Of a stretch of 64,000 nt of DNA, positions 1-64,000 are shown piece by piece. The stretch covers positions 310,001 to 374,000 of the forward strand of contig JAFKEU010000005.1 in NCBI GenBank assembly GCA_017308475.1, given 5' to 3'. The position numbers were made by a program, and so were the translations under genes. Source of the stretch: Alphaproteobacteria bacterium. Lineage in GTDB: Bacteria > Pseudomonadota > Alphaproteobacteria > Micropepsales > Micropepsaceae. Below the pieces are notes generated by a model. The model was not told the origin of the DNA. It saw nothing but the letters and a program-made list of their open reading frames with translations, and ran no database searches. Positions within the stretch are counted from its first letter, which is position 1, and each line of letters begins with the position of its first letter.

Positions 1-441
1 GCGGCGCTGTTCGCCAGCCTGTTCCTGGACGGCATCGCCGCCCGCATCGAGGCGCGCGACTATCCCGGCGATCCGCCCGCGCGCGGGGTGTCTTTCTGGA
101 CCGGGCTGAAGACGGGGCTGGCGCTGATGGCTGCGGTGCTGGGCGTCAATCTGATGCTGCTGCCTTTCGACCTGGCGCTGCCGGGACTGGCACAGCTGGT
201 CACGCTGCTGGCCACCGGCTGGCTTCTGGGCCGGGAATATTTCGAGCTGGTGGCGCTGCGCCATGTGGGCCCGCAGGAAGCGGCGCTGCTGCGCCGCCGC
301 TTCGGCGCGCGCATTACCGCGGCGGGCACGATCCTGGCGCTGCTGGCCATGATTCCGCTTGTCAACCTGATTGCGCCCTTGTTCGGCACCGCTTTGATGG
401 TGCATCTGTTCCGGCAGATGCGATGCAGAGCTTCCGCATGA
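1..441 (+). CDS. EI24/CysZ-like membrane protein (5' truncated)
   Basis: The reading frame is open from the first base, so the N-terminus lies outside the window; 146 residues are visible. The first visible residues (LFLDGIAARIEARDYPG) resemble the conserved segment of EI24/CysZ-type proteins, and three hydrophobic stretches follow, near visible residues 36-55, 58-75 and 105-135. The family consists of multi-pass inner-membrane proteins. Some members take part in sulfate uptake, but substrate cannot be assigned here. The stop codon overlaps the start of the next gene in an ATGA arrangement. Confidence 0.75.
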   Translation, partial: AALFASLFLDGIAARIEARDYPGDPPARGVSFWTGLKTGLALMAAVLGVNLMLLPFDLALPGLAQLVTLLATGWLLGREYFELVALRHVGPQEAALLRRRFGARITAAGTILALLAMIPLVNLIAPLFGTALMVHLFRQMRCRASA

Positions 442-821
442 TCCGCCGTATTCCTGTGCTGTGCCTTGCGCTTCTGACCGCGGCCTGCGCGTCAAAGCCC
501 CTGCCGCCGCCTGTGCCGGCGCCGCACGCCATCCCGCCCGAACCGCCGCGCGGCGAGCCGTCCGATTTTCTGGGCATGACCGCGGCGGCGTTGCGCCGGC
601 AGGTCGGCGCGCCCGCCTTTGTGCGCAAGGATGGCGGAATGGAGATGTGGCGCTATGACGGCGCTGACTGCCACGCCTTTTTCTTCCTCTATGACGCCCA
701 AGGCAGCAATCGGGGCCAGAAGGCGGTGCGCCATGTGGAGACGCTGCCGCACGGCGCCGCCGGCGCCGCCGACATGGACTGCCTTGCCGCGCTGAAGCTC
801 ATCCCCGCGAAGACGTCCTGA
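438..821 (+). CDS. Small lipoprotein, function unknown
   Basis: A 127-residue protein with a short basic start, a hydrophobic core and a lipobox (LTAAC, Cys17), followed by a proline-rich linker; it should be a lipid-anchored envelope protein. The ATG at 438 overlaps the upstream stop (ATGA), which favours it over the ATG at 423. The remainder contains a segment resembling small-lipoprotein domains seen in alphaproteobacteria (DFLGMTAAALRRQVGAPAF and MWRYDGADCHAFFFLY), but I cannot assign a family. Its 3' end overlaps the convergent nth gene by 23 bp. Confidence 0.65.
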   Translation: MIRRIPVLCLALLTAACASKPLPPPVPAPHAIPPEPPRGEPSDFLGMTAAALRRQVGAPAFVRKDGGMEMWRYDGADCHAFFFLYDAQGSNRGQKAVRHVETLPHGAAGAADMDCLAALKLIPAKTS

Positions 822-1488
822 GCTTCGGCTTTTGCGGCGGCAACTCCCTGGTCTTGTCCTTGAAGCGGCACAGGTCGCGCACCACGCAGGTGGGACACAG
901 GGGCTTGCGTGCGACACAGGTATAGCGCCCGTGCAGGATCAGCCAGTGATGGGCGTGAAGGCGATATTCCTGCGGCACGATCTTTTCCAGCGCCAGCTCG
1001 ACCGCCAGCACATCCTTGCCCGGCGCCAGCCCGGTGCGGTTGGCGACGCGGAAAATGTGCGTATCCACCGCGATGGTCGGCTCGCCAAAGGCCACGTTCA
1101 GCACCACATTGGCGGTCTTGCGCCCGACGCCCGGCAGCGCCTCAAGTGCCTCGCGCTCCTTCGGTACCCTGCCGTGGTGCTGTTCGATCAGGATCTTCGA
1201 CAGGGCGATGACATTCTTCGCCTTGCCCTTGTAGAGCCCGATGGTCTTGATGGCGTCGGCCAGCTTTTCCTCGCCCAGCGCCACCATCTGTTCGGGTGTT
1301 CTGACCTTCTGAAACAGCGGCGCGGTGGCCTTGTTCACGCCCTTGTCGGTCGCCTGGGCCGACAGCACCACCGCCACCAGCAGGGTGAAGGGATTCACAT
1401 ACTGAAGTTCGGTTTTCGGTTCGGGCGTGTGGGCCTTCAGCCGCCGGAAGAATTCCGCCGCTTCGGCCCCGGTGAACGGCTTAGCCAT
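799..1488 (-). CDS. nth: Endonuclease III (DNA glycosylase/AP lyase)
   Basis: A 229-residue base-excision repair enzyme that removes oxidised pyrimidines and cleaves the abasic site. The helix-hairpin-helix segment [10 protein letters not shown] carries the catalytic Lys124, the VDTHIFR segment carries the catalytic Asp142, and the C-terminal 4Fe-4S ligands follow the C-X6-C-X2-C-X5-C spacing (Cys191, 198, 201, 207). Length is typical. The start overlaps the end of dapB by 8 bp, so the two are probably cotranscribed, with dapB first. Confidence 0.95.
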
Positions 1489-2290
1489 TCAGCCCGAGCA
1501 CATCGCTCATCGCATAGAGCCCCGGCTTCTTGCCATGACCCCATTTCGCCGCCGCCAGTGCGCCATGGGCGAAGATGGAGCGGTCTTCGGCGGTATGCGA
1601 AAGGGTGATGCGCTCGCCCGTACCGGCGAAGATCACCGAATGCTCGCCTACCACCGTGCCGCCGCGCAGCGTGGCAAAGCCGATGGCGCCTTCGGGGCGC
1701 ACGCCGGTATGGCCGTCGCGGGCCTTGACCGCCTTCTTGCTCAGCGCCACGGCGCGGCCCTTCGCTGCGGCCTCGCCCAAAAGCAGCGCGGTGCCGGACG
1801 GCGCGTCCACCTTGTTCCTGTGGTGCATCTCCAGCACCTCGACATCGTAATCGGGCAGCGAGCGGGCGGCGCGCTCCACCAGCGCGGCCAGAAGATTGAC
1901 GCCCATGCTCATGTTGCCGCTCTTGACGATCACCGCATGGCGGGCGGCGGCGGCAATGCGCTGCTCCTGCTTTTCGTTGAAGCCGGTGGTGCCGATGACA
2001 TGGACGATGCGCGCCTGCGCCGCCAGTTCGGCCAGCATCACCGACACCAGGGGCTTGGTGAAATCCACGATCGCCTGGGCGTTCGCCACCAGCGGCAGAG
2101 GATCGGCGGTCAGTTTCATGCCGTTGGGCTGCATGCCTGCCAGGGTGCCTGAATCCATGCCCAGATTGGGATGGCCTTCCATCTCCAGCGCCCCGCACAG
2201 GGTGATGCCGCTGCCCTGCGCGATCTCGCGGATCAGGGTGCGGCCCATGCGGCCCGAGGCACCGGCGACGACGATGTTGAGATCGGCCAT
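1481..2290 (-). CDS. dapB: 4-hydroxy-tetrahydrodipicolinate reductase
   Basis: A 269-residue enzyme of lysine and diaminopimelate synthesis. The N-terminal Rossmann motif GASGRMGR binds NAD(P)H. The signature around residues 154-168 ([15 protein letters not shown]) holds the conserved histidine pair and Lys160 of the active site. A purine-rich AGAGGG lies upstream of the ATG. The product feeds peptidoglycan synthesis. grpE lies 34 nt upstream on the same strand, so hrcA-grpE-dapB-nth could be read together, although I cannot see whether there is a promoter in the gap. Confidence 0.95.
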
Positions 2291-2324
2291 GGGTTTGCCC
2301 TCTTCTTCTGCATGACCCGATGGA

Positions 2325-2909
2325 TCAGGCCTTGACGTCGGTGCCCGCTGGAACTTCCTTGCGCGCCACGGTCACCATCGCGGGCCTGAGCAGGCGGTCG
2401 CCGATCGTGAACCCGGTCTGCACCACATCCACGATGCTGCCGGCGGGCTTGCCGCCGCCGGGCACTTCGGCGATCGCCTGGTGCAGGTTGGGATCGAAGC
2501 GCCCGTCCGAAGTGTCCACCGGCTTGACGCCATAGCGTTCCAGCGTGGACAGAAGCTGGCGGTCGGTGGCTTCCACGCCATCCAGCACGGCCTTGACCTG
2601 CGGATCGGCGGCCTCGCGCAGCGCGGGCGGGCAGGCCGCCAGCGCGCGGGCGAAATTGTCGGCGATGCCCAGCATGTCGCGGGCGAATTTGGTCACCGCA
2701 TACTGGCTGGCATCGGTCTTTTCGCGCTCGGCCCGGCGGCGCACATTCTCCACCTCGGCCAGGGCGCGCAGGCGCTGGTCTTTCAGGCTTTCCACCTCGG
2801 CCTTCAGGGCTTCCAGCACGGCGAACTCCGCCGCGAAGGGCGAATCTTCGTGTCCGGCCTGGGCCTGATGATGCGGTGTCTGGGGTTCGGGTATCTTTTC
2901 TTCGGTCAT
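2325..2909 (-). CDS. grpE: GrpE nucleotide exchange factor
   Basis: A 194-residue cochaperone that releases ADP from DnaK. The long charged helix near residues 30-70 (including [17 protein letters not shown]) and the C-terminal beta domain ([20 protein letters not shown]) are the family hallmarks. It starts 31 nt after hrcA on the same strand, the common heat-shock pairing. dnaK and dnaJ are not in the window. Confidence 0.95.
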
Positions 2910-2940
2910 GGCGAAATCCTTGGCGGCGACTTCCTAACCC

Positions 2941-3960
2941 TTACGCGAGCAGCCGTCCAATGACTTTGGCGGTGTGGTCGACCATGGGAATGATGCGGCC
3001 GTAATTGATGCGGGTCGGCCCCAGAACCCCGATCACCCCCACGATCCGCCCCTGGGCGTTGGCATAAGGCGCGGCCACGATAGAGGAACCGGAGAGCGAA
3101 AAAAGCCGGTTTTCGGACCCTATGAAAATGCTGACGCCGTCACCATCCTTGGCCAGTTCCAGAAGGCGGATCAAGTCGGCCTTGCGCTCGATGTCATCGA
3201 AAAGGGTGCGGATGCGTTCGATGTCCTCGCGCGCACCCATATTGTCCAGCAGATGCGAGGCGCCGCGCACCACCAGCACTTTTTCCGGCCCGGCGATGGT
3301 GGCCAGCCCTTCGGCCACCACCTTGGCAGTCAGCGTGTCCAGCAGCGACCGCTCAGTTTCCAGCTCGGCCAGGATCTCGACCCGCGCCGCATCGATGGTG
3401 CGCCCGCGCAGCCGCGCGCCCAGATAGTTGCCCGCTTCCGTCAGCGCCGACACCGGCAGGCCGGGCGGGGTGTCGATGACCCGGTTCTCGACCTGGCCGT
3501 CCTCGCCTACCAGGATCACCAGCGCCTTGCCGGGCCCGACCCCCACGAATTCCACATGCTTGAGGGGCGTGTCCTGCTTGGCGGTGACCATCAGCCCGGC
3601 ACAGCGCGACAGGCCGGCCAGCGACTGGGCGGCCTGACCCATCACCTCTTCCAGGCTCTTGCCCGTGCCCAGCATGCGGCTTTCGATGGCCCGGCGTTCG
3701 TCATCGGCCAGTTCGCCCACTTCCAGCAGCCCGTCCACGAACAGGCGCAGGCCCTTTTCGGTGGGCACCCGCCCCGCCGACGTATGGGGGGCATAGAGCA
3801 GGCCCATCGCCTCCAGGTCGCTCATCACATTGCGGATCGAGGCGGGCGACAGGGTCAGGGGAAGCCGCTGGGACAAAGTGCGGCTGCCGACCGGTTCGCC
3901 GCTGGTCAGGAAGGCCTCCACCAGATGGCGGAAGACCTCGCGCGGGCGCTCCCCTAGCAT
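2941..3960 (-). CDS. hrcA: Heat-inducible transcription repressor HrcA
   Basis: A 339-residue repressor that normally binds CIRCE operators of groESL and dnaK genes. The N-terminal winged helix (MLGERPREVFRHLVEAFL, then SRTLSQRLPLTLSPASIRNV) and the dimerisation region with FIGSEN are clear. The open frame continues about 650 nt upstream, but family alignment places the start at the ATG at 3960. I see no CIRCE inverted repeat upstream of hrcA in this window, so autoregulation is not supported here. Confidence 0.93.
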   Translation of the reverse strand: MLGERPREVFRHLVEAFLTSGEPVGSRTLSQRLPLTLSPASIRNVMSDLEAMGLLYAPHTSAGRVPTEKGLRLFVDGLLEVGELADDERRAIESRMLGTGKSLEEVMGQAAQSLAGLSRCAGLMVTAKQDTPLKHVEFVGVGPGKALVILVGEDGQVENRVIDTPPGLPVSALTEAGNYLGARLRGRTIDAARVEILAELETERSLLDTLTAKVVAEGLATIAGPEKVLVVRGASHLLDNMGAREDIERIRTLFDDIERKADLIRLLELAKDGDGVSIFIGSENRLFSLSGSSIVAAPYANAQGRIVGVIGVLGPTRINYGRIIPMVDHTAKVIGRLLA

Positions 3961-4102
3961 CGGGGGGACATAGAGGGGGGATCGCGATTCTAGGCTCAAC
4001 GCTTTGAATTTCCTGTATATTCCGCCGGTGATGGACTTGCCCCGGCGGATGCCGCTAGGAAACGCGCCCAGATTAGCAGACTTCTCCCATATAAGAGGCA
4101 CC

Positions 4103-4846
4103 ATGCCCCCTTCAATCGACTTGCCTGTCACCGCCCGCCCCGATGGCCGCGCCCCGGATACGATGCGCCCCGTCAGCCTGACGCCCGGCTTTTCCCGCCA
4201 TGCCGAAGGCTCCTGCCTGGTCAAGTTCGGCAACACCCATGTGCTGGTCACCGCCAGCCTGGAGGAAAAGGCGCCCCCCTTCCTGAAAGGCTCGGGCAAG
4301 GGCTGGGTGACGGCGGAATACGGCATGCTGCCCCGCTCCACCCATGAGCGCATGCGCCGCGAGGCGGCGGCCGGCAAACAGTCTGGCCGCACCCAGGAAA
4401 TCCAGCGCCTGGTGGGCCGCAGCCTGCGCGCGGTGTGCGACTTCACCGCGCTGGGCGAGCGGCAGATCGTGATCGACTGCGACGTGCTGCAGGCCGACGG
4501 CGGCACCCGCACTGCCGCCATCACAGGCGGCTTCGTGGCGCTTTCCCAGTGCGTCGCCTTCATGAAGCGGGTCGGCATGGTGACGGCGCCGGTGATCAGG
4601 GACCACGTCGCCGCCATATCGTGCGGGATCGTGCGCGGGCTGCCCGTCCTGGACCTGAACTATGACGAAGATTCCACCGCCGAGACCGACGCCAATTTCG
4701 TGCTGACCGGCGCGGGCGGGCTGGTGGAGATCCAGGGCACCGCGGAAGGCGCGCCGTTCACCGAGGATCAGCTGACCGCGCTCTTGCGCCTGGCGCGCAA
4801 GGGCATCGGCGAACTGGTCGAATTGCAGAAGCAGGTCCTGGCGTGA
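4103..4846 (+). CDS. rph: Ribonuclease PH
   Basis: A 247-residue phosphate-dependent 3' exoribonuclease that trims tRNA precursors. [19 protein letters not shown] at the N-terminus, [21 protein letters not shown], and the [14 protein letters not shown] segment match the family throughout. The open frame starts at 4004, but the ATG at 4103 gives the normal length. It is divergent from hrcA, and its last bases overlap the GTG of rdgB (GTGA). Confidence 0.95.
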
Positions 4847-5460
4847 CGATCCGGCTGCCGCGCGGGGCCACCCTGATCGTGGCCAGCCACAATCCCGGCA
4901 AGGTGCGCGAGATCCATGCACTGCTCGGCCCGCACGGCATCCATGCGGTCAGTGCGGGCGACCTGAAGCTTCCTGAACCGGAAGAGACCGGCACCACATT
5001 CGCCGCCAATGCCGAACTGAAGGCGCTGGCTGCGGCGAAGGCCGGCGGCCATGCGGCGCTGGCCGACGATTCGGGCCTGTGCGTGGAAGCTCTGGACGGC
5101 GCGCCCGGCGTCTATTCGGCGCGCTGGGCCGGGCCGACGAAAGACTTCCGCATCGCCATCAACCGCGTGCATGACGAACTGCGTCAGCGGCACTTGTCGG
5201 GAAGTCCGGCGGCCTTCGTCTGCGCGCTGAGCGTGGCGCTGCCGGGCGGCGAACACCAGACCTTCGAAGGCACGGTGCATGGCAAGGTGGTGTTCCCGCC
5301 GCGCGGAGAGAAGGGCTTCGGCTATGACCCGATCTTCGTCGCCGACCTGATGACGGAAACCTTTGCCGAGATTGATCCCCAGTTGAAGCATTCCATCAGC
5401 CATCGCGCCATCGCCTTCGAGCGGCTGCTGCACAGCCATATCTTCGATGAGTCGCTTTGA
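4843..5460 (+). CDS. rdgB: dITP/XTP pyrophosphatase (HAM1 family)
   Basis: A 205-residue nucleotide-pool cleaning enzyme that hydrolyses dITP, XTP and related non-canonical nucleotides. It shows the substrate-binding [10 protein letters not shown] segment, the metal-binding [17 protein letters not shown] segment and the FGYDPIF motif. The GTG start overlaps the rph stop. The rph-rdgB-hemW order is a recurring alphaproteobacterial arrangement. Confidence 0.95.
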
Positions 5461-5471
5461 TATCTCTCATT

Positions 5472-5546
5472 CGTCATGGCCCGGCTTGTCCGGGCCATCC
5501 ATAACCCTCTCACCGTATGGATGGCCCGCTTGCGCGGGCCATGACG
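5472..5546. repeat. Dispersed palindromic repeat, GTCATGGCCC family, copy 1
   Basis: The arms CGTCATGGCCCG and CGGGCCATGACG bound a 75-bp unit in the rdgB-hemW gap. Inside, CGGGCCATCCAT pairs with ATGGATGGCCCG, so the unit can fold as two neighbouring hairpins or one long stem. The same terminal core occurs at 28280-28320 and 28848-28952. It ends 13 nt before the hemW ATG, so its folding may affect hemW expression. Confidence 0.8.
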
Positions 5547-5559
5547 GCCGGAGAAGCTG

Positions 5560-6696
5560 ATGGCATTCGGCATCTACGTCCATTGGCCGTTCTGTGCCGC
5601 AAAGTGCCCCTATTGCGACTTCAATTCCCATGTCCGCGCCGCGATCGACGAAGACGGCTGGGTCGATGCCATCCTGGCCGAGCTGGCCTGGGTGCGCGCG
5701 CGGCAGGCGGGGACGCCCATCGTCGAAACCATCTTCTTAGGCGGCGGCACGCCTTCGCTGATGAGCGGACGCGCGGTGGGCCGGGTGCTGGAAAAGATCG
5801 CCGCCCTCTGGCCCCGGGCGAACGATGTCGAAGTCACGCTGGAAGCCAATCCGGCATCCGCCGACGCCGCGCGCTTCGCCGATTACGCGAGCGCCGGAGT
5901 GAATCGCGTGTCGCTGGGCGTGCAGGCGCTGAACGATGCCGACCTGAAGGCGCTGGGCCGCCTGCATGACGTGGCCGAGGCGCGCGGCGCGCTTGCCACG
6001 GCGATGCGGCAGTTCGATCGCGTCTCGCTGGACCTGATCTATGCCCGCCCCGGCCAGTCGGATGCGGACTGGCGCGCCGAACTGAAACAGGCGCTGTCTT
6101 TCGGCACTTCGCATCTTTCGCTCTACCAGCTCACCATCGAGCCCGAAACGCCCTACGCACTGCTCTACCGGCAGGGCAGGCTGGCGATACCCGACGATGA
6201 TCTTGCCGCAGGCCTGTACGAGACGACCCAGGAACTGACCGAAGCGGCGGGCCTTCCCGCCTACGAGATTTCCAATCACGCCCGCCCCGGCCAGGAAAGC
6301 CGCCACAATCTGATCTACTGGCGCTATGGCGATTATGCCGGCGTGGGCCCGGGCGCGCATGGGCGGCTGACGCTGCCCGGCGGCCGCATCGCCACCGCCG
6401 CCATCCGCCTGCCCGAACGCTGGATCGCCAGGGTGGCAAAACAGGGTCACGGCTTTGACGAAATGACCGCCATCACCGATGCCGACGCGGCGCGCGAGCA
6501 TCTGCTGATGAACCTGCGCCTGGCCGAAGGGCTGGACCTTGGGGCATATGAACGGCGCTGGGGCACGAGGCCCGGCGCGGCGCGCATTGCCGCGCTGGCC
6601 GGTCAGGGCCTTCTCAGGCTGGATGGCGACATCCTCACCGCCACGCCCGCGGGCCGTCTCTTGCTCAACCGCGTGATTGCGGAGCTTTTGAATTGA
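5560..6696 (+). CDS. hemW: Radical SAM heme chaperone HemW
   Basis: A 378-residue radical SAM protein formerly annotated as oxygen-independent coproporphyrinogen oxidase. The iron-sulfur ligands are Cys12, Cys16 and Cys19 in HWPFCAAKCPYCDFNSH, followed by the GGGTPS motif and a C-terminal HemW-type domain (ISNHARPGQESRHNLIYWRY). Family members bind heme and deliver it to apoproteins. GGAGAAG precedes the ATG. A palindromic repeat fills the gap from rdgB. Confidence 0.92.
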   Translation: MAFGIYVHWPFCAAKCPYCDFNSHVRAAIDEDGWVDAILAELAWVRARQAGTPIVETIFLGGGTPSLMSGRAVGRVLEKIAALWPRANDVEVTLEANPASADAARFADYASAGVNRVSLGVQALNDADLKALGRLHDVAEARGALATAMRQFDRVSLDLIYARPGQSDADWRAELKQALSFGTSHLSLYQLTIEPETPYALLYRQGRLAIPDDDLAAGLYETTQELTEAAGLPAYEISNHARPGQESRHNLIYWRYGDYAGVGPGAHGRLTLPGGRIATAAIRLPERWIARVAKQGHGFDEMTAITDADAAREHLLMNLRLAEGLDLGAYERRWGTRPGAARIAALAGQGLLRLDGDILTATPAGRLLLNRVIAELLN

Positions 6697-6712
6697 ACCC
6701 GCTCCGGAGGGG

Positions 6713-7957
6713 TTAAGAGCTCTTCCCCTGAAAAGTCGTCGGCGCCGGGCTGACCACCACGGGCCCCAGCGGCGTCATCTCCAGCACCGCCAGCCCGCGC
6801 TCGGAGGTGCCGTCGGCATTGAAGCGGAAGATGCCGTCCACTCCGGAAAAGCCGTTGGGGTCCATCAGGGCGGACTGGGTGAAGCGGTGATAGGGCTGGC
6901 CCTCGGCCAGCAGCGCCACCAGCGACATCGCGTCATAGGCCAGGCTGGCCAGGTTGGCCGGCGGCGAATTGAAGGTGGCGCGATAGCGTTCATTGAATGC
7001 GTCGTCCGCCTTGGGCGAGGGCGCGGCATACCAGCTGCCCTCAAGCGTCGGTTCCTTCTGCAGCGACGCATCGTCCCACAGCCCGGTGCCCATCAGCTGC
7101 ACCTTGCCCGGTCCCATGCCGTCGAACTGCAGGGTGGGCGCGATCTCCTTCACCAGCGGACCACCCTGGGCGATCAGCACCGCGTCGGCGCCGCTTTTTG
7201 CCACCGCGCCCGCCGAACCCATCACCGCTCCGGTCCGCGGCGTGAAGCGCTCGATGTCCACCACCTGGCCCTTGGCCGCCTTGACGGAATTTTCGAACTC
7301 GTTCAGCGCCAGATCGCCATAGGCACTCTGCGGGATCAGGGCGGCGAATTTCTGGTGCCCGCGCGAGGCGGCGTATGAAACCACCCGGCGCACTTCGTTC
7401 TGCGGCAGGAAGCTGATCAGATAGGCGCCATCGCCCGCCACGCTGCGCTCGGTCGAGAAGGCCAGCACCGGCACGCCGCGGTCGCGCGCAACCGGCGCCA
7501 CCGCCGCCACAGACGGACCGAACAGCGGCCCCACGATCACTTCGGCGCCCTGGGCCAGAAGGTTCTTCGCCGCCTCCGCCGCCTGGGCACCGCCATTGCC
7601 CTCATCGCCGACCATCAGAAGGATGCCGTGGTTCTTGGAATCGAACATGGCCAGCTCGGCGGCCTTCAGCATCGACTGGGCCAGGTTGCGCGTGGCCGGT
7701 GAACCGCTGGACAAGGGCAGGATCACACCCACCCGCACCGGCGTACCTTCGGGAAGGCCCGGAAGGCGCAGATATTCGGCCTGGTCGCGGTCCAGCGGAT
7801 TCTTGGCCACCGGCGCGGGTGCAGGGGGCGCCACGCGCGGAGGCGGCGGCGCGGGTGGCTGGGTCGCGCAGGCCGACAGCAGCACTGTCGCGCACATGGC
7901 CGACATGGCAAGAAACCGGGGGGGACGGGCAAAACGGGAAGGCAATGAGCCAAGCAT
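6713..7957 (-). CDS. LppC/LpoA-type lipoprotein, periplasmic-binding fold (penicillin-binding protein activator)
   Basis: A 414-residue lipoprotein: arginine-containing N-region, hydrophobic core and lipobox LLSAC (Cys30), a proline-rich linker, then a type 1 periplasmic-binding fold (VRVGVILPLSSG and VIVGPLFGPSVAAVAP). In gammaproteobacteria the related LpoA stimulates PBP1a; the same role here is inference. It is divergent from rsmI, as in many proteobacteria, and the two start regions overlap by 13 bp. A class A PBP is encoded at 50069-52081. Confidence 0.8.
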   Translation of the reverse strand: MLGSLPSRFARPPRFLAMSAMCATVLLSACATQPPAPPPPRVAPPAPAPVAKNPLDRDQAEYLRLPGLPEGTPVRVGVILPLSSGSPATRNLAQSMLKAAELAMFDSKNHGILLMVGDEGNGGAQAAEAAKNLLAQGAEVIVGPLFGPSVAAVAPVARDRGVPVLAFSTERSVAGDGAYLISFLPQNEVRRVVSYAASRGHQKFAALIPQSAYGDLALNEFENSVKAAKGQVVDIERFTPRTGAVMGSAGAVAKSGADAVLIAQGGPLVKEIAPTLQFDGMGPGKVQLMGTGLWDDASLQKEPTLEGSWYAAPSPKADDAFNERYRATFNSPPANLASLAYDAMSLVALLAEGQPYHRFTQSALMDPNGFSGVDGIFRFNADGTSERGLAVLEMTPLGPVVVSPAPTTFQGKSS

Positions 7958-8925
7958 CAGATCATCCTGGTTCGGAAGGCCCAGCAGATGCCGGGGCGGG
8001 GGACCTTAAGCCGCTGGAACAGCCCGGTAAATCCCGCGATTCGTCTTCCGCTGTCCTGGACGCCGACCAGGGCGGTCCCGCCGCCGGCCCGCCTTCGGGC
8101 CTGTACGTTCTGGCGACCCCCATTGGCAATGCCCGCGATATTTCGCTGAGGGGGCTGGAAATCCTGAAGGCAGCCACCGTCATTGCCGCAGAAGATACCC
8201 GCGTGACGTCTAAACTATTGGCAATCCACGGAATTTCCCGCCCCCTGATCGCCTATAACGACCACAATGCCGCGGTCATGCGGCCCAAGATCCTGGCCCG
8301 CCTGGCGGCGGGGCAGAAAGTGGTGCTGGTCTCCGACGCCGGCACGCCGCTGGTGTCGGACCCCGGCTACAAGCTGGTGCGCGAGGCGCTGGCGGCGGGG
8401 CTGCCGGTCCATGCCATCCCCGGCGCTTCGGCGGTGCTGACGGCGCTCACCCTGTCGGGCCTGCCGTCCGACCGCTTTCTGTTCGCGGGTTTCCTGTCGT
8501 CGAAGGCGGGTGAGCGGGCCGGCGCCCTGGCCGAACTCGCGGCGGTGCCCGCCACCCTGATCTTCTTTGAATCCGCCCAGCGGCTGGCCGAAAGCCTTTC
8601 GGCCATGGCCGATGCGCTGGGCGAGCGGCCCTGTGTGGTGGCACGCGAGCTGACCAAGCGGCACGAGGAAGTGCGGCGCGGTACCTTGCGCGAACTGGCG
8701 GCGCATTATGCGGATGCGGGCGCTCCAAAAGGCGAAGTCACGATTGTGGTGGGCCCGCCGCTGGAGGTGGGCCCGGACTTTGCGCGCATCGACGCGGCGC
8801 TGGGCCAGGCGCTGGCCTTCATGCCGGTCAAGGCGGCGGCCGAGCTGATCGCGCAGCTGACTGGCGCATCCAGAAAGCAGATCTACAACCGCGCCCTGCA
8901 GCTGAAAGACGATGCGAAACCGTGA
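7945..8925 (+). CDS. rsmI: 16S rRNA (cytidine1402-2'-O)-methyltransferase
   Basis: A 326-residue tetrapyrrole-methylase-fold enzyme. GLYVLATPIGNARDISLRGL starts the conserved core, followed by AEDTRVTSKLL and VSDAGTPLVSDPGY. The core begins near residue 50, after an acidic, low-complexity extension. There is no ATG, GTG or TTG in frame between 7945 and the core, so the extension is probably translated. The start overlaps the divergent LppC start, and yraN overlaps the 3' end by 14 bp. Confidence 0.92.
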   Translation: MSQASDHPGSEGPADAGAGDLKPLEQPGKSRDSSSAVLDADQGGPAAGPPSGLYVLATPIGNARDISLRGLEILKAATVIAAEDTRVTSKLLAIHGISRPLIAYNDHNAAVMRPKILARLAAGQKVVLVSDAGTPLVSDPGYKLVREALAAGLPVHAIPGASAVLTALTLSGLPSDRFLFAGFLSSKAGERAGALAELAAVPATLIFFESAQRLAESLSAMADALGERPCVVARELTKRHEEVRRGTLRELAAHYADAGAPKGEVTIVVGPPLEVGPDFARIDAALGQALAFMPVKAAAELIAQLTGASRKQIYNRALQLKDDAKP

Positions 8926-9277
8926 AGCGGCCGAGCGCCGCGGCCGCGCCGGCGAAACCCTGGCGGCCCTCTGGCTGCGGCTGAAGGGCTATCGCGTCCT
9001 GGCGCGGCGGGTGAAGACCCATGCCGGCGAGATCGACCTGGTCGCCGCCGCCCCCTTTGGTCCCATCTGCTTCATCGAGGTCAAGGCGCGCAGCCATCCG
9101 CGCCTGGCGGCGGAAAGCGTGATGGACGGCCAGCGGACTCGCATTGCCCGCGCCGCCAACCTATATCTGGCCGCACGGCCGGCGCTGTCGGCGCGGGGCA
9201 TGCGCTTCGACATCATCGCGGTGGCGCCGCGCGCGCTTCCGGTGCATCACCGCGATGTCTGGCGGCCCGAAGGATGA
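8912..9277 (+). CDS. yraN: YraN/UPF0102 family nuclease-fold protein
   Basis: A 121-residue protein with the UPF0102 signature: [34 protein letters not shown], then FIEVKAR. The E-I-D and E-V-K residues match the PD-(D/E)XK nuclease-like core. Cellular role is not settled. It overlaps rsmI, as in many proteobacteria, and gshB follows after 31 nt. Confidence 0.9.
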
Positions 9278-9308
9278 TTGCACGGACGATGTGTGGGAGA
9301 GCATTTAC

Positions 9309-10250
9309 ATGGCGCTGACCGTCGCGATCCAGATGGACCCGATCGAAAAGATCGACATCGGCGGCGATTCAACCTTCGCCCTGGCGCTGGAAGCGCAGTC
9401 GCGCGGCCATGGGCTTCTTTATTACGGTCCGCGCGATCTTTCCTTCCGCGACGGACAGGTGTTCGCCCATGTGCGCCCGCTGAATGTGCGCGCGGTCAGG
9501 GGCGACCATTTCGCCCTGGGCACGCCCTTCGTCTATGACCTGTCGGCGGCCGATGTGGTGCTGATGCGCCAGGACCCGCCCTTCGACATGGCCTACATCA
9601 CCGCCACCCATATTCTTGAGCGCATCCATCCCAAGACGCTGGTGGTCAACGACCCCCGACAAGTGCGCAACGCCCCCGAAAAGCTCTTTGTCACCGAATT
9701 CGCCGACTTCATCCCGCCCACGCTGATCTCCTCGGACCTGCGCGCCATCCGCGAATTCCGTGCCGAGCAGGGCGACATCATCATCAAGCCGCTCTACGGC
9801 AATGGCGGCGCCGGCGTCTTCCGCCTGAAACCGGAAGACGAGAATTTCGGCGCGCTGATGGAGATGTTCACCCAGTTCTTCCGCGAGCCTGTCATCGTCC
9901 AGCGCTATCTTCCCGCCGTGCGCCAGGGCGACAAGCGCATCATCCTTGTGGACGGGGAATTCGCCGGGGCGATCAACCGGGTTCCCGCCTCAGGCGAGGC
10001 GCGCTCCAACATGCATGTGGGCGGGCGTCCCGAAGCCACCGAACTGACGGCGCGCGAGCGCGATATCTGTGCCGCCATCGGCCCGGAACTGAAGCGGCGC
10101 GGCCTGATCTTTACCGGGATCGACGTGATCGGTGACTACATGACCGAGATCAACGTTACCTCTCCGACCGGCATCCATGAGGTGCGCCGCTTCGGCGGCG
10201 CCGACATTGCGGGGCTGGTGTGGGACGCGATTGAAAAGCGGCGCCCTTGA
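9309..10250 (+). CDS. gshB: Glutathione synthetase
   Basis: A 313-residue ATP-grasp enzyme that adds glycine to gamma-glutamylcysteine. The N-terminus ([21 protein letters not shown]), the ATP-binding segment ([16 protein letters not shown]) and the C-terminus ([14 protein letters not shown]) match the prokaryotic family. The open frame extends upstream to 9144, but the ATG at 9309 gives the usual length. gshA is not in the window. Confidence 0.95.
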
Positions 10251-10293
10251 CAGGATGCCTATATAAGGTCGGCAACAGACGGCAGGTGACGCC

Positions 10294-10992
10294 ATGGTGA
10301 CCATTCGCAGATCCCGGGAACGGGGCCAGACCAAGATCGGCTGGCTGGATTCGCGCCACTCTTTCTCCTTCGGCGACTATTACGACCCGGCCAATGAAAG
10401 CTTCGGCCCGCTGCGCGTGATCAACGAGGACTGGATCGCCGGCGGCGCCGGTTTTCCGCCCCACCCCCACCGCGACATGGAAATCGTCACCTATATCCTG
10501 GACGGGGCGATCGCCCACAAGGATTCGAGCGGCGGCGGCGGCACCATCCGCCCGGGCGAGATCCAGCGGATGAGCGCGGGCAGCGGCATCGTCCATGCCG
10601 AATTCAACGCCAGCAAGGACGAAACCTGCCACCTGCTGCAGATCTGGATCACCCCGTCCAGGCGCGGCCTCGATCCCAGCTATGAACAGAAGACCATCGA
10701 CGCGGCAGCGGTGCAGAACCATTTCGCCCGCATCGCCGGTCCCGATCCCCAGGAAAACGAAGTGCGCCTGGTGCAGGATGCCGAAATCTGGGCGGCCCGG
10801 CTGGACGCGGGGATCGAAGCGATCCATCCCCTCGGCCCCGGCCGCCGCGCCTGGCTTCAGGTGGCGCGCGGCGCGGTGCATCTGGACGGCCAGGTGCTGA
10901 CCGCGGGCGACGCCGCCGCCATAACCGACCTGGAACAGATCGCGGTGCGGGCCGAACAGGACAGCGAAGTGCTGCTGTTCGACTTGGCTTAG
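10294..10992 (+). CDS. Pirin family protein (YhhW type)
   Basis: A 232-residue bicupin. The N-terminal cupin carries the likely metal ligands in FPPHPHRDMEIVTYILDG and in VHAEFN, and GGTIRPGEIQRMSAGSGI is typical of pirins. Some members, such as E. coli YhhW, have quercetin 2,3-dioxygenase activity in vitro; physiological substrate is unknown. It follows gshB by 43 nt and may share its transcript. Confidence 0.88.
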   Translation: MVTIRRSRERGQTKIGWLDSRHSFSFGDYYDPANESFGPLRVINEDWIAGGAGFPPHPHRDMEIVTYILDGAIAHKDSSGGGGTIRPGEIQRMSAGSGIVHAEFNASKDETCHLLQIWITPSRRGLDPSYEQKTIDAAAVQNHFARIAGPDPQENEVRLVQDAEIWAARLDAGIEAIHPLGPGRRAWLQVARGAVHLDGQVLTAGDAAAITDLEQIAVRAEQDSEVLLFDLA

Positions 10993-11050
10993 TTTTTCGC
11001 CCCCCATCCGTCACAGCTCAGGTCTGCTCCGCAGACACTTCGCTGCGACA

Positions 11051-11128
11051 CCTTCCCCCGCTCGTCGCTTCGCCCGCGGGGGAAGGAAGCTGGATGTATG
11101 TCGATGGTCGCGCCGCGGAATGCGGCGC
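11051..11128. repeat. Two hairpins in the pirin-olsB gap
   Basis: CCTTCCCCCGC at 11051-11061 pairs perfectly with GCGGGGGAAGG at 11076-11086 (14-nt loop). GCGCCGC at 11110-11116 pairs with GCGGCGC at 11122-11128. Neither is followed by a run of T. They lie between convergent genes and could end transcription in both directions or belong to a small palindrome family; the hairpins after pstB look similar. Confidence 0.6.
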
Positions 11129-11140
11129 TCGAGCCCAGGC

Positions 11141-11983
11141 CTACTTCACCAGCCCAAACCGGCTCTTGTAGCGCGCATCAATTCCCGACAGCGGGAAATA
11201 GATGAAGACGTCGGTGGTGCCGAACTGGCGGTCGATCACCGCACCCTCGCCGATGCAGCAGCCGGCGCGAACATAGCCCTTGAGCAGCGGCGGCAGGCTG
11301 CGCAGCCCCTCGCGCGCATCGATGGCGCCGGCCGGGACGCGGTTCATCTCCACGGACAGTTCGGGGCGGGCGCGCACCCTCAGGTCCGCGGGCATCGGGT
11401 GGAAATGATGCAGATAGGACAGCGGCAGCGCCAGCTGCTCCACATCGGTGCCCGACAGCGAGGCGCAGCCGAACATCAGATCGATGTCGAAGCGCGCCAC
11501 ATAGGCCATCAGCCCCTTCCACAGAAGCTGCATGGTGCCCGGACGCGCGCGATAGCTTTTCAGGATGCAGGAACGGCCCAGTTCCAGATATTTCGTTTCG
11601 GGGTCCAGCCCCGCCAGCATGCGCGAGAGGTCATATTCGCTGCTGGTATAGAAGCCGCCGGCACGCGCGGCGTCCTTCTCGCGGGTCAGCCGGTAGGTGC
11701 CCACGACCAGCGGCTGGCCGTCCTCGTCATGGGCATCACGGTCCACAACCAGCAGATGGTCGCAGACCAGGTCGTATTTGTCGAAATCGCGCCGCGCGTC
11801 GCGCATCTCCTGGGTGGGGATCGCGCTCATCTCTTCGTAGAAAACCTGGTAGCGCAGGCGCTGGGCCTGTTCGACTTCCACCTCGGTCTCCGCAAGACGC
11901 ACCTCAAGGGCTCCAGCGGTGGCCAGGATGGGCCACTGCAGCAGGCGTCCCTCGAAAGGTCCGGCTTCGTAGATGTTGACCAC
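11141..11983 (-). CDS. olsB: L-ornithine N-acyltransferase (OlsB type)
   Basis: A 280-residue GNAT-fold acyltransferase of the OlsB/hemolysin-like family, which uses 3-hydroxyacyl-ACP to make lyso-ornithine lipid. Typical segments are RLRYQVFYEEM, YLELGRSCILKSYR and LMFGCASLSGTD. I chose the GTG at 11983 because AAGGGA lies 7 nt upstream; the frame is open to a GTG at 12013. A candidate for the second enzyme, OlsA, is at 38729. Activity is inferred from family resemblance. Confidence 0.8.
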   Translation of the reverse strand: MVNIYEAGPFEGRLLQWPILATAGALEVRLAETEVEVEQAQRLRYQVFYEEMSAIPTQEMRDARRDFDKYDLVCDHLLVVDRDAHDEDGQPLVVGTYRLTREKDAARAGGFYTSSEYDLSRMLAGLDPETKYLELGRSCILKSYRARPGTMQLLWKGLMAYVARFDIDLMFGCASLSGTDVEQLALPLSYLHHFHPMPADLRVRARPELSVEMNRVPAGAIDAREGLRSLPPLLKGYVRAGCCIGEGAVIDRQFGTTDVFIYFPLSGIDARYKSRFGLVK

Positions 11984-12140
11984 GGTCTTTCCCTTGGCGC
12001 CCCTGCCCCCCACCGTTCTTATCCGGGACCGGCCGCACCTGATTCTGTTGCTGAAGCTACGCTTCCATTGCGACAGTTTGGCAATTTTAGCCTATCTGCG
12101 TGACCAAGGATAGGGCCGAAAAGCGTTCCCGCGCCCGGGG

Positions 12141-13475
12141 TTAAGCTCGGTTAATGGCGGTCCTCCGGGCATGCCGGTCCAGGATCAGGAATAGCGCGAT
12201 GGAGGGTATTGCGATGGAGGCACTGCCCAGGAACAGTACGGCATAGGCTGGCATCAGCCCCAGGCCGGGGGTCAATGCATCCACGATGCTGCCGGAAAAT
12301 CCCTTCAGGAACTTGCCCGCCAGGGCATAGGCCGAAGAGAGCAGCGCGTACTGCGTTGCCACGTAACCCAGGCTGGTCAGGGACGACATATAGGCGACCA
12401 GGCTGATGCCCGCGAAGCCCAGGGCGAAATCGTCGATCCCCATCACCAGCATGAACATGGGAAGATCGCTGCCGGTATAGATCAGCACGGCATTGGCGGC
12501 GACGCCCAGCGCCTGCAACACCGCGCCGAAGATCAGCGTCCGCATCAATCCCAGCCGCACGGACACCAGGCCTGCCGCCAGGGTGCCCAGGAAAGTGGTG
12601 CCCAGGCCCACCACCGCGCGGGAGAACCCCACGGCATCCTTGCTCATGCCCAAGTCATGGAAGAAGGGATTGACCATCGGCCCGCGCACGAAATCGGGCA
12701 AGCGGTACAGCGTGATCGCCAACAGCATCACCAGCGCCATCATGCCGTGCTTCTTGAAGAAGGCGACGAAGGGCCCGGCCACGGCATCGAACAGACCGCG
12801 CGCTGTCCACAGCGGCGCTTCCTTTTCCTTGGCCGTCATTACCTCGTCGGCGCGTTCCGGCTCCGGGGCCAGCAGGGTGGCGCCGATGCCCACCACCATG
12901 GCAACAGCGCAAAGACCATAGGACGCCTGCCAGCCCAGATGCTGCGCCGAGATCAAGATCAGAGAGTCCGTGCAGATCATGGCGACGCGATAAGCCATGG
13001 TGTTGGCGGCCGTCAGCAGGCCCAACTCGTCGGCATCGCGCGCGATCTCGATGCGCCAGGCGGCGATGGCGATGTCCTGTACCGAACTGGCGAAGGCCAC
13101 CACCAGCGCCAGCGCGCCCAGTACCGCCAGCCCATGGCCAAGGCCGGTCACGGCCATGCCGGCGAGTCCTGCCACCAGCAGCAACTGCGTCAGCAGAAGC
13201 CAACCGCGCCGCTGGCCCAGGAATTTCAGCGCCGGCACGCGATCCAGGAACGGCCCCCAGGCCCATTGCAGCGAATAGGCTATGCCAACCCAGGAGATGA
13301 AGCCGATCGCGGCCAGCCCCGTGCCTTCGTCGCGCAGCCAGAAGCCGAAGGTGTTGCCCACCAGCAGAAAGGGCAGGCCCGACGAAAAGCCCAGCGCCAG
13401 CATCACCAGCACGCGCGGATTGAGATAGTCGCGGAATGTATAGCGCCTGCGCGCGCCCGAAGCAGTCGCCGTCAT
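12141..13475 (-). CDS. ampG: AmpG-like muropeptide permease (MFS)
   Basis: A 444-residue major facilitator protein with about 12-14 hydrophobic segments. The N-terminus (DYLNPRVLVMLALGFSSGLP, then WAWGPFLDRV and LGQRRGWLLLTQ) matches AmpG transporters, which import GlcNAc-anhydromuropeptides for peptidoglycan recycling. The ATG overlaps the stop of the upstream hybrid kinase gene (ATGA), so they are cotranscribed, which suggests the kinase may relate to envelope state. Confidence 0.85.
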   Translation of the reverse strand: MTATASGARRRYTFRDYLNPRVLVMLALGFSSGLPFLLVGNTFGFWLRDEGTGLAAIGFISWVGIAYSLQWAWGPFLDRVPALKFLGQRRGWLLLTQLLLVAGLAGMAVTGLGHGLAVLGALALVVAFASSVQDIAIAAWRIEIARDADELGLLTAANTMAYRVAMICTDSLILISAQHLGWQASYGLCAVAMVVGIGATLLAPEPERADEVMTAKEKEAPLWTARGLFDAVAGPFVAFFKKHGMMALVMLLAITLYRLPDFVRGPMVNPFFHDLGMSKDAVGFSRAVVGLGTTFLGTLAAGLVSVRLGLMRTLIFGAVLQALGVAANAVLIYTGSDLPMFMLVMGIDDFALGFAGISLVAYMSSLTSLGYVATQYALLSSAYALAGKFLKGFSGSIVDALTPGLGLMPAYAVLFLGSASIAIPSIALFLILDRHARRTAINRA

Positions 13476-15796
13476 GCGGCGACGATATGCGAACCATCCT
13501 CGCTGGGAAACAGCATCAGGAACATTTCCTCAAGCTCGGCCGGATCCACCGGCTTGGTGAGGAACCCGTCCATGCCAACCTCCTGGCAGGCACGCTTGCC
13601 CGCATCCAGCGCATCGGCGGTCAGCGCCACGATGGGCGTGCGCGGACGGCCGCTCTGCTGTTCCAGCGCGCGGATCGCGCGCGCGGCCTCGATGCCGTCC
13701 ATGCCGGGCATGTGAATATCGGTGAGCAAAAGATCGAAATGTCCATCGCGCACCGCTTCGACGGCGGCCTTGCCGTTGGTCACTTCCGTCACCTTGTGGC
13801 CGCGCCGGCGCAGCAGCTCGCGGATCAGCATCATGTTGATGGGATTGTCCTCGGCCAGAAGGACATTCAGTCCCGGCCCGTCGCTGCTGACCGGCGCGGG
13901 CTGCGGCGGGGCCTTTGCCTCGGGCTGGTGCGGCGCCGGTTCCGGCAGGGGCTCCTGAACGAACGGCGCCACCAGCGGCGGCAGCCCGTCATCATCATCG
14001 TCCGGCGCGGCTTGTGTTTCGCTCGTCCATGGCCCGGGCGCCTCCGGGAACGCTGCCTGGGCGCCGTCCGCGCTTTCCATTTCGCGACAGCAAAGGTTCA
14101 GCCGCTCGGCAAGCGAGGACTGGCGCACCGGCTTGACCAGATAACCGGCAAAGCCGATCTGGCGCAGCTCCGCCAGGCTGCCGCGCGCCGCCGGCGTCAG
14201 CAGCACCAGCGCCGGCGTACCGGGCTCGGGATGCAGGCTCAGGTCGGGCACGGCTTCGGTGCCGGCATCGATCAGCACCGCGTGTGCGCGGCCATCCTCC
14301 GGCCCGGCGACGGTGCCGCCGCAGGCCTCGATCTGCAGCGCCAGGCCTTCGTTCAGCGCGCGGTTGCCGCTCATCACCGCCACGCACAGGCCCGCCAGCG
14401 GCAGGCCGTCCGGATCGGCCTCCTCCACCACGATGCTGGGAATGGTGAACCAGAAGCAGGAACCCGAAACCGGCGCGGCATCGACGCCGATCTCTCCGCC
14501 CATCGTGTTCACCAGCCGCTTGGAGATGGCCAGCCCCAGCCCGGTGCCGCCGAACCGGCGGGCATGGGTGGAATCGGCCTGGACGAATTCGCGGAAAATT
14601 TCGTGCCGCTTGGCGGCGGGCACGCCCACGCCGGTGTCGCGCACCTCGAAACGCAGGAAGGTGCGTTCGCTGCCCTGCACGCGGCGAACCTCGACGCAGA
14701 CGCCGCCATTCTCGGTGAACTTGATGGCATTGCCCATCAGGTTGGTGATGATCTGACGCAGGCGCCCTTCGTCGGCACGGATGCGCCGGGGCACATCGGC
14801 GGCGACGATCGCCGTGATCTCCACGCCCTTGGCATGGCCGCGCTGGCACAGAAGCTCGGCCATGCCGTCGACCAGCGCGCGCAGGTCCACTTCATCCTCG
14901 TCCAGCGAGACCATGCCTGCCTCGATCTTCGAAAAGTCCAGGATGTCGCCGATCAGGTTCAGCAGTGCCTCGCCCGACTGGCTGATCGCCTCGGCATAGG
15001 TGCGCTGCTCGGGACGCAGTTCGGTTTCCAGCAGCAGCCGCGCCATGCCCAGGACGCCGTTCATCGGCGTCCTGATCTCGTGGCTCATGGTCGCCAGGAA
15101 GCCGGACTTGGCGCGGGAGGCTTCTTCGGCGCTGTCGCGCGCCTCGGTCAGCGCATCCTCCAGCGCCTTGCGCTCGGTGATGTCGCGGCCCACGCTCTGC
15201 ACTTCGACCAGCCGGCCATGGGAATCGCGTACCGCATAGTCTTCCCAGGCGATCCAGCGATATCCTGTGGCCGTGCGCACATGCTGGTCATAGCGCACAC
15301 GCCCGCGCCCCTGTTCCAGCGCGGCAAACCCGCCGAAGATGGCCGAGCGGCTGCCCGGATGCGGCTCGGGCGCGAAGGGATAGCCGATGGCGCGGCCCGG
15401 CGTCAGGCCGAACAGGCGGAAGAAGGCATCATTGCCGTAAGTGAGGCGGCTGGAGGCGTCGCGGCGGAAGATGGCGTCGCCCTGCGCATCGACCAGGCCC
15501 TTGTAGCGGGCCTCGCTCTGGTTCAGCCGGGCATTGATGGCGGCGGCATTCTTCAGCGAGGCTTCCAGCCGCTGGGTGATGACCTTGAACTGGCCGGTCT
15601 GCTGCTCCAGTGCCTCGCTGCGGCCGCGCGCCTCGATCAGGTTCTTGATCATGAAGGCCAGCGCCACGACCAGAAGCGCGCCGAAACTGATCGGCGACAG
15701 GATGGTCAGCCGCCCGGTCAGCACGACATTGGCGAGCGCCGCCACCAGGCCACACCCCGCCAGGACTCCAAAAATGAAACGCGTCGCCCGCAGCAC
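13472..15796 (-). CDS. Membrane hybrid histidine kinase (PAS-HisKA-HATPase-REC)
   Basis: A 774-residue sensor. Two hydrophobic segments (about 8-26 and 36-54) are followed by a coiled stretch, a PAS domain (about 95-208), the dimerisation box with His239 in [11 protein letters not shown], the ATPase domain to about 460, a receiver-like segment with no clear phospho-acceptor (about 475-570), and a complete receiver ([31 protein letters not shown]). Almost no periplasmic loop separates the membrane segments, so the input is likely membrane-borne or cytoplasmic. It overlaps ampG. The partner is unknown; a solitary Hpt protein is encoded at 29982-30350. Confidence 0.9.
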
Positions 15797-15997
15797 GAAA
15801 GCAGCCAGCCCTGTCAGGATTTACCGGACCAAGTCTGGCCTGCCGTCCGCAAAAATTTGCTTAAGGTTCCCTTGTCCCTGGCGGCCGCGGCCGGATTTTC
15901 ATTTCCGCGCGATTTACTTTGGCCGGCTGCCGGTCGATTTTGGAATTATATAGCCGTAACAATGGCTTGTAGCGACGGCGCATCCCCGGGGCCACCA

Positions 15998-16026
15998 CTG
16001 TCATAAAACCTTTGCAGGACTGTGAT
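15998..16026 (+). promoter_or_regulatory. Possible Pho box upstream of pstC
   Basis: CTGTCAT at 15998-16004, followed by AAAA, and CTGTGAT at 16020-16026 are 22 bp apart, twice the 11-bp repeat of PhoB sites. The middle unit (CCTTTGC) is poor, so the site is weak by consensus. Its position before pstCAB, which PhoB commonly controls, is the main support. If real, the pstC start must lie downstream of 16026. Confidence 0.35.
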
Positions 16027-17071
16027 GTTCGTGGCGCCACGGGCGGGTGAACTGGCGCCCGCCAGACCCTCCGGAACTGCCCTTTTGACAGACATCAGCT
16101 TGAGCGACCAGACCGCCGAATTTGCCGCCCGCGTTGAATCCGCCCGCAAGGCTGGGGCGGGCGATTTCCGCTTCCGCGTGATGGCGCTGGCCGCTGCCGT
16201 GGCGGTGATGGTGATCTTTGCGGGCGTGATCGTCTCCCTGCTGGCTGGCGCCATGCCGGCCTTCCGGGCGTTCGGCCTGTCCTTTGTCGTCACCGAGGCC
16301 TGGAGCCCGACGGAAGAGACGTTCGGCGCCCTGGCCTCGATCTACGGCACGCTGGTCACCTCGGTCCTGGCCATGCTGATCGCCGTGCCGGTGGGCATCG
16401 GCATCGCCATCTTCCTGACCGAACTGTGCCCGCGTCCCCTGCGCCGTCCCATCGCCATCGCCATCGAGCTTCTGGCGGGCATCCCGTCCATCATCTACGG
16501 CATCTGGGGCCTGTTCGTGTTCGCGCCATGGTTCCAGTTGAACGTCCAGCAGCCCATCATCGACGCCACCGACGGCATTCCGGTCATCGGCACCCTGCTC
16601 GGCGGCGCGCCCTATGGCATCGGCATCTTCACCGCCAGCGTGATCCTGTCGGTCATGATCCTGCCCTTCATCTCGGCGGTGACGCGCGATGTGCTGGAAA
16701 CCGTGCCGGGCGTGCTGAAGGAAGCCGCCTATGGCCTGGGCTGCACCACCTGGGAAGTGATGTGGCGCGTGGCGCTGCCCTTCGCGCGTACCGGCGTGGT
16801 GGGCGGGGCGATGCTGGCCCTGGGCCGTGCCCTGGGCGAGACCATGGCCATCACCTTTGTCATCGGCAACGCGCATAATATCGACTCCTCGCTGTTCTCG
16901 CCGGGCACCACCATCTCGGCCACCATCGCCAACGAATTCACCGAGGCCACCGGCGCGCTTTACACCTCGTCGCTTATCGCGATGGGCCTGATCCTGTTCG
17001 TCATCACCTTCATCGTCCTGGCCGCCGCCCAGCTGATGTTGCGCACCATGGAGCAGAGGGCAGGCAAATGA
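16022..17071 (+). CDS. pstC: Phosphate ABC transporter permease PstC
   Basis: An inner-membrane permease, 349 residues from the first [37 protein letters not shown] and the [23 protein letters not shown] coupling loop are diagnostic of PstC. The start is uncertain: GTG 16022, ATG 16025, TTG 16085 or ATG 16181 are possible, and the putative Pho box argues for one downstream. pstA overlaps by 4 bp. No pstS precedes it; the divergent neighbour is the hybrid kinase. Confidence 0.9.
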
Positions 17072-17925
17072 AGACCGCATTCGCCAATCCCGGGCTGTAT
17101 ATTCGCCGGCGCATCACCAACACGCTCTTCGTCGTGCTGTCGTTTGCGGCGGCGGTGTTCGGCCTGGTCTGGCTGGGGCTGATCCTCTATGCCCTGCTGC
17201 GGGCAGGTATCACGGCGTTCGGTCCGCACATCTTCACAATGCCCACCCCGCCGCCGGGCATGGAAGGCGGCCTTTCCAACGCCATCCTGGGCAGCGTGAT
17301 CATGAGCGTTCTGGCCGTCGCGGCGGGCACGCCCATCGGCCTGTTCGCCGGCACTTACCTGGCCGAATATGGCCGCCATCACCGCTTCTCCTTCTTCGTG
17401 CGCTTCGTCAACGACATCCTTCTGTCGGCGCCCTCCATCGTCATCGGCCTGTTCGTCTATGAAGTGGTCGTGCGGCGGATGGGGCATTTCTCGGCCATCG
17501 CCGGCGCGGTCTCGCTGACGGTGATCGTGATCCCGGTGGTGGTGCGCACCACCGAGAACATGCTGCTGCTGGTCCCCAACGGCCTGCGCGAGGCCGCCAC
17601 CGCCCTGGGTGCGCCCCGCAACTTTGTAATCAAGGCGGTGACCTGGAAGGCGGCCCGCGCCGGCATCATGACCGGCGTGCTGCTGGCGATCGCCCGCATC
17701 TCGGGCGAAACCGCGCCGCTGCTGTTCACCTCGCTGGGCAACAACTTCTCCTCCTCCGACCTCACCCAGCCGATCGACTCGCTGCCCACCCGCATCTTCA
17801 ACTTCGCCATGTCGCCCTATGACGACTGGCACGCGCTGGCCTGGGCTGGCGCCCTGCTGGTCACCGCCACCGTGCTGGTGCTGTCGATAGCCGCCCGCCT
17901 TCTCGAGAAGAAACAACGGACATGA
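17068..17925 (+). CDS. pstA: Phosphate ABC transporter permease PstA
   Basis: A 285-residue permease partner of PstC with about six membrane segments. [19 protein letters not shown] and the coupling segment [21 protein letters not shown] identify it. The ATG overlaps the pstC stop and the stop overlaps pstB, consistent with one operon for high-affinity phosphate import. Confidence 0.95.
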
Positions 17926-18728
17926 CCCTCATGGATACGAGTGTGATGGAAAAGCCCGCCGCAGTGCAGAACGCGGACCAGACCAAGATCGACATCCGCG
18001 ACCTGTCCTTCTATTACGGCGATCACCAGTCGCTGAAGAACATCACCCTGCCCCTGATGGACCGCAAGGTGACCGCCTTCATCGGTCCGTCGGGCTGCGG
18101 CAAATCCACCCTGCTGCGCGCCATCAACCGCATCTTCGAGCTCTATCCCGCCCAGCGGGCGGAGGGCGAGATCGTGATGGATGGCCAGAACCTGCTGAAG
18201 GTCAAGGACCTCAACCTCCTGCGCGCGCGCATCGGCATGGTGTTCCAGAAGCCCACGCCCTTCCCGATGTCGATCTACGACAACATCGCCTTCGGCATCA
18301 AACTCTACGAACGCATCCCCAGGTCCGAGATGGACGGCCGCGTCGAATCCGCCCTGCAGCGCGCCGCGCTGTGGAACGAGGTGAAAGACAAGCTGAATGC
18401 CTCTGGCCTGTCGCTCTCGGGCGGCCAGCAGCAGCGCCTGTGCATCGCCCGCTCGGTGGCGACCAAGCCCGAAGTGATCCTCCTGGACGAGCCCTGCTCG
18501 GCGCTGGACCCGATCTCTACCGCCAAGGTGGAAGAGCTGATCGAGGAACTGGCGAACGACTATACGATCGTGATCGTCACCCACAACATGCAGCAGGCCT
18601 CGCGCACCAGCGACTATACCGCCTTCATGTATCTGGGCGAGCTGATCGAATATGGCGCCACCGAAAAGATCTTCACCGCGCCGGAAAACAAGCGGACGGA
18701 GCAGTACATTACTGGTCGCTTCGGCTGA
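17922..18728 (+). CDS. pstB: Phosphate ABC transporter ATP-binding protein PstB
   Basis: A 268-residue ATPase driving phosphate import. Walker A is GPSGCGKST, the ABC signature is [13 protein letters not shown], Walker B is [13 protein letters not shown], and [20 protein letters not shown] is specific for PstB. It overlaps pstA by 4 bp and is the last gene of the cluster; phoU, phoB and phoR do not follow. Confidence 0.97.
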
Positions 18729-18736
18729 CCCCCTCC

Positions 18737-18822
18737 GGTTTCAGCTTCCTCTCGCTCGCTTCGCTCCGCTCGATCGCTGAAACCACCTCCCCCTTGGATG
18801 CGCTGCGCGCATAAGGGGAAGG
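18737..18822. repeat. Hairpin pair between pstB and the symporter gene
   Basis: GGTTTCAGC at 18737-18745 pairs with GCTGAAACC at 18776-18784, with a 30-nt loop made of CTCGCTCGCTTCG-type repeats. A second stem joins a CCCCCTT-containing segment (from 18786) to AAGGGGAAGG ending at 18822. There is no T run. It separates convergent genes and could end transcription or be a member of a palindrome family. Confidence 0.55.
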
Positions 18823-18852
18823 CGGGCCTGCGCTCGCTTCGGGGGCAATCCA

Positions 18853-20403
18853 TCAGACATAATCCGCCGCGGCGGTTTCGTCCGTCTGCGCGCCACCCTT
18901 GTCCTTCAACAGCAGGTGCAGCACCCCCGCCACCGCGATGTTGAGCACCAGCGCGCTCAGGGCGGCGTAACAGGGGATGGTCCAGCCGAACAGATGCAGC
19001 GGATAGGTCGTTCCCTTGAAGCCCAGCTCGGCGACCATCCATGTCCCCGATCCGATGCCCGCCGCCCAGCCCGCCAGCAGCGCCCACGGATTGAGCCGCA
19101 CATACAGCGCCAGCAGCACCGCGGGCACGGTCTGGCAGATCCAGATGCCGCCCAGAAGCTGAAGCTGGATGGCATAGGTCGTGTCGATCTCCAGCACGAA
19201 GAACAGTGCCCCCAGCTTGGCGATGAAGGCGACCAGCTTGGCCATCTTCGCCTCGGTCCGGGGCGCGCAGTCCGGCGCGATGAAGCCCTTGTAGATATTG
19301 CGGGTGAAAAGATTTCCGCAGGCGATCGCCATGATGGACGCGGGCATCAGGGCGCCAATGGCGATGGCGGCAAAGGCAAAGCCCGCGAACCAGGCCGGGA
19401 ACATGTGCAGGAACAGCGCCGGCACCGCGAAGTTGGCGCTGTAGGCTGCAAAGCCCGCGGCATATTCGGGCATCTTGTCGACGCCCGCCGCCACCGCCAT
19501 GTAGCCAAGCAGCGCGATCAGCGCCAGCGCCACCGAATAGGCCGGCAGCACAATGGCGTTGCGCCGGATCACATGGCGGCTGGAAGACGACAACAGTCCC
19601 GTCACCGAATGGGGATAGAGGAACAGCGCCAGCAACGATCCCGCCGCCAGCGTCACATAGGAAAAACCCGCCCCGAAACTGTGGTCGGGCGCGGCCGGCA
19701 GCGTCAGCTTCTCCACCGGCATCGCGGCGAAGATGTGCGAATAGCCGCCCAGCTGGGCGGGAATGACGATGATCGCCGCCAGCACGGTGACATAGACCAG
19801 AAGATCCTTGACCACCGCGATCAGGGCGGTACCGCGCAGCCCGCTGGTATAGGTGAAGGCCGCCAGCACTGCGAAAGCCACCACCAGGGGCACCGAAACC
19901 TGGCCCAGCAGCGGCACGGCGATATTGTAATCCATGCCGATGGCGGCGAAGACCACCTGCATGCCCACCAGCTGCAGCGCGATATAGGGCAGCACCGCCA
20001 CCATGCCCGTCACCGCGATGGCCAGCGACAGTCCCCTGTGGCCGAAGCGGCCCTGCACGAAATCGGCGGCGGTGATGTAGCCGTGCTTGTGCGCCACCGA
20101 CCACAGGCGCGGAAACGCCATGAACAGCACCGGATACATCAGCGAGGCGTAAGGAACGGCAAAGAAGCCCATCGCCCCGGCACCGAACATCAGCGCCGGC
20201 ACGGCAATGAAGGTATAGGCGGTATAAAGATCGCCCCCCAGCAGGAACCAGGTGATCAGGGTGCCGAAGCTGCGCCCCCCCAGGCCCCATTCATGCAGCT
20301 GGGAAAGATCGCCGGCGCGCCAGCGCGATCCGAACAGGCCCAGGATGGCGACGAACACGAACAGCGCCAGGAAGACGCCGATGGTCACGGAATTGGCGCT
20401 CAT
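18853..20403 (-). CDS. Sodium:solute symporter (SSS family)
   Basis: A 516-residue transporter with about 13 hydrophobic segments. WFLLGGDLYTAYTFIAVPAL and the DFVQGRFGHRGLSLAIAV region match SSS permeases that occur with a DUF3311 partner. The ATG at 20403 overlaps the last base of the upstream DUF3311 gene. Substrate is not evident; organic acids are the usual range for this subgroup. Confidence 0.88.
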   Translation of the reverse strand: MSANSVTIGVFLALFVFVAILGLFGSRWRAGDLSQLHEWGLGGRSFGTLITWFLLGGDLYTAYTFIAVPALMFGAGAMGFFAVPYASLMYPVLFMAFPRLWSVAHKHGYITAADFVQGRFGHRGLSLAIAVTGMVAVLPYIALQLVGMQVVFAAIGMDYNIAVPLLGQVSVPLVVAFAVLAAFTYTSGLRGTALIAVVKDLLVYVTVLAAIIVIPAQLGGYSHIFAAMPVEKLTLPAAPDHSFGAGFSYVTLAAGSLLALFLYPHSVTGLLSSSSRHVIRRNAIVLPAYSVALALIALLGYMAVAAGVDKMPEYAAGFAAYSANFAVPALFLHMFPAWFAGFAFAAIAIGALMPASIMAIACGNLFTRNIYKGFIAPDCAPRTEAKMAKLVAFIAKLGALFFVLEIDTTYAIQLQLLGGIWICQTVPAVLLALYVRLNPWALLAGWAAGIGSGTWMVAELGFKGTTYPLHLFGWTIPCYAALSALVLNIAVAGVLHLLLKDKGGAQTDETAAADYV

Positions 20404-20606
20404 TACCGGCGTTCCTGATGCAGATAGACCGGCACGATGCAGGCGGCGGTCAGCACCACCCAAAGGATCTGCCACCAGTAGAAAAAGGGAATGCCGAAAA
20501 GCTGCGGCTCGATGCTGTTGTAGAAGGGCACCCAGAAGAACGCCAGGTACGGCACCAGCAGCATCAGATAGACCGGATGGAATTTCCGGCGCGCCCCGTT
20601 ATTCAT
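20403..20606 (-). CDS. DUF3311 small membrane protein
   Basis: A 67-residue protein with two hydrophobic segments (LMLLVPYLAFFWVPFY and WWQILWVVLTAACIVPVYL). DUF3311 proteins are commonly encoded directly before SSS symporters and may act as an accessory subunit. GAAGGGGAAAC precedes the ATG, and the TAATG overlap with the symporter gene implies translational coupling. Confidence 0.85.
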   Translation of the reverse strand: MNNGARRKFHPVYLMLLVPYLAFFWVPFYNSIEPQLFGIPFFYWWQILWVVLTAACIVPVYLHQERR

Positions 20607-20660
20607 TGTTTCCCCTTCGGTGAAATCCTGACGTGCGCCTCTGCGGGCAGTCCGTCATGT

Positions 20661-21212
20661 CTATTTCGGCGGTGGTACGAAATCCTGGCCCGCCGGCGGC
20701 TTGCCTGCATCCTTGGGGACATAGCGGGTGCTGGTCATCGGCCCCTCGCCCACCAGCATGATGATGCAGGGTCCGGTTTCGGCCTTGGCACCGTCCCAAT
20801 GGATGGTGTTCTTGATGTCGGTGACAAAGGTGCCCGCCGGAATGGGATACATCTTGCCGGGGTCATAATGGGTGCTGGACGACACCCACCAGCTGCCCGA
20901 CACGACATAGACATAGCGGTCGGTGGAATGGAAATGCGGCTGGGAATTGTGCCCCGGCTCCCATTTGATCAGCACGCCATAGATGCCTGGTTTGGACGAG
21001 TCGCCGAACAGCTTTGCGCTGCACTCGCCATTGCCGCATTTCCACGGAATGTCCTTGCCGAACACCATGGGGATGTGGCTGGGATCGGGCACGGGCTGGC
21101 TGGTTTTGGGTGGGCCCTGGTTCAGAAGCTGGGCCTGCGTCTCGGCCAGGGCGGGCGCCGCCACGGCCATCGCGGCAGCGGCGGCAAAAGCCGGAAAAAT
21201 TTTCAGGCGCAT
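20661..21212 (-). CDS. Secreted cupin-domain protein (paralogue 1)
   Basis: A 183-residue protein with a signal peptide ending near APALAE and one cupin barrel. The GHNSQPHFH segment gives the H-x-H metal ligands, the usual acidic ligand of cupin motif 1 is not evident, and PAGTFVTDIKNTIHW is motif 2. Two cysteines (WKCGNGECSAKLFGD) could form a disulfide in the periplasm. It is clearly related to the next gene upstream. Function is unknown. An intrinsic terminator sits just before its ribosome binding site. Confidence 0.8.
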   Translation of the reverse strand: MRLKIFPAFAAAAAMAVAAPALAETQAQLLNQGPPKTSQPVPDPSHIPMVFGKDIPWKCGNGECSAKLFGDSSKPGIYGVLIKWEPGHNSQPHFHSTDRYVYVVSGSWWVSSSTHYDPGKMYPIPAGTFVTDIKNTIHWDGAKAETGPCIIMLVGEGPMTSTRYVPKDAGKPPAGQDFVPPPK

Positions 21213-21226
21213 GGATGGGTCTCCCG

Positions 21227-21252
21227 AAAAAAGCGCCGCCGCACGGCGGCGC
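21227..21252 (-). terminator. Intrinsic terminator between the two cupin genes
   Basis: On the minus strand the perfect stem GCGCCGCCG/CGGCGGCGC with a two-base loop is followed by six T. It lies 8 nt after the stop of cupin 2 and 14 nt before the ATG of cupin 1, so it should stop most cupin 2 transcripts before cupin 1. Confidence 0.85.
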
Positions 21253-21260
21253 CCCGCCGG

Positions 21261-21797
21261 TCAGTTGCTCGGTTTGGGCTTGCCGTTCTCGTCCACCTGG
21301 ATGGTCTTGACCGGGCCGATGCCCACCAGCTCCAGCACGGCAGGCTCCTTTTCGCCGGTGCGCGCGCCGTCCCAGTGGACGGTGTTCTTGCGGTCGATCG
21401 CCACCGTGCCGGCATGGACCGGATAGGTGGTGCGCTCGTCATAGACATTGCTGGTCGAAACCCACCAGGTGCCCGAAATGACATAGGCATAGCGTTCCTG
21501 GTCGTGGAAATGGGGCTTGGAGAAATGCCCCGGATACCATTTGTAGATCACGCCATAGAGGCCCGGCTTGCTGGGGTCGCCGAACAGGGTGCAGGTTTCC
21601 TGCACGCCCACCTTGCCGGTGCATTTGATGTCCTTGGGCAGGGTGACGGGGATATGGCTGGGATCGGGCACCGGACCGATGGGGTCGTGGATGGTGGTCC
21701 CGACCTTGGGATCGGTTTGCGCCACGGCCATGACGCCAAGGCCGGCGGCGCCGGCCGCAACGGCGGCGCCCAGAAGAATCTTCGCGAGCGAATGCAT
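21261..21797 (-). CDS. Secreted cupin-domain protein (paralogue 2)
   Basis: A 178-residue protein with a signal peptide ending near VMAVAQ and a single cupin barrel. GHFSKPHFHDQERYAYVISG supplies H-x-H, and HAGTVAIDRKNTVHW corresponds to motif 2. It shares PDPSHIP, LFGDPSKPGLYGV and the paired cysteines with its neighbour, so the two arose by duplication. Substrate is unknown. It is followed by a strong terminator. Confidence 0.8.
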   Translation of the reverse strand: MHSLAKILLGAAVAAGAAGLGVMAVAQTDPKVGTTIHDPIGPVPDPSHIPVTLPKDIKCTGKVGVQETCTLFGDPSKPGLYGVIYKWYPGHFSKPHFHDQERYAYVISGTWWVSTSNVYDERTTYPVHAGTVAIDRKNTVHWDGARTGEKEPAVLELVGIGPVKTIQVDENGKPKPSN

Positions 21798-21893
21798 GAT
21801 CGTATCTCCCGGGGATTTATGCCGGGGATGATAGGCGGGAAGACGTGCTTCTCACAAGAAAAGTCGGTTTCTTCGCGGGTGCAACAGAAACGG

Positions 21894-22115
21894 TCACGCC
21901 GAACGGCGGCTGACGAACACCAGGCCCACGCCCGCGATCACCGCGGCGATACCGGCGGCGGTCGGAATCCAGACGCTGTGGTCTTCCTGGGAATTGATCT
22001 GGATGGGACCGATATCGGCCACGTTCTTGGTTTCGGTCCAGTGGACCGACCGGAAGATCAGTCCGCCAATGCCGGCAAGGATCAGCACCACGCCCAGGAT
22101 CGCAAGCGGTTTCAT
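21894..22115 (-). CDS. Small two-helix membrane protein
   Basis: 73 residues with hydrophobic segments near 4-21 and 48-69, joined by a short polar loop that should lie on the outer face. The layout resembles DUF3185-like proteins, but I am not certain of the family. It lies on the same strand as the cupin genes, 96 nt upstream of cupin 2. Confidence 0.6.
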   Translation of the reverse strand: MKPLAILGVVLILAGIGGLIFRSVHWTETKNVADIGPIQINSQEDHSVWIPTAAGIAAVIAGVGLVFVSRRSA

Positions 22116-22269
22116 GGTTCTCTCCGCAAAATGGCGCGGCCCCGAACCGGCCGCCTACAATGCGGTGGAAACGGCGGGACGGAACCGTTGGTTCCGTCAT
22201 GGCGGAAGGCCGCTCAGCGGACCGAAGCCGTCGACCAGGCCCTTGAGCACGCAGATCGGTCCGGCTCTT

Positions 22270-22503
22270 TCCTCTCCCCTTGAGGGAGAGGACGCAAAAT
22301 CCTGCACTTGGCGAAGCGTCAGCGAAGCCAAGTGCTTGGATTTTGCTAGGTGAGGGGGTACGTCCATGACGACCAACTCACCCCTTACCGGAATAATCAC
22401 TGGGTTGAGCGTCGCTACCGCTCCACTAACCCAGTGATTTTTCTTCCTCCACCGGACGCGCTTGGCCGCACGCCCGTCCTTCGGCCCCCTCAAGGGGAGA
22501 GGA
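22270..22503. repeat. Composite palindromic element, copy A
   Basis: A 234-bp unit bounded by 17-bp perfect terminal inverted repeats (TCCTCTCCCCTTGAGGG and its complement). Inside are hairpins at 22271-22291, 22295-22345 and 22349-22393, plus a perfect 12-bp stem AATCACTGGGTT/AACCCAGTGATT at 22395-22439. Copy B at 28366-28555 has the same order of hairpins and long identical stretches such as GCACTTGGCGAAGCGTCAGC. It occupies most of the 420-bp gap between yifB and the 73-residue protein gene; nothing coding is visible there. Confidence 0.85.
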
Positions 22504-22535
22504 AAAATAAATGTCGATGCAGCCTGCGCGCCGTC

Positions 22536-24053
22536 TTACCCGTTAGGATGCACGATCCGGCGGTACGACAGCGCCTCCGCCACATGGGCGCGGGCGACGG
22601 TGTCGGCCCCGGCCAGGTCGGCGATGGTGCGCGCCACTTTCAGCACGCGGTGATAGCCGCGCGCCGACAGGCGCATGGCGGATGCCGCCTCGGTCAGAAG
22701 CTTTGCGCCCGCCGCATCGGGCGTGGCCACCTCGTCCAGCAACTCGCCCTCGGCCTCGGCATTGGTGCGGACGGGATGATCCTTGAAGCGTTCGCGCTGG
22801 ATGGCACGCGCCGCGCCCACACGCGCCGCGACCTCGGCGCTGCCCTCGGCGGGCGGCGGCAGGGCAAGATCGGCGGCCGACACGGCGGCGACATCGACAT
22901 GGATGTCGATGCGGTCGAACAGCGGACCCGAAATGCGCGACTGATAGTCCACCGCGCATTTGGGCGCGCGCCCGCAGGCTTGATGGGGATCGGTCAGATA
23001 GCCGCAGCGGCAGGGGTTCATCGCCGCCACCAGCTGGAAGCGCGCCGGATAGCGTAAGTGCGCGTTGGCGCGCGCCACCACCGCCTCGCCGGTTTCGATG
23101 GGCTGGCGCAGGCTGTCCAGCACCGCGCGGGCGAACTCCGGCAGCTCGTCCAGGAACAGCACGCCCAGATGCGCCAATGACACTTCGCCGGGTTTGACCT
23201 TCAGCCCGCCGCCCACCAGCGCCGCCATCGACGCGGAATGATGCGGATTGCGGAAAGGCCGGTTGCGGCTGATCGCGCCGCCTTCCAGCGCCCCGGCCAG
23301 CGACTGGATCATGCTGATCTCCAGCGCCTCGCGCGCATCCAGCGGCGGCAGAAGCCCGGGCAGCCGCGCCGCCATCATCGACTTGCCCGCGCCGGGCGGA
23401 CCGATCATCAGAAGGTTGTGCCCGCCGGCGGCGGTGATCTCCAGCGCGCGCTTGGCGCTCTCCTGGCCCTTCACGTCGCGCAGGTCGGGCGCGGCGCGTG
23501 GGCTCTCGGCCACTTTCGGCGCGGGCGGCGAAAGAACGCTGGCGCCCTTCATGTGATTGACCAGCGCGATCAGCGACGGCGCCGCCAATATGTCGATGGC
23601 GCCCGCGAACGCCGCTTCCGGTCCGTTCGCGGCGGGACAGATCAGCCCGCGCCCCTGTTCGGATGCCGCCAGCGCGGCGGGCAGGACCCCGGTGACGGGC
23701 GTGATCGCAGCGTCCAGCGACAACTCGCCCAGCGCCACGAAGTTGGCCATCTCGCTGGCGGGCACCACGCCCATCGCCGCCAGAAGCCCCAGCGCGATGG
23801 GAAGGTCGTAATGGCTTCCTTCCTTGGGCAGGTCGGCCGGCGCCAGGTTGACGGTGATGCGCTTGAACGGCAGCGCCAGGCCGATCGCGGACAGCGCGGC
23901 ACGCACCCGCTCGCGGCTTTCGGCCACCGCCTTGTCGGCCAGGCCCACGACATTGAACTGCCCGCCCCCGGAATCGGAAATGTGAACCTGTACGTCCACC
24001 TCCCTGGCCTCGATGCCCTGAAAGGCGACGGTATAGACGTGCGCGACAGCCAC
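22536..24053 (-). CDS. comM: YifB/ComM family AAA+ ATPase (Mg chelatase-like)
   Basis: A 505-residue protein: N-terminal ChlI fold (EAREVDVQVHIS, VGLADKAVAESRERVRAALS, NLAPADLPKEGSHYDLPIAL), AAA+ core with Walker A GPPGAGKSMMA, and a C-terminal domain with ARGYHRVLKVARTIADL. ComM is a hexameric helicase that aids branch migration in natural transformation of some bacteria; in others the role is unknown. The open frame starts at 24170, but the GTG at 24053, directly before the conserved AHVYTVAFQGIEAREV, fits the family length. Confidence 0.88.
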   Translation of the reverse strand: MAVAHVYTVAFQGIEAREVDVQVHISDSGGGQFNVVGLADKAVAESRERVRAALSAIGLALPFKRITVNLAPADLPKEGSHYDLPIALGLLAAMGVVPASEMANFVALGELSLDAAITPVTGVLPAALAASEQGRGLICPAANGPEAAFAGAIDILAAPSLIALVNHMKGASVLSPPAPKVAESPRAAPDLRDVKGQESAKRALEITAAGGHNLLMIGPPGAGKSMMAARLPGLLPPLDAREALEISMIQSLAGALEGGAISRNRPFRNPHHSASMAALVGGGLKVKPGEVSLAHLGVLFLDELPEFARAVLDSLRQPIETGEAVVARANAHLRYPARFQLVAAMNPCRCGYLTDPHQACGRAPKCAVDYQSRISGPLFDRIDIHVDVAAVSAADLALPPPAEGSAEVAARVGAARAIQRERFKDHPVRTNAEAEGELLDEVATPDAAGAKLLTEAASAMRLSARGYHRVLKVARTIADLAGADTVARAHVAEALSYRRIVHPNG

Positions 24054-24235
24054 AACGCTTTGAAGAATCCAGCCCCGAATCCAGATTGGCATTTGTGGCT
24101 GGGCGCGTCCATCGCCGCCTTTTCGCCGCGATCTTCTTTGCAGCGCAGCACATTTTGCCGCCGTCCACACCGGAACATTGCCGCGCGAGGCCGCGTTACC
24201 AGTTGCGACAAATCGACAAGATTTCAGGACGGCAT

Positions 24236-24370
24236 ATGACAGTCATTCGACCCGAACATCGCGCCGAAGCCCGTGCGGCGGAAGACGTCCGCGCCTTCGA
24301 CATCGTGATGGCGCTGGGCGGCTGCTGGGTGCTGCTGGGCGTCATCCTCTACATGGCGGTCGCGAGCTGA
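24236..24370 (+). CDS. Small single-helix membrane protein
   Basis: A 44-residue frame (MTVIRPEHRAEARAAEDVRA, then a hydrophobic helix of about 19 residues). The ATG at 24236 is the most downstream start that keeps both the charged head and the helix. It is divergent from comM with 182 bp between starts, and a terminator for the opposing gene follows it. I do not recognise a family; coding status rests on composition and topology. Confidence 0.5.
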   Translation: MTVIRPEHRAEARAAEDVRAFDIVMALGGCWVLLGVILYMAVAS

Positions 24371-24378
24371 AAGGAAAA

Positions 24379-24401
24379 CGCCCGGACGATCCGCCCGGGC
24401 G
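24379..24401 (-). terminator. Intrinsic terminator of the DUF885 gene
   Basis: The stem CGCCCGG/CCGGGCG with a 9-nt loop is followed on the minus strand by TTTTCCTTT. It lies 25 nt after the stop codon of the DUF885 gene, which fits factor-independent termination. On the plus strand no T run follows the hairpin. Confidence 0.65.
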
Positions 24402-24426
24402 CCTCCCATCGCAATGTCGTCAGGCC

Positions 24427-26244
24427 TTACGCCTTGGCCCCCGCGATATAGCGGTCGGTGATGCCGTCCAGCAGGTCCAGCGGCACCGCGCCCGCCGTCA
24501 GCATCGCATCATGGAATTTGCGGATGTCGAAGTGGCTGCCAAGCGCCTTCTTCGCCTTGTCCCGCTCCTTCAGGAAGGCCAGCTTGCCCAGCATGTAGGT
24601 GCAGGCCTGGCCCGGCCACACGCAATAGCGCTCGATCTCGGTCACCGCGCTGGCTTCCTTGTCGCCCAGCGTGTCGATGTAATACTTCACCGCCTGTTCG
24701 CGGCTCCATTTCATCGCATGCATGCCGCTGTCCACCACCAGGCGCACGCCGCGGAACATGGCGTCATGCAGCTGGCCGATCTGGCCCAGGGGATCGCCAT
24801 CATACATGCCCATCTCGCCGGCGAGCTGTTCGGAATAAAGCGCCCAGCCCTCGATATAGGCCGAGAAGAACGCCAGCTTCCTGATCAGCGGCAGCCCCGC
24901 TTCCTGCTGGATGGAAAGCTGCAGGTGATGGCCGGGAATGCCTTCGTGATAGGTCAGCGTCGGCAGCGTCCACTTCGGCACTTCGGCGGTGTCGCGCAGG
25001 TTGATCCAGTAGATGCCGGGGCGCTTACCGTCCAGCGAGGCATTGTTGTAATAGCCGCCGGGCTGCGCCGCCTCGATATTCTTGGGCACCCGCTTGATCA
25101 GAAGGTCGGCCTTGGGCAGCACGCCGAAGGTGGACGGCAGCTTGGCGCGGATCTCCTGCACCTTCTTGTTCAGGTCCGCGATCAGCTGCTCCTTGGCCGC
25201 GTCGGTGTTGGGATACCGATAGCGCGGATCGGCATACATCGCCTTCAGCCGCTCGCCCACCGTGCCCTTGGTCAGGCCGTTCTTCTTCATCAGCGCGTCG
25301 ATCTTCGCCGTATGGTCCTTGACGATGGAAAGGCCGATCTGGTGGATCTCCTGCGGGCTCTTGTCGGTGGTGGCCCACTGCTTCAGGCTGGCGCGGTAAT
25401 AGGCGTCGCCTTGCGGAAGCCGCCACACGCCCGCGTCATGGGTGGCCTTTTTCTGCAGCTCTTCCACCAGCGCGATCTGCCGCTCCAGCGCGGGATAGAC
25501 TTTCTCTTCCACCAGGCGGGCGGCCCATTTGCCCCAGTCGCCGGCGATCTTCTTCTCCTTGGTCCGCCGCACGATGGATTCGGTCAGGGGCGAGGCCTCG
25601 GCCTTGGGCTCGCGCAGCTGCTTCATCTGCAGCAGCGTCTTGGCCAGCGCGAAGTCGGGCGCGAACACCCCTTGCGCCGCGTCATGGCGCTGCACGTCGA
25701 TTTCCTGGTCCATCGCCCGTCCGAACCCGTCCAGGCGCGCCAGATAGGCGTCGGCATCCTCGCGCGTCTCAATGGTGTGCTGGTTGTCCAGGAAGGACGG
25801 GCCCTGGCTGTAATTGCCGGTCAGCTGCGACAGGATATAGGGCTGGCCCGCAATGCCGGGGCCATAGTCAAAGCGCGCGCCGTCCACCTGGGTCTTCAGC
25901 CCGTACATGACGACGTCATACGAAACCAGGTCATCGCCCTTCAGCCCGGCGCGGCTGATTGCCGACAGGCGCTTCATCTGGCTGGCCGCCAGCGCCTTGT
26001 TGCGCGCGATGGCGGCCAGCGAGGCGTCGTCGATCAGGCTTTTCTGCCAGGCGCGCGGCCCCGTATCCATGCCCAGCGACGAGACGGTGAGGGGCGAGGC
26101 ATCCAGATTCTCGGCGACGAAATTGTCGAACAGCTCGGCCAGCGGCTTGTCGGCCCCCTGATGGGTCCCCTGCGCGAAGGTGGGCGTGGCCGAAAGCGCC
26201 GTCAGGGCGGCGCCGGATTTCAAAAGGCTGCGGCGGTCAAACAT
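24427..26244 (-). CDS. Tat-exported DUF885 family peptidase-like protein
   Basis: A 605-residue protein with a twin-arginine leader (FDRRSLLKSGAALTALSA) and probable cleavage near TFAQG, so a periplasmic location is likely. The DUF885 core includes LTYHEGIPGHHLQ, with HExxxGHH zinc-ligand spacing, and FSAYIEGWALYSEQLA. Related proteins are annotated as carboxypeptidases or X-Pro peptidases; no substrate is evident. The open frame begins at 26403, but the ATG at 26244 starts the signal sequence. It is followed by a terminator. Confidence 0.85.
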   Translation of the reverse strand: MFDRRSLLKSGAALTALSATPTFAQGTHQGADKPLAELFDNFVAENLDASPLTVSSLGMDTGPRAWQKSLIDDASLAAIARNKALAASQMKRLSAISRAGLKGDDLVSYDVVMYGLKTQVDGARFDYGPGIAGQPYILSQLTGNYSQGPSFLDNQHTIETREDADAYLARLDGFGRAMDQEIDVQRHDAAQGVFAPDFALAKTLLQMKQLREPKAEASPLTESIVRRTKEKKIAGDWGKWAARLVEEKVYPALERQIALVEELQKKATHDAGVWRLPQGDAYYRASLKQWATTDKSPQEIHQIGLSIVKDHTAKIDALMKKNGLTKGTVGERLKAMYADPRYRYPNTDAAKEQLIADLNKKVQEIRAKLPSTFGVLPKADLLIKRVPKNIEAAQPGGYYNNASLDGKRPGIYWINLRDTAEVPKWTLPTLTYHEGIPGHHLQLSIQQEAGLPLIRKLAFFSAYIEGWALYSEQLAGEMGMYDGDPLGQIGQLHDAMFRGVRLVVDSGMHAMKWSREQAVKYYIDTLGDKEASAVTEIERYCVWPGQACTYMLGKLAFLKERDKAKKALGSHFDIRKFHDAMLTAGAVPLDLLDGITDRYIAGAKA

Positions 26245-26435
26245 TCCAGGGTCCTTTAGCAAATCAAAGGGCCTCACGCCCAGCGCGCGGGCCCTGTCTT
26301 GCAGGGCAGGATGGCGTGCCGCGGAACATTGCGGCAAGTCCCCGGGAATTGCGATTTTTTCAGGAGCCTTGATCGAATCTGGCGCCAAAGGCCGCGCCGG
26401 CATTCAAATCGGGCGGGTTGCCCGTTTCGGCGTTC

Positions 26436-26743
26436 CTATTCGGGCGCGACAGTGACCTTGATGCCGTCGGTCTCGTCCGAACAGATGATCTGGCACGACA
26501 GGCGCGAATTCGGTTCCACCGCCAGCGCCATGTCCAGCATGTCGATCTCCGCATCGCTGGGCTTGGGCAGCTTGTCGAACCAGCCGTCATTCACATAGAC
26601 ATGGCAGGTGGCGCAGGCACAGGCCCCACCGCATTCCGCCGCGATGTCCAGCCCGCCGTCGCGCAGGATTTCCATCACGCTCCAGCCGTCGCGGCCTTCC
26701 AGCGTATATTCCTTGCCCTGGCGATCGATGGCGAAGATCTTCA

Positions 26744-26744
<1 letters not shown>
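26436..26744 (-). CDS. 2Fe-2S ferredoxin (adrenodoxin type)
   Basis: A 102-residue electron carrier. The cluster ligands lie in ECGGACACATCHVYV (C-x5-C-x2-C) with the fourth cysteine in SRLSCQIICSD. The ATG overlaps the stop of the ferredoxin reductase gene by one base (TGATG), so the two are cotranscribed and probably function as a redox pair. Candidate recipients include Fe-S assembly or a P450; none is adjacent. Confidence 0.93.
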
Positions 26745-28254
<1,510 letters not shown>

Positions 28255-28279
28255 CAGCTCGATGGGAGTGCAACCCAAT

Positions 28280-28320
28280 CGTCATGGCCCGTCCGTACGC
28301 TGTCGCTGCGGGCCATGACG
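28280..28320. repeat. Dispersed palindromic repeat, GTCATGGCCC family, copy 2
   Basis: A perfect 12-bp inverted repeat CGTCATGGCCCG/CGGGCCATGACG with a 17-nt loop, 25 bp after the chorismate mutase stop. The arms are identical to the outer arms of copy 1 at 5472-5546. Confidence 0.85.
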
Positions 28321-28365
28321 GACCAGGACGGACCAGGACCAATCGCCATTCGTGAAATTCGGTTC

Positions 28366-28555
28366 CCCTCTCCCCTTGTGGGAGAGGACGCAAAATCTTG
28401 CACTTGGCGAAGCGTCAGCGAGCCCAAGTGCTTAGATTTTGCTGGTGAGGGGTCACATCCCAAACTTACCCCTCACCTGAAAAATCAATGGGCTGAGCGT
28501 CGCTGTCGCTCCGCTACCCCAATGATTTTTCTTCCTCTCCCACAAGGGGAGAGGG
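28366..28555. repeat. Composite palindromic element, copy B
   Basis: A 190-bp unit with 22-bp perfect terminal inverted repeats (CCCTCTCCCCTTGTGGGAGAGG at 28366-28387, its complement at 28534-28555). Each arm also folds on itself (CCTCTCCC/GGGAGAGG). Inside are an imperfect long stem containing GCACTTGG/CCAAGTGC, a perfect 10-bp stem GGTGAGGGGT/ACCCCTCACC, and a weaker AATCA...TGATT stem. The order matches copy A. It has no coding frame and resembles a MITE or a compound intergenic repeat. Confidence 0.88.
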
Positions 28556-28847
28556 GGCAGTCAATTCGCTGCCGATGCCTGGGCGCGCTTGGCCTCGCGT
28601 CCGTCCTTCGTGCGCCGGCATTTGTCAGTGAGATATCCAACACGCCGCCGAGCGTTTCCCATGCGATACTGCCGCCATGACAGACGGGGCACGCACATCC
28701 AATCCCTATCCCCGTTGGACAAAGGGGGGAGGGGTCAGAAAATCGCGAAAACAATTCGCGAAAAACCGATGCGCGCCAGCGCCTTGCGAAGTTGCGCAAT
28801 ATTCGAATGCCGGACAGCCCGGCGCGCCCCTGTCCACAATCCCCGTA
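28556..28847. other. Gene-free stretch inside the repeat island
   Basis: I see no convincing coding frame between chorismate mutase (ends 28254) and the methyltransferase (ends 29055) on either strand. Bases 28583-28610 resemble 22455-22483 next to the end of copy A. A short palindrome, TCGCGAA/TTCGCGA, lies near 28743-28760. The open frames here have no family features. Confidence 0.6.
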
Positions 28848-28952
28848 GTCATGGCCCACTTTACGTGGGCCATCCAGGGCGCCGGAGCCTGTTGCCCTGG
28901 ATGGCCCGGCCACCCGGATCGCTGCGCGACCGTGTGGTGGCCGGGCCATGAC
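28848..28952. repeat. Dispersed palindromic repeat, GTCATGGCCC family, copy 3 (long form)
   Basis: Outer arms GTCATGGCCC and GGGCCATGAC bound a 105-bp unit that can form three hairpins: ATGGCCCAC/GTGGGCCAT, CCAGGGC/GCCCTGG and ATGGCCCGGCCACC/GGTGGCCGGGCCAT. The terminal core is shared with copies 1 and 2, so lengths within the family vary by internal stems. From 28953 to the methyltransferase stop region I see nothing further. Confidence 0.8.
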
Positions 28953-29054
28953 AAATGCGCTGCGGAAAGTGTTCCAGCGCCCGATACTTTTAAGCGGGCA
29001 AGTATCTGGCGATCAGGTCCTGAAACGCCTGTCCCCGCCCCGGTTCGCCCGGCC

Positions 29055-29855
29055 TCAGTTCACCGCCGGCTTCAGGCCGGGCTTGAGCGCGATGCCGATA
29101 TATTTGCCCCCGCTCTCCACCACGCCATGCGAGACGCGCATCTGCTCGACGAAATGGGCGAACGCCATGTTGTCCTGGATGTCGTCCGAGATGAAGAGCC
29201 CGCCGGGCCGGACTGCCCGCCACAGGATCGGGTAGCCGAACTGCCGCCCGCGATAGGTCTTGTCGGAATCATAATGGGCGATGTCCACCCCTTGCGGAAA
29301 GCACGCCGCCGCCTTCACAAGGCCGTTGCGGTCCGGCTCCTGCACGATGGTCCAGTGCGGCACCAGATAGTCGGGCACCGCCAGCCCGACAAAGTCCTCG
29401 CTGCCGTCGCCCGGATAGGGCCGGTCCACGCTGACCAGCCGGCCCCCGCCATTGCACGCCATCGCGCTCAGGAAGGCCAGGCTGCTCCAGCCAAAGGCCA
29501 CGCCCGTCTCCAGCGCCCTGCGCGCGCCCAAAAGCCGCGTGACCGCATAAAGCAGGTCGACATTGGCGGGACCGCCCATGCGGACCGGCGCCCCCGCCAC
29601 CCGGTGGCGCGCATCCACCAGCACATCGGCGGGCAGGCGCGGCAGGATGCCGTCGGGCGTCAGGCCGAAATGCATCAGCACCGCGCCCAGCGGCTGGGCC
29701 CGCGCCCGCGCCCAGCCCATGGCATGGGCCTGGTGCGGCCGCCCGTCCAGGTCGGGCTGCAGATAGCCCAGGGCGCGATGGCCGAAATGCGCCCAGAAGG
29801 GCGGACGGCCCAGATAGAAGGCTGCGCTGCGCAGCTTGTGGGGGATGCTTGTCAT
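29055..29855 (-). CDS. Class I SAM-dependent methyltransferase family protein
   Basis: A 266-residue protein. ALETGVAFGWSSLAFLSAM is a SAM-binding motif I and VDIAHYDSDKTYRGR fits the acidic loop, followed by RAVRPGGLFISDDI. It resembles the Methyltransf_24 group found near polysaccharide and secondary-metabolite genes, but the neighbours here give no clue to the substrate. It lies downstream of the Hpt gene on the same strand with a 126-bp gap. Confidence 0.75.
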   Translation of the reverse strand: MTSIPHKLRSAAFYLGRPPFWAHFGHRALGYLQPDLDGRPHQAHAMGWARARAQPLGAVLMHFGLTPDGILPRLPADVLVDARHRVAGAPVRMGGPANVDLLYAVTRLLGARRALETGVAFGWSSLAFLSAMACNGGGRLVSVDRPYPGDGSEDFVGLAVPDYLVPHWTIVQEPDRNGLVKAAACFPQGVDIAHYDSDKTYRGRQFGYPILWRAVRPGGLFISDDIQDNMAFAHFVEQMRVSHGVVESGGKYIGIALKPGLKPAVN

Positions 29856-29981
29856 GCGCGGAATTTCTATCCGCGCCGCAGGGTCCAGGCGTGTGATATC
29901 GCTGTGATTTCCCCACCGTCCCCCGGCACAACGCCTTGGGGAATATTGCGAAATTGCAATCCTCGGAAGGGCGGGCGGCCC

Positions 29982-30350
29982 CTAGGCCGCCACCAGATAG
30001 CGGGCAATGAACGCCTGCACCGCGTCGCCCTCGCGCATCAGCCGGGCGATGGCGGCCTCGGCCTTGTCGGCCTGCATCACCAGATCGACCGGTTCGGCCG
30101 CCGCTGCCGCCTCGCCCATGCGGAAGGCGCCGACGCCGCGCGCCGCGCCCTTGATGGTGTGGGCGATCTGCTTCCACCGGCTGGCGTCACGCTGGGCCAG
30201 AACGTCCCTCAGGTCCTCGACCATGGCCGTGATCTGGCCATCGAACAGGCGCAGGATCTCCGCATTCAGCATGTGTTCGCCGCCGGTGTAGCGGGCCAGG
30301 TGGCTCAGGTCGATGGCCAGGTCGGAGGAGTGCGTGTCGGTGTCGGTCAT
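29982..30350 (-). CDS. Stand-alone histidine phosphotransfer (Hpt) protein
   Basis: A 122-residue four-helix protein. The phospho-accepting His64 is in AHTIKGAARGVGA, the classic HxxKG box. Such proteins relay phosphate between a hybrid kinase receiver and a response regulator. No kinase or regulator gene adjoins it; the hybrid kinase at 13472-15796 lacks its own Hpt domain and is a possible partner, but that is inference only. Confidence 0.88.
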   Translation of the reverse strand: MTDTDTHSSDLAIDLSHLARYTGGEHMLNAEILRLFDGQITAMVEDLRDVLAQRDASRWKQIAHTIKGAARGVGAFRMGEAAAAAEPVDLVMQADKAEAAIARLMREGDAVQAFIARYLVAA

Positions 30351-30472
30351 GGCGCCATACTGGCCCGGCCACGGCTAAGACCTCGTTAATGCGGGCCTTT
30401 TATAGTGTGAAACGCTCGCATGGTCCGGCGAATGATGTTTAAAATGCCGGGAATCCAAAGGGTCTGAAGGGC

Positions 30473-32890
30473 GTGGTCAGGACATTCGGGCAGAACCAGC
30501 CTGTCTTGGTGGACAAGGCCGAAAGCACGGCCCGCCCTGCCCCTGGTGCGGCTGCGCCGGAAGCCAAGGGTCCTGCAATCCGCATCCGGCCTACCCGCTT
30601 CGGCGCCGTCGCTACCGCCGTGGCCGGCATGGCCAGCCTGTTCTGGGTGGGGGTGTCCGCGGCCTTCCTTTGGGGCTGGCTGGGGCCAAAGGGCCTGGCC
30701 GCGCTCGATCCCGTCCACGCCTCGCTTTTCACCGCCGGCGCCTTGCTGCCGCCCCTGCTGTTCCTGGCCATTGCCGCGGTGCTCGCGCGCAGCGCCGCGA
30801 TGCACGAGGCGACCCGCGCCCTTCTGGTCGCCACCGACCGCCTGTTTGCCGCCGACGAAGCCGCCGCCAGCAACGCCGCCCGGCTGGCCCGCTTCATCCG
30901 GCGCGAGCTGGACGGGTTGAACACCGGGCTGGACGCCGCCGCCCAGCGCATGCGTGCGCTGGAACAGGTGCTGGAAACCCAGATATCCACCCTGGACGAA
31001 GCCGGCGCCCGCGCCGAGGTGCGCGGCCAGGCCATCGCCGCGCGCCTGTCCGAGGAAAGCCAGCGGATGGAGGCGCTGGGCGACGACCTGAACAATGCGG
31101 CATCGCGCGCCAGCCAGACCATCGCCTCCCGCTTGGGCCAGGAAAGCCTGCGGATCGAAGCGATGGGCGACAGCCTGACCGGCGCCGCCGACCGCGCCAG
31201 CCAGACCATCGTCGCGCGCCTGTCAGAGGAAAGTCAGCGGATCGAAGCACTGGGCGACAGCCTGACTGCCGCCGCAACCCGCGCCAGCCAGATCATTGCC
31301 GCCCGGCTGGCCGAGGAAAGCCAGCGGGTGGAAGCAATGGGCGACAGCCTGACCGGCGCCGCCGCCCGCGCCGGCGAGGCCATTGCCGCGCGCCTGGCCC
31401 AGGAAAACCAGCGCGTCGCAGCGCTGGGTGACGGTCTGGCCGGGGCCGCCACCCGCGCCAGCGAGACGATCGCCGGCCGCGCCGCGCAGCTGAAGTCGAT
31501 GATGGAAGCGGCGGAAGGCACCCTGAAGATGGCGACCCAGTCACTGGATGTGCAGGCCGCCGGGTTCCGCGCTGCGGTCACCGCCGCGACCGATGCGCCG
31601 CGCGAAGCCGCCGTCGAACTGGACCGCCAGGCCACGCGGATCGGGGAAATGGCCGACAGCGCCGCATCGCGCGCCGAATTCGTGCTGGCGCGGCAGGAAA
31701 AACAGCGCACCCAGCTTTCCGAGCTGATGCAGAAGCTGGAACAGGAAGGCGAGCGGCTGGACAATGCCCTTTCCCAGCAGCGCCGCGGTCTGGAACAGGC
31801 GGTGGAGGCACTGGCCGCCGAAGCCCGCAAATGCGAGGTGGTAACCACCGACGCCGACTTGCATCTGGAACACCTGATGGTCAGCGCAGCCACCCGCGCC
31901 GAAACGCTGACCGGCGTCTTCGCACGCGAGGCCGAACGGCTGAAGGATGCCGGCGATGCCGCCGCCGCGGTGCTGGCGCAGCTGTCGGCGGCACTGAAGG
32001 AAGCGGGCACCGGCGCCCAGACCCTGATCGGTGAAAGTGCAGCCCAGGCCAGGCAGGACGCGCGGCTTCTGGTGGGCGAGGCGATGGGCGAATGCGAACG
32101 GCTGCTGCGCACCGCCGGCGAGATGGGCGCCGAAGCCGGCAGGATCCGCGGCATCCTGGGCAAGACCACCGAAGACCTTGAGCGCCACATCATCCGCCTG
32201 CCGGGCCTGGCCCAGGAAGAGGCACGCCGCGTGCGCGAGATGATCGCCGGCGAGACCGAACAGCTTCTGAACATATCGGCGCGCGCCATGTCCACCCTGC
32301 ACGCCCGCTCCGGCAACAAGCCGCTGCCGATCCCTCAGGCGAGCCCCGAAGTCGAAACCGAAGCCGCGCCCAGGTCCGAACCGGAAAGCGAAGGCCTGAA
32401 GGGCCTGGCCCGCAAGCTGACCGCGCGCCAGAAGCGCGAGCCCAGGGAAAGCAAGACCTGGGACATGAAGACCCTGCTGGCCGCCGCCGAACAGGGCGAC
32501 GGCGACATGCGGCTGAAAGCCGGCGGCGCCCAGGCCGTCTCGCTGGCGGCGCTGGAGGCCGCGCTTGCCGACCTGGCGATCGACCTGTCAAAGCTGGACG
32601 AACAGTCTCCCGGCACGATGGAATGGAAACAGTATCTGATGGGCGACCGCAGCGTGTTCGCGCGCCGCCTGGCCGGCACCATCGACGCCGAGGCGGTGGA
32701 CCGCATCACCGGCCTCTATCGCGACGACAAGGTGTTCCACGATGCCGCCGACGCCTATATCAGCGAGTTCGAGATGCTGCTGGACAGGGCGCGGGAAGGC
32801 GATGGCGGCGGCCTTCTGACCTCGACGCTGCTCTCCGCCGACACCGGCAAGGTGTATCTGGCCATCGCCTATGCCCTGGGGCGTCTGTGA
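30473..32890 (+). CDS. Long coiled-coil inner-membrane protein with 29-residue repeats (TipN-like architecture)
   Basis: 805 residues. A basic N-terminus precedes two membrane helices (about 45-69 and 83-105), then a long Ala/Glu/Arg-rich coiled coil (about 115-600) and a conserved-looking C-terminal domain (about 660-805, MEWKQYLMGDRSVFARRL). Residues 191-335 are five tandem 29-residue units. This layout resembles the Caulobacter polarity factor TipN, which is my best guess, not an assignment. The GTG at 30473 follows GAAGG. Its 3' end is overlapped by rsmB on the other strand. Confidence 0.75.
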   Translation: MVRTFGQNQPVLVDKAESTARPAPGAAAPEAKGPAIRIRPTRFGAVATAVAGMASLFWVGVSAAFLWGWLGPKGLAALDPVHASLFTAGALLPPLLFLAIAAVLARSAAMHEATRALLVATDRLFAADEAAASNAARLARFIRRELDGLNTGLDAAAQRMRALEQVLETQISTLDEAGARAEVRGQAIAARLSEESQRMEALGDDLNNAASRASQTIASRLGQESLRIEAMGDSLTGAADRASQTIVARLSEESQRIEALGDSLTAAATRASQIIAARLAEESQRVEAMGDSLTGAAARAGEAIAARLAQENQRVAALGDGLAGAATRASETIAGRAAQLKSMMEAAEGTLKMATQSLDVQAAGFRAAVTAATDAPREAAVELDRQATRIGEMADSAASRAEFVLARQEKQRTQLSELMQKLEQEGERLDNALSQQRRGLEQAVEALAAEARKCEVVTTDADLHLEHLMVSAATRAETLTGVFAREAERLKDAGDAAAAVLAQLSAALKEAGTGAQTLIGESAAQARQDARLLVGEAMGECERLLRTAGEMGAEAGRIRGILGKTTEDLERHIIRLPGLAQEEARRVREMIAGETEQLLNISARAMSTLHARSGNKPLPIPQASPEVETEAAPRSEPESEGLKGLARKLTARQKREPRESKTWDMKTLLAAAEQGDGDMRLKAGGAQAVSLAALEAALADLAIDLSKLDEQSPGTMEWKQYLMGDRSVFARRLAGTIDAEAVDRITGLYRDDKVFHDAADAYISEFEMLLDRAREGDGGGLLTSTLLSADTGKVYLAIAYALGRL
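31043..31477 (+). repeat. Five tandem 87-bp coding repeats
   Basis: Units start at 31043, 31130, 31217, 31304 and 31391. Each encodes a variant of RLSEESQRIEALGDSLTAAA followed by TRASQIIAA. The copies have diverged by substitutions but keep exact length, so the reading frame and helical register are maintained. Confidence 0.9.
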
Positions 32891-34153
32891 TCTTTTCAGC
32901 CGCGCGGCATAGAAGCCGTCCATGCCGCCAAGATGAAACGGCAAGGTACGCAGATCACCGTCGGGCGTGATCCATTCGCCGTGGCCAAACACGTCGTCAG
33001 ATGACAGCGGCGCGCGGGAAAATTCGGGATGCGCCGACAGGAATGCGGCGATCTGTTCCTCGCCTTCCTCGCGCTCCAGCGAACAGACTGCAAAGACCAG
33101 TGTTCCACCGGGCTCGACCATCGCCGCGCCCGCCTCCAGAATCTCATAGGCCATCGCGCTCGCATGGGTGACATCGCCGGCCTGCTTGATCCAGGGCAGG
33201 TCAGGATGGCGGCGGATGGTACCGGTGGCGGTACATGGCGCATCCACCAGCACCAGCGGCGCGGTCAGCTGCACCTCCCGCGCATCACCCTCCACGATGG
33301 TGGCGCAAAGACCCGTGCGGGCCAGATTCTCCCGGATGCGCCCCGCCCGCACCGGATCGATCTCCACCGCTGTCACCAGGGCCCCCGCCGCGGCAAGCTG
33401 CATGGTCTTGCCGCCCGGCGCCGCACACAGGTCGATGACGCGCCTTCCACGCACATCGCCCAGCAGATTTGCCGGAAGCGTGGCGGCCGCGTCCTGCACC
33501 CACCAGTCCCCTTCCGCGAAGCCCGCCATCGCCTCGATCCGCCCGCCAGCCTTCAGCCGCCGCACCCGCCCGAACAGCCCATCGCTCTCTGGAAAGGATG
33601 CGGCATCGGCTTTCAGGACAATATCGGTCGGCGCCTCGTTCAGATGCGCTTGGGCAATCCTGCGCGCCGTCTCCCCGTCGTATTGCTCGCGCCAGCGGCC
33701 CCATAGCCAGTCCGGCACCGACAGCCGCACCCAGTCCAACCCTACCAGAACATCAACGCCCTCGCGCGCGATCCGGCGAAGCACCGCGTTGATCAGCGGC
33801 TTGAAATGCACCGCCTTTTTGTCCTTGGCCGCCAGCGCGTTGGCGCCATTGACCGCGGCATGGTCGGCGGTCCTCAGCACAAGAAGCTCGCAGGCGCCCA
33901 GCAGCAATATCTCACTGGCAGGTCCGGCCTTGTGCGGCGGCGGTGGCTTGGGCACGAAATGGCGCACCACCGCATCAAGCACACCCAGATGGCGCAGCGT
34001 CTGGCTGACCAGCGCGCGGGCAAAGCCGGCATCGCGGGTCGCCAGTCCCTCCAGTGAATCCAGCTGATGGTCCAGACTGCGTCCCCGGCCCAGCACGCCG
34101 GAAAGCATGGCCAGCGCTGCCTGGCGGGCAGCAAGTCCGGGTGCATCACTCAT
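32588..34153 (-). CDS. rsmB: 16S rRNA (cytosine967-C5)-methyltransferase RsmB with antisense C-terminal extension
   Basis: 521 residues. An N-terminal NusB-like RNA-binding domain (about 1-140) is followed by a class I methyltransferase domain: DLCAAPGGKTMQLAAAG binds SAM, VDAPCTATGTIRRHPDLPW contains a catalytic cysteine and VFAVCSLEREEGEEQI the second. Family proteins usually end soon after the MDGFYAARLKR segment. Here the frame stays open about 100 more residues, entirely antisense to the 3' end of the coiled-coil gene. The tail has no recognisable domain. Confidence 0.9.
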   Translation of the reverse strand: MSDAPGLAARQAALAMLSGVLGRGRSLDHQLDSLEGLATRDAGFARALVSQTLRHLGVLDAVVRHFVPKPPPPHKAGPASEILLLGACELLVLRTADHAAVNGANALAAKDKKAVHFKPLINAVLRRIAREGVDVLVGLDWVRLSVPDWLWGRWREQYDGETARRIAQAHLNEAPTDIVLKADAASFPESDGLFGRVRRLKAGGRIEAMAGFAEGDWWVQDAAATLPANLLGDVRGRRVIDLCAAPGGKTMQLAAAGALVTAVEIDPVRAGRIRENLARTGLCATIVEGDAREVQLTAPLVLVDAPCTATGTIRRHPDLPWIKQAGDVTHASAMAYEILEAGAAMVEPGGTLVFAVCSLEREEGEEQIAAFLSAHPEFSRAPLSSDDVFGHGEWITPDGDLRTLPFHLGGMDGFYAARLKRSQTPQGIGDGQIHLAGVGGEQRRGQKAAAIAFPRPVQQHLELADIGVGGIVEHLVVAIEAGDAVHRLGVDGAGQAAREHAAVAHQILFPFHRAGRLFVQL

Positions 34154-34184
34154 GAAGGCTGTTTAGGACAGTTCAGGCCGCAAT

Positions 34185-35054
34185 TCAGCCCCAAGGTCCG
34201 CGCTGGGCGGCGACCTCGGGCTGGCCCGCCATCGCCCGCAGTCGCGCGACGCGGTCGGCCGTCGCCGGATGGGTGGCGAACAGGCCCGAGAAGCCGCCAT
34301 GCAGCGGATTGATGATGAACATATGCGCCGTGGCCGGATTGGCGTCGGCAGGATAGTTGGGAATCTGATGTGCAGCCTTCTCGATACGGCCAAGGGCACT
34401 TGCCAGCCACAGCGGACGGCCGGTGATTTCGGCGCCGGCCTTGTCGGCCTCATATTCGCGCGAGCGCGAGATGGCCGCCTGCACCAGCACCGCGGCCAGC
34501 GGGGCCACCAGCATCACCACCAACATGCCCACCAGCCCCAGCGGATTGTTGCGATCGCGTCCGCCCATGAAGAAGGCGAAGTTGGCCAGCATCGAGATGG
34601 CGCCTGCCATAACCGCGGTGATGGTCATAATCAGCGTATCGCGATGTTTCACATGGCCCAACTCATGCGCCAGCACGCCCGCCAGTTCTTCCCGGCTGAC
34701 CTGCGCCATCAGGCCGGTGGTAACGCAGACGGCAGCGTGGTCAGGATCGCGGCCGGTGGCGAAGGCGTTGGGCTGGGGATTTTCGGTGATGAACACCTTG
34801 GGCATAGGCAGCCCGGCCTGGCTGGCCAGCTGCTCCACCAGACGGTAAAGGTCGGGCGCGCTGGCGGCATCGACCTGGCGCGCGCCGTACATCGACAGCA
34901 GCACCTTGTCGGAATTCCAGTAGGCAAAGAGGTTCATCGCCCCCGCGACACAGAAGGCGATCAGCATCCCGCCGGTTCCGCCCACCGCGGCGCCCACCGC
35001 CACGAACAGCCCCATCAGGGCCGCCATCAGGATACCAGTGCGAAGCGTGTTCAT
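34185..35054 (-). CDS. htpX: Membrane zinc metalloprotease HtpX
   Basis: A 289-residue M48 protease that degrades misfolded membrane proteins. Two N-terminal membrane helices (about 9-45), the zinc motif HELGH (His130, Glu131, His134), two further helices (about 141-190), and [15 protein letters not shown] with the third ligand. The frame is open to 35153, but the ATG at 35054 begins [17 protein letters not shown] as in the family. Only 41 bp separate it from the divergent SdhAF4 gene. Confidence 0.95.
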
Positions 35055-35095
35055 CGGTTTTGTAACTCCAGGTGCTAAAGATGTAGGCTCTGCTG

Positions 35096-35293
35096 ATGGC
35101 CAATCAAGAATCCGCGTCTCAACGGATCGCCGCCCGCATCGCGGAGGCGGCAAAACGCGCCACCGCCGAGGCTGAGGCTCGCCGGGCGCATGAAGCTAAG
35201 ATGCAATTACCGCCGGAATTGGGCGGACCAAAAGGCCCCGAGCCCACCCGCTATGGCGACTGGGAGCGCAAGGGGATCGTCTCCGACTTCTGA
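35096..35293 (+). CDS. DUF1674/SdhAF4-type succinate dehydrogenase assembly factor
   Basis: A 65-residue protein ending in [22 protein letters not shown]; the RYGDWE-KGIVSDF end is the hallmark of DUF1674, whose mitochondrial relative SDHAF4 binds flavinylated SdhA. The charged N-terminal helix is typical. sdh genes are not in the window. It is divergent from htpX and convergent with the DUF2239 gene (1 bp between stops). Confidence 0.88.
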
Positions 35294-35294
35294 C

Positions 35295-35786
35295 CTAAAA
35301 GGCGTCAGAACTTATTTCTTCCAGCACTCTGCGTACGTCGGTCGGCCATGGCTCGATATGGGCCAGGAAATCCTCTCGCGCCCCGGCATAAAGCGCCCGC
35401 ATGGCTTCCTCATAGGCCGGCGCATCTCCTACCAGCGCCGTAGCCAGCCGGTAGACGGCGTCGCGGCGAGCCCGCATCCGGGCCTTGGGGCTGCGGCTCG
35501 CCGCCTCGACCAGCTCCCGCAGCGCAACAGAGGCGCCTCCGGGTTGACTGGCCAGCCAGTCCCAGTGCCGGGGCAGCAGCGTGACTTCCCGCGCCACCAC
35601 CCCCAGCCTTGGGCGGCCGGGACGCGCTACTTCGGCCCCCGGAGGAAAACGGGGATCTACATCCACCACCCGGCCCGTCTCGGTATCGAAGATCAAGGCG
35701 CCCCCGCCCGAGGGGCAGGCGGCGTAGACCTCGGCGAGGGTGCCGGAGGCCAGGCGGTCAAAGCCTGAAAAAGCGACATGGGTCAT
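35295..35786 (-). CDS. DUF2239 family protein
   Basis: A 163-residue soluble protein. FSGFDRLASGTLAEVYAAC and ALIFDTETGRVVDVD are typical of DUF2239, followed by an Arg-rich helical C-terminal half (KARMRARRDAVYRLATALVGD). Function is unknown. 135 bp separate it from the divergent nfu gene, and the intervening sequence is comparatively AT-rich, as expected for promoters. Confidence 0.8.
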   Translation of the reverse strand: MTHVAFSGFDRLASGTLAEVYAACPSGGGALIFDTETGRVVDVDPRFPPGAEVARPGRPRLGVVAREVTLLPRHWDWLASQPGGASVALRELVEAASRSPKARMRARRDAVYRLATALVGDAPAYEEAMRALYAGAREDFLAHIEPWPTDVRRVLEEISSDAF

Positions 35787-35921
35787 GGCGCATAATTACC
35801 CGGGTAAAACACGATAGTCAATTCACCCGGAATAAATAATATGGAAGCCCGGCCTTGATGCCGACGCCACAAGGGTTCATTTAAAGATGAACCCAAACAG
35901 CGGACCGCAGGGCGCGTTATC

Positions 35922-36485
35922 ATGTTTATCCAGACCGAATCCACTCCCAATCCCGCCACGCTTAAATTCCTCCCGGGCCGCCCGGTGATGGGCGATGGTG
36001 CGGTGGCCGATTTTCCCGCCGCCGAGACTGCGGGCCGCTCTCCCCTCGCCCGGGCTCTGTTCGCGGTGCCCGAAGTCAGCCGTGTATTCTTCGGCGCCGA
36101 TTTCATCTCGGTCACCAAGCGCGACGGCGACTGGAAGCACCTGAAGCCCGCCATCCTGGGCGCGATCATGGAGCATTTCACGCAAGGGTTGCCGCTGCTG
36201 GAAGGAGGCGCCGATGAGACCGACGCCGCGGAAAGCTACGATGAAGCCGACACCGAGGTGGTGGACCAGATCAAGGAACTGATCGAGACGCGCGTGCGCC
36301 CGGCGGTGGCGCAAGATGGAGGTGACATCATCTTCCGCGGCTTTGATGGCGCCAGCGGCGTGGTCTCGCTGCATCTGCAGGGAAGCTGCGCGGGCTGTCC
36401 GTCATCCACCATGACACTGAAGAACGGGATCGAGAACATGCTTCGCCATTACGTGCCCGAGGTGACTGCGGTCGAAGCGGTCTGA
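35922..36485 (+). CDS. NifU-like Fe-S scaffold protein (Nfu)
   Basis: A 187-residue protein with an N-terminal Nfu domain (MFIQTESTPNPATLKFLPG) and a C-terminal NifU domain with the cluster-binding pair Cys156 and Cys159 in GSCAGCPSS. It carries 4Fe-4S clusters to client enzymes; possible clients here include miaB and hemW. It starts the series nfu-rutE-tsaB-rimI-fur. Confidence 0.93.
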   Translation: MFIQTESTPNPATLKFLPGRPVMGDGAVADFPAAETAGRSPLARALFAVPEVSRVFFGADFISVTKRDGDWKHLKPAILGAIMEHFTQGLPLLEGGADETDAAESYDEADTEVVDQIKELIETRVRPAVAQDGGDIIFRGFDGASGVVSLHLQGSCAGCPSSTMTLKNGIENMLRHYVPEVTAVEAV

Positions 36486-36492
36486 CATCCAG

Positions 36493-37119
36493 ATGATCCA
36501 GACAAAGCCTGAAGCCTGGCTCTCCGAACCGCATCACGCGGTCAGCGATGCCGCGCTCGACACCCTGTTTCGCGAGGCGCACACCACGCGCAGGTGGCTG
36601 GACAAGGCTGTTTCTCCGGCGTTGCTGATGGCGATCTACGATCTAATGCGGTGGGGCCCCACCGCGACCAACATCACCCCGGCGCGCATCGTCTTCCTGG
36701 TTTCGCCCGAGGCAAAGGCGCGGCTCAAGCCGCATCTGGACGCGGGCAATGTGCGTCAGACCATGGAAGCACCCGTCACCGCCATTCTCGCCTATGATCT
36801 GGATTTCGCCCGCTACCTCCCGCGGCTCTACCGGGGCAATCCCGAAGCGCAAAGCTGGTTTACCGACGCCCAGGCGAACAAGACCATCGCGCTGCGAAAT
36901 GGCAGTCTTCAGGCCGGCTATTTCATCATCGCTGCCCGTGCGCTGGGGTTGGATTGCGGGCCGATGGGCGGCTTCAGCCATGAGGGCGTGGACCGCGAGT
37001 TCTTCGCTGACGCCCCGATCCGGTCCAATCTGCTCTGCAATCTGGGCTATGGCGCCGAAGGCGGCTGGCGCCCGCGCAACGAGCGGCTGGGTTTCGACGA
37101 AGCCTGCAAGATTCTCTGA
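36493..37119 (+). CDS. Nitroreductase family protein (RutE/HadB-like)
   Basis: A 208-residue flavin-dependent oxidoreductase. RTTRRWLDK-type FMN-binding sequence (HTTRRWLDKAVSP), RWGPTATNITPARI, and the GLDCGPMGGFSHEGVDREFF segment match RutE-like malonic semialdehyde reductases. No other rut genes are near, so the pyrimidine-catabolic role is not supported by context. Its stop overlaps the tsaB start by one base. Confidence 0.85.
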   Translation: MIQTKPEAWLSEPHHAVSDAALDTLFREAHTTRRWLDKAVSPALLMAIYDLMRWGPTATNITPARIVFLVSPEAKARLKPHLDAGNVRQTMEAPVTAILAYDLDFARYLPRLYRGNPEAQSWFTDAQANKTIALRNGSLQAGYFIIAARALGLDCGPMGGFSHEGVDREFFADAPIRSNLLCNLGYGAEGGWRPRNERLGFDEACKIL

Positions 37120-37790
37120 TGATCGTCCTGGCCGCAGACACCGCGCTGGGCGCCTGTTCGGTGGCCGTGCTGAATGGCAAGCGCATCCTGGCGCATCGCT
37201 ATGAAGCCATGGACCGCGGCCACGCCGAGGCATTGGCGCCAATGGTGGACGCAGCAATGCAGGACGCGGGCCTGATCTTTGGGGCGCTCGACAGGCTTGC
37301 CGTCACTACCGGCCCGGGTACCTTCACAGGCCAGCGCGTGGGCCTGGCCCTGATGCGCGCGCTGCGGCTGGCGCTGAAAATCCCGCTGCTGGGCGTGACC
37401 ACGCTGGAGGTGATGGCCGACGCGGCGATGGCACAGACCGGCGTGAGCAGGGCTGCCGCCATTCATGATGCGCGCCGTCAGGAAGCCTATCTGCTGCTGC
37501 GCGATGGCCCGGCCGACCCGCTGGAGCCCGTGGTGCTGCCCTTTGACGATGCGCTGGACCGCATCCGCGATTTTGGCGCATGCACCCTGGCCGGGACCGG
37601 CGCCGAAGCTGCCGCTTCCGCTCTGGGCAAGGACTATACGCTTTCCGCCATACGTCAGCCGGATGCGCTGTGGGTGGCGCGCCTGGCGGCGATCCGCCCG
37701 GCGTCCGAAGCTGTTCCTGGCCCGCTCTACCTGCGCGCGCCGGATGTCAAACTGCCGGGCGCCAGGCTGCCGGCGGGCCGGCTGGCATGA
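37119..37790 (+). CDS. tsaB: tRNA threonylcarbamoyladenosine biosynthesis protein TsaB
   Basis: A 223-residue member of the ASKHA fold that supports TsaD in making t6A37 in ANN-decoding tRNAs. LAADTALGACSVAVL, GHAEALAPMVDAAM and TGPGTFTGQRVGLALMRALR are family signatures. The TGATG overlap with the upstream gene and ATGA overlap with rimI indicate tight coupling, the usual tsaB-rimI arrangement. Confidence 0.94.
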   Translation: MIVLAADTALGACSVAVLNGKRILAHRYEAMDRGHAEALAPMVDAAMQDAGLIFGALDRLAVTTGPGTFTGQRVGLALMRALRLALKIPLLGVTTLEVMADAAMAQTGVSRAAAIHDARRQEAYLLLRDGPADPLEPVVLPFDDALDRIRDFGACTLAGTGAEAAASALGKDYTLSAIRQPDALWVARLAAIRPASEAVPGPLYLRAPDVKLPGARLPAGRLA

Positions 37791-38251
37791 GTGTCGACCT
37801 CTTCGATCCGACCACGGACGATCTTTCGCATCTGGCTGCCCTGCATGCCGCCAGTTTCGAATCGCCATGGGACCACGTGGCGCTGGCCGATCTTCTGGCC
37901 GCACCGGGCAGTTTTGCCTTCCACCATCGGGACGGGTTCGTACTGGCCCGCGCCGCTGGCGGCGAGGCTGAAATATTGACCCTGGCGGTGGCTCCCGAGG
38001 CGCGCGGCAGGGGATTGGGGCGAGCGTTGATGATCGCCGCAACCAGCCGTTCTCAGGAATTGGGCGCCCGGGACCTGTTCCTGGAAGTGGGGGCGGCCAA
38101 CCCCGCCGCCCTGGCGCTCTATGCCAGATTGGGATTTGCCAAGGTTGGCCTCCGCAAGGGCTATTATGATGACCCCCGCGCGCCGCGGGCCCGCGGTGAA
38201 GCCCGGGACGCTCTGGTGCTCAGACTTCCGCTGCCCGCCAAATTCGCCTAA
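37787..38251 (+). CDS. rimI: GNAT N-acetyltransferase RimI
   Basis: A 154-residue acetyltransferase; the acetyl-CoA motif is VAPEARGRGLGRALMIAA and the C-terminal part has NPAALALYARLGFAKVGLRKGYY. RimI acetylates the N-terminus of ribosomal protein S18 in E. coli; the assignment rests on family and the position after tsaB. The ATG at 37787 overlaps the tsaB stop; the open frame continues upstream. Confidence 0.9.
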   Translation: MSVDLFDPTTDDLSHLAALHAASFESPWDHVALADLLAAPGSFAFHHRDGFVLARAAGGEAEILTLAVAPEARGRGLGRALMIAATSRSQELGARDLFLEVGAANPAALALYARLGFAKVGLRKGYYDDPRAPRARGEARDALVLRLPLPAKFA

Positions 38252-38299
38252 CCTCGGTGCTCGTTTCAACCCGGCGGACGGCAGACAAAGGAGCTAGCA

Positions 38300-38713
38300 G
38301 TGACGCGGATCGAAAAACTCTGCGTCGACAAAGGTCTCCGCATGACGGACCAGCGGCGCGTGATCGCCAAGGTTCTTTCCGAATCCGAAGACCATCCGGA
38401 TGCGGAAGAACTTTACCGCCGCGCCTCTGCCGTCGATCCGCATATTTCCATTGCCACTGTCTATCGCACCGTCAAGCTGTTCGAGGATGCCGGCATCCTG
38501 GAACGGCATGATTTCCGCGACGGCCGCTCGCGCTACGAGGAAGTTCCCGAATCCCATCATGATCATCTGATCGACGTCGCCACCGGCAGCGTGATCGAAT
38601 TCCGGAACGAGGAAATCGAACGGCTCCAGCGCCGCGTCGCCGAGGAGTTGGGCTTTGAACTGGTCGATCACCGGCTGGAGCTTTACGGCGTGCCCAAGGG
38701 GCGCAAGCCGTAA
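38300..38713 (+). CDS. fur: Ferric uptake regulator family repressor (Fur)
   Basis: A 137-residue metal-responsive repressor. The winged helix (LRMTDQRRVIAKVLSESEDHPDAEELY, ISIATVYRTVKLFEDAGI) and metal site (ESHHDHLIDVATGSVIEF) are clear; the C-terminal CxxC zinc pair of E. coli Fur is absent, as in alphaproteobacterial Fur/Mur. Those proteins may respond to manganese (Mur) as well as iron. AAGGAG precedes the GTG start. Confidence 0.92.
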   Translation: MTRIEKLCVDKGLRMTDQRRVIAKVLSESEDHPDAEELYRRASAVDPHISIATVYRTVKLFEDAGILERHDFRDGRSRYEEVPESHHDHLIDVATGSVIEFRNEEIERLQRRVAEELGFELVDHRLELYGVPKGRKP

Positions 38714-38728
38714 TCCCGTGACCCTCCC

Positions 38729-39511
38729 ATGATGGACCGCCTGCGCGCCGCCGCCATCATCGCGGCCTTTCTCGTATTCACCGTTCTGTGCATGCCCATC
38801 CAGTGGCTGCTGCTGAAGCTGGGCGGCCGCTGGGCGCGAGCCTTTCCCAACTGGTATCATCGCCGCGTCGCGGCCCTGTTCGGGCTTCGCATCCGCGTGG
38901 TGGGCGCGCCGGTCACGAGCGAGGGCGTCCTGATCGTCGCCAACCACACAAGCTGGGCCGACATCGTGATCTTCTCGGCGGTGATGCCCATCTCCTTTGT
39001 CGCCAAGGCCGAAATCGCGCGCTGGCCCTTCTTTGGCACTCTGGCGCGGCTGCAGCGCACCGTCTTCGTTGAGCGCAGCCGGCGCAGCGCCACCGGCGAA
39101 AAGCGTGACCAGATCCGCCAGCGCCTGCTGGCAGGCGACGCCCTGGTCCTGTTCCCTGAAGGAACCAGCCATGATGGCAACCATGTCCTGCCCTTCAAGA
39201 GCGCCCTTCTGGGCGCGGCCGAGGCCCGGCTGGCGGGCGGCCAGCATGTGAAGGTACAACCGGTCACGGCCGCATTCACCGGCCTGCACGGCCTGCCCAT
39301 GGGGCGGGAGAACCGGCCCCTTTTTGCCTGGTACGGCGACATGGAGATGGTGCCCCACCTGTGGGAGGCGCTGCTGGCTGGGCCCGCCGATGTGGTGGTC
39401 CAGTTCCACCCGCCCCTCAGTCTGGACAGGATGGACCGCAAAAGCTTGGCACTGGAGGCGGAAAAGCTGGTCCGCGCCGGGCTGGCGGACGCCCTGTCGG
39501 GCAGGGTTTGA
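38729..39511 (+). CDS. Lysophospholipid acyltransferase family protein (PlsC/OlsA)
   Basis: A 260-residue membrane-bound acyltransferase: hydrophobic N-terminus, NHTSWADI with the catalytic His73/Asp78, and FPEGTSHDG. It could be 1-acylglycerol-3-phosphate acyltransferase or OlsA, which completes ornithine lipid. As I remember, Sinorhizobium olsA also sits beside miaB, so OlsA is favoured, together with the OlsB-type gene at 11141; this is inference. It follows fur by 15 nt. Confidence 0.85.
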   Translation: MMDRLRAAAIIAAFLVFTVLCMPIQWLLLKLGGRWARAFPNWYHRRVAALFGLRIRVVGAPVTSEGVLIVANHTSWADIVIFSAVMPISFVAKAEIARWPFFGTLARLQRTVFVERSRRSATGEKRDQIRQRLLAGDALVLFPEGTSHDGNHVLPFKSALLGAAEARLAGGQHVKVQPVTAAFTGLHGLPMGRENRPLFAWYGDMEMVPHLWEALLAGPADVVVQFHPPLSLDRMDRKSLALEAEKLVRAGLADALSGRV

Positions 39512-39539
39512 CTTGAATTTCGTCCGTCCGGCCCCGATA
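39512..39539 (+). promoter_or_regulatory. Possible heat-shock (RpoH-type) promoter upstream of miaB
   Basis: CTTGAAT at 39512-39518 and CCCCGATA at 39532-39539 are 13 nt apart and resemble the CTTGAA/CCCCATNT elements of RpoH promoters; the -10 is imperfect. It lies about 80 nt before miaB, directly after the acyltransferase stop. In E. coli ybeZ-ybeY-lnt is heat-inducible, which gives the guess some weight. Confidence 0.35.
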
Positions 39540-39620
39540 ACCGGCCTGCCGTGAAGACGCTTTCCCCCGCACCTGCCCGATGAACGACCCTGCTACCTCG
39601 CCGGGCGCGTTGGAACAGAC

Positions 39621-40931
39621 ATGAAGAAGCTCTTCGTCAAGACCTATGGCTGCCAGATGAACGCATATGATTCCGCCCGCATGGCGGATCTGCTGGCGCC
39701 GCTGGGCTATGTGCAGGCGGACGGTCCTGACGGGGCAGACATGGTGATCCTTAACACTTGCCACATTCGCGAAAAGGCGGCGGAAAAGGTCTATTCCGAA
39801 ATAGGGCGCCTGCGCGTGCTGAAGGCGCAAAAGGCGGAAGGCGGCGGGCGCATGCTGCTGGCGGTGGCCGGTTGCGTCGCCCAGGCCGAAGGCGAAGAGA
39901 TCGTGGCCCGTGCCCCGGCGGTGGATCTGGTGGTGGGGCCGCAGTCCTATCACCGCCTGCCGGAGATGATCGCCCGGTTCTCCCGCGAGGGCGGCCATAC
40001 GCTTGCCGCCGATTTTCCCGCGCTGGAAAAATTCGACGCCCTTCTGGAGACGAAAGAAACCGGCATCAGCGCCTTCCTGACGGTGCAGGAAGGCTGCGAC
40101 AAATTCTGTACCTTCTGCGTGGTGCCCTATACGCGTGGCCCCGAACATTCCCGCGCGCCCCAGGCGGTGCTGGACGAGGCACGGCACCTGGTGGATCTGG
40201 GCGCACGCGAACTGGTGCTGCTTGGCCAGAATGTGAACGCCTATAATGGCGGTGGATGGTCCCTGGCGAAATTGTGCGAGGCGCTGGCGAAGATCGACGG
40301 TCTTCAGCGTATCCGCTACACCACCAGCCACCCGAACGACATGTCCGATGACCTGATCACCGCGCACCGCGACAACGACAAGCTGATGCCCTATCTGCAT
40401 CTTCCGGTACAGTCGGGGTCGGACGCCACGCTGGAGGCGATGAACCGCAAGCACCGCGCCGCCGACTATCTGCGCATCGTCGACCGGCTGCGCGCCGCCC
40501 GTCCCGACATCGCGCTGACCTCCGATTTTATCGTGGGATTTCCGGGCGAACGCGACGCCGATTTCGAAGCCACGCTGCAGCTGGTGCGCGATGTGGGCTT
40601 CGCCACCGCCTTTTCCTTCAAATATTCGAAGCGACCCGGGACGCCCGCCGCGGCCCTGCGGAGCCAGGTGGCAGAGGATGTGAAATCCGCCCGGCTTGAA
40701 GCCTTGCAGGCCCTGCTTGGTCGTCAGCAGCATGATTTCGACGACGGCCAGATCGGGCGTACCCTCCCAGTGTTGTTCGAAAAGCCTGGGCGCAAGACGG
40801 GGCAGCTCGTCGGCCGCACGCCCTATCTGCAACCGGTGCATGTTGAGGCGCCAAGCGCGATGATCGGCCAGCTCGCATCCGTGCGCGTCGAACGGCGCAC
40901 CGCCAACAGCCTCCACGGATCCCTGGTTTGA
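39621..40931 (+). CDS. miaB: tRNA-2-methylthio-N6-dimethylallyladenosine synthase
   Basis: A 436-residue radical SAM methylthiotransferase that modifies i6A37 of UNN-decoding tRNAs. The N-terminal domain holds Cys11, Cys47 and Cys85 for the auxiliary cluster; the radical SAM cluster uses Cys159, Cys163 and Cys166 ([18 protein letters not shown]); a TRAM domain closes the protein. The stop overlaps the TTG start of ybeZ. Confidence 0.96.
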
Positions 40932-41872
40932 CGGCCAAGACAAAAAAAGCGTCGCTGACGCTGGAGTTCCCCGACAACGCGCTACTGGCTGCCGTCAGCG
41001 GGCCCCATTCCAAGCATCTGGTTCGGCTGGAACAGAAGCTGGACGTCACCATCGACATGCGCGGCAATCTGGTGTCGGTCGGCGGGGCAGCCCGCGAACG
41101 TGCCGCCTCGATCCTGCGCACGCTCTACGCCAGGGTCGAAGCGGGGGAAAGCATCACCCCGGCGGAGGTCGATGCCGAGATCCGCTTCACCGACCAGGGC
41201 CGCGCGCTGGCGCCTGGCGCGATCAAGACCTCTTCGACCCGCGCCGTGCGGCCGCGCTCGCCAGCCCAGGCGGCCTATCTGGACTTGATGCGCAATCGCC
41301 CGCTGGTGTTTGGCGTCGGCCCGGCGGGCACCGGCAAGACCTATCTTGCCGCCGCCTTCGCCGCCCACATGCTGCATGAGCGGCGGGTGGAGCGGATCAT
41401 CCTGTCGCGCCCTGCGCTGGAGGCGGGCGAGCGCCTGGGCTTCCTGCCCGGCGACCTGAAGGAGAAAATCGATCCCTACCTGCGCCCTCTCTATGACGCG
41501 CTGTTCGACGTTCTGGGCGAGCAGGCCGCGCGGCTGATGGAGTTGGGCGTGATCGAGGTGGCACCGCTGGCATTCATGCGCGGGCGCACGCTTTCGCGCG
41601 CCTTCGTCATCCTGGACGAGGCACAGAATACCACCGGCGCCCAGATGAAGATGGCGCTGACCCGCCTGGGCGAGGAAAGCCACATGGTGGTGACGGGCGA
41701 TCCCTCGCAGAGCGACCTGCCGGACGGCGAGGCCAATGGCCTCAACCAGGCCCTGGCCATTCTGGAAGATGTGGAAGGCGTGGGCGTGGCCCGTTTTGCC
41801 GAGCGCGACGTGGTGCGCCATCCTCTCGTCGCCCGCATCGTGGCCGCATACAATCGGCGGGCCGGTTCATGA
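40928..41872 (+). CDS. ybeZ: PhoH-like ATPase YbeZ
   Basis: A 314-residue protein: N-terminal KH-like part, then a PhoH P-loop domain with Walker [12 protein letters not shown] and Walker [15 protein letters not shown]. YbeZ works with the ribonuclease YbeY in ribosome and RNA quality control. The TTG start overlaps the miaB stop (TTGA), and ybeY overlaps by 4 bp. Confidence 0.94.
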
Positions 41873-42318
41873 GTGGAATCCAGATGGTGGTCGAAGATCC
41901 GGCCTGGCGTGGGCATCGCGGCCTTCGGGCCAAGCTGTTGCGCGTCGCCGAAGCTGCGGCCGCAGCAGGGAAATTGCGCGGCGAGCTTACCATTCTTCTG
42001 GCTGACGATGCGCGACTGATGGCGCTGAACCGCGAGTTCCGCGGCAAGAACCGGCCGACCAATGTGCTCTCCTTTCCCAGCGCCAGAACGGGCTATCATG
42101 GTGACATAGCCATCGCCCACGGTGTTAGCGCGGCCGAGGCGAAGGCGGCGGGCAGGCGCTTTGCCGACCATGTCAGCCATCTGGTGGTGCATGGCGTGCT
42201 GCATCTGGCAGGCTATGATCATGAGACCGAGCGCGACGCAAGGCTGATGGAACCGCTGGAGGTGAAGATACTGGCCCGCCTGGGCATCGCCGATCCCTAC
42301 CGCGCGGTAGCGCCATGA
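41869..42318 (+). CDS. ybeY: Endoribonuclease YbeY
   Basis: A 149-residue zinc endoribonuclease acting in 16S rRNA 3'-end processing. The zinc site is HGVLHLAGYDH (H-x3-H-x5-H) and NREFRGKNRPTNVLSFP is the second signature. Overlapping ATGA junctions link it to ybeZ and corC. Confidence 0.95.
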   Translation: MSGIQMVVEDPAWRGHRGLRAKLLRVAEAAAAAGKLRGELTILLADDARLMALNREFRGKNRPTNVLSFPSARTGYHGDIAIAHGVSAAEAKAAGRRFADHVSHLVVHGVLHLAGYDHETERDARLMEPLEVKILARLGIADPYRAVAP

Positions 42319-43214
42319 CGGATCACCTGCCGGTGTGGAAGCGGCTGATTCTGAAACTGCGCGGCGAAGATGCTTCGGCCGCCGCCATGCGCGAAAGCCT
42401 TGCCGAGGTCGTTGAGCAAAGCGAACGCGAATCCCCTGCCTTGTCGGCGCAGGAACGCGTGATGCTGGGCAATCTTTTGCGCTTCGGCGACCTGCGCGTG
42501 CGCGACGTGATGGTCCCCCGGGCCGAGATCATCGCCGCCGACGAAGCCATCACCCTGGCCGAACTGATGAAGCTCATCCGCGAGGCGCAGCATTCGCGCA
42601 TCCCGGTTTATCGCGATACCCTGGACGATCCCACCGGCCTCATCCATGTCAAGGACGTGCTGGCGCTGATGGAGCCGTCGCCCGAAGGCGCCTATTGCGT
42701 TACGCCCAGCGCGGCGGTCGTATCGCTGCGCCGCCCCATCCTGTTCGCGCCGCCCTCGATGCGGGCGCTCGATCTCCTGGTCAAGATGCAGGCCAGCCAT
42801 ACCCATCTGGCGCTGGTGATCGACGAATATGGCGGCACCGACGGGCTGGTCTCGATCGAGGATCTGATCGAGGAGATCGTGGGCGACATCTCCGACGAGC
42901 ATGACGAGGATACCGCCGCGCTCAAGCCGGACGACGATGGCTATATCGCCGATGCGCGCATGGACCTGGAGGACTTCAAGGAGCAGACCGGCCACGACCT
43001 GATATTTGAGGACGCCGACGAGGATACCGACAGCCTGGGCGGGCTCGTCACCTCGCTTCTGGGCCGTGTGCCCCAGCGCGGCGAGATTATCGATCACCCG
43101 GGAGGGTTCCAGTTCCTGGTACTGGATGCCGACCCGCGCCGGGTGCGCCGCCTTCGCGTGCGCCTACCCAAGGGTGCACAAGAAAACAGCCAGAAGAACG
43201 CTGCCGCGCAATGA
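42315..43214 (+). CDS. corC: CBS-domain CorC/YbeX family protein
   Basis: A 299-residue cytoplasmic protein. ERVMLGNLLRFGDLRVRDVMVPRAEI opens two CBS domains, followed by MALVIDEYGGTDGLV-type sequence (LALVIDEYGGTDGLVSIED) and a CorC_HlyC domain (FLVLDADPRRVRRLRVRL). It lacks a DUF21 membrane domain. The family is linked to magnesium/cobalt efflux and, for YbeX, to ribosome maintenance. It overlaps lnt by 4 bp. Confidence 0.92.
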   Translation: MTDHLPVWKRLILKLRGEDASAAAMRESLAEVVEQSERESPALSAQERVMLGNLLRFGDLRVRDVMVPRAEIIAADEAITLAELMKLIREAQHSRIPVYRDTLDDPTGLIHVKDVLALMEPSPEGAYCVTPSAAVVSLRRPILFAPPSMRALDLLVKMQASHTHLALVIDEYGGTDGLVSIEDLIEEIVGDISDEHDEDTAALKPDDDGYIADARMDLEDFKEQTGHDLIFEDADEDTDSLGGLVTSLLGRVPQRGEIIDHPGGFQFLVLDADPRRVRRLRVRLPKGAQENSQKNAAAQ

Positions 43215-44788
43215 CGGCACTTTCGGCCTTTGGCGACGCCATAAAATCTCTTTCCGGCTGGCGGCGCCTTGCCCTGGGCTTCGCCGCCGGTGCCGTCTCG
43301 GCCACGGGGTTCGCGCCGCTTGGATTCTTCCCTGCTCTGCTGTTGGGTTATGCCGCGCTGGTGCTGCTGATCGACGGCGCCGATGCGGCCCCCCATCCCA
43401 TCCGCGCGGCCGCCGCCGTCGGCTGGGCCTTCCTGTTTGGCCAGTTTCTGGTTGGCTTCTACTGGATCGGCTATGCCTTCATGGTCGATCCGGGGGCGCA
43501 TCTTTGGCAAATGCCTTTCGCGCTGGTCGGGCTGACGGCGGGATTGGCGCTTTATGGCGCGCTGGCCGGCGCGTTCGCGGCCTGGTTCTGGCAGGATGGT
43601 CCGGCGCGCATCTTCATCTTCGCGGCAGGCTTCGCCCTGTGCGAATGGCTCCGCGGCCATCTGCTGACGGGTTTTCCCTGGAACCTGTCCGGCTATGCCT
43701 GGGGCCTGGCGCCCGCGCTGCTGCAGACAGCAAGCCTGGTGGGCGCCTATGGCCTGTCGTTCCTCACCATTCTTTTTGGGGCCGCGCTGGCCGAGTTGTT
43801 TTGCGGCCGCTGGCGCGCGCCCGCCGCGATCCTGCTTCTGTTTGCCGCGCTGCTGGCCTTTGGCGCCTACCGCCTCGCAGCCACGCAAGTTCGCGACGTC
43901 CCCGGCGTGGTGGTGCGGCTGATACAACCGGATGTCCCCCAGCGGGAAAAATATGTCCGCCGGCTGATGCTGCGAAACTGGGAGCGTCTGGTCGATCTAT
44001 CCGCCCGGCCGGCGGACAAGGCGATTGGCAAGCCCAGCGTGATTGTCTGGCCCGAAGCGGCCACCGGCTTTCCGGTCGCGCGCGCCCCAGGCGCGCTGGA
44101 CCAGATCGCCCTTTTTACCGCGCGCGGGCAGACCGTGATCACCGGCTCGGAGCGCATCGACCATGACGATCGGGGGCTGGCCTTCTTCAACAGTCTCTAC
44201 CTTTTTGCCCCTTATGGCGCGCTGCCTCTGGTCTATGACAAATTCCATCTGGTGCCGTTCGGCGAATATGTGCCCTTTGCCAGCCAGTTGGGCCGGTTGG
44301 GTATCACCAAACTGACACAAGGCGCATCGGGTTTTTCAGCCGGCGATCATCCCCATCTCCTGCCAGTCCCAGGTGCGCCGCCCATGTCGCCACTGATCTG
44401 TTACGAGGTGATCTTTCCGGGCGAAGTGACCGATACCGGCGCGCCGCGCCCTGGCTGGTTCGTCAATGTCACCGACGATTCCTGGTTCGGCCCCTGGGCC
44501 GGGCCGCGCCAGCATCTGCTGATCGCGCGGGTGCGCGCCATCGAAGAAGGTCTTCCCATCGCCCGCGCCGCCAACACCGGGATCAGCGCGATGATAGATC
44601 CCCTGGGGCGGATTTCCGCCCGCCTGGCGCTGGGCAAAATGGGAGTGGTCGACGCCCGCCTGTCTGCCGCCCTGCCCGAAACGGTTTATGCGCGGTTTGG
44701 CGATCTTCCCTTTTTCCTGCTCCTGCTTGGCGCCGTCCTTGTGGCGTATTTCCTGGCCCGCGCGGCCCGCCGGCCCGGTTCTAGATGA
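43211..44788 (+). CDS. lnt: Apolipoprotein N-acyltransferase
   Basis: A 525-residue inner-membrane enzyme that adds the third acyl chain to lipoproteins. About six N-terminal membrane helices lead to a nitrilase-fold domain with the catalytic triad in VWPEAATGFPV (Glu), YDKFHLVPFGEYVP (Lys) and LICYEVIFPG (Cys). A last hydrophobic helix ends the protein. Several lipoproteins in the window are potential substrates. Confidence 0.96.
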   Translation: MTALSAFGDAIKSLSGWRRLALGFAAGAVSATGFAPLGFFPALLLGYAALVLLIDGADAAPHPIRAAAAVGWAFLFGQFLVGFYWIGYAFMVDPGAHLWQMPFALVGLTAGLALYGALAGAFAAWFWQDGPARIFIFAAGFALCEWLRGHLLTGFPWNLSGYAWGLAPALLQTASLVGAYGLSFLTILFGAALAELFCGRWRAPAAILLLFAALLAFGAYRLAATQVRDVPGVVVRLIQPDVPQREKYVRRLMLRNWERLVDLSARPADKAIGKPSVIVWPEAATGFPVARAPGALDQIALFTARGQTVITGSERIDHDDRGLAFFNSLYLFAPYGALPLVYDKFHLVPFGEYVPFASQLGRLGITKLTQGASGFSAGDHPHLLPVPGAPPMSPLICYEVIFPGEVTDTGAPRPGWFVNVTDDSWFGPWAGPRQHLLIARVRAIEEGLPIARAANTGISAMIDPLGRISARLALGKMGVVDARLSAALPETVYARFGDLPFFLLLLGAVLVAYFLARAARRPGSR

Positions 44789-45267
44789 AATATCTGTTCA
44801 GTTCGGCGGCCGATGCAGGTAAGTTCCCGCAAGGCCAACCGAGCCGTGCAACCGTGCCGAAAAAACAAGCAAATCCCATCGACATTCAGGTCGGAAATCG
44901 CGTGCGCATCCGGCGCATGCTGATCGGCATGAGCCAGGAACGGCTGGGCGATCTTCTGGGCCTGACCTTCCAGCAGGTCCAGAAATACGAAAAGGGCGTC
45001 AACCGCATCGGTGCGGGCCGCCTGTTCGAGGTGGCGCGCATTCTCAATGTGCCGATCGACTTCTTCTATGAAGGGGTGGAAGCCCAGCTTGCGGGACAGC
45101 CCGGCATGGCCGAACCGGAAGGCGCGCCCCCGGTGATGGAGTTCGTTTCCTCCGGCGAGGGGTTGCAGCTTTCCCTGGCCTTCATGAAGATCAAGGATGC
45201 CAAGGTCAGGAAGCGCGTGCTGGATCTTGTGAAAAGTCTGGCCGAGGAAGAAGAACAAAAGAGCTAG
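44785..45267 (+). CDS. XRE-family transcriptional regulator
   Basis: A 160-residue DNA-binding protein. The helix-turn-helix lies in VRIRRMLIGMSQERLGDLLG and VQKYEKGVNRIGAGRL; the C-terminal helix is acidic. An ATG overlaps the lnt stop (ATGA), but the GTG at 44854, giving 137 residues that start with PKKQANPIDIQVGNRV, fits homologues better as I recall them. Alphaproteobacteria often carry such a gene after lnt. Targets are unknown. Confidence 0.85.
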   Translation: MKYLFSSAADAGKFPQGQPSRATVPKKQANPIDIQVGNRVRIRRMLIGMSQERLGDLLGLTFQQVQKYEKGVNRIGAGRLFEVARILNVPIDFFYEGVEAQLAGQPGMAEPEGAPPVMEFVSSGEGLQLSLAFMKIKDAKVRKRVLDLVKSLAEEEEQKS

Positions 45268-45270
45268 GCG

Positions 45271-45588
45271 CTAGCCCTTCCGCGACGCCTTTTCCGCCAG
45301 CCCCGATTGCGTCTCGCGGCCCTTCAGCACCGCATAGACATCTTCCGGGGTGACGCCTGCCGCAGCCCACAGCACCAGCAGGTGATAGAGGACGTCGGCC
45401 GATTCCCTGGCCAACTCGGCCCTGTCCCGGCCAATGGCGGCGATCACTGTCTCCACCGCCTCCTCGCCGAACTTCCGGGCGCATTTCTCCACGCCTGCCG
45501 CCAGAAGGCTGGCGGTATAGGACTGCGACGGGTCCGCACCCTTGCGCGCGGCGATGGTGGCATAAAGTCGGTCGATGGCATCGGACAT
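45271..45588 (-). CDS. hisE: Phosphoribosyl-ATP diphosphatase
   Basis: A 105-residue all-helical MazG-like hydrolase, second step of histidine synthesis. Signatures are ARKFGEEAVETVIAA and LARESADVLYHLLVLW, with the acidic metal ligands. ATG 45588 is favoured over GTG 45600. It stands apart from other his genes; hisF is at 61150 in this window, so the pathway is scattered. Confidence 0.93.
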   Translation of the reverse strand: MSDAIDRLYATIAARKGADPSQSYTASLLAAGVEKCARKFGEEAVETVIAAIGRDRAELARESADVLYHLLVLWAAAGVTPEDVYAVLKGRETQSGLAEKASRKG

Positions 45589-45639
45589 GGGATCACTCAC
45601 AGCGGAAGGACGGCAGGCTAGCCGGTTCCCGCGCCGCCA

Positions 45640-46467
45640 TCAAAGCCCGATGCGGGCGCGGATGTCGGCGGGGGTGGCGCCCGCTTCGCGCAGCGCCTTC
45701 AGGGTGACGGCGGCATTGCGCTTGGAGAATTTGCGCCCGTCCTCGTCCAGGATCAGCCGGTGATGGGCATATTGCGGCTCGGGCAAGGCAAGAAGCGCCT
45801 GCAACAGGCGCTGCACATGGGTGGCGGGCAGAAGGTCTTCGCCCCGCGTCACCAGGTTCACGCCCTGCCTGGCGTCATCCACCACCACACTCAGGTGATA
45901 GGAAGTGGGCAAGTCCTTGCGCGCGATCACCACATCGCCGAACAGGCCGGGATGGACGGCATACCGCCGGCTATGCTCCAGGAAAGTCAGCGGCCCCGTC
46001 AGCGCCGCCGCCGCGGCGACATCCAGCCGGATGGCATAGGGTTCGCCCGCCGCCATGCGTGCCTGGCGCTCGCCGGCGGTCAGCGTGCGGCAGGTGCCGG
46101 GATAAAGGAAGCCCTTGTTGCCATGGGGGACGCCGGCATGGGGCGCATCTCCCGCCCCTGCGATCTCGCGGGCAATGTCGGCGCGGGTGCAGAAACAGGG
46201 ATAGGTGAGGTCCTCAAGCTGGTCCAGCGCGGCGCGATAGGCATCCATGCGTGCAGACTGGCGCAATACCGGCTCGTCCCAGGACAGGCCCAGCCATTTC
46301 AGGTCCAGGAAGATGGCTTCGATGAAATGATCGCGCGACCGGGCGGAGTCGATATCCTCGATGCGCAATACGAAATCGTCGCCGCCCTGGAACGCGACGA
46401 TGGCGGCAAAGGCATGGCCCAGATGCAGCAGGCCTGTCGGTGAAGGTGCGAAGCGGGTTACAATCAT
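45640..46467 (-). CDS. gluQ: Glutamyl-Q tRNA(Asp) synthetase
   Basis: A 275-residue truncated relative of glutamyl-tRNA synthetase that attaches glutamate to queuosine in tRNA-Asp. HIGH-like motif FAPSPTGLLHLGHA, zinc ligands in PCFCTR and LYPGTCR, and KMSKS-like KFSKRN are visible; the anticodon-binding domain is absent as expected. The open frame extends to 47097 antisense to the esterase, but the conserved start is the ATG at 46467. Confidence 0.93.
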   Translation of the reverse strand: MIVTRFAPSPTGLLHLGHAFAAIVAFQGGDDFVLRIEDIDSARSRDHFIEAIFLDLKWLGLSWDEPVLRQSARMDAYRAALDQLEDLTYPCFCTRADIAREIAGAGDAPHAGVPHGNKGFLYPGTCRTLTAGERQARMAAGEPYAIRLDVAAAAALTGPLTFLEHSRRYAVHPGLFGDVVIARKDLPTSYHLSVVVDDARQGVNLVTRGEDLLPATHVQRLLQALLALPEPQYAHHRLILDEDGRKFSKRNAAVTLKALREAGATPADIRARIGL

Positions 46468-46497
46468 GGTCTGCAAATCTAGCCCATCACGCCAACC

Positions 46498-47205
46498 ATG
46501 ACACTCGATACCCCCATATTGGCCGGTCCCACCATGCCGCCCGCCCGCGGCCCCGCCAGTCATCTGGTCGTCATGGTGCATGGCTATGGCGCCGACGGCC
46601 AGGATCTGATCGGGCTGGCCGATCATTGGCGCCAGATGCTGCCGACGGTGGCGTTCAGCGCGCCCAATGCGCCGGCGCGCGTTCCCGGAGCGCCCGGCTA
46701 TCAGTGGTTTGCGATCTCCCGCATCGATCCACACGAGATGCAGATGGGCGTGGAACAGGCGGGCCCGGTGCTTGACGCCTTCGTGGATGCTGAACTTGCG
46801 CGCCTGGGCCTTCCGCCCGAGCGTCTGGCGCTGGTGGGCTTTTCCCAAGGCACGATGCTGTCCCTGCATGTCGGGCTGCGCCGGAAGGTCAGACCCGCAG
46901 CCATTGTGGGCTTCTCGGGCCTTCTGGCCGGCTCGGTGCCGCCATCGGCGAATGACGGCGCCGATATTCCGCCCATTCTTCTGACCCACGGCGACAGTGA
47001 CAGTGTCATCCCGCCCCAGGCCATGTTCCTGGCGGCCAGTCAGCTCGGCTTGGCGGGGGCGGCGGTACAGTGGCACTTGGCGCCGGGCATGGGCCACGGC
47101 ATCGACCCGGAAGGACTGACGATGGCCGGCATTTTCCTGGGCCAGGCATTTGCCGGGCGATTGCGGCGGCTGGGCCAGACGCGCTGCGTCTACAAAGTGT
47201 CATAG
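46498..47205 (+). CDS. Alpha/beta hydrolase, carboxylesterase/phospholipase family
   Basis: A 235-residue serine hydrolase. The oxyanion region MVHGYGADGQDLIG, nucleophile in VGFSQGTM, Asp in THGDSDSVIP and His in GMGHGIDPEG form a complete triad of the Abhydrolase_2 family. Substrates are short esters or lysophospholipids. It is divergent from gluQ with 30 bp between start codons. Confidence 0.9.
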   Translation: MTLDTPILAGPTMPPARGPASHLVVMVHGYGADGQDLIGLADHWRQMLPTVAFSAPNAPARVPGAPGYQWFAISRIDPHEMQMGVEQAGPVLDAFVDAELARLGLPPERLALVGFSQGTMLSLHVGLRRKVRPAAIVGFSGLLAGSVPPSANDGADIPPILLTHGDSDSVIPPQAMFLAASQLGLAGAAVQWHLAPGMGHGIDPEGLTMAGIFLGQAFAGRLRRLGQTRCVYKVS

Positions 47206-47284
47206 CGAATCGGCTAGCATAAGCGCACGCGATGACGCACAATTCGCGCTGCGAAAGGAGATTGGCCTTCACAGGATTTCCTCC

Positions 47285-47845
47285 GTGCTAGCCGCCAGCG
47301 TGTCCGCCGGCAATTGCCCCGCCCTGGTGCTCAACGCCGATTATCGGCCCTTGAGCTACTATCCGCTTTCGCTCTGGTCCTGGCAGGACACGATCAAGGC
47401 GGTGTTCCTGGACCGGGTGACCATCCTCGAAGAATATGATCGGGTGGTGCACTCGGCCCGCTTCGAGATGAAGCTGCCCTCGGTCGTTTCCCTGAAGACC
47501 TATATCCGGCCGGCACGCAGGCCCGCCTTCACCCGGTTCAATGTCTTTCTGCGCGACCAGTTCGAATGCCAGTATTGCGGCGATCCCGAGGACCTGACCT
47601 TCGACCACGTGATTCCGCGTTCACGCGGCGGGCGCACGACGTGGGAAAATGTCGTCACCGCCTGCAGCGCGTGCAACCTGCTGAAGGGCGGGCGCATGCC
47701 GGCCCAGGCGCACATGCATCCGCGCATCCGCCCGCACCAGCCCACGGTGATCGAGCTGCGCGAGCACGGCCGCAGGTTCCCGCCCAACTATCTGCATGAA
47801 AGCTGGACGGACTATCTGTACTGGGATTCCGAACTCGAGCCGTAA
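47285..47845 (+). CDS. HNH endonuclease family protein
   Basis: A 186-residue protein. The zinc ribbon and nuclease motif are in ECQYCGDPEDLTFDHVIP and VTACSACNLLKGGRMP. The conserved N-terminus PALVLNADYRPLSYYPLSLW occurs in a widespread HNH family without mobile neighbours. The GTG at 47285 is preceded by AGGA; the frame is open upstream to 47150. Role is unknown; nothing adjacent indicates restriction or a phage. Confidence 0.88.
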   Translation: MLAASVSAGNCPALVLNADYRPLSYYPLSLWSWQDTIKAVFLDRVTILEEYDRVVHSARFEMKLPSVVSLKTYIRPARRPAFTRFNVFLRDQFECQYCGDPEDLTFDHVIPRSRGGRTTWENVVTACSACNLLKGGRMPAQAHMHPRIRPHQPTVIELREHGRRFPPNYLHESWTDYLYWDSELEP

Positions 47846-47947
47846 GGGCGCGGTTCTTTTGCGTCCCGAGTGCGTCGCCCGTCGCTCATGGGCGTCTTGC
47901 CCACATCGCTCCTCGCTCCTGCTCAGGCCGCAAAACTCCTCGCGCCC
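47846..47947. repeat. Long imperfect inverted repeat after the HNH gene
   Basis: GGGCGCGGTTCTTTTGCG at 47846-47863 pairs with CGCAAAACTCCTCGCGCCC at 47929-47947 (7 + 8 bp separated by a small internal loop). Inside, GCCC and GGGC pair twice. It starts directly after the HNH stop and ends 24 nt before the coq7 stop, so it may serve as a bidirectional terminator or be another repeat. Confidence 0.65.
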
Positions 47948-47971
47948 TTGGTCAGGGCGTGATTGCCGGCC

Positions 47972-48526
47972 TCAGATTCTTTCCGACAGCTTGATTGCGA
48001 TGCGGCAACCCGCCTTGATCGTCGCGCTCAGCAGGCGATAGCCGGGCGCCTGCTGCGCGCCTTCGTCCAGCGCGGTCTGGCGGTGCGCCGCTTCATCGGC
48101 GCGAAATTCCGTGACGGTGGCTTTCAGCCCGGCATCCGTCTCGCCCAGGGCGGCGATCTGGCCGGCGTAATGTTCGTCGATCACTTCCTCGACCGCGGCT
48201 GTGCAGGCGTAAGCAGCCTTCTCGCCCATTGCCGCCGTCGCCGCGCCCAGCGCGAAACCCGCCACGCGCCACACCGGCTCCAGCGCGGTGGGGCGCACGC
48301 GGCGCGCGTTGACCAGAGCGTCGAAGGCCTTCAGATGCTTCTGCTCCTGCTCGGCCATATGGGTGATGGTCTCGACGCTGCGCTCGGCGCCCTTGCGGCG
48401 GCGAAGCACGGCAAGCTGGCCCTCATAGATGCGTACCGCGCCATATTCGCCGGCATGGTCCACGCGGATCATGGATTCGATGTCGGCTTTCGTGCCCGGC
48501 GCAGCAGGCTTGGGTTTGCGGCTCAT
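47972..48526 (-). CDS. coq7: Demethoxyubiquinone hydroxylase (COQ7)
   Basis: A 184-residue di-iron monooxygenase for ubiquinone synthesis. The two helix-bundle halves contain VDHAGEYGAVRIYEGQL and MAEQEQKHLKAFD, then EEVIDEHYAGQ and EFRADEAAHRQTALDEGA, giving the ExxH iron ligands. The ATG overlaps the dsbB stop (ATGA), so it is read after dsbB. Confidence 0.94.
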   Translation of the reverse strand: MSRKPKPAAPGTKADIESMIRVDHAGEYGAVRIYEGQLAVLRRRKGAERSVETITHMAEQEQKHLKAFDALVNARRVRPTALEPVWRVAGFALGAATAAMGEKAAYACTAAVEEVIDEHYAGQIAALGETDAGLKATVTEFRADEAAHRQTALDEGAQQAPGYRLLSATIKAGCRIAIKLSERI

Positions 48527-49113
48527 GATCTCTTCATCAGAAATACCGCGCCCAGCGCCGCGGCGCCAAGCGAGATAAGTGCATTATAGGCCGCCAGCGA
48601 CAGGCCGAACAGCGACCAGGTGACGACATTGCAGCTGACCTCCGGCGGCGGCGCGCCAGAACCCAGCACATAGGCATGCGCCACGGTGCAGGCGCTGGGC
48701 CCGGGCAGCAAGCCGATCTGGATGCCGGTCTGATAGGCGCCGATCAGGCCCGATACGGCAACCAGCGCCACGGTGGCGATTGTCACCGCGCGCCGCGCGG
48801 GTGCCAGCACCAGCAGTGCGGCGATCATGACGATGGCGGCCACAAGCCAGGGCGCCATGCGCCATTGGCCCGCGATGGCGATACCGGCAAGGCCCACAAC
48901 CAGTATCGTGGCGGCAATCCAAAGATGCGCGTGCCTTCGCCACATCTGTATACCGGCAAGGCCAGTGATGGCTGCGGCAATATGCGGCCAGCGCTGCCAA
49001 TGGCACATCTCGCAGGGTGGCAGATGCGCAAGGAACTGCAACCCCAGCGCACCCAGCACAAGCGCCAGCGCGATCGCTCCAAGTGCCAATGCAATCCCGT
49101 CATCACGAATCAT
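48523..49113 (-). CDS. dsbB: Disulfide bond formation protein B
   Basis: A 196-residue, four-helix membrane protein that passes electrons from DsbA to quinone. The first cysteine pair is LPPCEMCHWQRW; the second pair is likely SACTVAH and EVSCNVV. The open frame starts at 49200, but ATG 49113 places the first helix normally. Pairing with coq7 links it to the quinone pool. The cupins at 20661 and 21261 carry cysteine pairs that could be clients. Confidence 0.9.
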   Translation of the reverse strand: MIRDDGIALALGAIALALVLGALGLQFLAHLPPCEMCHWQRWPHIAAAITGLAGIQMWRRHAHLWIAATILVVGLAGIAIAGQWRMAPWLVAAIVMIAALLVLAPARRAVTIATVALVAVSGLIGAYQTGIQIGLLPGPSACTVAHAYVLGSGAPPPEVSCNVVTWSLFGLSLAAYNALISLGAAALGAVFLMKRS

Positions 49114-49161
49114 GGCAGAGAAATGTCTTCCGGTGAGGAGGCTGCCCGGGCTAGAACTAGC

Positions 49162-49944
49162 ATGGTTGCGCCGCAGCATGAAATGGCTGCGCCCATGCAT
49201 GAGTCATCCGTGTTGTTTAAAAACAAGTCATCACCCCCGCGCCGCGAGCTGTTGAAGATAGATGGCCGCATGCTGGAGGTAAAAGTGCGGCTCAATCCGC
49301 GCGCCCGGCGCATGATCGTCAAGGTCAACCCCGCCACCGGCGAAGTCAGCGTCACCGCGCCCACGCGGCGCGGCCTGAATTCGGCGCTGGATTTCGCGCG
49401 ACGGGAGCATGACTGGATCGCCCGCCAGCTGGCGATCGTACCGGGGCCGGTGGCGCTGGAAGCTGGCGCCCACTTTCCTTTCCGGGGTGAAATGCATGTG
49501 ATCCGCACAGCGGCCAAAGGCCCGGCGCCTGTCTGGCGCGGCGGCGGCGCGATCTGGGTACGGGGCCAGCCGGCGCATGGTCCGCGCCGGGTGCTGGATT
49601 TCCTCAAGCGCGAGGCGCGCAAGGAGTTCGAGACCCGTGCCCTCAGCCACGCCGCGGCGCTGGGGGTCAAGCCGTCGCGCATTACCGTGCGTGATACCGC
49701 CAGCCGCTGGGGCTCCTGTTCCTCGGCACGATCGCTCTCCTTCTCCTGGCGCCTGATACTGGCACCTGATTTCGTGCTGGATTATGTGGTGGCCCATGAG
49801 GTGGCGCACCTGGTGGAAATGAATCACAGCCCGCGCTTCTGGGCGCATGTGCGCAGCCTGATCCCGGACATGGATGCGGCTCAGGCCTGGCTGCGCAGCC
49901 ACGGCCGCGAACTGCAGCGCTACTCCGCGGGCAATAACGCCTGA
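49162..49944 (+). CDS. YgjP-type M48-like metallopeptidase (DUF45)
   Basis: A 260-residue protein. RWGSCSSARSLSFSWRLI and AHEVAHLVEMNHSPRFW, with the HExxH zinc motif and third histidine, are the DUF45 signatures. Start is uncertain: ATG 49162, 49183 or 49195 are in frame, and none has a good Shine-Dalgarno. Family function is poorly defined. It is divergent from dsbB. Confidence 0.85.
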   Translation: MVAPQHEMAAPMHESSVLFKNKSSPPRRELLKIDGRMLEVKVRLNPRARRMIVKVNPATGEVSVTAPTRRGLNSALDFARREHDWIARQLAIVPGPVALEAGAHFPFRGEMHVIRTAAKGPAPVWRGGGAIWVRGQPAHGPRRVLDFLKREARKEFETRALSHAAALGVKPSRITVRDTASRWGSCSSARSLSFSWRLILAPDFVLDYVVAHEVAHLVEMNHSPRFWAHVRSLIPDMDAAQAWLRSHGRELQRYSAGNNA

Positions 49945-50007
49945 CGAAAACACCAGATTCCCACTTCTTCGCGCAGCGCAAGGAAGGGGGAGATGTCGCA
50001 ATGAACT

Positions 50008-50039
50008 GTCGGCATGGCGGCGACAGCCTCCGTGCCGAC
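50008..50039. repeat. Hairpin between the YgjP-type gene and the PBP gene
   Basis: GTCGGCA at 50008-50014 and TGCCGAC at 50033-50039 form a 7-bp stem between convergent genes. No T run follows on either strand, so termination by it alone is doubtful. Confidence 0.45.
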
Positions 50040-50068
50040 GCGAGCAGCGACGAAGGGGCGCAAAAAAA

Positions 50069-52081
50069 TCAAGTCCCGCCGAATATCCCGTCCAGAATCC
50101 GTTCCAGCGCATCGGGCTTGCGCGGTTCTTGCGGCCTCTCAGCCTCCGCGGTCTGCACCGAATCGGGCTCCGCGCCGGCGACCAGCGTCTCGCCCACCAG
50201 CGGGCGCACGGGCAGGTTCTGTTCGGCATCCTCCATGAAGGCATGGAAGATGTGCGCCGGAAGCCCGCCGCCGGTCGCCAGTTTCATCGGCGCATTATCG
50301 TCATTGCCGATCCACACCCCGCACACCAGGTCCGCGGTGAAACCGATGAACCAGGCGTCGCGATAGTCCTGGGTGGTGCCGGTTTTACCGGCGCTGGGCC
50401 GCTCATCCAGCCGCGCCGCCTTGCCGGTGCCGGTGGCCACGGTCTCGGCCATCAGCTGTGTCATCTGGTAATTGTTGTCGGGGCTCATCACCAGGCCGAT
50501 GCCGGGCGGGCGGTGCTGGTACAGAACCTTGCCCGCGCGGGTGCGGATGGAAACGATGGCGAACGGCTCGACTCCTTCGCCGCCATTGGCGAAGGGCGCA
50601 TAGGCGCCGGTCAGTTCCAGCGGCGTGACGCCCGACGTGCCCAGCGCGATCGAGGCCACCTTGGCCAGGGGCGAGGCGATGCCCAGCCGGTGCGCGGTGC
50701 GCGCCACCGCGTCGGGCCCCACTTCGTTGGTAAGCTGCGCCGCCACCGAGTTGGAGGATACGGCAAAGGCCTCGATCAGCGGCAGCGGCCCCTTGAAATG
50801 GCCTTCATAGTCCTGCGGCTTCCAGCCGTGGATGTTGACCGGCCCGTCATTCATGACATCCGCGGGACGGCGGCCATGTTCGAAGGCGGCCAGATAGACA
50901 AAGGGCTTGAAGGCGCTGCCCGGCTGGCGCACCGCGTCGGTGGCGCGGTTGAAGCTGGAGGCGGAGTAGTTCACGCCGCCCACCATGGCGCGCACGGCCC
51001 CGTCCGGGGTCATCGCCACCAGCGCCGCCTGCCGGGCATGAAGGCGGGCCCCGTCGCGGGCCATTCCTTCGGCCACCGCGCGTTCGGCCAGGGTCTGGGT
51101 GGGAAGATCGAAGCTGGTCTCCACGATCAGGGGCTCGCCGGTGCTGCCGACATAATCGTTCAGCCGCGCTTCAACCCAGTCCGCGAACCAGCCGGCGCCG
51201 GGCGTGCCGGTGGCACGCACGATGCGCGGCCGCGTCGCCGCCGCCATCTGGCGGGTACCGGCATCGATGAAGCCGGATTCGGCCATCGCCTTCAGCACCA
51301 GCTGCGCGCGGGCAAGGCTGGCATCGGTGTCCGCGATCGGGTTGTAGCGGGCCGGCGCCTTGACGGAGCCTGCCAGCATCGCCGCCTCGGTCAGGCCCAA
51401 CTCGCTGGCATGCTTGCCGAAGAATTTCTCCGAAGCCGCCTCGATGCCATAGACGCCGGCGCCGAAATAGACGCGGTTGAGATAGAGCGTCAGGATCTGG
51501 TTCTTGGTGTAGCGCGTCTCCAGATAGACCGCGAGCATGGCTTCCTGCAGCTTGCGCTCATAGTTGCGGCTGGGGCTGAGGAACAGGTTCTTGGCCAGCT
51601 GCTGGGTCAAGGTCGATCCGCCCTGCACCACATGGCCGCTCATCATGTTCTCGAAGGCGGCGCGGGCCATGCCGATGGGATCGATGCCGAAATGAGAACG
51701 GAAGCGCCGGTCCTCGATGGCAATGAAGGCATTGGGAACAAAGTCGGGCAGGTCTTCCACCGCCACCATGCGTCCCTGCGTCAGGCCGCGCCGCGCGATC
51801 TGGCGGCCCCGGTCATCCAGGATGGTGATGTCACGCGAAGGGCCCGTAACCATCAGGTGGCTGACATCAGGCAGGCTGGAGAGGAAGTGCGAAAAGAACA
51901 GCCCGGCGAAGATCAGTCCCCAGGCGCCCAGCATGATCAGGATATAGGGCCAGGTGCGAATCTTTCTGGGCGGGGGCGACGCCAGCGGCTCCGGCGCCTC
52001 GGCGGGCGGGGCGCGCCGTGCTTCTCCGGCGCGGACCATGCGCGCGTTGGGCACGGGACTGGACGGAGGCTTCCTCGCCAT
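50069..52081 (-). CDS. Class A penicillin-binding protein (PBP1A family)
   Basis: A 670-residue bifunctional peptidoglycan synthase. Short cytoplasmic tail, membrane anchor (about 46-68), GT51 domain ([28 protein letters not shown]) and transpeptidase domain with the active Ser in [13 protein letters not shown] and KTGTT. The proline-rich N-terminus and the acidic tail after residue 630 are variable. An LppC-type lipoprotein (6713) might activate it; this is inference. Confidence 0.94.
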
Positions 52082-52136
52082 CCCGATTTTCTAAGGACGA
52101 AAGGGTTAACGGCTGTTAAACAATCCTACCGGGCCT

Positions 52137-52784
52137 TCAGGCGGACAGCCGGTACCCGCCGCCCTCGGTGAGCAGGATCTGGGCTCGGCCGGGATCCTCT
52201 TCGATCTTCTTGCGCAGGCGGTAGATATGGGTTTCCAGCGTGTGGGTCGCCACCGCCGGGCCATAGCCCCAGACCTCATGCAGCAGGATCTCGCGCGGCA
52301 CGGTGCCGGCGCTGGCATGCAGGAACTTCAGGATGTTGGTTTCCTTTTCAGTCAGGCGGACCTTGCGTCCATCCGTCTGCAGCAGCTTGGCCGAGGGGTG
52401 GAAGGTATAAGGGCCGATGCGCACCGCCACATCACCGATCCCCGCATGATGGGTGGTCAGCGCGTGGATGCGCGCCAGAAGCGCGGCGAAGCGGAAAGGC
52501 TTGGCCAGGGTTTCAAAACCGTCTCCGTCCGGGCCCACGCCATCGGTCAGAAGCAGGATCGGACAAGCCATGCCGGCATCGCGCAAGCTGCCGGCCAAGT
52601 CTAACCCGCCCTTACCTGTCTGGCCGATGATGGCCAGGGCGAAGGGTGTGCTCCTTGCCGCATCCAGGGCCTCATCGATGCTGGCCGCGCGCACCACCTC
52701 ATGCAGGCCCTCATGGGCGAGCTGCTCCGCCAGACTGGCAAGCAGGACCGGATCGTCATCGGACAAAAGGATGCGGCTGGGCAT
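52137..52784 (-). CDS. OmpR-family response regulator lacking the phospho-acceptor Asp
   Basis: A 215-residue protein: receiver (about 1-115) and winged-helix DNA-binding domain (about 125-215, LTEKETNILKFLHAS, THTLETHIYRLRKKIEEDPG). The acidic pocket (LLSDDDP) and the conserved Lys (LAKPFRF) are present, but the phosphorylated Asp is Gly54 (ALAIIGQTGK). It is therefore probably controlled without phosphorylation. No kinase is adjacent. Start ATG 52784. Confidence 0.88.
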   Translation of the reverse strand: MPSRILLSDDDPVLLASLAEQLAHEGLHEVVRAASIDEALDAARSTPFALAIIGQTGKGGLDLAGSLRDAGMACPILLLTDGVGPDGDGFETLAKPFRFAALLARIHALTTHHAGIGDVAVRIGPYTFHPSAKLLQTDGRKVRLTEKETNILKFLHASAGTVPREILLHEVWGYGPAVATHTLETHIYRLRKKIEEDPGRAQILLTEGGGYRLSA

Positions 52785-52930
52785 GCTCGGATGGTCCCTA
52801 TTCCTTGCAATTTTAGCGCGCGCGCGCCCGGGCGGCAAAATTTGCCGTGCGGCGCACTCTTAACCCCATGAAATTCCAGCAATAAGGCGCAAAAAGGGCT
52901 GGCCCGGCGCTTGCTTGTCTTATCCTCCAC

Positions 52931-53527
52931 ATGCCCCGCTTCGATGTCCACACTCCGACCCCTTATGTGCCCGCCCCGGCAGCGGCGTCACCGGCTGTCC
53001 AGTCCCATGCCGCCTCGGCTCCGTCGGGCGGCGGCGAGTCGTTCCTTTCCGAGCTTCTGGACATCGTCAATCCGCTGCAGCACCTGCCGGTGATCGGCAC
53101 AATCTACCGCGCGCTGACCGGCGATCGCGTCGACGCCTTCGCCAAGGTAGCGGGCGATGCGCTTTATGGCGGGGTCTGGGGCGCGGCCGGCGCGGTGGCC
53201 GATGTCGCCTTCGAGGCCGCGACCGGCAAGTCGGTCGAGGATACCGTGCTGGCCCTGTTTGATTCTTCGGATCGCGAAACCAAGGTGGCCGCCAACCTGA
53301 CGGCGCCCACCACCGGTTCCATTGCGCCCCCTGCCATTTCCCTGCCGTCCGATGCCGCTTCGCCGGACATGGGCAAATCCGTGCAGATGCCGTCCGGCGA
53401 GCTGGCGGCCCTCACAAGCGCGCTTTCGGCCAAGGGCGTGACCGGCGAGACGGCGCAGCGCGCGCTCTATGCCTATCAGCGCAGCGTGCTGCTGACGGGC
53501 CAGTACATAACCTCCGGCGTGAATTGA
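52931..53527 (+). CDS. Hypothetical protein with a conserved hydrophobic core
   Basis: A 198-residue protein that I do not recognise. A proline/alanine-rich head (1-35) precedes FLSELLDIVNPLQHLPVIGT and a region with alternating Gly/Ala (GGVWGAAGAVADVAFEAATG, about 77-97), then a serine/proline linker and a C-terminal helix (AQRALYAYQRSVLLTGQYI). No signal peptide is evident. The L,D-transpeptidase gene starts 17 nt later. Divergent from the response regulator. Confidence 0.65.
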   Translation: MPRFDVHTPTPYVPAPAAASPAVQSHAASAPSGGGESFLSELLDIVNPLQHLPVIGTIYRALTGDRVDAFAKVAGDALYGGVWGAAGAVADVAFEAATGKSVEDTVLALFDSSDRETKVAANLTAPTTGSIAPPAISLPSDAASPDMGKSVQMPSGELAALTSALSAKGVTGETAQRALYAYQRSVLLTGQYITSGVN

Positions 53528-53544
53528 CGCTATAATCCCCCCGC

Positions 53545-54048
53545 ATGGACCTGATCGTGACGGAAGACAACGGCCAGGCCTTCCTGGACTGGGGCGCGGG
53601 CAAACGCCGCTGCGCCGTGGGCAGGGCCGGCATCGGCGACAAGCGCGGCGAAGGCGACAACATCACCCCGCGCGGCGCCTGGCCGCTGCGCGGGCTTTTC
53701 TATCGCGCCGACCGTATCGCAGCGCCACAATGCATCTTCACGCCCGCGGCCCTTCGCCCCAATGACGGGTGGTGCGACGCGCCCGGCGATCCCAATTACA
53801 ACCGGCTGGTCAGCCTGCCTTACGCCGCCAGTCACGAAGCCATGTGGCGCTTCGACCATCTCTACGACCTGGTGCTGGTGATCGGCTACAACGACGATCC
53901 GGTGGTGCCCGGCAAGGGCAGCGCCATCTTCCTGCATCTGGCGCGGCCCGATTTTGCGCCCACCGAAGGCTGCGTGGCGGTCACGCTGGGCGACGCGCTG
54001 GCGGCGCTGGCGCAGCTTGGCGAAGGCGACCGGATCAGGATCGGCTAG
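53545..54048 (+). CDS. L,D-transpeptidase (YkuD) family protein
   Basis: A 167-residue catalytic domain. The active cysteine is in IFLHLARPDFAPTEGCVAV, the H-to-C spacing typical of YkuD enzymes, and NITPRGAWPLRGLFYRAD matches the N-terminal half. There is no visible signal peptide, so it either uses a different route or acts in the cytoplasm on recycled material. Its end overlaps yggS by 4 bp (convergent). Confidence 0.85.
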   Translation: MDLIVTEDNGQAFLDWGAGKRRCAVGRAGIGDKRGEGDNITPRGAWPLRGLFYRADRIAAPQCIFTPAALRPNDGWCDAPGDPNYNRLVSLPYAASHEAMWRFDHLYDLVLVIGYNDDPVVPGKGSAIFLHLARPDFAPTEGCVAVTLGDALAALAQLGEGDRIRIG

Positions 54049-54713
54049 GCGGATGGTCGCGCGCCGAAGATGGCGCTTCCCACCCGTACGTGAGTCGCCC
54101 CGAATTTTACCGCCAGCTCGAAATCTCCGCTCATGCCCATGCTGAGGAAGGGCAGGCCATGCTCATCGGCCAGCTTCTTCAGCAGCGCGAAATGCGGCGC
54201 TGCATCGTCCTCCACCGGCGGGATGCACATCAGCCCTTCCACCGGCAGTTTCAGAATGTCGCGGGCATAGTGGATCAATTCGCCCGCCTCCCGCGGAAGC
54301 ACGCCCGCCTTCTGCGGCTCCTCGCCGGTGTTGACCTGCACGAACAGGCGCGGCACCTTGCCCCCGCGCGCCCTTTCGGCGGCGATGGCGTCGGCCAGCC
54401 GAATGCGGTCCAGCGTCTGGATGCAATCGAACAGCGCCACAGCCTCGCGCACCTTGTTGGTCTGCAAGGGGCCGATCAGATGCAGTTCGATGCCGGGGAA
54501 TTCCGCTTTCAGGGCGGGGAATTTCGCTTGCGCCTCCTGCACCCGGTTCTCGCCGAACAGAAGCTGGCCCGCGGCGATGGCCTCGCGCACCCCCACTTCG
54601 GGCACGGTCTTGCTGACCGCCACCAGATGGGTCGCTGGCGCCGGATTGACGGCGGCCTTCCGCGCCGCATCGATGCGCGCCACAATGGCCTGAAGATTTT
54701 CCGCGATGGTCAT
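54045..54713 (-). CDS. PLP homeostasis protein (YggS/PLPBP)
   Basis: A 222-residue single-domain TIM barrel. The PLP-binding Lys is in LVAVSKTVP, followed by FGENRVQEAQAKF, LHLIGPLQTNKVREA and LSMGMSGDFELAVKFGATHVRVGSAIFG. It buffers free pyridoxal phosphate. The open frame starts at 54896 but ATG 54713 is the family start. It faces the thiE-like gene with overlapping start codons. Confidence 0.94.
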   Translation of the reverse strand: MTIAENLQAIVARIDAARKAAVNPAPATHLVAVSKTVPEVGVREAIAAGQLLFGENRVQEAQAKFPALKAEFPGIELHLIGPLQTNKVREAVALFDCIQTLDRIRLADAIAAERARGGKVPRLFVQVNTGEEPQKAGVLPREAGELIHYARDILKLPVEGLMCIPPVEDDAAPHFALLKKLADEHGLPFLSMGMSGDFELAVKFGATHVRVGSAIFGARPSA

Positions 54714-55266
54714 GGGCTTATCCCTAGCAAGACAGCAGCAGCGCCTCAACGCGGCTTTTCCCCTGGTGATGTTCACCGATGAGCGCAGGGCCGACTGGGT
54801 CGGCGCGGCATGCCGCCTGCCGCCGGGCAGCCTGGTGGTGGTGCGTGGGCGCAGCGCGGGGGAACGCGCCGCGCTGGCCGAGGCCCTGTGCGGCATCGCC
54901 CCGCTGCTGATCGCGGGGGATGAAAGGCTGGCGGCGCGCGTCGGGGCCGCGGGGCTTCACCTGCCGCAGGCGCGCATGGCAGAGGCGATGCACTGGCGCG
55001 CGCGCCATCCAGGCTGGATCATCACCGCATCCGTCCATTCGCTGGGCGCGATGGCACGGGCGCGCGAAGTCGACGCTTTGTTCCTCTCGCCGGTCTTTCC
55101 CACCGCCAGCCATCCGGGTGCGCCATCGCTTGGTGCCGCGCGAGCAGCCTTCATCGCCGCGGCCGCGCCGGCGCCGGTCTATGCCCTGGGCGGCGTGACG
55201 GCACGGAACGCGGCGCTGCTGGCGCCATCGTTCAGCGGCATCGCCGCGATTGGTGCCCTATTGTGA
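54706..55266 (+). CDS. Thiamine phosphate synthase/TenI-like protein
   Basis: A 186-residue TIM-barrel relative of ThiE/TenI. FPLVMFTDERRAD, LIAGDERLAARVGAAGLHLPQ, SVHSLGAMARAREVDALFLSPVFPT and ALGGVTARNAALL match, but it is slightly short, and whether it is a true synthase is unclear. Its start lies inside the divergent yggS start (ATG 54706 or 54712). Its 3' end overlaps the porin-like gene by 9 bp. Confidence 0.8.
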   Translation: MVMGLSLARQQQRLNAAFPLVMFTDERRADWVGAACRLPPGSLVVVRGRSAGERAALAEALCGIAPLLIAGDERLAARVGAAGLHLPQARMAEAMHWRARHPGWIITASVHSLGAMARAREVDALFLSPVFPTASHPGAPSLGAARAAFIAAAAPAPVYALGGVTARNAALLAPSFSGIAAIGALL

Positions 55267-56460
55267 CGTCGTGAGATTCAAATGAACAAACACGGCGTCC
55301 ATCGAAAGCCGTGAGCTTCCGCTGAAGAAGACGCCGCTGTTCCTGCCATAGCTCAGATGCTGCCAGCCGGTGCTGGCGCCTATGGAGCTGCTGACCTGAT
55401 AGCCCAGCGAGGCTTCCCACCCGTTCAGCCCGATGCGGGGCTGGCCCGGCACCGCGCCGGCGACGCCGTTGCCATATTCCAGCCCTGCACTCCAGGTGCC
55501 GTTGCTGATCATGCCCGAGGCCGCAAGGACGCGGCTGGCAGGCCCGCCCCAGCTCTGGTTGATGTCGAAGGCGTGGGCATTGCTGGTGCGGTAGGCTCCG
55601 CCCAGCGACACGGTGATTTCGTCATTCACCGGATAGTCGGCTCTGAGGCCAAAGCCGATGTCGCTGACGCCGTGCTGGCCCGCCAGCTTGTGTTCGGCGC
55701 GGCCGGTGGCAAAGGCGCCGTAGGCACTGACAGTGACCGGGCCCACATCCTGGCTGACGCGCGAGGCCGCTTCCCAGATGTCGGCCTGCCGGCCCGGCAC
55801 ATGGGGTCCCGCATTCATGAAGGGAAGCTGCTTGCCTTCCGTCGGCGTGAAGGACAGGCCCAGCTGGATGCCGAATAATTCCGGGCTGGCATAGGTGAAC
55901 TTGGCATAGTTGGACGAGGCGCCGACTTCCGCCCGCAGCGGAAACAGCTCCGTCAGCGCCCGCCCGCCCGCCGGATCGCGGAAAAAGCTCGTGCGCGGAT
56001 CGTCCAGCGACACGCCGGGATCGACCTTGGGCCCGGTCACCGCCAGCGCATAGCCGGCGCCATCCGCCAGCCCGATCTGCACGGTCCCCAGCCCGGTGCG
56101 GGCCACGCCTGCCAGCCGCTCCAGCGCGTCCCCGTCATAGCGCCCGCGCGACAGGGGATCGGAGGCCGCCACGACCCCTTCCAGCGACAGGGCCAGGCCG
56201 CTGTCATAGTCGCGCCTGAGGGTGGGCATCAGCCGGAAGGTGCCGCTGGCCTGTGTCCCGTCAAATTTTTTCCCATTTTGGCCGGGCTGGTCGGGTCCGA
56301 ACAGGGCGCCGGACGCCTGCGCATTGATGGTCAGTTCGGCATTGCCGGCGGGAAAGGACAGTGGGGCCACCGTCCAGTCGGACGGGGCCGCGCTGGCGGC
56401 GCACAAGCCCGCCAGCCAAGCCGCCGCACCCAGAACCCAAACCGCCTTACCGTTCCGCAA
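55258..56460 (-). CDS. Porin-like outer membrane protein
   Basis: A probable 400-residue beta-barrel protein with a signal peptide (AVWVLGAAAWLAGLCAASA) and alternating amphipathic strands such as GTVQIGLADGAGYALAVTG, FGIQLGLSFTP and GGAYRTSNAHAF, as in Gram-negative porins. It does not end in the common C-terminal Phe. No ATG is available; TTG 56460, preceded by AAGGCGG, gives the signal peptide. The large open frame continuing to 59463 is antisense to leuS and not a gene. Confidence 0.7.
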   Translation of the reverse strand: MRNGKAVWVLGAAAWLAGLCAASAAPSDWTVAPLSFPAGNAELTINAQASGALFGPDQPGQNGKKFDGTQASGTFRLMPTLRRDYDSGLALSLEGVVAASDPLSRGRYDGDALERLAGVARTGLGTVQIGLADGAGYALAVTGPKVDPGVSLDDPRTSFFRDPAGGRALTELFPLRAEVGASSNYAKFTYASPELFGIQLGLSFTPTEGKQLPFMNAGPHVPGRQADIWEAASRVSQDVGPVTVSAYGAFATGRAEHKLAGQHGVSDIGFGLRADYPVNDEITVSLGGAYRTSNAHAFDINQSWGGPASRVLAASGMISNGTWSAGLEYGNGVAGAVPGQPRIGLNGWEASLGYQVSSSIGASTGWQHLSYGRNSGVFFSGSSRLSMDAVFVHLNLTTSQ

Positions 56461-56604
56461 TGCCCAACCCGCCTTAAGCCCCGCTTTAAGTCCTTCCAGA
56501 ATAAGCCGAACTTGCCGGACCAAGGCAAGCGGAGGCGCCGTTGCGCCAGGGGAGCGGGGCCAGTATAAGCCGCAGGACCCCGCCCGTCCCTCAAAGGAAC
56601 AGCG

Positions 56605-57051
56605 ATGCGATTTCTGACTGCTTTTGCCTGCCTGCTGCTCCTGGCCGGTTGCGGTTCGTCCGATGACGGCACACGCGCCATGGACAGCGGCACCAGCATC
56701 GCCAGCGGCTCCAGCCGCATGACCCTGGGGGTGAATTCCTTCCTCTGGCACGCCTCGCTCGACACGCTGTCCTTCCTGCCGCTGCAGTCGGCCGATCCGT
56801 TTGGCGGTGTCATCATCAGCGACTGGTATGTGGCCCCCACCGCGCCCGACGAGCGGCTGAAGGTGACGGTCTACATCATGGACCGGGCACTGCGCGCCGA
56901 CGGCCTGAAGGTGGTGGTGTTCCGCCAGGTGCGCAATGCCAATGGCTGGAGCGATGCCCAGCCTAGCCCCGACACCGCGCACAAGCTGGAAGACGCCATC
57001 CTGACCCGGGCCCGCGAACTGCGTCTTGCCACGCTGGGCACATCCGGCTGA
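56605..57051 (+). CDS. DUF3576 lipoprotein
   Basis: A 148-residue protein with a lipobox LLAGC (Cys16) and the DUF3576 segment LGVNSFLWHASLDTLSFLPL, SADPFGGVIISDWY. It precedes leuS in many alphaproteobacteria. Its function is unknown; GGAAC precedes the ATG. The stop lies 18 nt before leuS. Confidence 0.9.
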   Translation: MRFLTAFACLLLLAGCGSSDDGTRAMDSGTSIASGSSRMTLGVNSFLWHASLDTLSFLPLQSADPFGGVIISDWYVAPTAPDERLKVTVYIMDRALRADGLKVVVFRQVRNANGWSDAQPSPDTAHKLEDAILTRARELRLATLGTSG

Positions 57052-57069
57052 GCCTGGCGAGGGCTGACG

Positions 57070-59655
57070 ATGGCGCGCTACAACGCCAAGGAATCGGAAA
57101 AGCGCTGGCAGGGCGAATGGGATCGCCGCGGCCTGTTCAGGACGCCCGCGCTCGACTCGTCGAAGTCGGGCGCCGCACCCAAATGCTATGTGCTGGAGAT
57201 GTTCCCCTATCCGTCGGGGCGCATCCACATGGGCCACACCCGAAACTATACGATGGGCGATGTCATCGCCCGCTTCCGCCGGGCGCAGGGCTATAACGTG
57301 CTGCATCCCATGGGCTGGGATGCCTTTGGCCTTCCCGCCGAAAACGCCGCGCGCGACAAGGGCGTTTCCCCCCGCGACTGGACCTATGAGAACATCGCGC
57401 ACATGCGCGACCAGCTGAAGATGATGGGCCTTTCCATCGACTGGTCGCGCGAGTTCGCCACCTGCGACGTGGAATATTATCACCAGCAGCAGAAGCTGTT
57501 CCTGGATTTCTACAAGGCCGGTTTCGTCCATCGCCAGGAGGCGGACGTCAATTGGGACCCGGTCGACATGACCGTGCTGGCCAACGAACAGGTGATCGAC
57601 GGACGCGGCTGGCGTTCGGGCGCGGTGGTGGAACGGCGCAAGCTCAGCCAATGGTTCTTCAAGATCACCCAGTTCGCCGATGACTTGCTGGCGGGGTTGG
57701 ACACGCTGGACCGCTGGCCGGAAAAAGTCCGGCTGATGCAGAAGAACTGGATCGGCCGCAGCGAAGGCCTGCGCTTCCAGTTCACTTTGTCTGATGGCTC
57801 GCCTCCGCTCGCGGGCTCCAACGCCGGAAAGCTGGACGTCTTCACCACGCGCCCCGACACGCTGTTCGGCGCCTCCTTCGTGGCGCTGTCGCCCGAACAT
57901 CCCCTGGCACAGGAACTGGCAAAGACCGACGCGAAGCTGGCTGCCTTCATCGAGGAGTGCCGCCATGTCGGCACCGCCGAAGCCGATATCGAGAAGGCGG
58001 AGAAGAAGGGCTATGACACCGGCCTGAAAGCCATCCATCCCTTCGACGAGAGCTGGGCGCTGCCTGTGATGGTGGCGAATTTCGTGCTGATGGGTTACGG
58101 AACCGGCGCCATCTTCGGCTGCCCGGCGCACGACCAGCGCGACCTGGAATTCGCCCGCAAATACGGTCTGCCGGTCACGCCGGTGGTGGTGCCCGAAGGC
58201 ACCGATCCCACGACCTTTGATGTCGGCAACGAGGCCTATACCGGCCCCGGCAGGCTGGCCAATTCGCGCTTCCTGAACGGCATGAGCGTGGAAGAGGGCA
58301 AGGCCGAAGTCGCCAAACGGCTTGAGGCGGCGGGCGTGGGCCAGCGCACGGTGAACTATCGCCTGCGCGACTGGCTTGTGTCGCGCCAGCGTCCCTGGGG
58401 CTGTCCCATTCCGATGATCCACTGCGCCAAATGCGGCGTGGTGCCGGTACCGGAAGACCAGCTTCCCGTGAAGCTGCCGGAGAAGATCAATTTCGCGGTC
58501 AAGGGCAATCCGCTGGATGCCGACACCGCCTGGAAGAACGCCCCCTGTCCGTCCTGCGGCGGCGCGGCCACGCGCGATACCGACACGCTGGACACCTTCG
58601 TGGATTCCTCCTGGTACTTCACCCGTTTCACCGCGCCCCATGCGGAGGGTCCGGTGGACAAGGCGGCGGCGGATTACTGGCTGCCGGTGGACCAGTATAT
58701 CGGCGGCATCGAGCATGCGATCCTGCACCTGCTCTATGCCCGCTACATCACGCGCGCCATGTACAAGCTTGGCATGGTCAGGGTGGCCGAACCCTTCGCG
58801 GGCCTGTTCACCCAGGGCATGGTCTGCCATGAGACCTACAAGGACACGAAGGGTGACTGGGTTTCCCCCGACGAGGTGACGAAAGACGGCGGCAAGGCAC
58901 TCCGCATTGCCGACCACGCCGAACTGACCATCGGCCCGTCGGAGAAGATGTCCAAGTCGAAAAAGAACGTCATCGCGCCCGAGACGATCATCGCCGATTA
59001 CGGCGCCGACACGATTCGCTGGTTCATGTTGTCCGATACCCCGCCCGAGCGCGACATCGAGTGGACCGACGCGGGCGCCGAAGGCTGCTGGCGTTTCGTG
59101 CAGCGCGTCTGGCGCCTGGCCAGCGAGAGCGAGGGGCTGGCCGCGCCCGGCACGCCCGTCACCACCAATGACGAAGCCAGCCTCAACCTGCGCCGCGCCA
59201 CCCACAAGGCCATCGCCGCGGTGACCGAGAATCTGGAGGCCCTGCGCTTCAACAGCGCCGTGGCGCAGCTCTATACTCTCGCCAATGCAATCGGGGCCGC
59301 GGAAAAATGCGATGGCGCCGCCCGCCGCGAAGCGATCGAGGCGATGGTGCTGCTGTGCGCCCCCATGATGCCGCACCTGGCCGAGGAGTGCTGGCAGGCG
59401 CTGGGCCACGCAAGGCTGGTGGCCGAAACCCCCTGGCCGAAACACGATCCGGCGCTGACCCAATCCAACAGCGTGACGCTGGCGGTGCAGGTCAACGGCA
59501 AGCGCCGCGGCGAAATCACCATGCCCAAGGATGCCGACGGCAAGGCGGCCGAAAGCGCCGCCCTGGCGCTGGACGGCGTGGTGCGCGCCCTGGAGGGCAA
59601 GGCACCGAAGAAAGTGATTGTGGTTCCAAACCGGATAGTGAACATCGTCGCATGA
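57070..59655 (+). CDS. leuS: Leucyl-tRNA synthetase
   Basis: An 861-residue class I synthetase. HIGH motif [17 protein letters not shown]1 editing domain with [12 protein letters not shown], and KMSKS motif KMSKSKKNV are all present, and length is typical. The zinc region has CAKCG and CPSCGG. Its last bases overlap lptE (ATGA). Confidence 0.97.
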
Positions 59656-60128
59656 AGAAGGCCCTTGTCCTTCCTGCGACCCTGCTGCTGGCCGGATGCG
59701 GCTTCCACCCCATGTACGGTTCGGCGCTGGAGCCGCAGCTCACCGCCATCTATGTCGAACCCATCCCCGACCGCGACGGTTATGAACTGCGCAACGAGCT
59801 GATCGACCTTTTGCACAGCGACGGCACCAAGGCGGGCAAACACTATATCCTGAAAGTGACGCTGAACGAGACCAGCCAGGGCATCGCGCTGCGCAATGAT
59901 GCCACCATTACCCGCTACAACCAGACCCTGGACGTCCACTATGTGCTGACCGACGCGCGCGGCACGCAGCTGACGGAGGGCGACCAGACCAACCTGTCGG
60001 CCTACAACGTGGCCGATTCGCCCTACGCCACCCTTGCGGCATCGCAGGATTCCTCCAAACGCGCCGCCCAGGACATTGCCGAACGCATCCATCTGGACCT
60101 GGGTGCCTATTTCCGGCGCGCAAAATGA
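59652..60128 (+). CDS. lptE: LPS-assembly lipoprotein LptE
   Basis: A 158-residue lipoprotein (lipobox LLAGC, Cys16, then GFHPMYG) with alternating strands ([32 protein letters not shown]). LptE plugs the LptD barrel at the outer membrane. The leuS-lptE-holA order supports the assignment. The start overlaps leuS and the stop overlaps holA by 4 bp. Confidence 0.9.
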
Positions 60129-61150
60129 TCGTCAAGAATCACGAAGCCGACCGCTTTGTCGCCGCGCCCCCGAAGACGCTGGCGGCGGCGCTGGTCTATG
60201 GCCCCGATGCCGGGCTGGTGCAGGAGCGTGCCGAAAAGCTCGCCAGGCAGGTGGTCCCCGACCTGACCGATCCCTTCAATGTCGCCGATTTCAACGAGAC
60301 GGCGCTCCTGGCCGATCCGGCGCGCCTGGCAGACGAGGCCGCCGCCATCTCCATGATGGGCGGGCGCCGGGTGGTGCGGGTGCGCGGCGCGACCAACGCC
60401 AGTGCCGAGATTTTTGAAACACTGCTGTCCAATATCAAGGGCGATGCGCTGGTGGTGGCGGAAGCGGGCGACCTGGCCAAGACGGCGGCGCTGCGCAAGC
60501 TGTTCGAAAGCCAGAACCACGCCGCCGCCATCGCCTGCTATCCCGACTCGGCGCGCGATCTGGCCGATGTGGTGCGCGACGGCCTGCGGGCAGAGGGCCT
60601 TTCCATCACCCCGGACGCGCTGGAAGACGCGGTATCGCGGCTGGGCTCAGATCGCGGCGTCACAAGGCGCGAACTGGAAAAGCTGGCGCTTTATGCCAGA
60701 GGCCAGGACAAGGTCACCATCGACGATGTCCGCGCAGTGATGGGCGACGAGGCCGAGGCGCGCAGCGAGGCCGCCAGTGACGCGGCGGGCACTGGCGATT
60801 TCGCCCGCCTGGACCGCGAGCTGGAACGGCTGTGGACCGCCGATGTGGCACCCGCCCAGATCATCCGCAGCGCCATGGGCCATTTCCAGAAACTGCTGAT
60901 GGTGCGCGAATTGACCCAGCGCGGCGAGCCATTGGATGTGGCACTGAAAAAACTGCGCCCGCCACTTCACTTCTCCCGCGCCGCCAGCTTCAAGGCCCAG
61001 GCCCAGCGCTGGACCGGCGACCGGCTGGGTGAGGCACTGGACCTGTTGCTGGACGCCGAGGTCCAGACCCGCACGACCGGCGTGCCGGCCGAGGCGGTCA
61101 CCGCACGTACCCTGATGAATATCGCCGCCATGGCCAAAGGAAGGGCCTAG
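60125..61150 (+). CDS. holA: DNA polymerase III subunit delta
   Basis: A 341-residue clamp-loader subunit. [31 protein letters not shown], and the helical C-terminus with [19 protein letters not shown] match HolA. It opens the beta clamp. Overlapping ends join it to lptE and, by one base, to hisF. Confidence 0.92.
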
Positions 61151-61911
61151 TGCTGAAGGTTCGAGTCATCCCCTGCCTTGACGTGAAGGACGGCCGGGTG
61201 GTCAAGGGCGTCAATTTCGAGAGCCTGCGCGATGCCGGCGATCCGGTGGAGCAGGCCATCCTCTATGACCGCGAAGGCGCCGACGAGCTCTGCTTCCTCG
61301 ACATAACCGCGTCCCACGAAAACCGCGGAACGCTGCTGGACGTGGTCCACCGCACGGCGGAAGTCTGCTTCATGCCGCTGACCGTGGGCGGCGGCGTGCG
61401 CACGCTGGACGACATCCGCGCGCTTCTGCTGGCGGGCGCCGACAAGGTGTCGATCAACACCGCCGCCGTGGCGCGGCCCGAATTTGTCGCCGAAGCGGCC
61501 CGGAAGTTCGGCAGCCAATGCATCGTCGCCGCCATCGACGCCAAGATGGCGCCCAGCGGCAGATATGAGATCTATACCCATGGCGGGCGGCGCCAGACCG
61601 GCATCGACGCGGTGGAACATGCCAGAAAGCTCACGGGGTTCGGCGCGGGCGAAGTGCTGCTGACCTCCATGGACCGCGATGGGGTCAAATCCGGCTACGA
61701 CCTGGCGCTGACCCGCGCCGTCAGTGATGCGGTGAGCGTGCCGGTGATCGCTTCGGGCGGCGTCGGTTGCGTAGACGACCTGGTGGCGGGCGTCAGCCAG
61801 GGCCATGCCAGTGCGGTGCTTGCCGCTTCGATCTTCCATTTCGGGGAAGTGTCCATCGCGGAAGCAAAAAAAGCCTTGGCGGACGCCGGAATCCCGGTGC
61901 GTCCGGTTTAA
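61150..61911 (+). CDS. hisF: Imidazole glycerol phosphate synthase subunit HisF
   Basis: A 253-residue TIM barrel that forms IGP and AICAR with His[39 protein letters not shown] and [15 protein letters not shown] mark the halves; catalytic Asp residues lie in CLDVKDG and [14 protein letters not shown] 61150 overlaps the holA stop by one base. hisH, hisA and hisI are not in the window. Confidence 0.96.
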
Positions 61912-61961
61912 GCAGATTCCACGATTGCGGGCCGGGCATTTTTCCGGTTTAGCTGCAATCC

Positions 61962-62918
61962 ATGGACCAGCGCGCTTCCATCCATTCCCTGGTATCCCGT
62001 CACTATGGCCCGCGCCCTTACGGGCGCCCGGTCAAGGCGGTTCCCGCCCACATCACCCGTGCCATGCGCCCGGAAGAGGCGTTCCGCGCCACGCTTTCGG
62101 ACTGCCTGGCGCAGCTCACGGCCAACGCCGCAACGCTTCGGACCGGCCGCTCGGTGGAAGGCCTGCACCAGCTCCGTATCGCCTTCCGGCGGCTGGAAGC
62201 GGCGCTGGGCGCCTTTGGCAAGGAATTCCGCCAGGAATGGCTTGAAGAACTGCGCAGCCGTTCCAAGGTTCTTTCGGGCCGCATGGCGGCGGCGCGCGAC
62301 CTGGATGTCTTCATCGGCTCGCTGCTGGACGACGCGTTCCAGGCCGGCACGGTGGAAGGCGCCCAGGCGTTGCGTGCCGCCGCACAAAGCGCCCGCGACG
62401 CGGCATGGACAACCGCCCATGCCTGCGTCACCAGCGCCGATTTCGCGCGCTTCCTCGATGATGTCGCCGCGCTTGCCCAGTCGCATCTGCCCCTGGGGCG
62501 CGAGCGCAAGCTGACGCGCACCGCCGCCCGCATCCTGGACCGCCAGGCCCGGCGGGTGGAAAAACGCGGCCGTGCCGCATCGAGCCGCGAGGAAGCCGAC
62601 CTGCACCGCCTGCGCATCGCGCTCAAGAAGCTGCGCTACAGCGCGGAATTCTTCGCCCCGCTTTATCCGGCCGGGAAGGTAAAGGCGTATCTGGCCTGCG
62701 TGCGCGAGCTTCAGGACGAGCTGGGCCATCTCAACGATGTCGCCAATGTGCGCGGGACCATCGGCGGACTCCTGCGCGCCCGCAAATCCGGTGACGGCGA
62801 AATGCGGCTGGCCGCCGGCATGGTACTGGGCTGGTACGGCGCCCAGACGCCGCGCGCGATCAAGAAGTCGCTGAAGCGCTACAAGACATTTCGCGGCTTT
62901 ACGCCTTTCTGGACGTGA
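61962..62918 (+). CDS. CHAD domain protein
   Basis: A 318-residue helical protein. GLHQLRIAFRRLEAAL and LHRLRIALKKLRYSAEFF carry the conserved histidines and basic residues of the two CHAD halves. CHAD domains bind inorganic polyphosphate; many localise to polyP granules. Here it stands alone without a CYTH triphosphatase domain. It is convergent with the phosphatase gene, overlapping by 20 bp or more. Confidence 0.9.
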   Translation: MDQRASIHSLVSRHYGPRPYGRPVKAVPAHITRAMRPEEAFRATLSDCLAQLTANAATLRTGRSVEGLHQLRIAFRRLEAALGAFGKEFRQEWLEELRSRSKVLSGRMAAARDLDVFIGSLLDDAFQAGTVEGAQALRAAAQSARDAAWTTAHACVTSADFARFLDDVAALAQSHLPLGRERKLTRTAARILDRQARRVEKRGRAASSREEADLHRLRIALKKLRYSAEFFAPLYPAGKVKAYLACVRELQDELGHLNDVANVRGTIGGLLRARKSGDGEMRLAAGMVLGWYGAQTPRAIKKSLKRYKTFRGFTPFWT

Positions 62919-63526
62919 GGTTGGTGGGGCGCGAGACTGGCATGAATTCCAGATTGAGTGCGGCAATGGCGGGCGCCCCGTCCGGCGCCAGCGACAGAAG
63001 CAGGATGCGCGACACATCCAGTTGCGCCGGCATGGGCGCATCCATCGCCCAGCCGCTGGCCAGGGTATAGGCCGCGCGCAAGAACACCCAGATGGGCCAC
63101 CGCGACCGCGTCTGCCTCGCCCCGTGATACGTCCTGCAGGAAGTTCGCCACGCGCGCATGGAGTTCGCCGGTGGATTCCCCGCCCAGCGGGCGAAATTCC
63201 TCGCGCCGCGCCGCTCCGGCCTTTTCAAAGGCGTTGGCGCCGTGCCGCTCTAGGATCTGCGCGCGGGTCAGCCCTTCCCATTGGCCCCAGTTCTGTTCCA
63301 TCAGCCGCGCATCCAGCACCGGATTTGAAAAGCCCAGCGCCTCGGCCGTCTGCCGCGCACGCAGCATCGGGCTTGAGAAGATGCGCGCCGGCGCCAGCGC
63401 ATCGGGCAGGCGCAGCGCCGCCATCTTCGCCCTTCCGGCATCGCTAAGCGGAATATCGGTATGCCCCTGGATGCGCCCCAGCACATTCCATTCGGTGGGG
63501 CCGTGGCGCAGCAGCGCGAGCTTCAT
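62899..63526 (-). pseudogene. Histidine phosphatase family gene with a frameshift
   Basis: The N-terminal frame encodes LALLRHGPTEWN (catalytic RHG), FSSPMLRARQTAEAL and AVAHLGVL, as in phosphoglycerate mutase-like enzymes. Near 63080 the conserved sequence moves to another frame: after HLGVL the expected RAAYTLASGWAMDAPMPAQL continues in the -1 frame to a stop at 62899. Removing one base of the AA at 63080-63081 restores a continuous protein. Without it the first frame runs to 62879 with an unrelated tail. A sequencing error is possible. Confidence 0.75.
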
Positions 63527-63613
63527 GCCGCGCCTCGTGCTTCGACCGGCTCTGCATGAGGCGTATTTCGCAATCCGGCCCTTATCTGGAGCCGGTGGAA
63601 GGAGGAGGGCCGA

Positions 63614-64000
63614 TTACACATCCAGTTCGACGACGACAGGCACATGATCGGAAGCCTTCTGCCAGCCGCGCATCTTCCTGACGATCTTGTGCGCGACAAG
63701 CGCGCCCTTCAGCCCGGGGCTGGTCCACACATGGTCCAGCCGGCGGCCCCTGTCCGACGCTTCCCAGTCCGCGGCGCGATAGCTCCACCAGCTGTAGATC
63801 TTTTCCGTCTCCGGGATGAAATGGCGGGTGGAATCGGTCCAGTCGAAGGCGGCCTGCACCTCGCCCATCAGCCGCGTTTCGACCGGGGTGTGGCTGACCA
63901 CGTCCAGAAGCTGCCTGTGGCTCCACACATCGTTTTCCAGCGGCGCCACATTCAGGTCGCCCACCAGCAGCACGGGATCGGATTTTCTCGCCGGCCGGGC
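63614..64000 (-). CDS. xthA: Exodeoxyribonuclease III (5' end outside the window)
   Basis: The last 128 residues of an AP endonuclease/3' exonuclease. LLVGDLNVAPLENDVW holds the active-site Asp and Asn, YSWWSYRAADWEASDRGRRLDHV the metal ligand, and SDHVPV the catalytic His near the C-terminus. The frame is still open at base 64000. Nth at 799-1488 is the complementary base-excision enzyme. Confidence 0.93.
   Translation of the reverse strand, partial: ARPARKSDPVLLVGDLNVAPLENDVWSHRQLLDVVSHTPVETRLMGEVQAAFDWTDSTRHFIPETEKIYSWWSYRAADWEASDRGRRLDHVWTSPGLKGALVAHKIVRKMRGWQKASDHVPVVVELDV

Follow-up and report, generated by a model that had tools for sequence, protein, structure and literature searches.

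Probable loss of the rsmB stop codon and a 303-nt antisense overlap with a convergent gene in a bacterium of the Micropepsaceae

Stop-codon loss and convergent gene overlap

Loss of a stop codon by point mutation, like frameshift, is named as a source of long gene overlaps in passages of Palleja et al. (2008, PMC2478687), where 124 of 178 convergent overlaps longer than 60 bp are classed as 3′-end extensions, and passages of another paper (PMC4161906) argue that convergent overlaps arise when stop codons shift position. C-terminal extensions that arise by stop loss are described in passages of Andreatta et al. (2015, PMC4494051), which also cite 13 bacterial cases of 3′-UTR incorporation from Vakhrusheva et al. 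(2011). The relative phase of the two frames has been surveyed as well, and in the figures given in PMC2174442 phase 123:321 makes up 33% of 1218 convergent overlaps of at least 5 nt.

We analysed a window of 64,000 nt (assembly GCA_017308475.1, contig JAFKEU010000005.1, positions 310,001 to 374,000; all coordinates below are those of the window unless a locus is named), in which the open frame of rsmB runs deep into the antisense strand of a convergent gene. As in the cases of PMC2478687, one of the two convergent genes extends further 3′ than its orthologues do. The cases in the passages of that paper are mostly regarded as misannotations, whereas here both genes are conserved, the stop is present in relatives and the partner-gene codon opposite that stop can be named. 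The resemblance to the extensions in the passages of Andreatta et al. (PMC4494051) is that loss of a stop codon joins downstream sequence to a C-terminus; there the extension derives from the 3′-UTR and remains polymorphic in yeast and fly, while in the present locus it is antisense to a coding gene and is found in one genome. The overlap has the codon-for-codon antisense phase, the 123:321 of PMC2174442, a survey whose passages deal with phases and not with single cases of this kind. A literature search of titles and abstract openings found no description of this rsmB case, which by comparison with relatives appears to be one more of the known stop-loss kind, with the responsible codon identified.

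The two overlapping genes

The rsmB open frame (32588-34153, minus strand; 521 codons plus stop in the list of open reading frames) encodes a protein with a NusB domain (PF01029, residues 8-130, E = 5e-17) and an RsmB/F methyltransferase domain (PF01189, residues 234-420, E = 1.2e-39). Its best NCBIfam matches are RsmB models, all of them under their curated cut-offs (258.8 bits against 375 for PRK10901, 216.8 against 319 for PRK14902 and 204.9 against 269.05 for TIGR00563). Judged by domain content and best-scoring models, the gene appears to be that of RsmB, the 16S rRNA (cytosine(967)-C5)-methyltransferase. The Pfam RsmB/F model stops at residue 420 and the NCBIfam RsmB models at residues 421-422, in ...MDGFYAARLKRS, which agrees with the preliminary description of this DNA, where RsmB conservation was said to end at about 32890. 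C307 (in DAPC) and C357 (in VCS), which we take to be the two catalytic cysteines of RsmB, are invariant across 44 aligned RsmB sequences, so that the catalytic part of the enzyme looks intact. Both cysteines lie within residues 1-425 (32879-34153, minus strand), the part that corresponds to a normal RsmB in the comparison with relatives. The genome also has a second RsmB/F-like gene (L002, G000:C1:184192-185124), which is 36% identical over residues 134-423.

The convergent gene (30473-32890, plus strand) has a GTG start and encodes a coiled-coil protein of 805 amino acids ending in ...IAYALGRL, for which neither Pfam nor NCBIfam gave a match at E 0.001. The C-terminus, ...LSADTGK.YLAIAYALGRL, is strongly conserved within the genus, and in a comparison of the C-terminal part only, made across 65 relatives, 46 have exactly the LGRL end of the window and 19 have one or two extra residues. 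The partner appears from this conservation to be a real gene with a normal end.

The rsmB frame is open to 32588, as had been described, and overlaps the convergent frame by 303 nt in codon-for-codon antisense, covering the last 101 codons of the convergent gene, stop included. The part beyond the normal-RsmB equivalent is a 96-residue tail (residues 426-521; 32591-32878, minus strand), which by its composition, Pfam and PDB searches and structure model appears to be a shadow of the opposite gene. It ends at a new TGA stop (32588-32590, minus strand) that lies opposite a Ser TCA, codon 706 of the convergent gene.

RsmB ends in relatives and the probable stop loss

A comparison of rsmB ends in sister species, which had been proposed as a check, shows how unusual this end is. 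The distance from the conserved DGF to the stop is 8-14 residues in 81 of the 82 RsmB ends of the family that were read, and 107 residues in the window. In the named loci (the best 80 of 259), the stop comes 7-17 residues past the anchor in all 79 in which the anchor was found; in the remaining one, L050, the printed stretch also stops normally. The tail was found in no other RsmB end among the 82 family ends and the 79 anchored named loci. Eight of the named loci (L032-L039) are the same DNA as eight family loci, the duplicate check having covered these and not the other 72 of the 80. The 82 ends come from 96 family genomes, with 66 of the 69 genomes of the genus represented, the window included; five genomes gave no RsmB end (G054, G067, G098 and G100, with weak paralogue-like matches, and G051, matching in the tail region alone), and nine stand outside the count (G086, G093-G097, G099, G102 and G111). 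One congener locus (L128, from G041) is the same DNA as Rhizomicrobium electricum DSM 21034, which NCBI places in the Micropepsaceae, Alphaproteobacteria. It is the missing normal stop, seen in one of 82 ends, and not the openness of the frame, that is the unusual feature.

The junction between the two genes was measured in 64 relatives, with an overlap of 4-25 nt in 30 and a spacer in 34. Where the overlap has the phase of the window (27 relatives), the RsmB stop lies antisense to a terminal Leu (CTA or TTA) or Ser (TCA) codon of the convergent gene: CTA or TTA lies opposite the stop in all five with a 15-nt overlap and in 19 of the 22 with overlaps of 6-12 nt, the other three having Ser TCA. 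We considered the rare Leu codon opposite the RsmB stop as independent evidence and rejected it, since it follows from the position of the stop itself. The informative points are the identity of the residue, since Leu can lose the stop silently, and the retention of the rare codon in four clade members whose junction is spaced or unmeasured.

Five relatives (G063, G074, G018, G080 and G084) align without gaps to the junction of the window and have their RsmB stop at the codon that matches 32876-32878, TAG in three and TAA in two, where the window has CAG on the minus strand. Read on the plus strand, the same positions are Leu CTG in the window and Leu CTA or TTA in the five, so that one silent transition in the convergent gene suffices to turn TAG into the state of the window. 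These observations, together with the 81 ends that stop 8-14 residues past DGF, support the earlier suggestion that a normal stop had been lost. The genomes compared do not show that the loss was recent, the nearest relatives with most of RsmB being about 74% identical (a fragment from G084 reaches 83% over its part).

We consider it likely, from these comparisons, that the stop was lost in one lineage, adding a functionless 96-residue shadow tail to an intact enzyme. A silent change of Leu CTA to CTG in the convergent gene (A to G at 32878) would have turned the RsmB stop from TAG to CAG (Gln), and translation would then continue along the antisense strand of the convergent gene as far as the TGA that Ser TCA provides at 32588-32590. 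The outcome would be an otherwise intact RsmB carrying 96 residues without evolved function. In gene bodies CTA and TTA make up 27 of 2276 Leu codons (1.2%), and CTG is the commonest (1236 of 2276). An RsmB stop opposite Leu obliges the convergent gene to use one of these two rare codons; a silent change to CTG erases the stop, and GC-rich codon usage then keeps the frame open for about 100 codons. The locus illustrates clearly how a deep overlap of convergent genes can come about in one step.

The codon at 32876-32878 differs by a single base from the TAG that three relatives have, and the long frame occurs in a single genome among the 82 family ends, as would also be expected if the true genome had a normal stop and one base had been miscalled in sequencing or assembly. 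The passages of PMC2478687, moreover, treat as misannotations the 3′-end extensions to which 124 of 178 convergent overlaps longer than 60 bp are assigned. Against such an error, which we regard as quite improbable, the figures of the 3.45 Mb assembly are good (18 contigs, completeness 100, contamination 0.08), and a real silent change to the commonest Leu codon is an easy path.

A second candidate for the lost stop, at 32885-32887 (minus strand), faces the final Leu codon of the convergent gene. It too reads CAG in the window, and three clade members with a 6-nt overlap (G009, G014 and G049) have their RsmB stop, TAG or TAA, at the equivalent codon. In these three the convergent gene stops with TAG or TAA, whereas the window and the five gap-free relatives share a convergent TGA, and hence Ser422 in RsmB, which favours 32876-32878. 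The favoured site lies just outside the interval 32880-32900 that had been singled out for resequencing, and the second candidate lies inside it.

The position of the window in the RsmB tree (80 of the 82 rows, two fragments being omitted) has a bearing on the ancestral junction. The nearest row to the window is G017, the separating branches measuring 0.30 and 0.68 changes per column, and its two genes do not overlap but are separated by a 29-nt spacer. This spacer, and the spacing seen in 34 of 64 measured relatives, would suit an indel by which an RsmB end that had once been spaced became fused to the antisense frame, with no substitution in the stop codon. We find this improbable, as the junction of the window aligns without gaps to those of the five relatives and shares with them the convergent TGA opposite Ser422. 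The stop may instead have been lost at 32885-32887 or by way of an indel; the substitution at 32876-32878 is the course that we prefer. Within the 26-row clade of the window, the rare CTA or TTA is also found at the same Leu in G077, G075 and G076, with spacers of 125-145 nt, and in G078, whose junction was unmeasured; the rare codon in these four members is consistent with an overlapping ancestor. Because the nearest row, G017, is spaced by 29 nt, this ancestral junction is one that we infer.

The spacers of G077 (L116:2779-2903) and G075 (L117), 125 and 145 nt long, begin with identical sequence, a 16-base piece of which has exact matches in only 2 of 169 loci. The identical opening suggests an insertion or repeat common to both, which may have parted a once-overlapping pair. 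The same spacer opening does not occur in the window above chance (2 matches with at most 3 mismatches, 2.1 expected). In G046, G082, G065, G012, G081 and G089 the distance from rsmB to the convergent gene is 822-1561 nt. As for other elements at the junction of the window, no promoter or terminator was found in 32300-33200, and Rfam gave no match at gathering thresholds within the window; one imperfect palindrome lies at 32892-32915.

The open antisense frame and the tail

In this phase, antisense stops arise only from TTA, CTA and TCA codons of the convergent gene. Together these make up 99 of 19,798 codons in convergent genes (about 0.5%), a cautious count that takes at most the last 320 codons per gene and includes the codons opposite RsmB stops, and they give a mean open run of 200 codons. 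The probability that 96 antisense codons are open is then 0.62. In agreement with this, the antisense frame stays open for at least 100 codons past the junction in 17 of the 27 phase-0 short-overlap relatives whose RsmB has stopped, and in 47 of 64 overall (the first five codons being skipped, and runs that meet the end of the locus taken at their cut length). Within the window itself, antisense stops are missing from the last 100 or more codons of 38 out of 46 presumptive genes, a heuristic set chosen by a GC3 rule in which rsmB is absent. The length of the frame is explained by the great rarity, in a GC-rich genome such as this, of codons that produce an antisense stop in the phase concerned. 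On these figures we rejected the idea that the openness reflects selection.

The tail has no match at E 1 either in Pfam or among PDB chains. It lacks Ser, Thr, Cys, Met, Asn, Trp and Tyr, and compared with the RsmB part it is enriched in Gly, Gln and His, the composition that the preliminary description had pointed out. In an AlphaFold2 model built with 44 aligned sequences, including the proteins of 43 of 68 relatives, pLDDT averaged in ten-residue blocks is 84-98 for residues 11-420 (mostly above 90) and 26-60 for residues 431-521. The low values in the tail are weak evidence, as any segment to which the alignment contributes no relatives is expected to score low. The earlier view of the tail as a shadow frame rather than an evolved domain thus accords with the openness expected by chance, with the absence of Pfam and PDB matches and, weakly, with the pLDDT.

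Translated in the same frame, congeners show a likeness to the tail, which is present even where a stop precedes it, and this likeness appears to be the antisense mirror image of the convergent protein. Codon identity in the overlap and upstream of it is 0.75 and 0.65 for G063, 0.66 and 0.60 for G074, 0.55 and 0.67 for G080, and 0.57 and 0.69 for G018, with no consistent shift between the two regions among these relatives, all of which are without the tail. The locus gives reason for caution in general, since a long tail with same-frame likeness across species need not be a domain and may mirror the gene on the opposite strand.

Since the frame is open, an rsmB mRNA of sufficient length would lead to translation of the tail, and parts of the tail are modelled as helices by AlphaFold2; both points speak for a functional new C-terminal segment created by overprinting, as had been suggested. 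The comparison lends this no support: the segment is absent from every relative compared, and its lack of database matches, its chance-level openness, its pLDDT and a likeness in congeners that continues past stops all speak against it. We consider a functional segment very improbable, and give the same small weight to the more specific case in which the tail is translated and already serves RsmB, for example in RNA binding, in ribosome binding or in setting stability. If that were true, one silent change in a neighbouring gene would have created an antisense-encoded protein segment in a single step. Most likely, the extended RsmB is a harmless accident of one base change and not a new domain.

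Two other places in the window show long antisense frames or convergent overlap. At 28677-30389 (plus strand) there is a 570-codon open frame antisense to likely minus-strand genes at 29055-29855 and 29982-30350, and a further convergent pair in the heuristic gene set, at 53545-54048 and 54045-54896, overlaps by 4 nt.
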